From contig JAGASK010000037.1 in NCBI GenBank assembly GCA_017621815.1, forward strand, positions 1-47,394: a stretch of 47,394 nt of DNA, given 5' to 3'. The notes under the pieces are model-generated. The model was given only the letters and a program-made list of their open reading frames with translations, had not been told where the DNA came from and made no database searches. Made by a program: the position numbers and the translations under genes. Each line of letters opens with the position of its first letter. Positions within the stretch are counted from its first letter, which is position 1. Origin of the DNA: Lachnospiraceae bacterium. Lineage in GTDB: Bacteria > Bacillota > Clostridia > Lachnospirales > Lachnospiraceae. Of the stretch, positions 1-47,394 are shown piece after piece.

Positions 1-79
1 AACCACAGCTTTTACTGGTATTTTAACTCTAATTTCGGGTATTTCATATATTAAATCTTTATTTTTCTGTATTTCTATT

Positions 80-135
80 GAATTTACTTTTTCAAAGTGG
101 AATTTAATCTTGCAAAGTGGAATTTACTTTTTCAA
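80..135. repeat. Short direct repeats resembling an IS21-type element end
   Basis: The 16-mer GAATTTACTTTTTCAA occurs at 80-95 and again at 120-135. The 14-mer CAAAGTGGAATTTA occurs at 93-106 and 113-126, so two interleaved repeats tile the stretch. Multiple short repeats at the termini are typical of IS21-family elements. No istA or istB sequence is visible inside the window, so the element body would lie beyond the left edge. The family assignment is from memory of similar ends and is tentative; the repeats themselves are direct observation. Confidence 0.45.
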
Positions 136-170
136 TTCACCAACTTTTTTAAGTTTTTTTTAATTTTCCC

Positions 171-677
171 TTAGTGATTTATTACCTGGGGCAGCACCGA
201 ATCAACATCCACATAATAATGATTAAAATTATCGGCATCCACATAAACCTTCACCTGCTGGTCTTTCAGCAGCGGCCGCGGGTCGAAGAATAAGTCCCGG
301 CTCTTAAATATATGGATATTCCCCGCCATATCCTGATATATGCATTTAATAATGAAAGGATGCATCCCGTTCACTCTGACTGCACCGTTAAAAGTCACTT
401 CCGTAATTTCCGCCATAATATAATTTCCCGAATTCAGCAGTCTGCTGCTGCGCCGCCTTTTTTTGATATCATTAATCAAAAATATTAATCCAAGCACAAG
501 AAAAATCAGCCCCAGCAAACCAAAAATCGGCAAAAACAGCCAAACGGTCATCGGATCAATGTCTTTAAATACAAAAAATAATCCCACCATTGTTATGGAA
601 AAGACTGCTCCCACGATGGTAAAAACAATTCCTATTATCAACCATGCATTCATTCCTGTTTTTGCTTTTCTTTCCAT
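171..677 (-). CDS. Small two-helix membrane protein, DUF3592-like
   Basis: The product has 168 residues. Two hydrophobic helices lie at about residues 11-34 and 45-68, followed by a basic KKRRR stop-transfer stretch and a soluble C-terminal domain of about 95 residues rich in beta-type sequence. This layout resembles DUF3592 proteins, whose role is unknown. AGGA lies seven bases before the ATG. It starts 8 bases after the stop of the DMT exporter gene and is probably the last gene of the putP run. No catalytic motif is visible, so no function is proposed. Confidence 0.6.
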   Translation of the reverse strand: MERKAKTGMNAWLIIGIVFTIVGAVFSITMVGLFFVFKDIDPMTVWLFLPIFGLLGLIFLVLGLIFLINDIKKRRRSSRLLNSGNYIMAEITEVTFNGAVRVNGMHPFIIKCIYQDMAGNIHIFKSRDLFFDPRPLLKDQQVKVYVDADNFNHYYVDVDSVLPQVINH

Positions 678-685
678 AAATTTTC

Positions 686-1675
686 CTATTCCCTTTCATT
701 CTTTTTTAAATTCACATTAATCAGTACAATAGAGCCCAGTACCAGACAGATACCTGTCACATTCCATACATTCAGCGCTTCCTTATATATAATAACCCCT
801 ACCAGGGTAGCCACTACCGGTTCTACGGAAGCAAGCACAGAGGCAGTGCCGTTTTCCAGGCCTTTTAATCCTCTGGTATAGCTTAAATAAGGAAGCAATG
901 TAACAATCAGCACCAGAATAATTGTCTTAAATAAAACAGAAATATTACCCGAAAGTGCATTTGCAATCTTCCCCTGGTCTGCCAAAAAGAATGTACACAC
1001 ACTGCTGCACAGAAAAGTGTAAAAAGAAATAGTCAGTGAGGTGTAACCTCTTTCCAGTGCATATCTTCCGAAAATGCTGTAAAGGGCATATCCGAATCCT
1101 GCTCCCAGCCCGAATAAAATTCCTTTTGCCGAAAGCGCTCCTGCTCCGCCCACAATTCCCGAAACGAAAGAGCAGCCCAGAAAAGCCAGACAAAGAGCAA
1201 GTATTTTCTTCAGGTTTAGCTTTTCTTTAAACAAGAAGGCCGACATCAGCATCACAAGCGCCGGTGCGGTGTACAAAAGCACCGCTGCCACCGACAGTGA
1301 AGTCAGGGTCATGGTCTTAAAATAACAGTAATTAAAAAATGTCACACTGCAGGCACCGGTACCGATAAAACACCAGATATCTTTAAGCCTTATTTTAAAG
1401 GCCTTCCTGTTAAACAAGAGCATTACCAAAAGCAGACTGATGCAGGTAATGATACTCCGTATGGAGGTGATTTCCATGGAAGCCAGCCCTACTGCATTCA
1501 GACTTCTGACAAGCAGCCCCATAAGTCCCCAGAGACTCCCTGCCGCCAATACCAGACAACTGTTTACAATGCGTACCGTCTTATCGGACCAAAAAGCAGA
1601 AAGCTTCTGACCGCTAAGGCCGGAAGCTTTACTTTTCTTATTCAGCATCAAAATCGATTCTTCTTTGACTGACAT
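686..1675 (-). CDS. EamA/DMT-family drug/metabolite exporter
   Basis: This is a polytopic membrane protein of about 330 residues with roughly ten hydrophobic helices arranged as two EamA repeats. Such proteins usually export amino acids, nucleosides or other small metabolites through the inner membrane; the substrate cannot be read from the sequence. I place the start at the second of two adjacent ATGs (1675), because GAGGAG at 1683-1688 sits seven bases upstream. A longer reading from TTG at 1690 would put the start inside that ribosome binding site. The gene overlaps the 3' end of putP by 38 bases, which implies translational coupling with it. Confidence 0.8.
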   Translation of the reverse strand: MSVKEESILMLNKKSKASGLSGQKLSAFWSDKTVRIVNSCLVLAAGSLWGLMGLLVRSLNAVGLASMEITSIRSIITCISLLLVMLLFNRKAFKIRLKDIWCFIGTGACSVTFFNYCYFKTMTLTSLSVAAVLLYTAPALVMLMSAFLFKEKLNLKKILALCLAFLGCSFVSGIVGGAGALSAKGILFGLGAGFGYALYSIFGRYALERGYTSLTISFYTFLCSSVCTFFLADQGKIANALSGNISVLFKTIILVLIVTLLPYLSYTRGLKGLENGTASVLASVEPVVATLVGVIIYKEALNVWNVTGICLVLGSIVLINVNLKKNERE

Positions 1676-3191
1676 CATCAAACTCCTCAAGCATTTCCTC
1701 TGTGGGTGCCGGCGTAATAAGGCTTACTGCCACAATAAACAACAGGCTTACCGCAAATCCTACTGCTAAGGAATACAGTCCGGTAACGGTTCCTATTGTC
1801 TGACCGTTTATAACAGGCAGGTAGTCCCAGATAATAACTGTCAAAGCACCGCTTGCAATACCTGCTACCGCTCCCTGAAAATTAGTACGTCTCCAATATA
1901 AGGAAAGAAGTACCGTAGGGCCGAATGCCGCTCCCAGTCCTGCCCATGCATTGGAAACCAGCCCCATAATGGAATTATTGGGATTCAGCGCAATCAGATA
2001 AGCCAGCACTGCAATTACAAGAACTGTGATTCTGCTGATTCTGAATACAGTTTCATCCTTTGCATCCTTCCTGACAATTCCTTTTACAATATCCTCCGCC
2101 ACACTGGACGCGCTGACAAGAAGCTGGGAATCTGCTGTGGACATAATAGCCGCCAGGATTCCGCAAAGGAAAAGACCTCCTATAAGGGGAATCGATACGT
2201 CATCCACAAATAATTTAATAATCATATTGATAAATACTTTTTCTTCCTCACCGCCTGATAATACTTCGGGATAAAGATAAGCTCTTCCTATAATACCGAT
2301 GACACAGGCAAATACCAGGGAAAGGAATACCCAGATAATTGCAACTCCCTTAGACTTGTTCAATTCCTTTTCATTTTTAACCGCCATAAAACGCACAAGA
2401 ATATGAGGCATACCGCAATATCCAAGTCCCCATGCAAGTCCTGAAATAATGTCAACCGCCCTGTAAGGCTCTCCGCCGTTGGAGAAAAGGCTTAAGAAAG
2501 CCGCCGAACCTCCGGCCACGCCGCTGGCATCAATATTACTCATAATATTTTCAGCGCCTGTAATTGCATACGCCATAATCGGCACTACCAAAAGGGCAAC
2601 CAGCATCAGAGTTCCCTGTACAAAGTCCGTGGTACATACTGCCAGAAAGCCGCCCATAAAGGTATAAGCCAGAATAACAACAGCGCCAATGGTAAGTGCA
2701 AGCTTATAATCCACATTAAACACGGAATTAAACAGCTTACCTCCGGCTGCCAGCGCAGAAGCTGTATATACAAGGAAAAAGACTACGATTGTAACAGATG
2801 AGATAAACAAAAGAATCTTTTTCTTATCATGGAATCTGTTTTCGAAGTATGTAGGCAGGGTCAGAGAATTGTTTGCCCTGATGGTATAGCGGCGAAGCCT
2901 TCCTGAAATAAACAGCCAGTTTAAAACCGTTCCTATAAATAATCCAATCGCAATCCATGCCTGCCCCGTACCGAACGCATAAATCGAACCGGGAAGTCCC
3001 ATCAAAAGCCATCCGCTCATATCGGAAGCCTGCGCAGACAAAGCAGCTACAAAGCCTCCAAGGCTTCTTCCTCCCAGAAAATAATCCTCCGTATTGTTGT
3101 TCTTTTTGGCACAGAATGCTCCAATCACAATCATGGCCAGAAGATACAGCACAAATGCAAGAATAGTCCAGCCCAACGAATTTCCACTCAT
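1638..3191 (-). CDS. putP: Sodium/proline symporter PutP
   Basis: The 517-residue product belongs to the sodium:solute symporter (SSS) family and imports L-proline with Na+ across the cytoplasmic membrane. The N-terminal part matches PutP closely: FLGGRSLGGFVAALSAQASD, then MSGWLLMGLPG and the LTLPTYFENRF loop. About thirteen membrane helices are apparent and the length is usual for PutP. Its 3' end overlaps the downstream DMT exporter gene, so the two are probably one transcript together with the small membrane protein that follows. It is divergent from the DUF1015 gene. Proline is a compatible solute and a fermentation substrate in this group; which use applies here is not shown. Confidence 0.9.
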   Translation of the reverse strand: MSGNSLGWTILAFVLYLLAMIVIGAFCAKKNNNTEDYFLGGRSLGGFVAALSAQASDMSGWLLMGLPGSIYAFGTGQAWIAIGLFIGTVLNWLFISGRLRRYTIRANNSLTLPTYFENRFHDKKKILLFISSVTIVVFFLVYTASALAAGGKLFNSVFNVDYKLALTIGAVVILAYTFMGGFLAVCTTDFVQGTLMLVALLVVPIMAYAITGAENIMSNIDASGVAGGSAAFLSLFSNGGEPYRAVDIISGLAWGLGYCGMPHILVRFMAVKNEKELNKSKGVAIIWVFLSLVFACVIGIIGRAYLYPEVLSGGEEEKVFINMIIKLFVDDVSIPLIGGLFLCGILAAIMSTADSQLLVSASSVAEDIVKGIVRKDAKDETVFRISRITVLVIAVLAYLIALNPNNSIMGLVSNAWAGLGAAFGPTVLLSLYWRRTNFQGAVAGIASGALTVIIWDYLPVINGQTIGTVTGLYSLAVGFAVSLLFIVAVSLITPAPTEEMLEEFDDVSQRRIDFDAE

Positions 3192-3325
3192 AATCTTTCC
3201 TCCTCATGTAGTATTTCTTCTATAATAAATATCTTCCTATAAATATATATGACTTCCCCTTTTCCGTCAACAAAAAGTTTATTGTAGCGCAGTAGTACAG
3301 TGACACATTCCTTTATTTAAAGCAT

Positions 3326-3354
3326 TTGACGGGGGTTGCAATTCCCCTTATAAT
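3326..3354 (+). promoter_or_regulatory. Sigma-A promoter of the DUF1015 gene
   Basis: TTGACG at 3326-3331 and TATAAT at 3349-3354 are separated by exactly 17 bases. This is the best sigma-70-type promoter in the window. It lies 31 bases before the DUF1015 start codon at 3386 and rules out a start upstream of that ATG. Confidence 0.85.
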
Positions 3355-3385
3355 GAAACATACAATACCTAAGGAGGAAATTCAT

Positions 3386-4633
3386 ATGCCAAAAGTAATC
3401 CCTTTTAAAAGCATACGCCCTGCTTCTGAACTGGCGTCCCGCATTGCCGCCCTGCCCTATGACGTATATAACAGAAAGGAAGCCCTTGAAGAAGTAACAA
3501 AAGAACCCCTTTCTTTTTTAAGAATCGACCGTGCCGAAACACAGTTTCCCGATAATGTGGATACTTACGACGAACGTGTCTATGAAAAAGCAAAAGAACT
3601 GCTAACAGAATCTATTGATAACGGCAGTTTTATTATAGAAGAGATGCCCTGCTACTATATTTATGAGCTTGTTATGGACGGACGCTCCCAGACCGGCATA
3701 GTAGCCTGCTCCGATATTGATGATTATGTAAACCAGATTATCAAAAAGCATGAAAACACACGGGAAGACAAAGAAATTGACCGTATCCGCCATGTAGATA
3801 CCACAAATGCGCATACAGGACCCATTTTTCTTGCCTACCGCTCCAGGCCGGAAATAAATGAAATTGTGGAAGCTGCAAAGAAAGAGGCAGCGATTTATGA
3901 TTTTACTTCCAGTGACAACATTACCCACAGGGCATGGCGCATCAATAATGAGGACACCATTGCCCGCCTGCAGTCTTTATTTGAAGAAATACCCTGCACC
4001 TATATTGCAGACGGACATCACCGCTGTGCTTCCGCTGTAAAAGTGGGACTGAAGCGCCGCAGTGAGCACCCCGATTATACCGGAAAAGAAGAATTCAACC
4101 GTTTTCTGTCCGTTCTTTTCCCTGACGACCAGCTTGCCATTCTTCCCTACAACAGAGTTGTAAAGGACTTAAACGGCTATAAGGAGGATGAATTTTTCAA
4201 GGCAGTGGAAAAAGCCGGTTTTCATATTTCCGCTCCCCTTAAAAAGCCGGTCTCCCCCGGCAAAAAGGGAACCTTCGGCATGTTCCTTTCCGGTAACTGG
4301 TATCTCCTTACAGCAGATGACTCACTTTTGTCCCCTCATCCTGTAGAAGGACTGGATGTATCCATACTTCAAAATTATCTGCTCGGTCCCCTTCTGGGAA
4401 TTCAAGACCCCAGAACCGACAGGCGGATTGATTTTGTGGGCGGCATCAGGGGACTGCAGGAACTGGAAAGAAGGGCATCCGAAGATATGAAGATTGCCTT
4501 TTCCATGTATCCCACTTCCATAGAAGAACTGCTTAATGTGGCTGACGCGGGGCTTTTAATGCCTCCCAAATCCACCTGGTTTGAACCCAAATTAAGAAGC
4601 GGGCTGTTTATTCACAGTCTTGAAAAACAATAA
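3386..4633 (+). CDS. DUF1015 family protein
   Basis: This soluble protein of 415 residues has two hallmarks of DUF1015 (PF06245): the ADGHHR motif at residues 208-213 and a KHENTR...KEIDR segment near residue 121. The start follows AAGGAGG with correct spacing, and the promoter lies just upstream. The biochemical role is not firmly established as far as I know. In other anaerobes I recall DUF1015 genes lying near serine biosynthesis genes (serA, serC), and a ParB/SerK-like kinase relationship has been suggested. No serA or serC is next to it here, so the serine link is only an inference. It is monocistronic and closed by a bidirectional terminator. Confidence 0.8.
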   Translation: MPKVIPFKSIRPASELASRIAALPYDVYNRKEALEEVTKEPLSFLRIDRAETQFPDNVDTYDERVYEKAKELLTESIDNGSFIIEEMPCYYIYELVMDGRSQTGIVACSDIDDYVNQIIKKHENTREDKEIDRIRHVDTTNAHTGPIFLAYRSRPEINEIVEAAKKEAAIYDFTSSDNITHRAWRINNEDTIARLQSLFEEIPCTYIADGHHRCASAVKVGLKRRSEHPDYTGKEEFNRFLSVLFPDDQLAILPYNRVVKDLNGYKEDEFFKAVEKAGFHISAPLKKPVSPGKKGTFGMFLSGNWYLLTADDSLLSPHPVEGLDVSILQNYLLGPLLGIQDPRTDRRIDFVGGIRGLQELERRASEDMKIAFSMYPTSIEELLNVADAGLLMPPKSTWFEPKLRSGLFIHSLEKQ

Positions 4634-4634
4634 T

Positions 4635-4660
4635 AAGTTCGCAAAACGTACTTTCCATTG
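4635..4660 (+). repeat. 26-nt element also present in the cobN leader
   Basis: The 26 bases at 4635-4660 match the reverse complement of 40313-40338 with a single A/G difference. Both copies contain a hairpin-like core (TTCGCAAA then CGTAC), and both lie immediately upstream, in the same sense, of an intrinsic terminator. See the finding on this shared element. Confidence 0.7.
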
Positions 4661-4668
4661 ACAAAAAC

Positions 4669-4705
4669 AACCCGGAAGGTTAATTTATCATAAACCTTCC
4701 GGGTT
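4669..4705. terminator. Bidirectional terminator between DUF1015 gene and proB
   Basis: AACCCGGAAGGTT (4669-4681) pairs perfectly with AACCTTCCGGGTT (4693-4705) around an 11-base loop. On the minus strand it is followed by TTGTTTTTG, good for ending proB. On the plus strand the T tract is weaker (TTTCCTTT). Confidence 0.85.
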
Positions 4706-4709
4706 TCCT

Positions 4710-5519
4710 TTATGCTTTAAACAACGTTCCTATTTCTTCTCCGTTCAAAATCTTATTGATATTGCCCACATCATCCCCATTGGCAATTACCATATCCACG
4801 CCTGCCCCGCCTGCAATTTTAGCGGCGGCAACCTTCGTAGCCATGCCTCCTGTCCCAAAAGCAGTGTCAGCTCCCTTTGCCATGGCTTCCAGATTATCAT
4901 CGATACTCTCCACACAGCTGATAAATTTTGCATCTTTATTGTGTCTGGGGTCATCCGTATACAGACCGTCAATATCTGAAAGCAAAATCAGCAAATCAGC
5001 CTTCACCAGCTCCGCCACATTGGCAGAAAGCGTATCGTTATCGCCAAAGTTCTCCTCCTGTATCTGGTCGGTGGATATGGGGTCATTTTCATTTACAATG
5101 GTAATCACGCCCATGCCAAGCAGCTCCTGAAAGGTATTTTCGGCATTGGCCCTGCTGATTTCATTTAACATGATTCTTTTGGTAATCAATATCTGCGCAA
5201 TGGTCTGATTGTATTCCGCAAAAAGCTTCTGATAAATCATCATCAGCCTGGCCTGTCCTACTGCTGCACATGCCTGCTTCACGGAAAGAGTCTTCGGCTT
5301 TTCCTTAATTCCAAGGGCCTTTCTTCCGGCACCGATTGCACCGGAGGATACCACTACCACTTCCTTATCCTGATTCCTTAAGTCTGTCAGCACTCTGACA
5401 AACCGCTCCAGCTTTTCCAGATTCAGATTTCCTGTGCTCATATGAGTGATTGTGGAAGTACCAATCTTTATTACAATACGTTTTTTATCCTTCAAAAAAC
5501 TTCTGTCCACGACCTTCAT
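4710..5519 (-). CDS. proB: Glutamate 5-kinase, short form without PUA domain
   Basis: ProB phosphorylates L-glutamate to gamma-glutamyl phosphate, the first step of proline synthesis. The 269-residue product is an amino-acid-kinase fold. Visible motifs are KIGTSTIT near the N-terminus, SSGAIGAG, NENDPIST, FGDNDTLSA and GTGGMATK. Enzymes such as that of E. coli are about 100 residues longer because of a C-terminal PUA domain; this one ends at the kinase domain, as in several other Firmicutes. No proA follows, so gamma-glutamyl phosphate reductase must be encoded elsewhere. The ribosome binding site is weak. It lies 66 bases downstream of the ASKHA protein gene on the same strand. Confidence 0.92.
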   Translation of the reverse strand: MKVVDRSFLKDKKRIVIKIGTSTITHMSTGNLNLEKLERFVRVLTDLRNQDKEVVVVSSGAIGAGRKALGIKEKPKTLSVKQACAAVGQARLMMIYQKLFAEYNQTIAQILITKRIMLNEISRANAENTFQELLGMGVITIVNENDPISTDQIQEENFGDNDTLSANVAELVKADLLILLSDIDGLYTDDPRHNKDAKFISCVESIDDNLEAMAKGADTAFGTGGMATKVAAAKIAGGAGVDMVIANGDDVGNINKILNGEEIGTLFKA

Positions 5520-5585
5520 CCCTTCATGTATCCGTTCCGTTTCCTGCAGATTTGCTTTTCTTACAGAAACACCTTAATGATACTA

Positions 5586-7046
5586 TCAGAGATTCCGGAA
5601 AAAAGCAAGATGACATAAAAAGAACTCCTGAAACGCTTCTTCCTCTGCCAGCTCCACATGCCGGATTTCTTCCGCATAATTCTCCATATCCTCCACAATT
5701 TCTTCGGAAAGAAGCGCCATAGCTGCTCCTGTTCCTGCACAGTTTCCCGTATGGGAAATCCGCTCATCAGATACATCCGGCAAAAGACCGATTGCCACTG
5801 CGTTTTCAATCTTAATATAACTGCCGAAGGCTCCTGCCAGATAAATATGGGACAGTTCTTCCTTTCTTATCCCTTCCTTTTTCAACAGGACTTCAATTCC
5901 TGCCCGGATGGCGCTCTTGGCAAGCTGAAGCTGTCTCACATCTCCCGCCGTCAGATAAACAGGCGAATCACTCTCTGTCAATAAAATTCTGTTTTCTCCC
6001 TGATATGTGCCCAAACGTCTGCATATCTGCTCCGGCACTCCCGCCTTCCGGGCTTCCCCCGCATTTAAAAGATACCCGGTTTCATCTATAACCTTAAGCT
6101 TTCTTAAGACCGCAAGGGCATCCACAAGCCCCGAACCGCAGATTCCTTTGGGGCTGCCGCCGCCTATTACCCGGCAGTAAATATCCTGTCTCGGAAAGCT
6201 TCCCAAAATCTTTACCTCTTCAACAGCGCCTGCTGCCGCCCCCATTCCCTGAAAGACAGCCGCTCCTTCCAGGGCAGGGCCTGCTGCCGCAGAGCAGGCA
6301 TAAGACTTTTCTTTTCCGATTAAAAGTATCTCCCCATTGGTTCCGATATCCACTGCCAGCACATTTCTTCTGCTGTCCCTGATTTTTACATAAGTGTAAA
6401 CCGCAAGGGCATCGGCGCCCACATATCCGTCAATGGAGGGCAGTACCGTTATCTGCGCTTCCTGCAGAAAGGAAAATCCGAGTTCTCTGCCTTTTTTTCT
6501 TACACAGCCCGTATATTCTTTATGGAAAGGCGCAGCAGACAAGCCTTCAAGAGAAAGCCCAAGGAGGATTTCACACATGGCAGTATTGCCCACTGCCGTT
6601 ACCCTGCTTATGGGAAAATACTCCGAATCCTTCCCATCCCCGACTTTTCCATTATCCGTATTTTCCATGACGATACCTGCCTGTATGCACAGCCTTTTTG
6701 CAAGCTCTTCCATTTTTTCCACAATAACACTGTGAAGACGCTGCCTGTTTTCTTCTCCGCCTGTGCTGTAGGCAATCCTGCTGATTACATCACTTCCCGC
6801 AAATCGCTGGGGATTGACACAGGTTTCCGTTTCCAGCTGCACCTTTTTTTCCAAATCCCACAGCATGGCGGCAACCGTAGTTGTGCCGATATCAAAGGCA
6901 ATTCCATAACCTTCTCCCTCATCTGCCGAAAAGCCCTCAGGAAACAGGGAAGGCTCCCCCTTGCTTGAATTTATTTTCATTCCGGGATTTAAGCTGCACC
7001 CGTTGCAAGTTTCTTTTTTACATCCTGCACATTTTCTTTTCATCAT
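5586..7046 (-). CDS. ASKHA-domain (DUF4445) reductive activator of corrinoid proteins, ferredoxin domain absent
   Basis: The family (RamA/RACE type) uses ATP to reduce inactive Co(II) corrinoid proteins of methyltransferase systems back to Co(I). The 486-residue product shows ASKHA nucleotide-binding motifs: FDIGTTTVA near residue 52, VDIGTNGEI, GICGSGLVD and GAFGSYI. Typical members carry an N-terminal [2Fe-2S] ferredoxin domain. Here it is replaced by a short cysteine-rich head, KCAGCKKETCNGC (CxxC-x5-CxxC), which could bind a metal or Fe-S cluster. No corrinoid protein or methyltransferase is nearby, so the partner is unknown. proB follows on the same strand. Confidence 0.75.
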   Translation of the reverse strand: MMKRKCAGCKKETCNGCSLNPGMKINSSKGEPSLFPEGFSADEGEGYGIAFDIGTTTVAAMLWDLEKKVQLETETCVNPQRFAGSDVISRIAYSTGGEENRQRLHSVIVEKMEELAKRLCIQAGIVMENTDNGKVGDGKDSEYFPISRVTAVGNTAMCEILLGLSLEGLSAAPFHKEYTGCVRKKGRELGFSFLQEAQITVLPSIDGYVGADALAVYTYVKIRDSRRNVLAVDIGTNGEILLIGKEKSYACSAAAGPALEGAAVFQGMGAAAGAVEEVKILGSFPRQDIYCRVIGGGSPKGICGSGLVDALAVLRKLKVIDETGYLLNAGEARKAGVPEQICRRLGTYQGENRILLTESDSPVYLTAGDVRQLQLAKSAIRAGIEVLLKKEGIRKEELSHIYLAGAFGSYIKIENAVAIGLLPDVSDERISHTGNCAGTGAAMALLSEEIVEDMENYAEEIRHVELAEEEAFQEFFLCHLAFFRNL

Positions 7047-7186
7047 TTTATCTCTTTATCACTCCGAAATTCATCTGTTTTTATGCGCTCTTTATACAGC
7101 ATAACACAAACTTCTTGCTTTTTTAACCGATATTATCTATTATCATTAAAGAACTATCATTCTTGCATGAAAGGATTACATAACTC

Positions 7187-8050
7187 ATGTGGACAGCAGA
7201 CAACTGGAAAGATTATGAAGTAATAGATACCTCCTGCGGCGAAAAGCTGGAACGCTGGGGAAAATATATTCTCCTGCGCCCTGACCCTCAGGTCATCTGG
7301 AATACGCCGAAGCAGGCAAAGGAATGGAAAAAACTGAACGGTCATTACCACCGCAGTTCAAAAGGCGGCGGCGAATGGGAATTTTTTAATCTCCCACAGG
7401 AATGGAGCATTCATTACGGGGAGCTTACCTTTCATTTAAAGCCCTTCAGCTTTAAGCACACCGGACTTTTTCCTGAGCAGGCTGCCAACTGGGACTGGTT
7501 TTCCGGACTCATTAAAAAGGCAGACCGCCCTATAAAGGTCTTAAATCTTTTTGCCTATACCGGAGGAGCCACCTTAGCTGCCGCCGGAGCCGGAGCCGCC
7601 GTCACTCACGTAGACGCATCCAGGGGTATGGTAAACTGGGCGAAAGAAAATGCCGCTTCTTCCGGGCTTGCCGATGCTCCCATCCGCTGGCTTGTAGATG
7701 ACTGTGTAAAGTTCGTGGAAAGGGAGATACGCCGGGGCAATACCTACGACGGCATTATTATGGACCCGCCTTCCTACGGAAGAGGCCCCAAAGGCGAAGT
7801 CTGGAAAATAGAAGAAAGCATTTATCCTTTTGTGGAACTGACTGCAAAGCTGCTTTCCGATAAGCCCCTGTTTTTCCTGATTAACTCTTATACAACAGGA
7901 CTGCAGCCCGCAGTTCTTTCCTATATGATTCATACAACTGTTGTAAAAAAAGCGGGCGGACACGTGGAAGCCTCTGAAATCGGCCTTCCTGTCACCTCAA
8001 ACGGACTTGTACTTCCCTGCGGTGCTTCAGGACGCTGGGTGGCAGATTAA
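7187..8050 (+). CDS. Class I SAM-dependent methyltransferase (RlmI/RlmK-like)
   Basis: The 287-residue product carries the SAM-binding motif I NLFAYTGG (about residues 124-131) and the base-methyltransferase motif IV MDPPSYGRG near residue 193. The DPPSYG form and the preceding SFKHTGLFPEQ segment resemble the C-terminal catalytic half of 23S rRNA m5C methyltransferases such as RlmI and the PF10672 group. The N-terminal PUA-type RNA-binding domain of RlmI is not evident. A nucleic-acid or rRNA substrate is likely but unproven. It is divergent from the ASKHA gene and appears to be monocistronic. Confidence 0.75.
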   Translation: MWTADNWKDYEVIDTSCGEKLERWGKYILLRPDPQVIWNTPKQAKEWKKLNGHYHRSSKGGGEWEFFNLPQEWSIHYGELTFHLKPFSFKHTGLFPEQAANWDWFSGLIKKADRPIKVLNLFAYTGGATLAAAGAGAAVTHVDASRGMVNWAKENAASSGLADAPIRWLVDDCVKFVEREIRRGNTYDGIIMDPPSYGRGPKGEVWKIEESIYPFVELTAKLLSDKPLFFLINSYTTGLQPAVLSYMIHTTVVKKAGGHVEASEIGLPVTSNGLVLPCGASGRWVAD

Positions 8051-8105
8051 AATCCGCAGTACATTTCCGGCACAGACAACGATTCTTTTTTCTGACCCAT
8101 ATGCT

Positions 8106-8127
8106 GAGCCTCACTTTCGTGAGGCTC
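8106..8127. terminator. Hairpin between convergent genes
   Basis: GAGCCTCAC and GTGAGGCTC form a perfect 9-bp stem with a TTTC loop between two convergent genes. Neither strand has a strong T tract directly after it, so efficiency as an intrinsic terminator is uncertain. Confidence 0.5.
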
Positions 8128-8149
8128 TGATGCATGATAACAGACTTGC

Positions 8150-8641
8150 TTATAAATTGCGCAATCTGATTGCGCGAATCAGCTGTTTCACCGCATTTTC
8201 ATATCCGGGCACCTTTCTTGCAAGTATACTGTTTTCTGTATACACGTAAGGCACCCTGTCGGGAAAATACAGATACATTCTGACTGCGTAAAAAGCCAGC
8301 ATACAGATTATCAGCAGCGTAAAGAATATCTTAAAACCTTTTATTTTTGTTCCCTTTATATAACGGAAATAACCGCAGTAAACCAAAAACAGCACTATCA
8401 GAAATGCCATGGGATTGATATAGGCCGCTCTTTTAAATTGTCCCATAGCCATATACAAGAATGCCCTTGTAAGACCGCAGCCCGCACAGGGAAAGCCTGT
8501 CAGGTTTATCAGCGGACAGAAAGCGCTTCTTGTAAAATGCACGATCAGATAATACACAAGAAAAACAACTGCTGCCGGACTGTATTCTTTTATATCCTTA
8601 AAAAGGCGTTTAGCGCTTTCTTTTATCTTTTCCATTTTCAA
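8150..8641 (-). CDS. DUF2752 membrane protein
   Basis: The 163-residue product has the signature of DUF2752: a cysteine before a helix, then TGFPCAGCGLTRAF near residue 50, where C-x2-C may bind metal or form a disulfide. Three to four hydrophobic helices are evident. The biochemical role of the family is unknown. Its start overlaps the 3' end of ktrA by 32 bases, so it is probably the last gene of the ktrB-ktrA transcript. That arrangement suggests, but does not show, a link to ion transport. Confidence 0.8.
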   Translation of the reverse strand: MKMEKIKESAKRLFKDIKEYSPAAVVFLVYYLIVHFTRSAFCPLINLTGFPCAGCGLTRAFLYMAMGQFKRAAYINPMAFLIVLFLVYCGYFRYIKGTKIKGFKIFFTLLIICMLAFYAVRMYLYFPDRVPYVYTENSILARKVPGYENAVKQLIRAIRLRNL

Positions 8642-9287
8642 ATTTCTTCAATATCCTGTTTATGTCTTCTATTCTTCCGATTACCATCAGATGTTCATTT
8701 TCGTCAAATTCATGGTCTGCCATAGGCATCAGAGTAGTATTTTCCCCTCGTTTATACCCCAGAATGCTGACCCTGTATTTGGCACGGAAATTTACTTCTT
8801 TAATGCTTTTTCCCACCCATTCCTCCGCTACCGGAATTTCAAAAATGGAGTATTCATCATTAAATTCAATATAATCAAATATATGATTTGCACTGTAGCG
8901 CACTGCAATTTTTTCCGCAATATCCCTGTCCGGATAGACCACCTCGTCTGCGCCGTTGCGGAGCAGAAACTTGGCCTGAATATCCCTGGTAGCTTTGCTG
9001 ACCACATATTTAGCGCCGTTTTCCTTCAGAAGGGAAGTAATTTCAAGACTGCTCTGGAAATTGGTTCCGATGCACACAAAACAAATGTCAAAATTGGCAA
9101 CGCCGATGCTGCGCAGCACCTCCACATTGGTACAGTCTCCTATCCGGGCATTGGTGACAATGGGCATCATGGCTTCCACATTGTCTTCCTTAATATCAAT
9201 TACCATAACCTCGTTTTTATGTTCTACCATCTGCCTGCACAAATGCTGGCCGAACCTTCCAAGACCTATTATCAAAACAGATTTCAT
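8610..9287 (-). CDS. ktrA: Potassium uptake regulatory subunit, TrkA/KtrA family
   Basis: The 225-residue protein has an N-terminal RCK-N Rossmann domain starting with LIIGLGRFGQ (GxGxxG), with an acidic end to the second strand (MVIDIKED), and a C-terminal RCK-C domain from about residue 140. One RCK-N/RCK-C pair is the KtrA layout; E. coli TrkA has two. It forms a cytoplasmic ring that binds ATP/ADP or NAD(H) and gates the KtrB channel. It lies 18 bases downstream of the channel gene on the same strand. Confidence 0.88.
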   Translation of the reverse strand: MKSVLIIGLGRFGQHLCRQMVEHKNEVMVIDIKEDNVEAMMPIVTNARIGDCTNVEVLRSIGVANFDICFVCIGTNFQSSLEITSLLKENGAKYVVSKATRDIQAKFLLRNGADEVVYPDRDIAEKIAVRYSANHIFDYIEFNDEYSIFEIPVAEEWVGKSIKEVNFRAKYRVSILGYKRGENTTLMPMADHEFDENEHLMVIGRIEDINRILKKFENGKDKRKR

Positions 9288-9305
9288 TTTTTATCCTTCC
9301 TTTCA

Positions 9306-10661
9306 TCAGCCAATCATAATTTTTTCCACCGGAAGCTGTACCGGTGCAACCTTCCTGCGCTCCGTAAAGGAAAGTGCGAAGGACATACTTCCGATTCGTC
9401 CGCAGTACATCAGTAAAATAATAATAATTCTGGATGCCGTGCAAAGCTCCCTGGTAATACCTGTCGTCATACCTACCGTGCCGATTGCGGAGAAAACCTC
9501 AAACAGCACGTCTTCTACCGGAAGCCGGGGCTGCAGAAAACAGATAAAAATCGAAGCCGTTACCGCCATCAGGGCGCTGATAACCACTACATTACTGGCT
9601 TTGCGAATCACATCATCATCCATTCTTCTGTGAAAAATATTGACTCCCTTGCTTGCCCGCAGGTTTGACCAGACATAAACAAGCAGCACCATGATGGTTA
9701 CTGTTTTCACACCTCCCGCCGTGGAGCCGGGACTTCCTCCGATAAACATCAGCACAATGGTAAAAAGCTTGGATGCGCCCGTAAGGGCGCCTGTATCTAT
9801 GGTATTAAAGCCTGCCGTTCTTGCCGTCACGGAGCTGAAAGCAGATGCAAGAATCTGGTCTTTAAGATTCATATCCGCAAGCAGATGATTCCGTTCAAAT
9901 ATCCAGTATATAAGAGTGCCTCCGATTAACAAAGCAGCCGTCATAAATAATGTCATTTTGGTGTGAAGCATATATTTTTTCAGATGAAATTTCTTTCTTT
10001 TTATATCATCCCACACAAAAAATCCGATGCCTCCGACGATAATCAGCGCCATCAGCACCACATTAATCAGAATATCATCATAAAAACCCACAAAAGAAGA
10101 ATACTGCCCCGTATATCCGCCCATCAGGTCAATTCCGGCATTGCAGAATGCGGAAACAGAATGAAAAATCCCATAAAAAATTCCTTTTCCCACACCGAAT
10201 ACCGGTATAAACCGAATTGCCAGCACAGCGGCACCAAACAGTTCAATCAAAGCAGTTCCCCTAAGTACCATGCGCACCAGCCTGACAATGCCGCCCATTT
10301 GAAGGCCATTCATGCTTTCCTGCAAAAGCCCCCTGGTTCTTAAGGTTATTTTCTTCTTTAAAAACATGGCAAAAAGCATTCCCATGGTCATAAAACCCAA
10401 TCCGCCAATCTGTATCATGCATAAAATAATCACATGCCCAAATGTTGTAAAATGGGTTCCCGTATCCGCCACCACAAGCCCAGTTACACAGGTAGCGGTG
10501 GTTGCCGTAAAAAGCGCCGTCAGAAAATCGGTTTTTTCTCCCGCCCTTGTTGCCCCGGGCAGTAAAAGCAGCAGGGTGCCCGCTGCTATTACCAGCAGAT
10601 ATCCTAATGCTATAATTCTCACATAAGTCAGTTTATTTTGTACTTTTTTTAAAAGCTTCAT
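9306..10661 (-). CDS. ktrB: Potassium uptake channel subunit, TrkH/KtrB family
   Basis: This integral membrane protein of about 451 residues has the four-fold M1-P-M2 repeat of the Trk/Ktr/HKT superfamily. P-loop-like segments are TATTATCVTGLV, SVSAFCNAGIDL, SVTARTAGFNT and AIGTVGMTTGIT, each with the selectivity-filter glycine. It imports K+, probably coupled to Na+. I chose the ATG at 10661 because GGAAGG lies about nine bases upstream; a longer frame to 10721 lacks such a site. ktrA follows after 18 bases. Confidence 0.88.
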   Translation of the reverse strand: MKLLKKVQNKLTYVRIIALGYLLVIAAGTLLLLLPGATRAGEKTDFLTALFTATTATCVTGLVVADTGTHFTTFGHVIILCMIQIGGLGFMTMGMLFAMFLKKKITLRTRGLLQESMNGLQMGGIVRLVRMVLRGTALIELFGAAVLAIRFIPVFGVGKGIFYGIFHSVSAFCNAGIDLMGGYTGQYSSFVGFYDDILINVVLMALIIVGGIGFFVWDDIKRKKFHLKKYMLHTKMTLFMTAALLIGGTLIYWIFERNHLLADMNLKDQILASAFSSVTARTAGFNTIDTGALTGASKLFTIVLMFIGGSPGSTAGGVKTVTIMVLLVYVWSNLRASKGVNIFHRRMDDDVIRKASNVVVISALMAVTASIFICFLQPRLPVEDVLFEVFSAIGTVGMTTGITRELCTASRIIIILLMYCGRIGSMSFALSFTERRKVAPVQLPVEKIMIG

Positions 10662-10775
10662 GATGCAGCCCTTCCTTTTCATACATTTTATACCAAAATA
10701 CATATAAAATCCACCAGTCATAACTTTTATTCAGCGGAAAAGGAAATCCGCTATAGAAATTTTTCCAAAATCGTG

Positions 10776-10781
10776 TATAAT
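10776..10781 (+). promoter_or_regulatory. -10 element of trpS
   Basis: TATAAT preceded by GTG lies 83 bases upstream of the trpS start codon. No good -35 is present 16-18 bases upstream. The leader is too short for a T-box and lacks the TGGNACCGCG sequence. It does contain a small hairpin, CGAAG...CTTCG. Confidence 0.55.
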
Positions 10782-10864
10782 CTAACATATCGGAAACACA
10801 TTAAGCAATCGAAGATGCGCATCATGAGCCTTCGGTTGTGATAAACAAAAGGAGTATTAATACT

Positions 10865-11953
10865 ATGTCAAAAATTATTTTAACCGGCGACAGACCTACC
10901 GGACGGCTTCATGTGGGACATTACGTAGGTTCTCTCAGACGAAGAGTGGAGCTTCAGAATTCCGGTGAATTTGATAAAATCTTTATTATGATTGCTGATG
11001 CACAGGCACTTACAGACAATGCGGAAAATCCCGAAAAGGTCCGCCAGAATATTGTGGAGGTTGCCCTCGATTATTTATCCTGCGGACTTGATCCTGAAAA
11101 GTCCACTCTGCTGATTCAATCACAGATTCCCGAGCTTTGTGAATTATCCTTTTATTATATGAATCTGGTTACTGTTTCCCGTCTCCAGAGAAATCCTACC
11201 GTTAAATCCGAGATTCAGATGCGTAACTTTGAAGCCAGCATTCCTGTGGGATTTTTTACCTATCCCATCAGCCAGGCTGCTGACATTACCGCCTTTAAGG
11301 CAACTACCGTTCCCGTGGGAGAAGACCAGCTTCCCATGATAGAACAGACAAAGGAAATCGTCCGCAAATTCAATTCCGTTTACGGCGAAACACTGGTGGA
11401 GCCTGAAGTTCTGCTGCCTGACAATCAGGCATGCTTACGCCTCCCCGGCATTGACGGCAAGGCCAAAATGAGTAAGTCTTTAAATAACTGTATTTATTTA
11501 GCCGATACGGAAGAGGATGTACGCAAGAAAGTTATGTCCATGTTCACTGACCCGAATCACTTACAGGTTTCGGACCCTGGCAGGGTGGAGGGCAATCCCG
11601 TCTTTATTTATCTGGATGCTTTCTGCAAAGACGAAATGTTTGCGGAATACCTGCCTGATTACGCAAATCTGGAGGAACTGAAAGCTCATTACACAAGGGG
11701 CGGTCTGGGAGATGTGAAAGTCAAGAAATTCCTGAATAATGTACTGCAGGAAGAGCTTGCGCCCATCCGCGCAAAGAGAAAAGAATGGGAAAAGAATATA
11801 CCCGCTGTTTATGATATCCTTCAAAAGGGAAGCCTTGCAGCCCGTGAAGTGGCTTCAAAAACCCTGGATGATGTCAAAAAATCAATGAAAATCAATTATT
11901 TTGACGACCATGCGCTGATTGCGGAACAGTCAAAAAAATATACCTTCCAATAA
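10865..11953 (+). CDS. trpS: Tryptophan--tRNA ligase
   Basis: TrpRS charges tRNA-Trp in the cytoplasm. The 362-residue product has the class I signatures: the HIGH-type motif as [10 protein letters not shown] near residue 19, and KMSKSLNN near residue 200. The sequence begins [16 protein letters not shown], typical of the family. The start at 10865 follows AAAAGGAG at the right distance; a longer frame from 10838 would include the binding site. The length is slightly above the roughly 330 residues of many TrpRS and fits the longer clostridial form. It is monocistronic and ends at a strong terminator. Confidence 0.95.
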
Positions 11954-11982
11954 TCATACAGTATTTCTGAAATCAAAGATAA

Positions 11983-12018
11983 CGGGTCCGCAGCTGAAAC
12001 TACGGACCCGCTTTTTTT
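11983..12018 (+). terminator. Intrinsic terminator of trpS
   Basis: CGGGTCCG (11983-11990) pairs with CGGACCCG (12003-12010), and CTTTTTTT follows directly. This is a standard rho-independent terminator 30 bases after the trpS stop. Confidence 0.9.
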
Positions 12019-12034
12019 CTCTTTTGTCTTTCTT

Positions 12035-12442
12035 TTATTTTTTTTCTCTTCTTAAATACCACATGCTGATTACAAATATCACGCCATATACTGCATAATA
12101 TTGAAGCCAGGACACTAAAGTGCTTTCCGGTATTGCCTCATCAACATAATATTCATAATAAAGAGTGATTTTATCTCCGTCATGAATCAGGGAATAGCCG
12201 TTCAGATTATAAGTATGAAGCTCATTGTTATCATCATAATACTCTGCGTAAATCCTGTTTTCCTCTTCATGATACTCCGCAACAATACTGTGTCCCCAGT
12301 TCTTCAGCCTGATTTCATCCACATGTCCCATAACAGTTCCCATTAACAGCAAAAAAGACATAATCGCAGCTATCAGGCTGACTGCCTTTAAATATTGTTT
12401 TCTCCCTGGTTTACTTGTTAGTTTTTCTTTCTTCTCTGTCAT
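12035..12442 (-). CDS. Small membrane protein with two flanking helices, DUF3592-like
   Basis: The 135-residue product has one hydrophobic helix at about 19-40 and another at 108-128, enclosing a soluble segment rich in tyrosine and acidic residues (EYYDDNNELHTYNLNGY). The arrangement resembles DUF3592-type proteins with an extracytoplasmic domain. Function is unknown. GGAGA precedes the ATG. It lies downstream of the two-component system genes on the same strand and may be read with them, after a 90-base gap. Confidence 0.6.
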   Translation of the reverse strand: MTEKKEKLTSKPGRKQYLKAVSLIAAIMSFLLLMGTVMGHVDEIRLKNWGHSIVAEYHEEENRIYAEYYDDNNELHTYNLNGYSLIHDGDKITLYYEYYVDEAIPESTLVSWLQYYAVYGVIFVISMWYLRREKK

Positions 12443-12532
12443 ACAGTCTTATCTCCCTGGTTAAATTCCCCCGTCTCTAAGCCTGCTACTATTCTAACAC
12501 ATCATAACAGCCTGTGTCATTCATTTCTTCCG

Positions 12533-14128
12533 TTACTTCATCAGTCTGATTACAAACAATGTGCTGATTCCGGGATTCACCGGCTTTTCAAGAAGCAACG
12601 CTCCGCCGTGAAGCTCCACAATCTTTCTTGCAACCGCAAGTCCAAGACCGGAGCCCTGCCTGTTATTCCGGGAATCATCACCTACCGTAAAGGGTTCAAA
12701 AAGATTGCTTCTTATCTCTTCAGGTATGCCGGTTCCGTTATCCGCAATTTCAATGCGGATGCTTTTTTCCGTCTGCTGAAGCGTAATATAAACGGTGGTC
12801 CCTGTCGGATTATGCTTCAATGCATTGGAGAAAATATTGTCAAACACTCTCCTCATCTGTACGCTGTCAAAACAATATTCCACTTCCGTTTCCGGTATTT
12901 CAACTTCCAGTTCAAAACCCATTAAATCTATTTCATCATATTTATTTGCAAGATATTCCCTGATAAATTCCGCCAGATCCTGCTTTTCTTTTATCAGCCT
13001 GAATTCCGGATGCTCCAGCTTGCTGTAATCATAAAAGGTATTAATCATTTCAGTAAGGCTTTCTGTTTTCAGGAAAATAGTATTCAAATACTGTTTTTCC
13101 GTTTCAGGGTCGGTCAGCCCGTCAGACACTGCCTTTGCATAACCTCTGATTACAGTAATGGGGGTTTTTAAATCGTGGGAAATATCTGCCAGCATTCTCT
13201 GCTTTTCCACAATCAGATGTTCCTTGGAGCTTTCGCTTTCCTTAAGCAGCCTGGACATCTTATTAAAGCTGTCAAAAATAGCTTCAAATTCCTTCGGTCC
13301 CTTATAATTAATCTCAGTATCCCTGTTGCCGTCGGCAAAAGCAAGAATTCCTTCATTCAGCATATCCAGCGGTTCCTTAACCTTGCGCCTCATCCAGATA
13401 GTAAAAACCAGCAGAATTAAGACATAAGAAAGAATATACACCGGAATAAAGATTTTCCACAGTGAATCCAGTTTCTTATATCTTTGCCTGTCCATCTTTT
13501 TCACATGCATCAGAAGCGTCCTTCTGCTGCCGGAGCTTTCTTCAAATTCATATTTATAAACGGAGTATTTCGTATCTGAATTAAGAGTCATTAAATCCAG
13601 TTCCCTGCGGGTAAACTGTTGTATTTCCCCTGATAAATTGCTTTGAATCACCTTCAGGTTTTCATCCAGGACCATGTACGCAATATTTTCTTTATAACCC
13701 GTATCCCATTCAAAGCTTCTCTGCGTTACCAGCGTCTGTTCTCTGTCATCTTCGTCGCAGTACACGGTGGCAGTGTAGATATAAGGAGAATTATATTCGG
13801 GAATACATTCTATCTCTCTTTTCGTATAGCTTTCATTTCTGTCGGGATTATCCGTGTAAACCAGCTGTCCGTTTTCATCCAGGACTACAAAATAACCTGT
13901 TGCTCCGAGAAGTGTTTTCAAATCAAGCTTTTCATATTCTCCTGCCTTTAACAACTCCTGCCCTCCCAGCGGCTTGTCCACCCTGGGTGATTGAATAATA
14001 CTTTTTTCCACAAGCAATTCAAAAAAGTAAATACTCATCATAAGGAAGACCATGACCAGTGTATAGATAATATAATTTTTTATCAGAAGTATGTATAAAC
14101 TTCTGTCCTTTGATTTATAATTTTTCAA
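12533..14128 (-). CDS. Membrane sensor histidine kinase (TTG start)
   Basis: The 531-residue kinase has a first membrane helix at about 16-41, an extracytoplasmic sensing region of about 180 residues, a second helix at about 226-245, a HAMP linker, a HisKA domain with ISHDLKTPITV (phosphoacceptor His318) and a HATPase_c domain with DNIFSNALKHN, IADNGTGIP and GSGLGLAVARK. It overlaps the response regulator by 14 bases. The start must be TTG at 14128: AGGA lies upstream at proper spacing, and the next in-frame Met would fall inside the first membrane helix. The signal sensed is unknown. The kinase half resembles VanS/PhoR-type enzymes. Confidence 0.9.
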   Translation of the reverse strand: MKNYKSKDRSLYILLIKNYIIYTLVMVFLMMSIYFFELLVEKSIIQSPRVDKPLGGQELLKAGEYEKLDLKTLLGATGYFVVLDENGQLVYTDNPDRNESYTKREIECIPEYNSPYIYTATVYCDEDDREQTLVTQRSFEWDTGYKENIAYMVLDENLKVIQSNLSGEIQQFTRRELDLMTLNSDTKYSVYKYEFEESSGSRRTLLMHVKKMDRQRYKKLDSLWKIFIPVYILSYVLILLVFTIWMRRKVKEPLDMLNEGILAFADGNRDTEINYKGPKEFEAIFDSFNKMSRLLKESESSKEHLIVEKQRMLADISHDLKTPITVIRGYAKAVSDGLTDPETEKQYLNTIFLKTESLTEMINTFYDYSKLEHPEFRLIKEKQDLAEFIREYLANKYDEIDLMGFELEVEIPETEVEYCFDSVQMRRVFDNIFSNALKHNPTGTTVYITLQQTEKSIRIEIADNGTGIPEEIRSNLFEPFTVGDDSRNNRQGSGLGLAVARKIVELHGGALLLEKPVNPGISTLFVIRLMK

Positions 14129-14822
14129 TTTTGTATCCTATACCTCTGATATTCTTGATATACTTGGGTTCCCTTGGATTCTCTTCTATTTTATCACGGA
14201 GATTTGAAATATGAACCATCAGGGTATTATCATCATTCACGTAACATTCTCCGTTTACTGCCTGATAAATCTGCATTTTCGTAAATACCTTGCCGGGCGA
14301 CTTCATAAACAATGCCAGCATTTTATATTCTGTGGGTGTAATGGTAATCACTTCCCCGCCTTTCGTCAGCGTAACTGATTCTTCATCAAGGATCAGATCT
14401 CCCACCCGCCATGTGTGCTCTTCTTTCTCTTCCCCCGCCCCGGCCTGGCTTCCAAGGCTGTAATACCTTCTGATATTGGACTTGATTCTTGCAATCAGTT
14501 CAAGAGGGTTGAATGGTTTGGTCAGATAATCATCCGCTCCCAGATCAAGCCCCAGAATCTTATCACTGTCCTGATTTTTTGCAGAAAGAATTACAATGGG
14601 AATGTTGCTGCCTTCCCTGATTTTTTTAATCAAATCATAGCCGTTCATCTTAGGAAGCATAATATCCACTACCGCCAAATCAATTTTCTGCTTCAAAGTC
14701 TCATCATAAGCCAGAAGACCATCCTGTGCAAGAATTACCTCGTATCCCTCATTTTCCAGATAGAGCTTAATAAACTCCGCAATATCTTTATCGTCTTCCG
14801 CCACCAGTATTTTGTATTTCAT
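14115..14822 (-). CDS. OmpR/PhoB-family response regulator
   Basis: The 235-residue product has a receiver domain with acidic pocket E9-D10-D11, phosphoacceptor Asp53 in VVDIMLPKMNG and the conserved Lys in DDYLTKPF. A C-terminal winged-helix DNA-binding domain follows (TPTEYKMLALFMKSPGKVFT; RDKIEENPREPKYIKNIRG). It is the partner of the overlapping histidine kinase. The targets are unknown; the small membrane protein downstream is one candidate. A gap of about 220 bases upstream presumably holds its promoter. Confidence 0.92.
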   Translation of the reverse strand: MKYKILVAEDDKDIAEFIKLYLENEGYEVILAQDGLLAYDETLKQKIDLAVVDIMLPKMNGYDLIKKIREGSNIPIVILSAKNQDSDKILGLDLGADDYLTKPFNPLELIARIKSNIRRYYSLGSQAGAGEEKEEHTWRVGDLILDEESVTLTKGGEVITITPTEYKMLALFMKSPGKVFTKMQIYQAVNGECYVNDDNTLMVHISNLRDKIEENPREPKYIKNIRGIGYKIEKL

Positions 14823-15041
14823 TCTTTTTCCTGTTCCTTCCTGAGATTTTTAACTCTTATATTTACCGGACATATTTTATAACCCGCCCTGTTTATGATA
14901 CGTTTTCATATGCGTAAACTTATGGCATATTTTACCCTTTGTAACTTCAAATAATCTGATTTTCTTACTTCTTTTACTGGTTCATTTTATCATATGATAA
15001 CTTTCCGGTAAACCTATGCAGCATTTTTTCCGCAACAAAAA

Positions 15042-15070
15042 CCCCATATATATTAGACAGATATATGGGG
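15042..15070 (-). terminator. Intrinsic terminator of the coiled-coil protein gene
   Basis: CCCCATATAT (15042-15051) pairs with ATATATGGGG (15061-15070). Read on the minus strand the hairpin is followed by TTTTTG, 20 bases after the stop of the coiled-coil gene. Confidence 0.8.
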
Positions 15071-15089
15071 TAAAAAGTTTCAATTCTTT

Positions 15090-16049
15090 TTATAAAGTTT
15101 TATCTACTGCAGCGCCCTTAATGTCCTCTTCCAGAAGCTTCATTTTACTTACCAAATCCTTGATTTCCTGCTGCACTTCAGACTGCACATCATCAAGCTG
15201 CACCATTTCCCCGGCAGCTTCCAGAATATCCTCGGTAAGCTCCTCTCTTTCCTTTTTCTTTTCTTTAATCTTCTCCAGCTTCTCTTCCAGTTCCTTCTCT
15301 TCTTCCGCCTTCTCCTTTGCAGCTTCCTTTTTCTCTTCCATCTCTTCATCAATATGCTCTTTGGCTTCATCTGCCAGCATACCGATGATTTCCTTACTGG
15401 CGGCTTCCAGAATATCCTCTGCCTGAGCCTGTGCCTTTACCATAGGGTCTTTCTTAAGCCTCTCAAGCCTTGTGCCCCTGATAACTGCATTTTCCACTTC
15501 AATTTCCTTTTCTTTTTCGTAAACCTGGTTTTCGTAATAAACAGTTTCTTCTTTCATCTCCAGAGAACGCTTCTGATACTCTGTCAGTCCTGCCGCCTTA
15601 AGTTCCTCAATTTTTTCAGCTTCTTCCTTGGAAATCGAAACATTGCTCCCAGGTATTTTTGCATCTATTTCCTTTTCCAGAAGCTTTAAATCCTTCTCTT
15701 CCTGGCTGTCAGCCTCTACCCCGTAGGCTTCCCGGAGCTTTTCTCTTTCGGCCTCTATATCATTTATGGCACTTCTTGCCTGTCCGATTTCGCTCCGAAG
15801 CTCAGCAATTTTATTTCTTCTCTCTTCCAGGTCACTGTCAATCTTCTTATCGCCTGCCCACGTATCGCTTACTATTTTCATGGCCTGCTTCCTTGCCTCT
15901 TTTTTCTTTTGGGCAATGGGATCAAGGGTCTTATTTAAACTGCCCGCAAAAATTGTACTGCCGCTTTTTTTCTCATCGGCAGTCATGTTGCCATGTCTTT
16001 CACTTCTACCGGTATCACCCATAAAAATTGTCGAATTATGTACCTTCAT
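15090..16049 (-). CDS. Long coiled-coil protein with paired STIFxG motifs, unrecognised
   Basis: I do not recognise this 319-residue soluble protein. The first 40 residues carry two copies of a short motif, NSTIFMGDTG and GSTIFAGSLN, about 26 residues apart. The rest is almost entirely charged heptad-like helix (residues 70-310), very rich in Glu and Lys, with a segment around residues 240-275 that is nearly pure E/K/L. No signal peptide or membrane segment is present. The start at 16049 follows AAAGGAG. It stands alone with its own terminator. A structural or scaffold role is possible; the paired STIFxG motif could be a docking or processing sequence. Both ideas are inference. Confidence 0.75.
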   Translation of the reverse strand: MKVHNSTIFMGDTGRSERHGNMTADEKKSGSTIFAGSLNKTLDPIAQKKKEARKQAMKIVSDTWAGDKKIDSDLEERRNKIAELRSEIGQARSAINDIEAEREKLREAYGVEADSQEEKDLKLLEKEIDAKIPGSNVSISKEEAEKIEELKAAGLTEYQKRSLEMKEETVYYENQVYEKEKEIEVENAVIRGTRLERLKKDPMVKAQAQAEDILEAASKEIIGMLADEAKEHIDEEMEEKKEAAKEKAEEEKELEEKLEKIKEKKKEREELTEDILEAAGEMVQLDDVQSEVQQEIKDLVSKMKLLEEDIKGAAVDKTL

Positions 16050-16145
16050 AGCTCCATCTCCTTTACTCCATGACACTCCGTTGTCTTAAAAAGTGTATCG
16101 GCAGATAAAACTTTAAACATAAGCCAAATGTAGTAAAACAGACAA

Positions 16146-16190
16146 AAATTGCATTGAACTGACATTTTCTCAGCGCTCCTGATGCAATTT
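16146..16190 (-). terminator. Probable terminator of the aminotransferase operon
   Basis: AAATTGCAT (16146-16154) and ATGCAATTT (16182-16190) form a 9-bp stem closing a larger loop that holds a CTGA/TCAG pair. On the minus strand a T run follows (ATTTTTGTC). It sits about 30 bases after the aminotransferase stop. Confidence 0.55.
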
Positions 16191-16218
16191 ATTCTCTTTC
16201 CTGCGCTTTCCTTTTTCA

Positions 16219-17382
16219 CTATCTCATCTTTTTCCGGATATCCGCAAGCCTGTCAAGGGCATTTAAGAGCGTTTCATCCTGCTTTGCAAAATGGAACCGA
16301 ATCAGATGATTCACATTTTCCCTGAAAAAGCTGGAACCGGGCACTGCGCCTACGCCCACCTTTTCCGCCAAATCCTCGCAGAAAACAAGGTCGCTTTCAT
16401 AGCCGAATTCACTGATATCCATCAGCACATAATAAGCGCCCTGGGGCTCTGTAAACTTAAGTCCCAGATTCTTTAAGCCGCCCACAAACAGATTTTTCAT
16501 ATGGGTATAATGCTCCTGCAGCCCCTGATAATATTCGTCACCGAACCGGAGTCCGGTAACTGCCGCCTCCATAAGCGGGGCAGCCGCCCCTACAGTCAGG
16601 AAATCATGCACCTTCTTTACCCTGTCAACAATTTCAGGTGAAGCAATTACATAACCAAGTCTCCACCCCGTAATGGAATAAGTCTTGGAAAGAGAATTGC
16701 ACATAATCGTCCTTTCCCTCATTCCCGGCAGAGATGCCATATACACATGTTCATTGGGCTTATACAGAATATGCTCATACACCTCATCCGTAATCACATA
16801 AATATCATACTTCTTCGCCAAATCAGCTATAACAGAAAGCTCCTGTCTGGTAAATACCTTACCGCAGGGATTGGAGGGATTGCACAGAATCAGCGCCTTG
16901 ACCCCTTCCTGCTTCATGGCATTTTCCAGCTCATCCGCATCAAAATTGAAAGCAGGAGGCTTTAACGGTACATAGATTGGCTCTGCCCCGCTTAAAATAG
17001 TATCCGCACCATAGTTTTCATAGAAGGGCGAAAAAACAACCACTTTGTCTCCCGGATTGCAGACACTCATCATGGCTGCCATCATGGCTTCCGTGCTTCC
17101 GCAGGTAACCACAATCTCCGTATCAGGATTAATTTTCATACCCGAAAAATGCTCCTGCTTTGCTGCCAGCGCTTCCCTGAAATTCTGTGCGCCCCAGGTC
17201 AGGGCATACTGGTGAGGTCCTTCAGCCGCCACTTCCTTAAGTCTGTCCGTTATTTCCCTTGGCGGCTCAAAATCGGGGAATCCCTGAGATAAATTAATTG
17301 CTCCGTATTGATTGGAAACTCTTGTCATTCTCCGGATAACCGAGTCCGTAAAACCAGCTGTTCTTCTGCTTAACTCCTTCAT
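16219..17382 (-). CDS. Class I/II PLP-dependent aminotransferase
   Basis: The 387-residue enzyme belongs to the fold type I aspartate aminotransferase family. Visible are the N-terminal NLSQGFPDFEPP, the CNPSNPCGKV segment (Asn171), the TDEVYEH segment with Asp199, the Schiff-base Lys233 in SLSKTYSITGWRLGY and a C-terminal Arg in HLIRFHFA. The start resembles kynurenine/methionine (YbdL-type) and related 2-oxo acid aminotransferases, but substrate specificity cannot be assigned. Its start overlaps the stop of the sugar transporter gene by four bases, so the two are translated together, an unusual partnership. Confidence 0.88.
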   Translation of the reverse strand: MKELSRRTAGFTDSVIRRMTRVSNQYGAINLSQGFPDFEPPREITDRLKEVAAEGPHQYALTWGAQNFREALAAKQEHFSGMKINPDTEIVVTCGSTEAMMAAMMSVCNPGDKVVVFSPFYENYGADTILSGAEPIYVPLKPPAFNFDADELENAMKQEGVKALILCNPSNPCGKVFTRQELSVIADLAKKYDIYVITDEVYEHILYKPNEHVYMASLPGMRERTIMCNSLSKTYSITGWRLGYVIASPEIVDRVKKVHDFLTVGAAAPLMEAAVTGLRFGDEYYQGLQEHYTHMKNLFVGGLKNLGLKFTEPQGAYYVLMDISEFGYESDLVFCEDLAEKVGVGAVPGSSFFRENVNHLIRFHFAKQDETLLNALDRLADIRKKMR

Positions 17383-18755
17383 ACCTGTTTCTCCTTGATT
17401 TTTGCTGTGATTTCCTCTATTTTCTCTTCTGTCAGAATATATTTTTTACGGAACAGGAACACTGCTGTAAGCAGTCCGATAATGGGAAGCGCCGCCATGG
17501 TCAGCCTAAGTCCCACAACAGAGGAACCTTTAGCTGCCCTTGCCGCCCCGGTATTTGCGGTATCATTGCTCAGACTGCATACTGTCAGACATATGGATGC
17601 TATCAGCGCCGCCATGCCGGAGGCGAGCTTTACCACAAAGGTCTGCATGGAAAATATAACGCTCTCATCTCTCCTGTTATTTTTAAATTCGCCGTAATCA
17701 ACTGTATTGGCAAGGAATACCGTAGTAAGCACTGTCAGCATTCCGAATGCGGCAAAAATAAAGAATCCCGGAATAAACAAAAGCACAATGTTGGACATAT
17801 TAATAAAGGTTATTACTAAAAGGGCTGCGTAGCCGCCTACTGCCATCACAAAACTCACATAAAACACCTGAATGGCACTGATAAATTTCCGCAGCACAGG
17901 AAAGAAAATCATCATGGACAGAATCTGAACGGCTCCGCCGAAGGTATTAAAGAGAGTATAACTGTTATACCATGCTTCTCCTCCAAAATCATATTTAAAA
18001 AAGTAAATCACAAGGTTAGAGGTAATATATAAGGAACAGTTAATCAGGACTATGGTAATCACCACCGTCATTGCCTGATCATTCTGCAGAAGCGCTTTCA
18101 GCATCTGCCCTACCGACGGAGAATCCACATCCACCGTGGATTTTTCCCTGATTGTCATACAGGCCGCAAAAATAAAAACAACAAAAAGCACCGCAATAAT
18201 AAGGGCAAACCACTTAAAACCTGCCCTTTCATCTCCCCTGCCCAGCGCATACACACATTTCATTGTAATAATAGTAATAATTGCGGAACCCACACCTGCA
18301 CAGGAACGTGCAAGAGTAGAAAGATTTTCCCTTTCTTTTCCCCCTTCTGTAAATGCAGGTATCATGGACCAGAAAGGAATATCCATCATCGTATACGTAA
18401 CTCCCCAGAGCACATACGTAATGGCTGCATAAGCAATCAGACCGGACCCGTTCAGTGCCGGAGGCGCCGCAAACATAAAGTAAAGCACAACAGCATTTAA
18501 TATGGTGCCAATCAACATCCATGGGCGGAATTTTCCCCACTTCGTTCTGGTTCTGGCTACAATAACCCCCATAACCGGGTCATTAAAAGCATCAAATACG
18601 CGGGCTGCCATTAAGATAATTCCCATGGCAATGGCGCTGACTCCCAGAATATCCTGATAATAATAAAGTATGTAACTGGCAGAAAGCATATAGACCATAT
18701 CCTTGCCCACAGCTCCCAATCCGTAAGAAACTTTTTCTCCTGACGATAACTTCAT
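17379..18755 (-). CDS. GPH-family sugar:cation symporter (MelB-like)
   Basis: The 458-residue protein has twelve apparent membrane helices and the glycoside-pentoside-hexuronide family signatures: GLGAVGKDMVYML at the start, VFDAFNDPVMGVIVARTRTKWGKFRPW (two overlapping family motifs, residues about 50-76) and a C-terminal charged tail. It imports a glycoside, pentose or hexuronide with Na+ or H+. The divergent gene looks like a 2-keto-3-deoxygluconate kinase, which makes a hexuronide or its glycoside a reasonable guess. The stop overlaps the aminotransferase start by four bases. Confidence 0.88.
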   Translation of the reverse strand: MKLSSGEKVSYGLGAVGKDMVYMLSASYILYYYQDILGVSAIAMGIILMAARVFDAFNDPVMGVIVARTRTKWGKFRPWMLIGTILNAVVLYFMFAAPPALNGSGLIAYAAITYVLWGVTYTMMDIPFWSMIPAFTEGGKERENLSTLARSCAGVGSAIITIITMKCVYALGRGDERAGFKWFALIIAVLFVVFIFAACMTIREKSTVDVDSPSVGQMLKALLQNDQAMTVVITIVLINCSLYITSNLVIYFFKYDFGGEAWYNSYTLFNTFGGAVQILSMMIFFPVLRKFISAIQVFYVSFVMAVGGYAALLVITFINMSNIVLLFIPGFFIFAAFGMLTVLTTVFLANTVDYGEFKNNRRDESVIFSMQTFVVKLASGMAALIASICLTVCSLSNDTANTGAARAAKGSSVVGLRLTMAALPIIGLLTAVFLFRKKYILTEEKIEEITAKIKEKQV

Positions 18756-18884
18756 ACTAATTTTCCTCTTTTCCGATACTTTTTGTCTCTATTCTAACAC
18801 AAAACATATTCCCGATACATACAAAAAAACAAATGAACCGGCATTATTTTATGATTATTTCTTTATTTCCGCAAATAACTTTGC

Positions 18885-18916
18885 TATAATTGAATTATCA
18901 ATTAATATTTGATAAT
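18885..18916 (+). promoter_or_regulatory. Promoter -10 and operator-like inverted repeat of the sugar kinase gene
   Basis: TATAAT at 18885-18890 is followed directly by the perfect inverted repeat ATTATCAA (18894-18901), 7-base spacer, TTGATAAT (18909-18916). An inverted repeat covering the transcription start is typical of a repressor operator. It lies between the divergent transporter and kinase genes and may control both. Confidence 0.55.
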
Positions 18917-18950
18917 ACGCAATAATATTCTGACAAATAAGGAGTCGTCT

Positions 18951-20039
18951 ATGGAACATTTTAATCCCTTATTACAAAACAACAAAAGTCCCCAGAAATT
19001 TTTCACAATCGGAGAAATCATGCTTCGTTTAACTCCGCCGAATTACGAAAAAATCCGTATGGCAAGCAATTTTGAAGCCAGTTACGGCGGCAGTGAAGCA
19101 AACATCGCCCTGGCGCTTGCAAACCTGGGAATTGACAGTACCTTTTTCAGCGTGGTTCCCAATAACAGCCTTGGCAAAAGCGCCGTGCGTATGCTGCGAA
19201 GCAATGATGTACACTGCACGCCCATGATACTCAGTACCCCCGAAGAAACTCCCACCCATCGCCTCGGTACATATTATCTGGAAACAGGCTACGGCATCCG
19301 TGCCAGCAAGGTAACGTATGACCGCAAGCACAGTGCCATTACGGAATATGATTTCAGCAATGTGGATTTAAATGCTTTGCTTGACGGTTTTGACTGGCTT
19401 CATTTAAGCGGCATTACTCCCGCTCTCGGCGCCAACTGCCGGCAATTAATTATGGACAGCCTGAAAACCGCAAAAGAAAAAGGAATGACCGTAAGCTTTG
19501 ACGGCAACTTCCGAAGCGCCCTGTGGACATGGGAAGAAGCAAGAGATTTCTGTACGGAATGCCTTCCTTATGTAGACGTTCTTTTCGGCATTGAGCCATA
19601 TCATCTCTGGAAAGATGAAAATGACCACGGCAAAGGCGATTATAAGGACGGAGTTCCCCTTCAGCCCACATATGAACAGCAGGATGAAATCTTCCAGGCT
19701 TTTGTATCCCGGTATCCTAATTTGAAGTGTATCGCCCGTCATGTGCGCTATGCCCACAGCGGAAGCGAAAACAGCCTGAAAGCTTTTATGTGGTATGAAG
19801 GACATACCTTTGAAAGCAAGCTCTTTACCTTTAATATCTTAGACCGTGTAGGCGGCGGTGATGCTTTTGCCAGCGGACTTATTTATGCTATGATGCACGG
19901 CTATCGGGCTATGGATATGATTAACTTTGCCGTAGCAAGCAGCGTAATCAAGCATACCATTCATGGAGACGCCAACATCACTGATGACGCAAAAAGCATC
20001 CGCAACCTGATGAATATGAATTACGACATTAAGAGATAG
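18951..20039 (+). CDS. PfkB-family sugar kinase, 2-dehydro-3-deoxygluconokinase-like
   Basis: The 362-residue product begins with FTIGEIMLRLTPPNY, has YGGSEANIALALANLG (substrate-binding segment of PfkB kinases) and the C-terminal DRVGGGDAFASGLIYAMMHG with the catalytic Asp. The FTIGEIMLRL start and GSEANIA form are those of 2-keto-3-deoxygluconate kinases, which make KDG-6-phosphate for the Entner-Doudoroff-type aldolase in hexuronate breakdown. The start at 18951 follows AAGGAG. No aldolase, isomerase or dehydratase of that pathway is adjacent. The divergent GPH transporter fits a sugar-acid pathway. Confidence 0.8.
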   Translation: MEHFNPLLQNNKSPQKFFTIGEIMLRLTPPNYEKIRMASNFEASYGGSEANIALALANLGIDSTFFSVVPNNSLGKSAVRMLRSNDVHCTPMILSTPEETPTHRLGTYYLETGYGIRASKVTYDRKHSAITEYDFSNVDLNALLDGFDWLHLSGITPALGANCRQLIMDSLKTAKEKGMTVSFDGNFRSALWTWEEARDFCTECLPYVDVLFGIEPYHLWKDENDHGKGDYKDGVPLQPTYEQQDEIFQAFVSRYPNLKCIARHVRYAHSGSENSLKAFMWYEGHTFESKLFTFNILDRVGGGDAFASGLIYAMMHGYRAMDMINFAVASSVIKHTIHGDANITDDAKSIRNLMNMNYDIKR

Positions 20040-20070
20040 TATAATACGCAAACCTTTTATTATCATCAAA

Positions 20071-20133
20071 AATCCCATATGCATGATTTCTTCGAGCAAC
20101 AAGATTGTTGACTTAAAGTCTGCATATGGGATT
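20071..20133. terminator. Nested inverted repeat between convergent genes
   Basis: AATCCCATATGCA (20071-20083) pairs perfectly with TGCATATGGGATT (20121-20133). Inside the loop a second stem, CAACA/TGTTG, lies at about 20097-20110. It sits between the kinase stop and the stop of the convergent membrane protein gene and probably serves as a transcription end for one or both. Confidence 0.5.
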
Positions 20134-20157
20134 CTTATGTTTTATTGTTCGAAATAT

Positions 20158-21315
20158 TTACTGCTCGGACTGTGAAGGCTGCTGTTCACCGTACTGCGCA
20201 TCCTGATTCTGCATGGGCTCTGCTGTTTCACGGCTTTCCGCATATTGCTGTTCGGGTGCATTATAGCGAAGCTGCAAAAAGCCCTGATAATCTTTCTGGT
20301 ACAGTCGTACTAATTCATCTGAATATCCAACCACTGCCCTGGGCATTAACTGATTGATATACTGAAGCACTTCCGTTCCTACATCCTCTTTGGGAACATA
20401 AATATGGGCAACTTTCTTATTGTTTAACAGATAAACAAGTATTTCATGGGTAGTGCCGGTTTTAATTCCGTTGGTTCTGTGGGTCGTATTCTGCTGGTAT
20501 GCCCATATAACCTGGTCATTTACAAGAATATGCGGTTTATTTCCACTCATGTAAAAAATAAACCTTCTGCCTATGCGCAAATCATTTCCTTTATTGAATA
20601 ACTTCGCACTCTCATAATCAAATTCCACGTCTGATACACTGAAACCGGAATCCTCAATTTCTTTCTTAAAAGACTTAAGCTTCCCTCCTGTCAGTGCATG
20701 AATCAGCATTATCAAGCCGATTACTATCAAAATAACACCAATGCCGACAACACCGTAAACAGTAGTAGCTGCACCGCCTGTCAAAGCCCCTACGCTGATA
20801 TAGTAAGGCAGTGTATATTCTTCAAACTCTTCTTCTGACCAGTCAGAATCCAGAAAATATTCTTTAAAATACTCGTATTCCTGAGAGGACATTTTATTCA
20901 CTGCGCCGGAGTATTCTATCGGGTCTGAATACTCATAATTATAGGTAGCGTCTGCCATTTCTTCCATCTTTCGTTCATCGGAAGCAGGCACTTTGATTCC
21001 CATGTATTTAAAATCTTCACTGTCTTCATCACCGGTCCAGATAATATAATACAGGCTGGTAGTCCGTGTTGCATGAGTCTTGGTATTTTCCTCATACTCC
21101 TCCATAAAAGAGCCAAAATTCACGTCAATGGAAGCGTCCACAATTAAGTCCCCATTAATTTCGTCAGGCGCCAGCGTTTCAAATTTAACATGACCCTTCA
21201 TTAATGACTTAAGATTTGAAACCTCAAGACCAATCAGTACAATACCGGCAATAAAAAGAATAATCACAGCCGGAAGTGCTTTCACAATACTTTTTTTCTT
21301 TAGTTTCTCTAACAT
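20158..21315 (-). CDS. Two-helix membrane protein with Gln-rich tail, function unknown
   Basis: I do not recognise a named family for this 385-residue protein. A first membrane helix lies at about 13-35, an acidic extracytoplasmic region of about 150 residues follows (with EENTKTHATRTTSLYYIIW), and a second helix at about 190-212 includes a GVVGIGVILIVIGLIMLIH stretch. A cytoplasmic domain of about 150 residues ends in a disordered tail rich in Gln, Glu and Ala. The start at 21315 follows AAGGGAG by a good distance; an upstream GTG falls inside that site. It appears to be monocistronic. Confidence 0.7.
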   Translation of the reverse strand: MLEKLKKKSIVKALPAVIILFIAGIVLIGLEVSNLKSLMKGHVKFETLAPDEINGDLIVDASIDVNFGSFMEEYEENTKTHATRTTSLYYIIWTGDEDSEDFKYMGIKVPASDERKMEEMADATYNYEYSDPIEYSGAVNKMSSQEYEYFKEYFLDSDWSEEEFEEYTLPYYISVGALTGGAATTVYGVVGIGVILIVIGLIMLIHALTGGKLKSFKKEIEDSGFSVSDVEFDYESAKLFNKGNDLRIGRRFIFYMSGNKPHILVNDQVIWAYQQNTTHRTNGIKTGTTHEILVYLLNNKKVAHIYVPKEDVGTEVLQYINQLMPRAVVGYSDELVRLYQKDYQGFLQLRYNAPEQQYAESRETAEPMQNQDAQYGEQQPSQSEQ

Positions 21316-21520
21316 TCCTATCTCCCTTTCCACCTAAAGTTACTCCCTATTTTTTTCAGGTAACTTAAAAAGTATAGCATATCTTCAGGCGAATAGCAAT
21401 TTATACAAAAATTGTTTATGCTTTAAAGCAGAAGAAAAAATTCAGCCTGCAGTAAGGTCAGTGCGCATTTTGCGCCTTACCTCTTTTTCTCTTTATCCCA
21501 TTATTATTTTTTCATTTTCT

Positions 21521-21609
21521 TCATGGGCATATCACAAAATATGAACTTTCACATTACTTTTTTTCTTTTTTCCTCATGGGTGTATCACAAGATACAGACT
21601 TTCACATTA
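21521..21609 (-). ncRNA. Two tandem structured repeats downstream of tag
   Basis: Two 36-bp units, 21521-21556 and 21574-21609, lie 53 bases apart and differ at six positions, all transitions. Read on the minus strand each forms a 6-bp hairpin with TTGT loop (TGTATC/GATACA and CATATT/GATATG). Five of the six changes lie in the stem and all keep pairing. They follow the tag stop codon, so they would be in its 3' untranslated RNA. This fills most of the 316-base gap between tag and the membrane protein gene; an imperfect hairpin at about 21449-21477 is the only other structure seen. Confidence 0.5.
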
Positions 21610-21631
21610 TTTCTTCTCCTGCATAAAACGA

Positions 21632-22216
21632 TCACTCTTTAAACTGAATGGGATATTTATCCAAAATCCGCTGGTATTGGAAGCATTTTTCCTCATGGTC
21701 ATTAATCATGCCGCAGGCCTGAAGATGGGAATAGACAGTAATGGAGCCTAAATACTTAAATCCTCTCTTTTTCAGTTCCTTAGCAATTTCATCCGACAAT
21801 TCATTGCTTGCCACCCACTTTTTCTGATGACTTCTGTATACAATGGTTTTATGATTGCTGTAATTCCACAGGAATTCATCGAAGGAACCAAACTCCTCCC
21901 TGATTTTCTGAAAAGCCGACGCATTGCTGATAACCGCGCGTATTTTCCGTATGGACTTAATCATATCAGGGGTCTCCATAATGCTTTGAATTTTTTCTTC
22001 ATCATAGGCTGCAATTTTATCAAAATCAAAATTATCAAAGCATTTGCGGAAAGTTTCCCTCTTTTTCAGCATCAGGCTCCAGCTGAGCCCGCACTGCATG
22101 ACTTCCAGCATTAAAAATTCAAACTGTTTCCTGTCATCATGCAGAGGAATTCCCCACTCTTTATCATGATATTCTTCATTCAATCCGCCGTCTTTGCACC
22201 AATTACATTTTTCCAT
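21632..22216 (-). CDS. tag: DNA-3-methyladenine glycosylase I
   Basis: Tag removes 3-methyladenine from alkylated DNA. The 194-residue product keeps the zinc ligands Cys4 and His17 (CNWC...EEYHDKEWG) and the C-terminal His and Cys in NDHEEKC. The catalytic-pocket glutamate Glu38 is present in LMLEVMQCGLSW, the position known from E. coli Tag. The length is normal for the family. It appears to be monocistronic, with a gap of about 160 bases to the BlaR1-like gene upstream and the tandem hairpins downstream. Confidence 0.95.
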   Translation of the reverse strand: MEKCNWCKDGGLNEEYHDKEWGIPLHDDRKQFEFLMLEVMQCGLSWSLMLKKRETFRKCFDNFDFDKIAAYDEEKIQSIMETPDMIKSIRKIRAVISNASAFQKIREEFGSFDEFLWNYSNHKTIVYRSHQKKWVASNELSDEIAKELKKRGFKYLGSITVYSHLQACGMINDHEEKCFQYQRILDKYPIQFKE

Positions 22217-22377
22217 TCCGGTCTCCTTTTTCCATAAACATCGGCGTTTATCCTCCAGCCGCCATTTTCAAGCACAGTTACATTCTGCCAGTGAAAGGTA
22301 TCAGCTGTTATTTCAGAAAACACCCACTTTGTTTTTCAATTAAGCCGTTTAAAGTATCACTGGTATAGCTTCCCCTC

Positions 22378-24528
22378 CTATTTTTCCCATGTCCGGGGAA
22401 TCCAGATTCCGTCCTCTCCGTAAGGCTGAATCATATTGACATAAGCATAGCTGTTGTCCACAAAGTGGAAAATAACCTGTACTTCGCCTTCTTCTTTCTC
22501 TTTCACTGTTATCTCTGCCTTATTTTCATTATTCAGAATATTCAAAAGGCAGCGGGCAGCCGTTCCCGGTTCAAAGAGCAGAGAATAATAATCGCTTTTT
22601 CTGTTTTCTCTGGCATTGTCATTCAGGACTTCTCCTGCGCCGTTATACAGATAATCCATCTGCGTATTGTTTATGATTCCATCAGGATATGCCTCATAAA
22701 ATTCCTCTGCAGTGCAGATATATTCAAATGTCTTTAGCTTCTCCGTTTCCACCAGCCATTCATCATCCGTCTTATGAAATGTCAGATACTCCTTCCATAC
22801 GGTAACATGGGGCTCTGAAGTCCACGCATAATACAGGATTTCTGCATTTGCAGGCCGGGGTACCGACACGATGCAGTCAGTTTCATAATTCCAGGGCCAT
22901 GGGCTGGACCAGCCGAAATCATTGGTTCCTGCAGCAGTCATTCCCTGTTCCTCAAAAGAAGCTTTCATTTCCTGAGAGCTTAAAGACATAATCGTCTTGC
23001 CGTCTCTGTTGCAGAAGGCTTCTGCCCAGCGCTCTAAGAAAGGGAAATTCTCCCACGCCTTCTCTTCTTCCATCGCAGAATCAGAGGACTTGTCCACCCG
23101 CAAATCTTCCGGTGTCAATCCCCATATATCATAAATTGCCGCATTATCCTCAGCTCCGAAATCATAATACACATCCTCTGAACGGTAGACAGCACAACTG
23201 TCCTCTGCCAACATGATTTGACCGCAGACGCCATCTGAACGTGTCAGGAACAAAATGCTGCTAAAAGGACACTTGCTTCCTCCTTTAATTTCTGCCTCTA
23301 TCGTTCCCAATTCCTGCTCCAGAAAAGCTAAATCCTCTTTATCCGTGGCAAGATATATATCACCATTCACCAGAAGGCTTGCGCTGATAAGGTCATGGAT
23401 ATCCTCCGGTTTAAACCACACCGCAGCACTATATTCAGCCGGAAGCTTTGGGTCTGCCTCTTCCGTTTCTTCCCCTTTTGACGCTTCCGCTGTCTCTTCT
23501 CCTTCCTCATTTTCTGTGGAAAAGGAATCATGTCCTGACGTTATTTCATCATCAGGTTCTTTCGCCGCTTTCGGATTCGCAATAAGTCCGACAGCAATCC
23601 CCGCCACCAAAAGCACGCACAGCAGAATTATCCATGGTGCAGGCTTTTTATAATGAATCACATTTTTAATCCTGCTCTTTATATTTCCTTCTCCGAAAGC
23701 AAGGGGTATTCCCACCAATGCTTTATGCCCTGCAGACAGGTTCAAAAGAGATGAGGAATAATCCGCTTTGATATCACTTCCCATTTTCCGCAGAACAGCC
23801 TCATCGCAGGACATTTCCATGTCCTTTTCCGCCAGAATAAATGCCAGCCAGATAAGGGGATTAAACCAATGAACCATTAAAGCAAAATATGCTGCTGTTT
23901 TAATAATGTGGTCCCCTCTTCTTATATGTGTCTGCTCATGCAGGATAATATAGTCCTGTTCCTTCTTTGTCAGCGTGCTTGGCAGATAAATTTGAGGCCG
24001 TAAGCATCCCAGCACAAAGGGAGATGAAATATAATCGCACAAATAAATATTATCCCTGAAATGTATCCTTCCAACCAGTTTCCCTTTCAGGAGAAAAAGA
24101 CTGACGCCGCCATAGAGCAGCATGGCTGCCATACCGAACATCCAAAGCCAAGCTGCAGCCACAATCAATACATTTTCCGCCTCTTCAGCTCTTTGCTGCC
24201 AGCCATTTGGTGCTTCCCGGCTTTCCTGTTCCCCCACTTCATAAACAGGCACGGACGTACTTATTGTATTGTCATATTGGTTAAAATCAGGTATGTATTC
24301 AATACTGTTCTTTTCTGTAACGGGCGCATCCACAAGGGAAAGAAATGACAGATTACCGGAAAAAGAAACCGGGCACAGCAGCCTGAATAAAACAGCGGCC
24401 CACAGAAGATAACTGAATATTCTGGGAGCCTTTTTCAAAATAAGCCTTACCGGCAGCACAAATAAAGTAACGATGCCTGCCGTAAGGCTCATATTCAAAA
24501 TCCGGGGCAGAAGGGTATACATCCACAT
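22378..24528 (-). CDS. BlaR1/MecR1-type M56 metallopeptidase signal transducer with unknown sensor domain
   Basis: The 716-residue membrane protein has four N-terminal helices around a zinc protease core: HEQTH at residues 197-201 and the downstream glutamate segment EKDMEMSCDEAV. A fifth helix at about 298-315 leads to an extracytoplasmic region of about 400 residues. In BlaR1 this region is a penicillin-binding sensor. Here it begins with a Glu-rich linker, contains two domains of unknown type, and I see no SxxK/SxN/KTG penicillin-binding set, so the signal is probably not a beta-lactam. The neighbouring BlaI-like repressor gene lies 3 bases upstream. On sensing, such proteases trigger inactivation of the repressor. 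Confidence 0.85.
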   Translation of the reverse strand: MWMYTLLPRILNMSLTAGIVTLFVLPVRLILKKAPRIFSYLLWAAVLFRLLCPVSFSGNLSFLSLVDAPVTEKNSIEYIPDFNQYDNTISTSVPVYEVGEQESREAPNGWQQRAEEAENVLIVAAAWLWMFGMAAMLLYGGVSLFLLKGKLVGRIHFRDNIYLCDYISSPFVLGCLRPQIYLPSTLTKKEQDYIILHEQTHIRRGDHIIKTAAYFALMVHWFNPLIWLAFILAEKDMEMSCDEAVLRKMGSDIKADYSSSLLNLSAGHKALVGIPLAFGEGNIKSRIKNVIHYKKPAPWIILLCVLLVAGIAVGLIANPKAAKEPDDEITSGHDSFSTENEEGEETAEASKGEETEEADPKLPAEYSAAVWFKPEDIHDLISASLLVNGDIYLATDKEDLAFLEQELGTIEAEIKGGSKCPFSSILFLTRSDGVCGQIMLAEDSCAVYRSEDVYYDFGAEDNAAIYDIWGLTPEDLRVDKSSDSAMEEEKAWENFPFLERWAEAFCNRDGKTIMSLSSQEMKASFEEQGMTAAGTNDFGWSSPWPWNYETDCIVSVPRPANAEILYYAWTSEPHVTVWKEYLTFHKTDDEWLVETEKLKTFEYICTAEEFYEAYPDGIINNTQMDYLYNGAGEVLNDNARENRKSDYYSLLFEPGTAARCLLNILNNENKAEITVKEKEEGEVQVIFHFVDNSYAYVNMIQPYGEDGIWIPRTWEK

Positions 24529-24531
24529 AGG

Positions 24532-24894
24532 CTATTTCCTCCTGCTTTCTTCAATTATTTTCTGAAGCTCCTGGATTTCGTTGTCCGATAATTTTTTACG
24601 TGTAGTAAAGGCCGTCAGAAATTTAGGCAGAGAACCCTGAAATGCTTCTTCTACAAATTTCTCGCTCTGTCTTGCCGTAAATTCCTCTTTTGATACCAAT
24701 GATGTGACCCTGCCGTCAATATTTTGAAAAATTCCCCTTTCGCATAATCTTCTTAAAATAGTATAGGTTGTGGATTTTTTCCAATTCAGTTCTTTTTCGC
24801 ATAACTTTACAAGTTCCCCGGACTGAAGGGGTTCATTATTCCAGATGATATCTGCAAACCGCATTTCGATTGCTCCAAGCCTGTATTCCGCCAT
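24532..24894 (-). CDS. BlaI/MecI-family transcriptional repressor
   Basis: The 120-residue winged-helix repressor has the family layout: LGAIEMRFADIIWNNEPLQSGEL, then NWKKSTTYTILRRLCERGI (recognition region, residues about 34-52), then a C-terminal dimerisation helix. BlaI-type dimers bind palindromic operators and are inactivated through a cognate M56 protease, here encoded 3 bases downstream. The upstream region holds a perfect 20-bp inverted repeat that is the obvious autoregulatory operator. The Lys- and Arg-rich tail is ordinary. Confidence 0.92.
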   Translation of the reverse strand: MAEYRLGAIEMRFADIIWNNEPLQSGELVKLCEKELNWKKSTTYTILRRLCERGIFQNIDGRVTSLVSKEEFTARQSEKFVEEAFQGSLPKFLTAFTTRKKLSDNEIQELQKIIEESRRK

Positions 24895-24908
24895 AGTCTC
24901 TCCTTTCA

Positions 24909-24952
24909 GGTTTACTCGTTGTAAACTATCCTTAGTTTACAACGAGTAAACC
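24909..24952. promoter_or_regulatory. Double-dyad operator of the BlaI/BlaR1-like operon
   Basis: Two perfect 20-base arms (24909-24928 and 24933-24952) surround TCCT. Each arm is itself a dyad, GTTTACTCGTTGTAAAC and its complement, with GTTTAC/GTAAAC halves around five bases. The structure gives two dimer sites side by side, 15 bases upstream of the repressor start codon. BlaI-type repressors are known to bind such short dyads. Confidence 0.85.
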
Positions 24953-25002
24953 TGTTTGTCAAGAGCTCCGCAGGCTTTACTGTCTCTCTTCTTTCTGCGT
25001 TT

Positions 25003-28000
25003 CTAACTCTCCCGATATCCCTGTACCTTAAAAATCCAGCGGCCCATGCATTCCATCAGCTGTTCTATATTCAGCGGTTTTGTTATATGCTCATTCATTC
25101 CCGCTTTCCTGCTGGCAATCACATCTTCTGTAAAAGCATTGGCTGTCATTGCAATAATCGGTATTTTTTTTGCATCTTTACGGTTCAGCTTTCTGATAGC
25201 TTTCGTTGCCTGATGTCCATTCATTACCGGCATCTGTATATCCATAAAGATTAAGTCATAATACCATTCCTCTTTTTCGGCAAATTTCTCAAGCGCCTGT
25301 TTTCCATCCGCAGCATTCTCCACTACGACACCTGTACTTTTTATAATTTCCTCTGCAATTTCCCGGTTCAGTTCATTATCCTCTACCAGCAAAATTCTCT
25401 TACCGCTGAAATCATAATCCGAGTTGGTACCGGCAGCTGTCTCTTCCGTCTTATTCGCTTCTCCGGCAATCTTTTTCAAAAGATATGTTAAACGCGACTT
25501 AAACAATGGCTTTGCAATAAAACCGTCCACACCCGCCTGCCTGGCCTGTATTTCCACATTACTCCAGTCATAGGCGGACAGCATAATAATATGCACATTC
25601 TTACCTATCTTTTGTCTGATAGCCCGGGCCGTCTGAATGCCGTCCATATCCGGCATCTGCCAGTCCAGCATGACAGCAAAAAAGCCTTCTCCCGCTTCAT
25701 GGGCATCACAGACACGCTTTATGGCATCCTTTCCGCTGCGTACCCATTCTCCTTTCATGCCCATATCCTCTAAAAGAGTGCAGACCGCCTCACAGGCATT
25801 TTTATCATCATCCACCACCAGTACCGGCAGTCCGGCAAACTGCGTCATTTCCACAGTGTTGGTATTCTGCTGCTTCAGAAATACTGTTACAGTAAATTTA
25901 GAGCCTTCCCCTTCCTTGCTTTCTATGCTGATATCTCCGTTCATTATCTGAATAATATTCAGCGCAATCGTCATGCCAAGACCGGTGCCTTCAACCTTGC
26001 TGACACGGGAATCCTCCGCCCTGCTGAAAGGCTCAAATATCTGTTTCAGATATTCCTTAGACATTCCGATGCCATTGTCCTTGAATATGAATTCATAACA
26101 GCCATATCCGTAAGTCCTTGATGGCTTCTCGGACACTTCCACCTCTATTTTCCCGCCGGACGGCGTATATTTAACCGCATTTCCCAGAATATTCATGAAT
26201 ACCTGCTGAAGCCGCATTACATCCCCGATTACATTCTCATGTTCTACATTTACAGTATGGAATGTTACTTCATGCTGCCTTGCCTGTGCGGCTGACCGAA
26301 TCATTGTAAGGACATTCTGAACCAATTCCGTCAGATTAAATTCATCTTCTGCCAAGTCCATTTTTCCCGATTCAATTTTGCTCATGTCAAGAACTTCGTT
26401 AATCAATGCCAGAAGATGGTTTCCGGATATTGTAATTTTATTTAAGCAGTCGGATATTCTGTCAGTATCATCCAGGTGGGCAGCGGCTATCTGCGTCATG
26501 CCGATAATGGCATTCATAGGCGTCCTGATGTCATGGCTCATTTTAGATAAAAACTCACTCTTGGATGCATTCGCATGTATGGCAGCCTCATATGCCTCTT
26601 TCAGGCTTCTGCGCTCCCGTTCTTCTTTTTCTTTACTCTCTGTCACATCCTGCGCCACATACAAAGCTTTTGCCGGCTTCCCGTTTTTTTCTTCTGACAG
26701 AACCACTGTCGCACGAATCCAGCCATTCTCCTTCATGATTCCGTTTTTATGGTCAACCAGACGGTATTCAATGGCATAAATAGGATGTTCCCTGCTAAGT
26801 ACATTCTGCAGATTACTGCAGTTCATCTTCTGCAGATATTCTTCCCTGAAATCAGGATGAACAAAACGCTCTGCATAAACCTGAAAAGCTTCGGTGCAGT
26901 TTTGACTTGCCCTCAGCGCATTTCCAACCTCTTTTTTCTGAGTAACAGCCCGGAAAGTATTGTTTTCCAAATCCATATAATAAGTGGCGAAAAAAAGGCT
27001 GCTCATACTGTTTATGATATGATTTCTTTCCTTCTTCTCCCTGGAATCCGCTTCTTCCTTTAATTTTTCTTCAGTAATATCCCTGCACAGAATGTTAAGC
27101 ATAATTGTGCCGCCCCGACGCACAAAAACCGCATGCTCTTCCATCCAGGTATTTACAGGCATTCTGCACCGGAATTGATATCCTATTTCATCAAAATCCT
27201 CCACGGTCTCCGCCTTCCTGCGCAGACTTTCCAATGACAATAGCTTCAAAAAGCCTTCCCTGTCATCCTCGTGGATTATTTCTTCCGTTACCTTTTGCAC
27301 GTAATCTTCATAATTTCCGGTCTGAATCTTATCAAACCATGTATCTTCATTCAAATAAACACTTTCATAGGTACCTGTATCAAGATAAACCGTTTTCATA
27401 GAGCTGTATCTTGATTTAATAATAGCAGCCATACGTGCATCATTCTGATTACGCCTTATTTCCTGACGGGTACGCTCATCCACATCCTGAAGAGCCACAA
27501 TCACATACTGGCTTTCTTCATTATTTTCATAAAAGTGCGCCGTTGCGGATACATAACGATACTTTCCACCTATCCTGCACCTGCAGAGAACCTCTGCTTT
27601 TTTTTCTCTCTCTTCCCATGCCTTTTTTAAGGAATTCCATGAATAAGCCTGCAATAATTTTTCCCTGCAGTCCGGATGAAAATACTTTTCCGTCATCTCC
27701 AAAAGCAAATCATCCCATTGGGGAATTCCCGGGTGAATCATTTCCTTCATTTCTTCAGACACCCGCACCGGATTTACCGCTCCGGTGCGCAGGTCAATTA
27801 CATAAACTCCGAAATTCAGCTCTCCCAGGGATTTGATAATTTCCTGGTTGTGGATATTGATTTCCTCTGACTCCAAACCTTTTCGGTATACATCATGCAC
27901 ATCCTTAACATACAGCATAACTGTCTGGTTGTTTTCAGTATAATTAAGATCCGGAACCACTTCCATTGTATGCCATCTGAAGCCTCTTCCTTCTTTATAT

Positions 28001-28578
28001 CTGTATGTACAGATGACCATTCCTTTTCCGTTTTTAAGTTCTTCTTTCAGATGCTCTATTCTGGTAAACTTTCTGAAACGCTCTATGTCATTATAATATA
28101 TTTTTTCTTCATCAATAATTTCTCTGAACCATTGTGTCAGAGTCTGCCGCTGGGGCCTTAAGCCGCCACTTCTTTCCTGACCCATTCTTACTATTTCAAA
28201 GCTGTCAGCAGTCAGATTACCTTTCAGTATTTTATCATATGTATAACTGGCTACATCTGCATGGGGCGTTACGGCAACTGAAAAAGCCGGAATTTCATCC
28301 TGCCACATAATTCTGGTAGCCACAATATCAACTACCTTTCCAAAGGGATCGTCATAATTGATTGAGCGGCTTTCTTTCCTGTTTCCAATAGTCAGAAGCG
28401 GACAATTAGAACAGCTTCCTGCCCATAATTCATGGCACACCATACCTAATTGAATATCAGGAGCCACTTCCTTAACTCTCTTATTAAAATATAAGATCTG
28501 ATGGTTATCTTCCCTTATCACATAGATTCCCGTCATTTCCAGAGAATCTAAAATATTTTCATAATCTCTTGTCTCCAC
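25003..28578 (-). CDS. Multi-PAS hybrid sensor histidine kinase with two receiver domains
   Basis: This 1191-residue protein has no membrane helix. The N-terminal two thirds contain several PAS-like modules (about residues 5-105, 120-230, 245-370, 390-505 and 520-650). A HisKA domain follows (FLSKMSHDIRTPMNAIIGM, His682), then HATPase_c (NILGNAVKYTP; KDNGIGMS; GTGLGMTIA) and two receiver domains with Asp972 (MLDWQMPDMDG) and Asp1113 (FMDIQMPVMNG). No output or HPt domain is present. The first PAS has three cysteines, C48, C56 and C59 in CHELWAGSCSNCP, which could bind a metal, Fe-S cluster or heme. It is monocistronic and divergent from the DUF4474 gene. The signal is unknown. Confidence 0.92.
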   Translation of the reverse strand: METRDYENILDSLEMTGIYVIREDNHQILYFNKRVKEVAPDIQLGMVCHELWAGSCSNCPLLTIGNRKESRSINYDDPFGKVVDIVATRIMWQDEIPAFSVAVTPHADVASYTYDKILKGNLTADSFEIVRMGQERSGGLRPQRQTLTQWFREIIDEEKIYYNDIERFRKFTRIEHLKEELKNGKGMVICTYRYKEGRGFRWHTMEVVPDLNYTENNQTVMLYVKDVHDVYRKGLESEEINIHNQEIIKSLGELNFGVYVIDLRTGAVNPVRVSEEMKEMIHPGIPQWDDLLLEMTEKYFHPDCREKLLQAYSWNSLKKAWEEREKKAEVLCRCRIGGKYRYVSATAHFYENNEESQYVIVALQDVDERTRQEIRRNQNDARMAAIIKSRYSSMKTVYLDTGTYESVYLNEDTWFDKIQTGNYEDYVQKVTEEIIHEDDREGFLKLLSLESLRRKAETVEDFDEIGYQFRCRMPVNTWMEEHAVFVRRGGTIMLNILCRDITEEKLKEEADSREKKERNHIINSMSSLFFATYYMDLENNTFRAVTQKKEVGNALRASQNCTEAFQVYAERFVHPDFREEYLQKMNCSNLQNVLSREHPIYAIEYRLVDHKNGIMKENGWIRATVVLSEEKNGKPAKALYVAQDVTESKEKEERERRSLKEAYEAAIHANASKSEFLSKMSHDIRTPMNAIIGMTQIAAAHLDDTDRISDCLNKITISGNHLLALINEVLDMSKIESGKMDLAEDEFNLTELVQNVLTMIRSAAQARQHEVTFHTVNVEHENVIGDVMRLQQVFMNILGNAVKYTPSGGKIEVEVSEKPSRTYGYGCYEFIFKDNGIGMSKEYLKQIFEPFSRAEDSRVSKVEGTGLGMTIALNIIQIMNGDISIESKEGEGSKFTVTVFLKQQNTNTVEMTQFAGLPVLVVDDDKNACEAVCTLLEDMGMKGEWVRSGKDAIKRVCDAHEAGEGFFAVMLDWQMPDMDGIQTARAIRQKIGKNVHIIMLSAYDWSNVEIQARQAGVDGFIAKPLFKSRLTYLLKKIAGEANKTEETAAGTNSDYDFSGKRILLVEDNELNREIAEEIIKSTGVVVENAADGKQALEKFAEKEEWYYDLIFMDIQMPVMNGHQATKAIRKLNRKDAKKIPIIAMTANAFTEDVIASRKAGMNEHITKPLNIEQLMECMGRWIFKVQGYRES

Positions 28579-28626
28579 GGTTATCCTCTCCTATATGCAC
28601 ATTAATATGTTAGTTGCATCTGCTTA

Positions 28627-28656
28627 ATTCTAGCACAGAGTAACTGTGGAATTCAA
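28627..28656 (-). promoter_or_regulatory. Promoter of the hybrid kinase gene with embedded dyad
   Basis: On the minus strand TTGAAT (28651-28656) and TAGAAT (28627-28632) are 18 bases apart. The spacer contains the inverted repeat CACAG-AGTAA-CTGTG (28634-28648), which could be a regulator site. Confidence 0.55.
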
Positions 28657-28786
28657 TGTTAACGCCCCAATATTCTGGAAATTACCTGATATTCCCTACA
28701 TAATAATTATCTTCTGCAGCCGCTCCTGAACTTTTTGCTTTCGCAAATCATAAGATATCATAAACCGTTTTAAAAGGAATCTGTAT

Positions 28787-29689
28787 ATGTATTTATTTTT
28801 CGGCTTCTTTTTTCTGATTCTTCTGCTCTTCTTTTGCATCAATCGCTGGCGCAGAAAAAAGATTATCAAAAAGGTCTGCTCTTTGTGCATGGACGAAAAA
28901 TGCAGAATTTTAAATGATCTGATTCAGCCTTTTGGTTATTCCTATATACTCTCACAGGACATTTTTACTTCCCGCACAGATGCCTGGCAGAGAGAATTCG
29001 GATACTGCGCACTTTATGACAAAGCTGCCTCTCACTTTAACATGATTTTTGACTGTCTTCCTGTTTATTTTAATTATCAGGGAAGAACATGGCTTATGGA
29101 ATTCTGGAAAGGACAGTATGGTATCAATACCGGCTGTGAAATCGGGATTTATTATGCAGACCGCATATTAAATGAAAGCGAATTGGAACACACCCTTTTC
29201 CAATGTGTGAACAACGAAAATATGCTAAAATTGTCTCTTACTTTGTACAGGGAAAATACCAATATCGCACATCTCAGTGCAAGGCATTGGTGGCTTACCG
29301 CCTTTGACATGGGATGCTTTTCCTATCCTTCGGAATTGTCCTTACACGCTTCTATTACCTTTCCTTCCACTGAAATGGCAGATGCCTTTGCAGGCGGGCT
29401 TATAAAGGCAGGATACTGCCGCAGTGATATCTGCGTCTGTCACTGCACTGTGGCTTTTACCTTTGCATCTTCAAGACAGAAAAACAGCGCGTTTCACAGG
29501 TTCAGGATTCAAATCACCCAGGAAATCAACCGCTTTTGGTGCAAAGTATACCTTTTTGTTACCAGACCTTTTTGCCTGTCTATAGACAGAATCCTGTATT
29601 TATACTACTATCTGCCTTTTGCCTTCCGCAAAATGCTCCGCATCAGAAAGTATAAAAAATATAAACCCGGCAGGGGGAAGGCAATATGA
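28787..29689 (+). CDS. DUF4474 membrane-anchored protein
   Basis: The 300-residue protein starts with a strong membrane anchor (residues 1-18), then basic residues, then a large domain with the DUF4474 hallmark WKGQYGINTGCEIGIYY near residue 108. A second hydrophobic patch lies near the C-terminus (LYLYYYLPFAF). DUF4474 is largely confined to Clostridia and has no known function. AGGA lies eight bases before the ATG. The stop overlaps the phosphoesterase start by four bases, so the two are coupled. Confidence 0.75.
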   Translation: MYLFFGFFFLILLLFFCINRWRRKKIIKKVCSLCMDEKCRILNDLIQPFGYSYILSQDIFTSRTDAWQREFGYCALYDKAASHFNMIFDCLPVYFNYQGRTWLMEFWKGQYGINTGCEIGIYYADRILNESELEHTLFQCVNNENMLKLSLTLYRENTNIAHLSARHWWLTAFDMGCFSYPSELSLHASITFPSTEMADAFAGGLIKAGYCRSDICVCHCTVAFTFASSRQKNSAFHRFRIQITQEINRFWCKVYLFVTRPFCLSIDRILYLYYYLPFAFRKMLRIRKYKKYKPGRGKAI

Positions 29690-30585
29690 GTTATTATTCA
29701 CGTCTTAACAAGTCATTTGAGGGAGCACTTAGGCTCCCTTTGAACAACTGCACAAAATATATTCTCATCAGCGACTGTCACCGGGGAATGGGAACTTCAA
29801 ATGATAATTTTCTTAAAAACCAAAATCTGTATTTTGCCGCCCTGCAGCATTATTACAAATCCGGCTATACCTATATTGAACTGGGCGACGGTGATGAATT
29901 ATGGGAAAACCGCAAAATGAAACAGATAATCGAAGCACACAGTGACGTATTCCGGCTTCTGTCATGCTTCTATGGGCAAGGACGCCTCCATATGCTTTAC
30001 GGCAATCACGACATGATAAAAAAAGACAGCCGCAGCGCTGTCAAAAACTGCAGCACTTACCCCTGCTGCTGCGGAAATAATCCTTATCTGGAGAACCAGC
30101 CTCTTTTTCCGGATATTAAATTTCATTCCGGTATCATTCTGGAAAATACCTCTGTTCCGGACGCAAAGGACATCTATCTGACCCATGGCCATCAGGCTGA
30201 TTTATTTAATTCCATCCTTTGGCGTCTTTCCCGCTTTCTTGTGAGATATTTCTGGAAACCTCTGGAGCGCTATGGTGTTCTGGACCCGACCAGCGCCGCC
30301 AAAAATTATACAAGAAAGGAAAAAACAGAAAAGAAACTTCATCGCTGGGCAGAGCAGGAAAATCACATTCTGATTACAGGCCACACCCACCGTCCCACTC
30401 TTTCTGCTTCAGACCCATTTTACTATAACAGCGGAAGCTGCGTTCATCCTTACTGCATCACCTGTCTTGAAATTGAACACCTGCACATCAGCCTGGTAAA
30501 ATGGACCCTGGCAGCAAGACCTGATATGAGTCTCTATGTATCCAGAGAACTCCTGTCCGGTCCTGTGCCGCTTTATCCTGTATAA
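29686..30585 (+). CDS. Calcineurin-like metallophosphoesterase
   Basis: The 299-residue enzyme shows the five metal-binding blocks of the family in order: SDCHRG near residue 28, LGDGDELWEN near residue 65, YGNHDM, THGHQAD and GHTHRP. The second block reads GDGDE in place of the usual GDxxD, as in some LpxH-like hydrolases. It probably hydrolyses a phosphate mono- or diester. Substrate is unknown. The ATG overlaps the DUF4474 stop. The stop is only 3 bases from the stop of the convergent YetF-like gene, with no terminator between. Confidence 0.85.
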   Translation: MSYYSRLNKSFEGALRLPLNNCTKYILISDCHRGMGTSNDNFLKNQNLYFAALQHYYKSGYTYIELGDGDELWENRKMKQIIEAHSDVFRLLSCFYGQGRLHMLYGNHDMIKKDSRSAVKNCSTYPCCCGNNPYLENQPLFPDIKFHSGIILENTSVPDAKDIYLTHGHQADLFNSILWRLSRFLVRYFWKPLERYGVLDPTSAAKNYTRKEKTEKKLHRWAEQENHILITGHTHRPTLSASDPFYYNSGSCVHPYCITCLEIEHLHISLVKWTLAARPDMSLYVSRELLSGPVPLYPV

Positions 30586-30588
30586 CTT

Positions 30589-31299
30589 TTACATCAGGAC
30601 ATCCTTCGCTTCCTTTTTATTCTCCTTCAGGTAAACTGTCACCTGATTGGATGCATCGCAGGTAGCCAGAAGTACATCCTCTATTTTCTTTGCGCCCTGC
30701 CCCTTAATCTGATTCTGCAGCCATTTTTCATCATTGCCGGTATGCTCAAGATTCTTCCTCATTACTTTACCATCTAAAATCACATTTGCCACAAGATAAT
30801 CCTGCTGAGGCGACAGCTGCATATCTGAGGGAGTTACCGGACGGTCAGATGCCTTGGGAAGAAAACTGATTTTTCCGTTTCCCTCCAATATTGCAGTCTC
30901 AATCTTTGATACATCGAAATATCCGTTTACGCGGCACTGCATCAGGAATTCCGTCACATCAATTTTAGCCTTTTTCAAATTCTCACGATAAAGCTCCCCG
31001 TTTTTTAAGAGCACAAGGGGCGTTCCTTCAATCACCTTCCGAGCCTTAACGGATTTCATGGAAAGCCATGAAAGGAAAAGCGCCGTCAAAGCATAAACAA
31101 TCATGGCTGTCAGCGGCTGCACAAAATTATTTTCCAGTGAAGTGGCCATTTCCGCCGCAATAGAACCTATTGTAATTCCGATAATGTAATCAAACATGCT
31201 CATTTGGGACAGTTCCCTGTATCCCATCAATTTCGTCAAAATAAAAATTGCTATAATAGAGCCTAAGGAAAGTGCAATAATGTAAAGTACTTCTGTCAT
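30589..31299 (-). CDS. DUF421 (YetF-type) membrane protein
   Basis: The 236-residue protein has three N-terminal membrane helices (to about residue 80), including KLMGYRELSQMSMFDYIIGITIGS, the family hallmark, followed by two small cytoplasmic alpha/beta domains (from LVLLKNGELYRENLKK onward). YetF-type proteins are widespread in Firmicutes and several are linked to sporulation; the molecular role is unclear. AAGGAGG lies five bases before the ATG at 31299. It appears to be monocistronic. Confidence 0.85.
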   Translation of the reverse strand: MTEVLYIIALSLGSIIAIFILTKLMGYRELSQMSMFDYIIGITIGSIAAEMATSLENNFVQPLTAMIVYALTALFLSWLSMKSVKARKVIEGTPLVLLKNGELYRENLKKAKIDVTEFLMQCRVNGYFDVSKIETAILEGNGKISFLPKASDRPVTPSDMQLSPQQDYLVANVILDGKVMRKNLEHTGNDEKWLQNQIKGQGAKKIEDVLLATCDASNQVTVYLKENKKEAKDVLM

Positions 31300-31431
31300 A
31301 AAGCCTCCTTGAATTTCCAATCACTTTCCTTTATCTTGCCAAGATTTTTCATTTTTATTCTTTATGCTTTTTAATTCATCTCCTCCGCAGTTCGCTGCCT
31401 GCGCTTTTCATCAATTTTACTTTATAAACTA

Positions 31432-32289
31432 TCATCTGTCTGCGGCCCGGTATTCTCTGGGAGATACTCCTACATGTTTTGAAAACAGCCTGCTGAAATA
31501 TAACGGATTGTCATATCCAATCATTACACTGATTTCACCTATTGTGCAGTCTGTTGTTTTCAGCAGATTCATCGCATGGTTAAGGCGGATGTCTATGAGA
31601 AATTGAAGCGGAGTATTGCCTGTGTATTTCCTGAATGCTCTCAGCAGAGAGCTGGAACTTAAGTAATTCTCCCTGGCATATCTTTCCATCACGAATTCAT
31701 CACTGTAATGCTCCTTCAGATACCGGATAAGCTTCTCAATTTCCTCCGGAATTACTGCGTTCCCGGAATTCTTATGCATTTCATTGGCCCTGCTGATTTC
31801 TATCATTAATTGGCGGAACTGCAAGGCAGCCATTTCCTCCGCATACAGATTATCTGCTTGAAGCTCTGATGTGATTTTTCTGAAAATGCGAATATATTCC
31901 GCATGAAATCCGGCATAATAAATATGATGGTTATTCATCATGTTTGCTTTTTTTAAAAGTTCTTTTACCGCCGCCCCTGTAAAATGAATCCAATAGATAT
32001 CGGCATTGTCCTTGCCGTAAAATGCATATTTCTGATATTCTCTTGGCCTGTAAAGAACGAAATAACCTGCACTTACTATTGTTTCCTTCTGGTTTTCCTT
32101 AAAGAAAAAATGGGCTTTCCCTGAAGCAATATAAATAATCAGATAATCAATTCTTCCCTTCGGCCTTGTAACAGGAAGCGCAGCCTTCCCCGACAGATTA
32201 TAATTTCCGGAGGCAATTATTTTGACCGGAATTGTCCTGTCCATGACTCCTCCGGGCTTTTGGTAGGGATCTGCATAATTCATAAACAT
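31432..32289 (-). CDS. AraC-family transcriptional regulator
   Basis: The protein has about 285 residues with an N-terminal cupin-like sugar-binding domain and a C-terminal pair of HTH motifs (YLSSSSLLRAFRKYTGNTPLQ; TIGEISVMIGYDNPLYFSR) ending in GVSPREYR. Two starts are possible. The ATG at 32289 follows GGAG by seven bases. A second ATG at 32244 follows GGAGGAG by a shorter gap. I prefer the first. It is divergent from the beta-helix gene, and the intergenic region has a perfect inverted repeat, so it most likely activates that gene in response to a carbohydrate. Confidence 0.9.
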   Translation of the reverse strand: MFMNYADPYQKPGGVMDRTIPVKIIASGNYNLSGKAALPVTRPKGRIDYLIIYIASGKAHFFFKENQKETIVSAGYFVLYRPREYQKYAFYGKDNADIYWIHFTGAAVKELLKKANMMNNHHIYYAGFHAEYIRIFRKITSELQADNLYAEEMAALQFRQLMIEISRANEMHKNSGNAVIPEEIEKLIRYLKEHYSDEFVMERYARENYLSSSSLLRAFRKYTGNTPLQFLIDIRLNHAMNLLKTTDCTIGEISVMIGYDNPLYFSRLFSKHVGVSPREYRAADR

Positions 32290-32357
32290 AAGCAATCTCC
32301 ATTTGACGATTTTATGCATATATCTTACTAAAATGTCTATAGCCTGTAAATATACTT

Positions 32358-32382
32358 TTTTATTAGAATTTATCTAATAAAA
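32358..32382. promoter_or_regulatory. Inverted repeat between AraC regulator and beta-helix gene
   Basis: TTTTATTAGA (32358-32367) and TCTAATAAAA (32373-32382) are perfect 10-base arms around ATTTA. The site lies midway between the two divergent start codons and is a candidate operator. A smaller dyad, CCTGAAATCAGG, follows at 32383. Confidence 0.55.
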
Positions 32383-32448
32383 CCTGAAATCAGGGCAAAA
32401 GTTTCATACAAAAATTTACTAAAAATGTGCATGACAAGGAGGTATCGT

Positions 32449-33546
32449 ATGGAAACTATATTTAATGTATTGGATTATGGTGCAGCCGCTGACGGCAAGA
32501 CTGATTGCACGGGGGCATTTCAGCTTGCACTTGATAAAGCCGGCGAATGTATGGGGAAGGTAGTGATTCCACCGGGAAAATATGCAGTCGGACAACTTAA
32601 GGCAAAGGGACTCGGCATTTCTATCCAGGGAACCTCCGCCTATTCTTACAGAAGCGACGGCGGCACAGTGCTTTTATTGAATGATGACAGTGCGGACTGT
32701 ATGATTGACATTTCAGGGGCATTTGGCTGCTCTATCAGGGGCATCTGCATGGACGGACGCGGATTGGGCGATTCAAAGGCGCATCCCATTCACGGAATTA
32801 AATTATATTGGGACGAATACAATGGCGGCGGCGAGGAGGATAACCCGCGTATTGATGAATGCCGTATAGGCAATTTTTCAGGAGACGGAATTCATCTTGA
32901 ACATGCCTGGTGCTTTTCTGTCAGACATTCTATGATACATCATAACGGAAGAAATGGCTTATTCATTTCAGGATGGGACGGCTTTGTGCTGGATAACTGG
33001 TTCTCCCTGAATTCCGGTTGGGGTATCAGAGGCGGAGAGGTTTCCGCTTCCATAACAATAACAGGCAACAGAGTAGAATGGAATCATTTGGGCGGTTTCC
33101 ATTTTCCCTATGGAGACAGCTATAACATCACAGGCAATTTCTTTGACCGGAGCTTTGGCCCGGCATTATCCTTGGGAGGCAGCCAGAATGTTTCCCTTGT
33201 AACCATAACCGGAAATATTTTCAGAAGGTCTGGCGCTTACACAGACGTCTGCCATAGTGATGAATTTGACAACTGTCATGTGAAATTGCAGAATTGCTCC
33301 GATGTAACAATGCTCGGCAATACTATGCGGGTCGGAAAAAATGACGGCGGCGGCGGTGTTCTCTCACCCGATTACGGTTTCATCATCAGAAATTGCCATG
33401 AATGCATTATCAAGGACAACACCATGATGACAGGCGCCTTAAAAGAACTTATTATTGCAGAAGATAACAAAAACTGCATTATCCGCGATAATATCGGAAC
33501 TCTTTCAGACGAAAACTGGTCCACCGGCTCCGAGCTGCTGAACTAA
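32449..33546 (+). CDS. Right-handed beta-helix protein, pectate-lyase/glycosidase-like
   Basis: The 365-residue product starts directly with the pectate-lyase-superfamily signature FNVLDYGAAADGKTDCTGAF (PF12708-type), followed by repeated short beta-helix turns (GNRVEWN, GNFFDRS, GNIFRRS, GNTMRVG, DNTMMTG). Related proteins cleave or isomerise acidic polysaccharides or plant glycans. No signal peptide is present, which suggests action on imported oligosaccharides in the cytoplasm. AAGGAGG precedes the ATG at 32449. The divergent AraC regulator is its likely activator. The catalytic residues cannot be fixed by eye. Confidence 0.75.
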   Translation: METIFNVLDYGAAADGKTDCTGAFQLALDKAGECMGKVVIPPGKYAVGQLKAKGLGISIQGTSAYSYRSDGGTVLLLNDDSADCMIDISGAFGCSIRGICMDGRGLGDSKAHPIHGIKLYWDEYNGGGEEDNPRIDECRIGNFSGDGIHLEHAWCFSVRHSMIHHNGRNGLFISGWDGFVLDNWFSLNSGWGIRGGEVSASITITGNRVEWNHLGGFHFPYGDSYNITGNFFDRSFGPALSLGGSQNVSLVTITGNIFRRSGAYTDVCHSDEFDNCHVKLQNCSDVTMLGNTMRVGKNDGGGGVLSPDYGFIIRNCHECIIKDNTMMTGALKELIIAEDNKNCIIRDNIGTLSDENWSTGSELLN

Positions 33547-33600
33547 TGTAAATTTATCCGCATTTATACTATAATAGTCTATTATCAAGAAAAAATAACA

Positions 33601-33641
33601 CCGTCCGTATTTGATGTTTATGCTATATCAAATGCGGACGG
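33601..33641. terminator. Terminator hairpin after the beta-helix gene
   Basis: CCGTCCGTATTTGAT (33601-33615) pairs with ATCAAATGCGGACGG (33627-33641), a 15-bp stem with one G-T pair, followed by TATTTTCAG on the plus strand. It is shared by the convergent 426-residue gene, whose minus-strand reading gives a TGTTATTTTTTC tract. Confidence 0.85.
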
Positions 33642-33666
33642 TATTTTCAGTGTTTTCATGTTGCAA

Positions 33667-34947
33667 TTACCAGATATTTTTTCCTGCCCTTCGACGTTCA
33701 TCCATCCAACCGCCCAAAAGATTCTGCTGCCAGTATACATCCATTTCATAGGATTCCTGATAAAATTCTTCACCAGTATCTCCAAACAATTCTGCCAGTT
33801 TAGGAACCACTTCTTCTTCAAATAGTTTTATATACAATGCATAGCCGTTAAAAACTATATTCCCCATAACATTCCAGGGTGCTTTCACAAAGCTTCTCAT
33901 ATCAAGATGGTCATAGAGATGAAAATTATCACCATAGCAATAAATCCTCATATAATTGTTAAGGTCATGCTCAAAGCTAAAGCTATCCGGTTCTACAGGT
34001 GCGGCAACCAGTTCCACATAAATCCAGAAATTATGTGCTAACCTTCTGCACCAGCCGTAATCATCCCAATTCCGTATCTCATGGCGCGTCAGTCTCTGTT
34101 CCTGACAAAAATGTTTTTTTAAATTTTTTATATCAGGTGCGGCCGCATCTATTTGTATCGACTGTTTTTTACGTTCTGCAAATTCCTGCAGGGTGGCTAC
34201 AGTAATCCTGCACCATTCGTTATACCACTCCTGCATCTGGTTTGTCCTGTGCAGCAGCCATTCCCTATTCTCCCAAGGGGATACGGAAATAGTGTAAATC
34301 TTTGTATAAGTTTGCTTCGGCGTTCCGAAAACTGCCTGAAACTTTTCAACAATCTCCAAAGCCTTTTTACGAGGATTCTCCCTGGTCAATTCAATCCTTA
34401 TCCTGAGTGCCGCCTTCATATCAAAACGCTTCTCCAAAAACACGCTGTTACTCTGATAGAACATGGCATGAAAGAAAAAAGCACTGGCGTGTATCTTTCC
34501 CGCCTGCCAATCCAAAGTCGGTGTTGTATTACAATCCTTGTACCAGGAAATATCATCCAGGGCAATATCCGTTTGAAAAAAAGAGTATGGCTTTGGTATC
34601 TTAGCCGCAATACTTTCCAGAAGCCCTCTCGTAATCTCTTCCTTTTCCGTCATAAATACAGCATTTCCATCAATAAATTCGGGGAAATTGCTGAAGTATC
34701 CATACCACTTTTCCTCATACTTTTCACTCTTTTCCGTAGGATGCCAATAAGACATCAGTTGGGGAAATGCCCTGCACATCATTGCATGAAGCGTACGGCT
34801 CTCAGTCTTTGCATCATTCACGTCTTCCAAAAAGAACAGCCTCCGCTTTTCCTCCCATTGATTTTCCTGCATTATCCTGTACACCAAGGGCAAAATCTCA
34901 GGAAATTTCTGCTTTACCTCAATCATTGCATTCAAAAATCGTCTCAT
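33667..34947 (-). CDS. Unrecognised 426-residue protein at the end of the chelatase operon
   Basis: I do not recognise a family. The soluble protein is rich in Trp, Tyr and Phe, with no signal peptide, membrane helix or nucleotide-binding motif. Distinct segments are a basic, helical N-terminus, WYGYFSNFPEFIDGNAVF, a Trp-rich middle (PWENREWLLHR; EWYNEWCR) and an acidic C-terminal part (LFGDTGEEFYQESYEMDVYW). It begins 39 bases after the VWA subunit gene. The spacer holds AGGAG and a tiny ORF (MKKGCD), and the gene's own binding site is weak, so translation may be coupled. Position suggests a link to the metal chelatase; no function is proposed. Confidence 0.7.
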   Translation of the reverse strand: MRRFLNAMIEVKQKFPEILPLVYRIMQENQWEEKRRLFFLEDVNDAKTESRTLHAMMCRAFPQLMSYWHPTEKSEKYEEKWYGYFSNFPEFIDGNAVFMTEKEEITRGLLESIAAKIPKPYSFFQTDIALDDISWYKDCNTTPTLDWQAGKIHASAFFFHAMFYQSNSVFLEKRFDMKAALRIRIELTRENPRKKALEIVEKFQAVFGTPKQTYTKIYTISVSPWENREWLLHRTNQMQEWYNEWCRITVATLQEFAERKKQSIQIDAAAPDIKNLKKHFCQEQRLTRHEIRNWDDYGWCRRLAHNFWIYVELVAAPVEPDSFSFEHDLNNYMRIYCYGDNFHLYDHLDMRSFVKAPWNVMGNIVFNGYALYIKLFEEEVVPKLAELFGDTGEEFYQESYEMDVYWQQNLLGGWMDERRRAGKNIW

Positions 34948-34986
34948 TGGTTAATCACATCCCTTTTTCATTCCATCTTCTCCTGT

Positions 34987-35745
34987 TTATTCAAGCTGTA
35001 AATACAGTGCCCCCAAAACTTTTGCAAGTTTTTCTGCCAGACCCAGATTAAATGCGCCCCGTTCCGTATCTATCACATAAGACGGTATTCCCTCCGCCTT
35101 TATCATCTCTGCTGCCTGTATTGCCAACTGCATGGAATTGCCCGGCCTTTTATCAAAATTGGCTTTTCCATCGGTCAAAACAACCAGCACCGGCGCAAAT
35201 TTCTGCCGTTTTCTCTTTTCCCACATAATCATTTCATAAGCCATGCGAAGTCCCATTCCCAGGGGTGTGTTTCCGGCAGCGGGAATTTCCTGCAGACATT
35301 TCTTCGCATATTCAACGCTTCTCGTAAAAGGCAGCCTGCAATTTGCCTCTCCGTTTCCGAAGGTAATGACTCCCACATATTCCCTGCTGCAGTAAATTTG
35401 ATCCAATAAAGAAAATACTGCGCCTTTGGCAAAGGCCAGCCTCTTTTCCATCCCCTGTGATCTGCTGGTATCCACTGCAAACAAAATTCCCCGCCTTTCT
35501 TTCTCCAAAAGCCTTTCATAGCGCAGGTCTTCCGGCTCTATCTGTACAGCCTTCTGCCCCTTAGAAACCCGTATTCCCTGAAAAGGCGCCGCTGCCCGAA
35601 GGGTTGCCGCCGTATCAATCCGGCTTTGTCCGGGTAATTTCTGCAGACGATACCCCTGATGAATACCAAAACCATTTTTACTTTCCTTATCCGCCCTGCC
35701 TCTTCCTCCCTGCCTGAGGTATTCCCCTGCAGTCAAGAGTTCCAC
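34987..35745 (-). CDS. VWA-domain chelatase subunit (ChlD/BchD C-terminal type)
   Basis: The 252-residue product matches the C-terminal half of magnesium-chelatase subunit D: a GGRGRADKESKNG segment, DTAATLRAAAPFQG, then a von Willebrand A domain with the MIDAS motif VDTSRSQ, a threonine site TPLGMGL and LTDGKANF. The AAA+ half of ChlD is absent. The only start with a good ribosome site (AAAGGA) is GTG at 35745. The frame stays open for about 20 codons upstream but has no ATG, GTG or TTG. With the AAA+ protein encoded just upstream it would form the motor that drives the CobN-like subunit. Confidence 0.82.
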   Translation of the reverse strand: MELLTAGEYLRQGGRGRADKESKNGFGIHQGYRLQKLPGQSRIDTAATLRAAAPFQGIRVSKGQKAVQIEPEDLRYERLLEKERRGILFAVDTSRSQGMEKRLAFAKGAVFSLLDQIYCSREYVGVITFGNGEANCRLPFTRSVEYAKKCLQEIPAAGNTPLGMGLRMAYEMIMWEKRKRQKFAPVLVVLTDGKANFDKRPGNSMQLAIQAAEMIKAEGIPSYVIDTERGAFNLGLAEKLAKVLGALYLQLE

Positions 35746-35807
35746 AAGGGATATCCTTTGTCCGTTATATAAAACAGGTGCGGAAAGTTCTGAAAGTTTT
35801 CCACTTC

Positions 35808-36770
35808 CTATCCATCCTCCGCTTTACTTTGTTTCTGAACTTTTTCACGGTTTGACGCCTGTGAGAAAACCTCTTCCATACGTGATTTCTCTATCTGCCC
35901 CTCCTCCGTAGGAGTCCGCCGCATTCTGTGCGGCAGCGTATATACTGCTGCCCGGCGCAAATCACTTTCCTCCACAATGCTTCTTCCTTCCATTGCCGCT
36001 ATCGTTTTTGCAGTTTTAATCATGCTGATATCCGCACGGTGTCCTTCTGTTTCCAGCCGGATTCCCACTTCTGCTGCAAGGCAAATCAGGTTATGGGAAA
36101 TTGTCACCGACGGAAGAAGCTCTCTGGCTGCTGTAATCTGCTCTCCCAATACCTTTTGTTTTCTTGCATATTTCCTTCTGAATTTTCCCGGATTCTCTTC
36201 ATATGCCAGCCGGTTTTCAATAATGACTGCCCTGGTTTCCACCTCGGTTTCGCCTGTTACATCCACTACCAGTCCGAACCGGTCAAGCAGCTGGGGACGA
36301 AGGTTTCCCTCCTCCGGATTCATGGTGCCAACCAGCGCAAACCGTGCCGGATGGGAATAGGAAATTCCCTCCCTTTCCACCGTATTGACACCCATTGCCG
36401 CCGCATCCAGCAAAATATCCACAATTCTGTCTTCCAAAAGGTTAATTTCATCCACATACAGGATTTGTCCGTCCGCCGCCTTCAATATCCCCGGCTCAAA
36501 TTTCTTCTTTCCTGTCTGAATCGCATATTCTACATCCAGGGTCCCCACTACTCTGTCCTCTGTTGCTCCCAAAGGCAGTTCCACTACCTTTGTTTCCGAA
36601 AGCAGCTCGCCTAATGCCCTCACTGCTGTGGATTTTGCGGTTCCTTTCTGTCCCCGTATCAGCACGCCTCCCAGGGAAGGGTTAATCAGATTTAAAAGCA
36701 AGGCTTCCTTCATCTGGTCCTGTCCCAATATGGCAGTAAATGGATAATTTTGCTTTTGTGACACTGTCAT
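35808..36770 (-). CDS. AAA+ ATPase chelatase subunit (ChlI/BchI type)
   Basis: The 320-residue product has the Walker [10 protein letters not shown] near residue 39, the Walker [10 protein letters not shown], a sensor/arginine region [15 protein letters not shown] and a C-terminal helical lid ([20 protein letters not shown]). These are signatures of the small ATPase subunit of Mg- and Co-chelatases, which forms a hexameric ring with the VWA subunit. It lies 24 bases downstream of the cobN-like gene and 62 bases upstream of the VWA gene, giving the three-part chelatase order. Confidence 0.92.
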
Positions 36771-36794
36771 TTTCTATACTCCTATTCTATACCC

Positions 36795-39700
36795 CTATTC
36801 TATTTGTCCCTCTGTTTCCAGATAGGCATTCTGCAATTCTTCCAGTTCCTCATCATCAGCCTGCCAGTACCCCCGGTTTTTTGCCTCCGCCAGGCGTTTC
36901 AGCAGGTTCAGGTAAGCCCACCGGTTGCTTTCCTGCATCCGGCTTCTTAACTCTGCATTCCCCACATAACATGCTTCCAGTTCCGAAAAAGTTTCACTGT
37001 CTATCTGACCGGTAGATGCTGTAAGCCCAATAACATTTACAAATCTTTTTGCAATCTGACTCACACCATGGTAATCATGTTTCATCATTCCTTCAATCCA
37101 TGCCGGATTCAAAAGCCGGGTTCTGATTCCCTTTTCAATGGAAGCTTTTGCATCATAAAGCCTGATTTGCTCCCCTACCGTATCCGCCACATACATTGTG
37201 GTCTGCTTTCCCTGCACTTTCTCAACAGCCTTTGCCAGTCCGCCATAAAATTCGTAATAATGGTCTAAATCTATCAGTTCATATTCCACATTATTGCGCA
37301 CCTGCGACATCATGGACACCTGCTTATAATTACTCTGCAGCAGATTCTCTATTTTCTGTCCATGCTTTGAGGTAGAATAAACATATGACAAACTATCGGT
37401 AAAGCATGCTCCCAGTTCCTCTTCGTCCGCCCATGTACCTTTACGCACCGTTTCAGTAAGAGAGGTTCCATACTCCCCCGCCTTTGGGCCAAAGATTCTG
37501 CTGCGCGCAAGCTCTTTTGCCTCCGCCTCTTCATATCCCTGTTCCGCCAACTGTCTATAATATTGTCTGGTATGCTCCGCAAAACTGCTCTGTTCATCAG
37601 TTTCCTGCAGTTCCTCCAGCTTCCGGAACAATTCATTAAAATCATTTATCAGATTCGGATACATATTACGGAAAAAGCCGCAGATATGTATCACTGTGTC
37701 CACACGCGGCCTGTCCATCTCCTGCGTGGGAATAATTTCAAACCGGCTGTCAAAGCTTCCTTCATACTGTTTCATCCGAATACCCAGGTAATACAGTATT
37801 TGTCCTATAGTCTCTCCCTGGGTTTTTGAAGTTTCAAGTCCCCACAAAATTACCGCCGCAGATTCGGGATAACATCCATTCTGCTCATAATAACACTTTA
37901 AGGTCTTTTTCGCTATTTCTCCGCCTCTTTCAAAAGCAGTTTTCGTGGGAACCAGCCTCGGGTCAAACTGTACCAGATTTCGCCCGGCAGGCAGCATATC
38001 CGGATTTTTCAAAATATCCCCTCCCGGAGCCGCAGGCAGATATTCTCCGTCCAACGCTTTCAGGATTCCCCGGCTTTCTGTCTCGTCCATGATATGAAGC
38101 CCATCGGGAATCAGGGATGTTTCATATTCATACAAAAGCTCTTCTATCTGTTCCAGCTTTCCTGCCGAAATCGCTTCTCCTGTTAAAAGATGTGCTTCCG
38201 CAGCCGCTTTCCCGACCGCATCCAGCAAATCGCCGCTTCGTTCCGGCGCCATTTTCAGGCTTTCCCTATATTCTGCAATCACTGCCTTTAATTCACTGTA
38301 CTCTGCACTAAGCCCGCTTTCCCTGAAGAGCGGCGGCGCATAACTGATTAATACCGCATGACTCCGCCGCTTTGCCACCATTGCTTCCGAAGGATTACCC
38401 ATATAGTAATAATAAAAATGCGGTGTAGTTCCAATTATCCGGTCCGGCAGGCAGTTTTCCGTCATGCCGGAATCCTTGCCCGGCAAAAATTCCAGGGTTC
38501 CGTGAGTTCCGATATGTAAAATTGCATCCGCACCGAAATCTTCTCTGACCCACCTGTAAAATGCCGCATATTTTTCATCAGGCATACCGTTTCGGTTATG
38601 GTAAGCGCTGATGTCATTTTCTTTCATGCTGCTTCTGCAGGGCTGCAATCCTATAAAAATGCTGCCGTTAATTAATCCGTAAGGATTCGTATTTTCTACC
38701 TGCTTCTTATCGTGCCACTCCGGCTCATTACATGCTCCTTCTCCAAAGGCGGACTGAAGCCTTTCCTGAGACATCGGCGACACCTGATAACCTGCCTTCT
38801 GCAGTGCCTTCAGCAATACTGAAACAGAAGCAAAGGTGTCCAAAAATGCCCCTCCGAACAGATTGTCCTCTCCGGGAGGATAATTGTAGCAGATAACCGC
38901 CAGTTTCTTTTCTGCATTGCTTTTTTGCTGCAGGCTTAAATATCCCCTCACTCTGTCACAAAAGGTCTGTATCCGCTCCTCAATCGGTTCAATATGAGTC
39001 AGTTCTATATACGTGCTCTCTTCTTTCTCATCTGCGGTCACGATACCCACAGGATACGTATGAATTCCTCCATCCAGTTCCGGCAGCATAATGCTTATTA
39101 AAAATTCTCCCGCATTTACTCCGTCCTCCTGTTCCCAGGATTTCCTGTCAACTTTCGTCAGACAAAACGGTTTAAAATAGGGAACATTCACCTTTTTCAA
39201 TATTTCCACGGCGCCGTCCGCATCTCCTCCCATAGGTCCCGCTCCCAGCCGGAAGGGCATCAGATTTACAATAGCCTTCACCGGATATTCCGTCTCCGTT
39301 AAATACTGCTCCAGTCTGGCTAAATCCTTATCCTCATTCTGTGAAAATGCAACAGGCAGCACATTGCAGTCCTTTTCCAACTGCTTCATCATGGATTTTA
39401 CCACCGGATAAAAGTCATTAGGATAGCAATGTCCGTAAAACAATAAAGCTACAGTGGGCCTTTCTTTCAGAAAAGAATACTTTTTCCAATAACCCTTACA
39501 CGTATCACAGCAGACTCCTGTTTCAGGATTCTTCAGGTAAATTCCATACCGCATGGTACAGGGCTTTTCCCTGGGCAGATTACGCATCCCACAATAATTG
39601 CGCAGAATCAGATGCATAAAAGAATAAATATCTTCTCTGCTTGCCTGCTGCCAGTAATCTATCAACAGGAAAAGATTTTTCATATCCTTCATCATTCCAA

Positions 39701-40172
39701 CCGGAACCACACTGCCCATCATGATTGCCATCCGCCGCATCATATGCATCATCTGCCCCGCAGTATTTTTTGTATCTGAAGCACGCTTTGAGGCTGCCGT
39801 TGATGCCGGCTTTTTCCCTGCCATCATTTTCATGGAATCCATAGCAAATGCTCCAAGCCGGTTCAAATCCCGGTTAGCATTACCGATGACAATTCTCTGA
39901 CCCTTACAGCGCAGCAGCCCGTCCCGCACAACCTCCTGCAGATGCTGGGAAGCACCCATAATATCTATAATCGCTACGTCTGCATCCTGTATGGCATCTC
40001 TGATTTTCTCCGCATCCACGCCCTGTCCCATGCCGGCGTCAGCCACATAAAATGACCGGATTACCAGTTCTTTGTCAGGATGTTCTTTCCTCCATTCCTC
40101 TTGAAAACCTGCAATTCCTGCCAGCGCAGGAGCTGATACCGCTACAACTGTAAATTTCATATTTTGCACCAA
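36795..40172 (-). CDS. cobN: CobN-like large subunit of a tetrapyrrole metal chelatase
   Basis: The 1125-residue product belongs to the CobN/BchH family. Diagnostic parts are the N-terminal receptor-like domain (VDAEKIRDAIQDADVAIIDI), HIGTHGTLEFLPGKDSGM near residue 550, and the conserved WGLETSKTQGETIGQILYYLG segment near residue 785. CobN inserts cobalt into hydrogenobyrinate diamide in the late-insertion B12 route; BchH inserts Mg. Anaerobes usually insert cobalt early with CbiK/CbiX, so the metal and substrate here are open. A cobalamin-riboswitch-like leader supports a B12 connection. It is somewhat shorter than the aerobic CobN proteins. Confidence 0.85.
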   Translation of the reverse strand: MVQNMKFTVVAVSAPALAGIAGFQEEWRKEHPDKELVIRSFYVADAGMGQGVDAEKIRDAIQDADVAIIDIMGASQHLQEVVRDGLLRCKGQRIVIGNANRDLNRLGAFAMDSMKMMAGKKPASTAASKRASDTKNTAGQMMHMMRRMAIMMGSVVPVGMMKDMKNLFLLIDYWQQASREDIYSFMHLILRNYCGMRNLPREKPCTMRYGIYLKNPETGVCCDTCKGYWKKYSFLKERPTVALLFYGHCYPNDFYPVVKSMMKQLEKDCNVLPVAFSQNEDKDLARLEQYLTETEYPVKAIVNLMPFRLGAGPMGGDADGAVEILKKVNVPYFKPFCLTKVDRKSWEQEDGVNAGEFLISIMLPELDGGIHTYPVGIVTADEKEESTYIELTHIEPIEERIQTFCDRVRGYLSLQQKSNAEKKLAVICYNYPPGEDNLFGGAFLDTFASVSVLLKALQKAGYQVSPMSQERLQSAFGEGACNEPEWHDKKQVENTNPYGLINGSIFIGLQPCRSSMKENDISAYHNRNGMPDEKYAAFYRWVREDFGADAILHIGTHGTLEFLPGKDSGMTENCLPDRIIGTTPHFYYYYMGNPSEAMVAKRRSHAVLISYAPPLFRESGLSAEYSELKAVIAEYRESLKMAPERSGDLLDAVGKAAAEAHLLTGEAISAGKLEQIEELLYEYETSLIPDGLHIMDETESRGILKALDGEYLPAAPGGDILKNPDMLPAGRNLVQFDPRLVPTKTAFERGGEIAKKTLKCYYEQNGCYPESAAVILWGLETSKTQGETIGQILYYLGIRMKQYEGSFDSRFEIIPTQEMDRPRVDTVIHICGFFRNMYPNLINDFNELFRKLEELQETDEQSSFAEHTRQYYRQLAEQGYEEAEAKELARSRIFGPKAGEYGTSLTETVRKGTWADEEELGACFTDSLSYVYSTSKHGQKIENLLQSNYKQVSMMSQVRNNVEYELIDLDHYYEFYGGLAKAVEKVQGKQTTMYVADTVGEQIRLYDAKASIEKGIRTRLLNPAWIEGMMKHDYHGVSQIAKRFVNVIGLTASTGQIDSETFSELEACYVGNAELRSRMQESNRWAYLNLLKRLAEAKNRGYWQADDEELEELQNAYLETEGQIE

Positions 40173-40289
40173 GTCTCAAGCGAAAACACCTGCATTTTCA
40201 TTTGAGACGCAAACACCTTAAGTGAAAGATATGTGTTTGCATTTTACCCTTTCTTCCTTTTCTTTCACCCTTCCTTCCAAACAACAAAA

Positions 40290-40308
40290 GCGTACCATAA
40301 AGGTACGC
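40290..40308 (-). terminator. Attenuator hairpin in the cobN leader
   Basis: GCGTACC and GGTACGC form a 7-bp stem with a 5-base loop. On the minus strand TTTTGTTGTTT follows. It lies between the riboswitch-like core and the cobN start codon. The neighbouring GTACGG and GCGTAC segments can pair with its arms, so an alternative antiterminator fold is possible. Confidence 0.7.
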
Positions 40309-40312
40309 CGTA

Positions 40313-40338
40313 CAATGGAAAGTACGCTTTGCGAACTT
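40313..40338 (-). repeat. 26-nt element shared with 4635-4660
   Basis: The reverse complement of these bases equals 4635-4660 except for one G/A difference. It covers most of the second hairpin of the cobN leader, just upstream of the attenuator. Confidence 0.7.
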
Positions 40339-40390
40339 TCTATTAGCTTCACAGTGACCGACTCGCCGGGACTTTCACCCGATTCCATGT
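40318..40390 (-). promoter_or_regulatory. Cobalamin-riboswitch-like leader of cobN (atypical)
   Basis: Read on the minus strand, 40390-40345 contains the conserved 5' core of cobalamin riboswitches: GGAAT, a CGGG-TGAAAGT-CCCG hairpin (40367-40381) and GGTCACTGTGA. Next comes a hairpin at 40318-40340 (GAAAGTTCGC/GCGTACTTTC with one mismatch). The B12-box sequence (GCCAGGAGACCTGCC-like) expected about 80-100 bases further on is not found before the attenuator. The 383-base gap between cobN and the next gene is filled by promoter, this core, the attenuator and about 110 bases in which I see nothing else convincing. Confidence 0.6.
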
Positions 40391-40434
40391 TCTAATGACT
40401 TAAGAAGAAAAAAGGGCATTCTGTTATGCGTTCT

Positions 40435-40463
40435 ATTATACCATCTGAAATTACTATTACCAA
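40435..40463 (-). promoter_or_regulatory. Promoter of the cobN operon
   Basis: On the minus strand TTGGTA (40458-40463) and TATAAT (40435-40440) are separated by 17 bases. The transcript would begin about 40 bases before the riboswitch-like core. Confidence 0.75.
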
Positions 40464-40555
40464 ATCTTTTCTGAAATTTCTGTAGCATATCCCACTGATT
40501 TTTCCGAATGCCCGGCTCCTTCCTGCATTGTTTACTATTCTTTCTATAGTAAAAT

Positions 40556-42337
40556 TCAATTTTTTATTTTTTTAATATAGCACTTTGCAAGAGCTTCTGA
40601 CAAATTATCATCCGAATAAATCTTATCAAAATCACTAACAGAAAGAGTAGTAATCTGTTCTCCGTTCCAAAGAGCCTTCTCACTTGCTTCGTATGTTTGA
40701 CGATCCACCTTTTCTCCCGCAATTTCACTTACATAACCGGTATTTTCATCACGGATGATGTCTGTAACATTCACGTAATACTCATAACTAAAATCAGCAT
40801 CGGAATACTCTTCTTCCACATAATTATAAACAGCATGCAGCATTTCTATATTTGCATTGGACGAAGTGCACGTCAAAGTATCAAAATCCCATATATCCAT
40901 CCTGGACATCTTATCATTTACATTATCTATTATATCCGTTTCATTATCATATGTTGAAAAATTATAAATATAATAGTAATCGCAATAAACCATACCCCTT
41001 CTTTCTGCATAACTGAAAGGAGCAACGTAGCCATAAAAATCATCCATTGTATTCACTCCGGGCGATAGAAGAACTGCTTCCTCATTTTTGTACGTATACA
41101 AATAATCTCTTCGATTACAATGATCATCATAATCCAAATCAGTGCACCCATAACTTAATAACATTTCCGGGATTTCATCATCATTAAGATATATGAAACA
41201 AACATTGACATAATATCGTTCCGGCTCCTCATAAATTTCACTATTCGTTTTAAAATACTGATTCAAAATCCCTTCATAGGCTGACAGCCATGGCTGAGAT
41301 ATAATAGTCTCATCCACTTTCATGTCCGTATCCAGAGTTACAATTCTTTCTCTTTCCACATATTCTATCTCCGGCCAATCGCTTCTGATTCCTCTGTTTA
41401 TCTCATCTTTTATTCTCTGTCTGCAATATTCTACTTTGATTTGAAAATCTATTAGCTCTAAAAGCTGCTCATCGCTTAACTCATGCTCCGGGAAATAATA
41501 AGTACAGTTGCTGCTGCAAAAGGCAATTCCTTCTCCCTCATAATCATTTACACTCTGTATAATTGATATTGGATGTTCCGGTAACTTACCACTATTTTTA
41601 TAAAGCATCTTAAGTGCTTTTCTTCTGCCCAGTTCATCAAAGGTCAACTCCCTGCTGAAAAAACTTGTCTCAGTATTTGCAGAATAATAATTTATATAGA
41701 TTTCATCAACTTCCGTCATGGACATTTGATCCAGATAATTGACATAATAAAGCGGGTTGCTGGCTTTAACATAGGCTTCATAATCAACATACCTTTCTAA
41801 CAAATTAAATACAACCAGTTGAAGCAATTCTTCATCTGACATTTCATTTTCCGGCATGTATAAAATACCGTCTTCCGTAGAAAAAGCAATTCCCTGCCCC
41901 ATGTAAGCATCCTTAGATGAAATAACTATAGCCTCTCCGGATGGTTCTGCCATATCCCTGCAATATAAATCAAACAATTCACTAAAACGCTTCTCCTCCT
42001 CTTCTGATAATGCTCTCGACATACGCTTCCGGTCATACTGAAAAACATTTTCATATAAATCAATGATCTCTTCGTCCTTCATATTCCTCATTTTTTCCAT
42101 ATGGCTTATATACGCTTTCACGGACAAAACAGTAGAGCCTGATAATATAAACAGCACTCCAATTACAATCGCTGCTTTTGATAAGGTATTGTACTTTTTT
42201 CGTTTAATAAACCCGTTTTTCTTTTTGCTTCTGTTTCTTTCCATTTTAATCGTATCAATAGCATTCTGATAACCGGCTGATACAACATCTGAAATCTGCA
42301 CATTTTCGCACATATTTATATATTCATCTATTCTCAT
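40556..42337 (-). CDS. Membrane-bound putative anti-sigma partner with tandem duplication
   Basis: The 593-residue product has a cytoplasmic N-terminus of about 50 residues ending in a lysine/arginine-rich stretch, one membrane helix at about 53-76, and a large extracytoplasmic region. That region contains two copies of a unit of about 105 residues (about 85-189 and 206-309, for example MGQGIAFST and EGEGIAFCS), then a C-terminal domain with VCFIYLNDDEIPEMLLSYG. Its ATG overlaps the stop of the ECF sigma gene by four bases, the standard arrangement for an anti-sigma factor. No zinc-binding anti-sigma motif is seen, so the role rests on position and topology. What it senses is unknown. Confidence 0.72.
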   Translation of the reverse strand: MRIDEYINMCENVQISDVVSAGYQNAIDTIKMERNRSKKKNGFIKRKKYNTLSKAAIVIGVLFILSGSTVLSVKAYISHMEKMRNMKDEEIIDLYENVFQYDRKRMSRALSEEEEKRFSELFDLYCRDMAEPSGEAIVISSKDAYMGQGIAFSTEDGILYMPENEMSDEELLQLVVFNLLERYVDYEAYVKASNPLYYVNYLDQMSMTEVDEIYINYYSANTETSFFSRELTFDELGRRKALKMLYKNSGKLPEHPISIIQSVNDYEGEGIAFCSSNCTYYFPEHELSDEQLLELIDFQIKVEYCRQRIKDEINRGIRSDWPEIEYVERERIVTLDTDMKVDETIISQPWLSAYEGILNQYFKTNSEIYEEPERYYVNVCFIYLNDDEIPEMLLSYGCTDLDYDDHCNRRDYLYTYKNEEAVLLSPGVNTMDDFYGYVAPFSYAERRGMVYCDYYYIYNFSTYDNETDIIDNVNDKMSRMDIWDFDTLTCTSSNANIEMLHAVYNYVEEEYSDADFSYEYYVNVTDIIRDENTGYVSEIAGEKVDRQTYEASEKALWNGEQITTLSVSDFDKIYSDDNLSEALAKCYIKKIKN

Positions 42338-42852
42338 AAATAATCCTCCCCATTATTTTTTGAATCATCACTAAGAAATTGTGCTAATTGCTTTCTTCCC
42401 CGGGTCATTCTGCTGCGCACATTCATATCTGTTATATGCAGCAGACTTGCTATTTCTTTTGTTGAAAATCCATCCACATAGTACAATTCCAAAACAATAC
42501 GATATTTCTCATTTAGATTACTCAACAACTCTTTCCATTCACTCGTAAAATAATTATCCGTGTGCGCTGTCTCCGGAATTTCATCAGTGAAAATTAATCT
42601 CTTTCTACTCCTCAAAAGATCTTTGCATTGATTAATTAAGATTCTGGTAAGCCAGGTTTGAAAATAGTCATCATTTTTTAATTGTCCAATTTTCTCCCAA
42701 CACCGCAAAACAGTTTCCTGAATTGCATCCGCAGCATCTTCTTCATTCTGCAGCATGGAGATTGCTATTCGATACATTCTTTGCAGTTGAGTTCTCATTA
42801 GCTGATCAAATGCATCCGGATTTTTATTTTTAGCTTCTTCAATAAGACTCAT
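42334..42852 (-). CDS. ECF-type RNA polymerase sigma factor
   Basis: The 172-residue protein has sigma region 2 (FDQLMRTQLQRMYRIAISML...DAIQETVLRCWEKI, residues about 14-55) and region 4 (LNEKYRIVLELYYVDGFSTK and HITDMNVRSRMTRGRKQL), with no region 1 or 3, as expected for ECF sigma factors. It directs RNA polymerase to a stress or envelope regulon. A promoter of ECF type lies upstream, which implies autoregulation. The membrane partner is encoded in an overlapping gene. Confidence 0.93.
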   Translation of the reverse strand: MSLIEEAKNKNPDAFDQLMRTQLQRMYRIAISMLQNEEDAADAIQETVLRCWEKIGQLKNDDYFQTWLTRILINQCKDLLRSRKRLIFTDEIPETAHTDNYFTSEWKELLSNLNEKYRIVLELYYVDGFSTKEIASLLHITDMNVRSRMTRGRKQLAQFLSDDSKNNGEDYL

Positions 42853-42933
42853 TACTTCCTCCCTGCTTCTGAATTGAAATCTAATTGAATGAATACAACT
42901 AAAATCAATTCTATCATTTATTTCTGTATATTA

Positions 42934-42960
42934 GACTATTGAAAAATGTATTATGTGACA
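42934..42960 (-). promoter_or_regulatory. Candidate ECF autoregulatory promoter
   Basis: On the minus strand TGTCAC (42955-42960) is followed 17 bases later by AGTC (42934-42937) in AGTCTAATATA. This resembles the TGAAAC-N16/17-CGTC pattern of Firmicute ECF promoters. It lies about 80 bases upstream of the sigma gene. Confidence 0.5.
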
Positions 42961-43035
42961 AAAATATGTATATTCATTTTTAAAAACTTCTGCTTTCTGT
43001 TTTATCTCTACTATCAATTCAATTTCATGAAAAAG

Positions 43036-43071
43036 GGGGCTGTCGCACTAAGTGATTAGTGCGACAGCCCC
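43036..43071 (-). terminator. Strong intrinsic terminator
   Basis: GGGGCTGTCGCACTA (43036-43050) and TAGTGCGACAGCCCC (43057-43071) form a perfect 15-bp stem with a 6-base loop. On the minus strand CTTTTTC follows. It closes the decayed gene at 43048-43372. Confidence 0.85.
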
Positions 43072-43372
43072 GCCTGGCATCTTATCTTCAATTTCTTCTT
43101 CTGCCTTCACATGGATATCTACCCGATTTTTAACATCGAGTTTATTAACAATCCAGCCTTTTTTTCATACACATTTTGATAAAATCATCTATTCGATTTT
43201 TGTTCCAGCCTGCTGCTGAATCATCAATGGTATTTAATATCTGGTTGATATTGGTGATGGATGCACTTAATTCTTCCGTATGCGCTCCTAATACGCCGCT
43301 GACGCTGACATAATAAGCTGCATCCTCCTTGTAGCTTTCCGCAAGATTTTCCTGTCGTATGACTTCTCTCAC
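43048..43372 (-). pseudogene. Frameshifted gene fragment, possibly chemoreceptor-derived
   Basis: A frame runs from GTG at 43372 with a helical segment (GVLGAHTEELSASITNINQ) reminiscent of a methyl-accepting chemotaxis protein tail, then KNRIDDFIKMCMKK. At a run of seven T (43159-43165 on the plus strand) the frame stops four codons later, but the next frame continues openly as GWIVNKLDVKNRVDIHVKAE and further to a stop in the terminator. Joined, they read as one polypeptide of about 107 residues. There is no proper start, so the fragment is 5'-truncated as well. The chemoreceptor suggestion is weak. Confidence 0.5.
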
Positions 43373-43419
43373 AAATCATACAATATCCCATAAATTTCTC
43401 CTCTATTCTATCCAATTAT

Positions 43420-43540
43420 GTCATTACTGTTTCTATTCGTCTACGGCTTTACCAGCAATATTGCGGAAAGTCCGTAATGCTATCCCTCTCACACCACCGT
43501 ACATGATATTCGGCATACGACGTTAAGAATGGAGAATATT
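43420..43540 (-). mobile_element. Group II intron-like relic
   Basis: On the minus strand this stretch reads CGTCGTATGCCGAATATCAT then GTACGGTGGTGTGAGAGG, which resembles the domain V region and following bases of bacterial group II introns. A nearby reading frame translates to HVRWCERD, a common by-product of such intron ends. The stem is imperfect and no reverse transcriptase is present, so this is at most a remnant. The 287 bases from 43373 to 43659 hold this relic and no gene that I can support. Confidence 0.4.
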
Positions 43541-43659
43541 TTGCGGATTGTATTCGAGAGCATAGCATAGCGTTTTTCGATGTACTTACTATGCTTTTTA
43601 TGGATGAAATCTGCATATTTTCGTTGATTTTATCTGTTCTATTTTTATTTGCATGCTCT

Positions 43660-44493
43660 CTACCCAACTGCCTGACTTGGAAACATTTCATTATATTTTT
43701 CCTCCGAAATAATGGAATACCAAATAATCTCTTTTGTGTTTCCTTCATTATATTGTTCACACCATGCATCATATTCTGCATTATCCATAATCAGGGTCGG
43801 CTCATAATAGTTTTCGGAAATATCATAGTACACAATTCCATCTCCATCCAAATCTTTCTCTTTTGGAAATTTCGGATCCGGATCAATATCTTCTAAAATT
43901 TGGTATTGCCAGGCATCTATATTAGCTATACATTCATACTTATCTACCTGGTCATTATATATTAGTAAAGAATAAGGCCAAAAGTCATATAAACTTGATC
44001 TGCCATGGTTATGAGACGCTTCTTCCTTAATATATCCATTATCGTACACCGTCATCTCCGGCCAACCTGCATATTCAATATATACTTCTTTTGTTTCTCG
44101 ATTATAATCGTATATGTATAATACCATTCCCGCCATGCTACTCGCATTTCCAAAATTAATCATCAATTCGTCTTGGCCATCATCATCAATATCCATTACG
44201 GAATATTTATTATCATAAGGCACACCATCACATTGAACTCCTTCTGTAGCCGGAAATACGTTTGTTTCCAACATTTCCCGGATAAGATTTCTGTACACTT
44301 TATCTTCAATGCTTTGGTAATCCATATCCGGTTCTATACTTTCTTCCACAGATTCTATATCTTCTGCAGTATTCTCTGATTCATTCTCCACCATCGCAGC
44401 TTGCTGTGGTATTTCTACAATATGCGCTTTCGTACCACAGGCTGAAAGTGAGATGCATACCCCTAAAATATAAATAGCTATGTTTCTCTTCAT
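43660..44493 (-). CDS. Lipoprotein with calcium-site-like loops
   Basis: The 277-residue product has a lipoprotein signal peptide with lipobox LSAC (Cys19 lipidated). A Glu-rich linker follows, then a domain with DIDDDGQDELMINFG and, further on, DLDGDGIVYYDI. These DxDxDG loops are typical of calcium-binding VCBS/FG-GAP-type or dockerin-like repeats. The protein would sit on the outer face of the membrane. Similar DxD...E loops occur in the C-terminal domain of the putative anti-sigma partner nearby. The binding partner is unknown. Confidence 0.75.
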   Translation of the reverse strand: MKRNIAIYILGVCISLSACGTKAHIVEIPQQAAMVENESENTAEDIESVEESIEPDMDYQSIEDKVYRNLIREMLETNVFPATEGVQCDGVPYDNKYSVMDIDDDGQDELMINFGNASSMAGMVLYIYDYNRETKEVYIEYAGWPEMTVYDNGYIKEEASHNHGRSSLYDFWPYSLLIYNDQVDKYECIANIDAWQYQILEDIDPDPKFPKEKDLDGDGIVYYDISENYYEPTLIMDNAEYDAWCEQYNEGNTKEIIWYSIISEEKYNEMFPSQAVG

Positions 44494-44604
44494 TTGTTCA
44501 CCCTTTTCATTATATCTTTATTCAAAAATTCCAATCTGCCACGCTGACAAATCGAGTAACATGTGTGCTTTTAAGTGTCTTGATATGCAAAAAACTCAGT
44601 AAAA

Positions 44605-44663
44605 AAGAAGCGCCCTTCTAAGGATAACAAGTTTTATTTTACTTGTCTACCCAGAAGAGCGCT
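44605..44663 (-). terminator. Intrinsic terminator of the 207-residue protein gene
   Basis: AGCGCCCTTCT (44609-44619) pairs with AGAAGAGCGCT (44653-44663) with one G-T pair, and an inner stem ACAAGT/ACTTGT lies at 44627-44646. On the minus strand the hairpin is followed by CTTCTTTTTT. Confidence 0.8.
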
Positions 44664-44686
44664 ATCCCATGAAGACTAACAGAAGC

Positions 44687-45310
44687 TTACTTTACCGGAT
44701 AAAATTTGCCAATGCTTCCATCATACTCAATCGAATGCATGTTTTCTCCCTCACCATATGTTACGGGAAGTGCAACGCTCATAATGTGGCTGATAACAGT
44801 CCCATCATCAACATCCTTACGAAGATAAACATCTACTTTTTCGATTGGTGTCATGTTGGCACTCTGTCCATAAGGAATGCTGATAGCATTAATCGGGTTA
44901 TTGGCAAATGCCCGTCCATTGACAGTTACATCCTGCGCAAGTCCAAAAGTGAGTAATGGGTAATCAGTCATATCATTTTTGATACCATAGGAATTTTCCT
45001 CCAAATCATTGCAGGGAGTCGCAGTACCAAAATAGCCTTTATCGAAGCCATAAACGATTTTTGTTGCAGCTTCTTTATCAGACAGCTTGTTGATAGCCGC
45101 ACCACCCTGAATTTCCGTATCGGATGCATACACGGCATAATTTTCCTGCCACTGGATGGTGTTGTGTGCAAATGGCTTGAAGGTAAGCCATGCAACCTGC
45201 TTGTCCTGATTTCCGGCGGTATGTTTCACAACTACTACCTTTTCACCAGCAGCATAAATCGTTGACAGATCACTTTCCTTAAAATCAATATTCAATTCAT
45301 AATTTGACAT
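44687..45310 (-). CDS. Unrecognised 207-residue beta-rich soluble protein
   Basis: I do not recognise a family. The protein is predicted soluble, with no signal peptide or membrane helix, and alternates hydrophobic and polar residues as in beta sandwiches (KVVVVKHTAGNQ; VAWLTFKPFAHN; ENYAVYASDTEIQGG; KVDVYLRKDVDDG). It begins 62 bases after the cysteine-peptidase-like gene. AGAGG precedes the ATG, and a catabolite-response-like site and a TATAAT lie in the gap. It ends at a strong terminator. A ligand-binding or toxin-like role is possible but speculative. Confidence 0.75.
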   Translation of the reverse strand: MSNYELNIDFKESDLSTIYAAGEKVVVVKHTAGNQDKQVAWLTFKPFAHNTIQWQENYAVYASDTEIQGGAAINKLSDKEAATKIVYGFDKGYFGTATPCNDLEENSYGIKNDMTDYPLLTFGLAQDVTVNGRAFANNPINAISIPYGQSANMTPIEKVDVYLRKDVDDGTVISHIMSVALPVTYGEGENMHSIEYDGSIGKFYPVK

Positions 45311-45339
45311 AATTTTTACCTCTCTTTTTTATTATTTTT

Positions 45340-45353
45340 TATAAGCGCTTACA
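45340..45353. promoter_or_regulatory. Candidate cre (CcpA) site
   Basis: TATAAGCGCTTACA reads TGTAAGCGCTTATA on the minus strand and departs from the cre consensus TGTAANCGNTNACA at one position. It lies just downstream of TATAAT (45357-45362), a repressing location, before the 207-residue gene. Confidence 0.45.
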
Positions 45354-45372
45354 TTTATTATAAGATGATAAT

Positions 45373-46278
45373 TCATTGAAAATCAGGCATCTCATTATTT
45401 TTTTTGAAAAAATTAACGGATTGATTCACCGTATGGAACACATAAGGACATACATTCCACTTATGAATTACCAAAGGTCCTCTTCCCCACTTAGATATAA
45501 CAAATTTTCCATTACAATCATACACAATTCCTGAATGCTCATTATTTGTAGCAGGATAGTAAATCCTTTGAAAATCAGCGGTAGCGCTATTCCCAATAAA
45601 ATGATAGCTTTCATCCATCCAATATGCCGAGGGATCATTCATCCAATAAGTGTTCCGCTTGCTATGCTCATACCAGGCAAAAGAATGACAGTTATATTTC
45701 AGTGTCGGTTCTCCCATGATAACGATTCCCTGATAAGTATCCAGCATGGCTTTGCAAAGCTCCCTTTTCCTATCCTCACTAAAATCCTCCTGACTACTTC
45801 GATCATATACAGGCACATCAGTCTCTCTAGGCGTTTGGACATTTATAAAATTTTCGTTAAATTCATCATTAGCGGGGGCGCACTCTTCCAGGAGACTTCG
45901 CATTATGTTCTTTTTTAAAAAAATTTGCCATGGATCAGAATTGGATAGTTCCTGTCCATAATTATTGAAAAAATTTTGAACAGCCATAGCACTATCATTG
46001 CGATTAAGAAATGCCTGTAAAGTCGGATTATATGTTGCAATATTTCTAATTCCGTCTGCCATGGAAGTATACAGAAAAATATTGATATTAAGCGGATAAT
46101 CCAATACCAACTCCAATAATTCTTCTGTAGGCAATTCTTGTATGATGTAATCCGGCACAGCGCACGCTTCAATTTTATCGGTGAGTGTTTCCAGGTTCTG
46201 CCATCTCATAGATGCTTGATTAACCGGATACAAATATTTGCCCATTTGAGCATTTTTAGTCCATGTTAATTCGTTCAT
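45373..46278 (-). CDS. Papain-like cysteine peptidase/amidase-like protein
   Basis: The 301-residue product has two parts. Residues about 25-120 form a helical domain (NLETLTDKIEACAVPDYIIQ; TEELLELVLDYPL) seen in other uncharacterised Firmicute proteins. The C-terminal part has YNCHSFAW (Cys197), then YWMNDPSAYWMDESY, then EHSGIVYDCNGKFV (His248) and SKWGRGPLVIH, an order resembling the Cys-His layout of NlpC/P60-like and CHAP amidases. No signal peptide is visible, so either it acts inside the cell or leaves by another route. TTGGAGG precedes the ATG. It follows the split sigma genes by 90 bases. Confidence 0.65.
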   Translation of the reverse strand: MNELTWTKNAQMGKYLYPVNQASMRWQNLETLTDKIEACAVPDYIIQELPTEELLELVLDYPLNINIFLYTSMADGIRNIATYNPTLQAFLNRNDSAMAVQNFFNNYGQELSNSDPWQIFLKKNIMRSLLEECAPANDEFNENFINVQTPRETDVPVYDRSSQEDFSEDRKRELCKAMLDTYQGIVIMGEPTLKYNCHSFAWYEHSKRNTYWMNDPSAYWMDESYHFIGNSATADFQRIYYPATNNEHSGIVYDCNGKFVISKWGRGPLVIHKWNVCPYVFHTVNQSVNFFKKNNEMPDFQ

Positions 46279-46368
46279 TTTGATCCTCCAATTATAGTTA
46301 AGTTTTATTAAGGTGAAAACAAATCTCCGGATAATCTGATTTCATAGATCTATATAAAACAGCTTAAG

Positions 46369-46593
46369 CTATGAATTTACCTTTTTATGCAGCAAAATAT
46401 ATTCCTTGTACTGATCCTTAAAATACTTTTCATTAAAACGAAAATTACGAAGACAGACAAAAAGCGCAATTTTGCATTCACTATATAAATCCATATCCAA
46501 GTGACCGTAAACGTAACTGTACTTATACAATAGCCGCTCATATTTTTGATACACAACAAGTAAATTCTCATAAGACATTTTATTTTCTGACAT
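46369..46593 (-). CDS. Small protein resembling sigma region 2 (RsoA-like)
   Basis: The 74-residue product contains YENLLVVYQKYERLLYKY (about residues 8-25) and DMDLYSECKIALFVCLRNF (about 33-51), matching the pattern of sigma-factor region 2.1-2.2, the helices that bind the beta-prime clamp of RNA polymerase. Region 2.3-2.4 is short or lost and there is no region 4. The ATG at 46593 lies 14 bases inside the end of the preceding gene, so the two are coupled. The arrangement recalls RsoA of the SigO-RsoA split sigma of Bacillus subtilis, and the orf7/orf8 pair of Tn916. Confidence 0.6.
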   Translation of the reverse strand: MSENKMSYENLLVVYQKYERLLYKYSYVYGHLDMDLYSECKIALFVCLRNFRFNEKYFKDQYKEYILLHKKVNS

Positions 46594-47002
46594 AACTTGA
46601 AATTTCCTTTCTAAGTGCCTTAAGAGCTGCAATTTTAATATCATAGACAGACTGTGGGCAGATTCCCATACAGAGCGCTATCTGCCGATCAGAATAGCCT
46701 TTTTGGAAAGATAATTTCAAGTATTGCTTTTGGCGTTCTGTCAGATGCGAAATAATATCGTCAAAATAATATTCATAGATATCTTCCTGACCACACTCCT
46801 GAATTCCTTTCTGAAAATCGGTTATGATTTCGGACTGTGTCTGTTTTGCGAAATGAATAATATATTTTTTCCGTGTTTCCTTAAGTGTTTTAGATAAATA
46901 TGCTAAAAACATATGTTCCTTAGCAAGATACAAAAACTCCTTTTCGTTGAGAGAACCTTTTTTTTCAAAATAATATTCTGTCAATGTCTGTTCCTTTTCC
47001 AT
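46580..47002 (-). CDS. Small sigma-70 region 4 protein (SigO/Orf7-like)
   Basis: The 140-residue product ends in a helix-turn-helix of sigma region 4 type: HLTERQKQYLKLSFQKGYSD, then RQIALCMGICPQSVYDIKIA and ALKALRKEI (residues about 86-133). The N-terminal 85 residues are helical, without a recognisable region 2. The ATG at 47002 follows AAAGGGG; a TTG seven codons earlier has no better site. The overlapping downstream gene supplies a region 2-like domain, so the pair may act together as one sigma factor. Likely targets are the genes directly downstream. Confidence 0.72.
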   Translation of the reverse strand: MEKEQTLTEYYFEKKGSLNEKEFLYLAKEHMFLAYLSKTLKETRKKYIIHFAKQTQSEIITDFQKGIQECGQEDIYEYYFDDIISHLTERQKQYLKLSFQKGYSDRQIALCMGICPQSVYDIKIAALKALRKEISSYVRK

Positions 47003-47102
47003 ATTTTTCCCCTTTCTCGACAATTACAGTTTCTATTACTATTTAAGAATAAAATTTTCAAAAAATAAGGTGATATAGAAAAATAGTTTTTAGATTATGC
47101 TG

Positions 47103-47216
47103 TTATACTAAAATTTCAATCAATCTTTTGCTTTCCATACGCTTCAACACTTCACTACATTTTTGTTGTTCTATATCATAAGGCTTTCCTGTCTTGAGCT
47201 TTAACTCCTTTAACAT
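47103..47216 (-). CDS. Small ORF of 37 codons upstream of the split sigma genes
   Basis: An ATG-to-stop frame encodes 37 residues beginning MLKELKLKTGKPYDIEQQKC and ending RLIEILV. It is helical and charged, reads like the C-terminal end of a larger protein, and has no good ribosome binding site; an in-frame stop lies just upstream. It may be a remnant left by insertion of the adjacent element, or a real small gene. Confidence 0.3.
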   Translation of the reverse strand: MLKELKLKTGKPYDIEQQKCSEVLKRMESKRLIEILV

Positions 47217-47260
47217 AAACTATTATTTCAATGTTCATTAAAGTGATTTCCCATGTAAAA

Positions 47261-47325
47261 AAGTGTCTTCGACACTTCAACTCCCCTGCCCCTCAATCTT
47301 GAGGGGATTAGGGATTTCTTTTTTT
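47261..47325 (+). terminator. Hairpins upstream of the IS91-like transposase
   Basis: AAGTGTC-TTC-GACACTT (47261-47277) is followed by CCCCTC-AATCTT-GAGGGG (about 47289-47306) and a run of T (47317 onward). They may block outside transcription into the element or form part of its end structure. Confidence 0.45.
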
Positions 47326-47349
47326 GCTCTTTTCCTTCATAATAGTCTT

Positions 47350-47394
47350 ATGAATGTTTTACAAAAGATTTTTAAAGACCATTTTGAAGAAATT
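47350..47394 (+). CDS. 5' end of an IS91-type transposase (cut by window edge)
   Basis: The last 45 bases encode MNVLQKIFKDHFEEI, open to the edge. This closely resembles the start of IS91-family transposases of Clostridia as I remember them (LQ-x-IF-x-DH-x-E). Such enzymes move by rolling-circle replication. Fifteen residues are too few for certainty. Confidence 0.45.
   Translation, partial: MNVLQKIFKDHFEEI

Follow-up and report, generated by a model that had tools for sequence, protein, structure and literature searches.

The window, by which we mean the whole stretch of 47,394 nucleotides analysed here, carries close to its end two small overlapping genes that open a block of four. The features of this block are as follows:

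44589..47166, no strand assigned: four-gene block, 95% identical in the Lachnospiraceae MAG L077, where it stands in a different setting
47066..47073, minus strand: TCACCTTA, candidate site upstream of the pair, 71 bases before the start codon
46580..47002, minus strand: putative large subunit, 140 aa, with a region 4 helix-turn-helix at about 77-136 and an N-terminal stretch (about 28-55) aligning with sigma region 2.3-2.4
46580..46593, minus strand: 14-base gene overlap, the 140-aa and 74-aa ORFs lying in different frames
46369..46593, minus strand: putative small subunit, 74 aa, resembling sigma region 2.1-2.2 (HTH_16/PF12645-like), with a 22-residue tail
46309..46316, minus strand: TCACCTTA, candidate site upstream of the 301-aa gene, 38 bases before the start codon
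45373..46278, minus strand: third gene, 301-aa protein, no Pfam or NCBIfam match
45361..45368, minus strand: TCATCTTA, candidate site upstream of the 207-aa gene, 58 bases before the start codon
44687..45310, minus strand: fourth gene, 207-aa protein, no Pfam, NCBIfam or PHROGs match
44589..44686, minus strand: probable terminator, a stem-loop and then a T run after the last gene, MFE -33.9 kcal/mol

The coordinates of the pair, the lengths of 140 and 74 residues and the 14-base overlap had been given in an earlier account made from the letters alone (the sequence-only reading), and all of them proved exact. Longer starts are available to both frames, a TTG at 47023 that would extend the large protein to 147 aa and an ATG at 46644 that would extend the small one to 91 aa. 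The overlap suggests that translation of the two genes is coupled, and their order, with the region 4 gene first and the small gene adjoining it, is that of the SigO-RsoA type. At a distance of 3.5 kb from the pair the window also holds a complete, ordinary ECF sigma gene (42337-42852; Sigma70_r2 E 1.8e-14), followed by the gene for a 593-aa protein without a clear family.

The region 4-type helix-turn-helix proposed for the 140-residue protein is borne out by two profile matches, both below the cut-offs of their families: Sigma70_r4 in Pfam (E 3.1e-5, 23.8 bits against 24.1) and TIGR02985 in NCBIfam (E 1.4e-8, 35.1 bits against 126.4). The AlphaFold model is confident for the region 4 part only, and a nine-row profile of large proteins matched sigma factors of the PDB at region 4 in the rows shown. 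The viral contigs yielded no relative of the 140-aa protein, and the phage collection yielded one match (E 3e-3). In PHROGs its best matches are sigma factors, while the weaker ones are transcriptional regulators and an activator. These weaker matches, and the fact that the link to sigma factors is drawn from sequence, are what speaks for an improbable alternative in which no joint sigma factor is formed, the large protein being a DNA-binding regulator that resembles region 4 and the small one a modulator that binds core polymerase.

Ordinary sigma factors grip the beta-prime clamp helices of RNA polymerase through region 2.1-2.2. The sole Pfam match of the 74-aa protein is HTH_16 (E 0.0016, 18.9 bits against a cut-off of 22), which we take to be the family of Tn916 orf8; the L077 copy scores 20.1 bits, also under the cut-off, and neither NCBIfam nor PHROGs returned a match for the 74-aa protein. 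HTH_16 overlaps Sigma70_r2 in all five complete sigma factors scanned (in L055, for example, HTH_16 lies at 47-103 and Sigma70_r2 at 64-123), and in two of these, L057 and L065, it likewise falls below its cut-off. With a profile built from 15 complete same-genome sigma factors, the protein reaches 7.1 bits, a value attained by none of 1000 shuffles (966 of which were scored); against only the 8 shortest (ECF) of the same-genome factors its score is unremarkable, being reached by 59 of 1000. An E-value of 1.2e-6 against a 12-sigma profile is flattering, since the proteins in that profile were fetched with small proteins. Residues D35, L36, Y37 and E39, invariant across the first three small proteins, are kept.

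The AlphaFold model of the small protein is a helical bundle (pLDDT 85.6) in which the 22-residue tail forms a further helix, residues 55-73. The sequence-only reading had described region 2.1-2.2 and nothing else; the resemblance to 2.1-2.2 stands, and the tail had been overlooked. As to a structural match to sigma factors, which it expected, these make up the top four Foldseek rows and 5 of 10 overall, ECF sigma factors being the best PDB matches, and none of the rows is significant (best E 5.5). A phmmer search of the PDB with the 74-aa protein found no sigma factor, and an alignment of ten small proteins found them only at E 0.03-0.12, outranked by a designed repeat protein and a glutathione transferase. 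The plasmid collection gave one weak match to the 74-aa protein (E 0.2).

The pairing of the two genes across genomes bears on whether they act together. Fifty loci in which the small ORF stands by itself were inspected (L001, L009, L011, L018-L047, L049-L052, L054, L058-L060 and L123-L131), and in 45 of them an ORF matching a region 4 profile lies immediately upstream in the same orientation. Long-frame matches (L053, L055-L057, L061-L076) are excluded from this count, as are weak matches (L002, L004-L007, L010, L012, L013) and the loci of the window itself (L003, L008, L014, L048). Two of the five misses, L046 and L127, sit at a contig edge with almost nothing visible upstream, and L040, L051 (40 aa) and L059 are true misses. 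In L027 and L039, both counted among the 45, a frameshift or stop interrupts the region 4 partner, and the small ORF is intact. The two genes do co-occur, as the sequence-only reading had anticipated, though within the window's own genus the distribution of the pair is patchy: 6 of 60 genomes match P0002 (its own included, some of the matches weak) and 4 of 37 match P0001, again with its own. Two paired loci, L009 and L011, belong to this genus; L012 and L013 show no pair in their ORF lists, and the L010 match contains stops. The window's genome holds a second pair, L001 (HTH_16 E 8.2e-27), beside ORFs that by eye resemble xis and int. In the NCBI annotation of record NZ_AP023416.1, neighbours of this kind already carry the names 'sigma-70 family RNA polymerase sigma factor' and 'helix-turn-helix domain-containing protein'. 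Three things argue against two separate regulators: the tight pairing at 45 of the 50 loci, the complementary coverage of a single sigma profile, described below, and the characterised precedent of SigO-RsoA (passages of PMC8103513 and PMC10028694).

A second alternative is that the pair is a decayed sigma factor or the remnant of a mobile element, broken in two. The setting offers some grounds for it. The last 141 bases of the contig (47254-47394) are probably the end of an IS91-family element, 88 bases from the four-gene block. This segment recurs identically over 141 bases at C17:1 and over 139 at C6:20043, and it resembles (74-84%) stretches in five records of a phage collection, four of them within about 150 bases of the record end; in the fifth (L132) an ORF overlapping the edge of the match has an IS91-type transposase zinc-binding domain (E 9e-10). 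Relatives of the HTH_16 small protein of the other same-genome pair were found in 44 plasmid records, of which 33 are typed as conjugative. Against decay, region 4 comes first, the opposite of what breakage of a sigma gene would leave, and both frames are intact in two genomes, with few changes and dN below dS (window against L077, dN/dS 0.027/0.092 for the 140-aa gene and 0.028/0.143 for the 74-aa gene). Moreover, no integrase or conjugation family was found among the 27 window proteins scanned with Pfam, in a window that ends 392 bases upstream of the pair. We regard a broken remnant as very improbable.

Region 4 reads the -35 element, and regions 2.3-2.4 read and melt the -10 element. The sequence-only reading held that the 140-residue protein has no region 2 and that, with the small part stopping before 2.4, recognition of the -10 might be altered or absent. 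Region 4 is indeed present, and the N-terminal half of the large protein aligns, marginally, with 2.3-2.4; the prediction about the -10 is probably wrong, as 2.3-2.4 probably lies on the large subunit. Along a profile of 185 positions built from 14 complete sigma factors, the window's small protein covers positions 12-62 (E 6.4e-6) and its large protein 60-181 (E 5.9e-10, each in a 25-sequence set). The alignments of 21 of 25 large partners begin at 52-77 of this profile, and those of the other four begin at 110-120, with region 4 only. With a profile of 8 same-genome ECF factors, the alignment starts at 45-67, in the 2.3-2.4 stretch, for 21 of 25 and at 89-101 for four.

N-terminal fragments of ten large partners were also compared alone with family models. 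In NCBIfam, L060 gave 9 matches, L001 gave 7 and L047 gave 1, all to sigma models; they are weak (E 0.0002-0.06) and fall at corresponding positions, for example 50-107 of 165 in TIGR02937. No sigma match was found there for the seven others, the window's among them (one unrelated match for L009, nothing for six). In Pfam only L060 matched Sigma70_r2 (E 0.077, positions 46-70 of 71), the other nine, again including the window's, giving unrelated families or nothing. We place 2.3-2.4 near positions 50-73 of TIGR02937 because positions 1-164 of that model align with residues 13-159 of the window's ECF factor, and positions 3-70 of Sigma70_r2 with its residues 20-85.

When the N-terminus of each large partner was shuffled, region 4 kept and the profile score compared, p was at or below 0.05 in 16 of 25 partners with the mixed profile, and for 12 of the 25 all 400 shuffles stayed below the score. 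The ECF profile gave this last outcome, with 300 shuffles, for 11 of 25, and with a SigH-like profile p was at or below 0.05 in only 3 of 25. The sequences in these locus sets are related, and such counts are not independent trials. For the window's own large protein the score was reached by 8 of 300 shuffles (ECF), 44 of 400 (mixed) and 58 of 300 (SigH-like), and its score of 29.7 lay barely above the highest of 45 control chimeras (29.6). The protein does align along its N-terminus with the large protein of L126, which passes the test (0 of 400). Comparison of the N-termini alone with SigH-like factors by hhalign was not significant in any of five groupings. Taken together, the profile alignments and shuffles suggest that 2.3-2.4 probably stands at the N-terminus of the large subunit, a placement well supported for many relatives and marginal for the window protein, and that the cut probably falls inside region 2 in much of the family and in the window pair too.

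The more classical reading, in which the small protein is the whole sigma 2 domain with its tail as region 2.3, and the large protein supplies only sigma 4 and uses its N-terminus as a docking helix, seems to us rather unlikely. It is consistent with the helix modelled at residues 55-73, with a small protein in L049 whose match to the 14-sigma profile extends to position 73, and with the SigO-like partners of L049, L050 and L058, which fail the N-terminal shuffle test. It also agrees with a review (PMC8103513) that assigns sigma 4 and sigma 2 to different proteins in SigO-RsoA, and the title of a 2016 paper cited there reportedly places a region 2.3-like segment in RsoA. The classical reading is harder to reconcile with the small partners of L011, L047, L052, L054 and L060, which are only 60-63 aa long and end right after 2.2, and with the sigma models matched at 2.3-2.4 by the N-terminal fragments of L060, L047 and L001. 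That the whole class of two-part sigma factors is cut at the 2.2/2.3 junction, with the -10-reading helix on the sigma 4 subunit and sigma 2 complete only when the subunits meet, we would put at slightly short of an even chance. Among open-licence papers we found no description of a cut inside region 2 in two-part sigma factors.

The window pair shares with the SigO-RsoA type a region 4 part and a region 2 part on two proteins, a likeness drawn from published descriptions of SigO and RsoA. In Bacillus subtilis, by the account of one review passage (PMC8103513), the sigma 4 part is SigO (YvrI) and the sigma 2 part is a second protein, RsoA (YvrHa); the two must cooperate, both being needed (the same passage and one in PMC10028694). 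The SigO-like relatives L049 and L058 have a YvrJ-type gene between the two, whereas the window unit lacks it and has two other genes. This small gene lies at L049:1326-1490 (Pfam E 8.2e-16) and, by eye from the ORF list, at L058:1431-1598, and its position between the region 4 and small genes links these pairs to the SigO-RsoA-YvrJ neighbourhood.

For Tn916, a table in PMC9137128 gives orf7 a length of 423 nt and the label sigma-70, and orf8 a length of 231 nt and the label helix-turn-helix, with a 4-nt overlap; 423 nt would correspond to 140 codons and a stop, as in the window's large gene. Unlike the same-genome pair L001, which by eye stands beside xis- and int-like genes, the window pair has no such neighbours among the 27 window proteins scanned with Pfam. 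Relative to the proteins of L127-L131, its small protein is missing some 12 residues close to the N-terminus as well as an insert of 9 residues. Pairs of a serine-recombinase type (L011, from the window's genus, L047 and L123) have the same order and overlapping genes, but their small proteins, of 60-63 aa, have no tail, and they lie beside a recombinase-like ORF (by eye), unlike the window pair. That setting suggests a mobile element that brings along a two-part sigma factor. A pair from the viral collection, L126 (140 aa and 56 aa), aligns over residues 18-127 of the window's large protein at 26% identity (BLAST E 5e-6 in a two-sequence comparison), and the small proteins of the two give no meaningful match (E 0.22). 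The two-part arrangement is already known, and by these comparisons the window pair is a divergent member of it, new at the level of a subgroup only. The proposal of a two-part sigma factor of a new subgroup therefore keeps its first part, through the 45 of 50 pairings and the complementary profile coverage that put a divergent pair with the SigO-RsoA and Tn916 kind, and its novelty shrinks to that of a subgroup.

The two genes behind the pair encode proteins of obscure affiliation. The 301-aa protein has one weak PHROGs match to a family of unknown function (E 0.0076) and a faint, non-significant resemblance to NlpC/P60-type peptidases (LytE in the PDB, E 0.24). In another genus the 301-aa protein has a relative at 35% and the 207-aa protein one at 50%, and matches occur in 8 and 3, respectively, of 200 family genomes, the window's own included. 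Four stretches with such relatives (L092-L095) show no pair in their ORF lists by eye; an attempt to derive the regulon from cargo function was dropped, as no pair stands beside these relatives.

All four genes are kept in L077, the RGIG9047 MAG from water deer rectum and the one relative returned by the contig scan, and dN/dS between the window and L077 is below 1 for each. The flanks of the L077 copy had no match in the window's genome, in searches run without a positive control. The shared block begins about 160 bases before the pair and ends at the strong stem-loop with its T run behind the last gene, an extent that makes it look like one transcription unit exchanged between genomes as a piece. 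A consensus terminator scan did not list the stem-loop at 44589..44686, the edges of the block showed no conspicuous long terminal repeats, and blastn of 44500-47394 against plasmids gave no match.

The motif TCAYCTTA occurs four times in the window on both strands, three of these in the three intergenic stretches of the unit, and all three sites are unchanged in L077. When the three-site motif was tested against 200 shuffles per width, none reached its score at width 8 or at width 10, 8 did so at width 9 and 22 at width 12; a cruder word test gave 0.41. The site 38 bases before the 301-aa start is too close, which argues against a plain -35 role. A position at or near the -10 would leave normal leaders; we treat the motif as a lead and not as a mapped promoter. 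Its presence before the pair and before both following genes hints at a private regulon.

The homologies, the gene order, the co-occurrence, the conserved block and the shared upstream motif can be read from the sequences themselves, and from them it is quite likely that the two genes form one sigma factor in two pieces, which probably drives its own operon and the two following genes. Coupled translation of the overlapping genes would yield both proteins and keep them in step. The 74-aa protein would anchor on the beta-prime clamp as region 2.1-2.2, and the 140-aa protein would set region 4 at the -35 and its N-terminal helix at the -10, completing sigma 2 together with the 74-aa protein. Joined on the core polymerase, the two pieces would make a working sigma factor that transcribes its own operon, including the 301-aa and 207-aa genes, and the small unit may have moved between genomes. 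Polymerase binding, mutual dependence, promoter recognition, the regulon and this movement are what we infer for such a unit.

We found few papers on two-part sigma factors, set against HTH_16 matches in 192 of 291 sampled genomes of the class (the weaker of which include frames as long as complete sigma factors); the arrangement is known but poorly mapped. The unit described here would be a minimal case: within 2.6 kb it brings together two regulators, candidate sites and two genes that are candidate targets. Should the cut fall inside region 2, the customary description of sigma 2 on one protein and sigma 4 on the other needs revising. Such a cut would also explain why both proteins are needed, and would make these pairs a compact natural AND gate, the halves of which are perhaps exchangeable.
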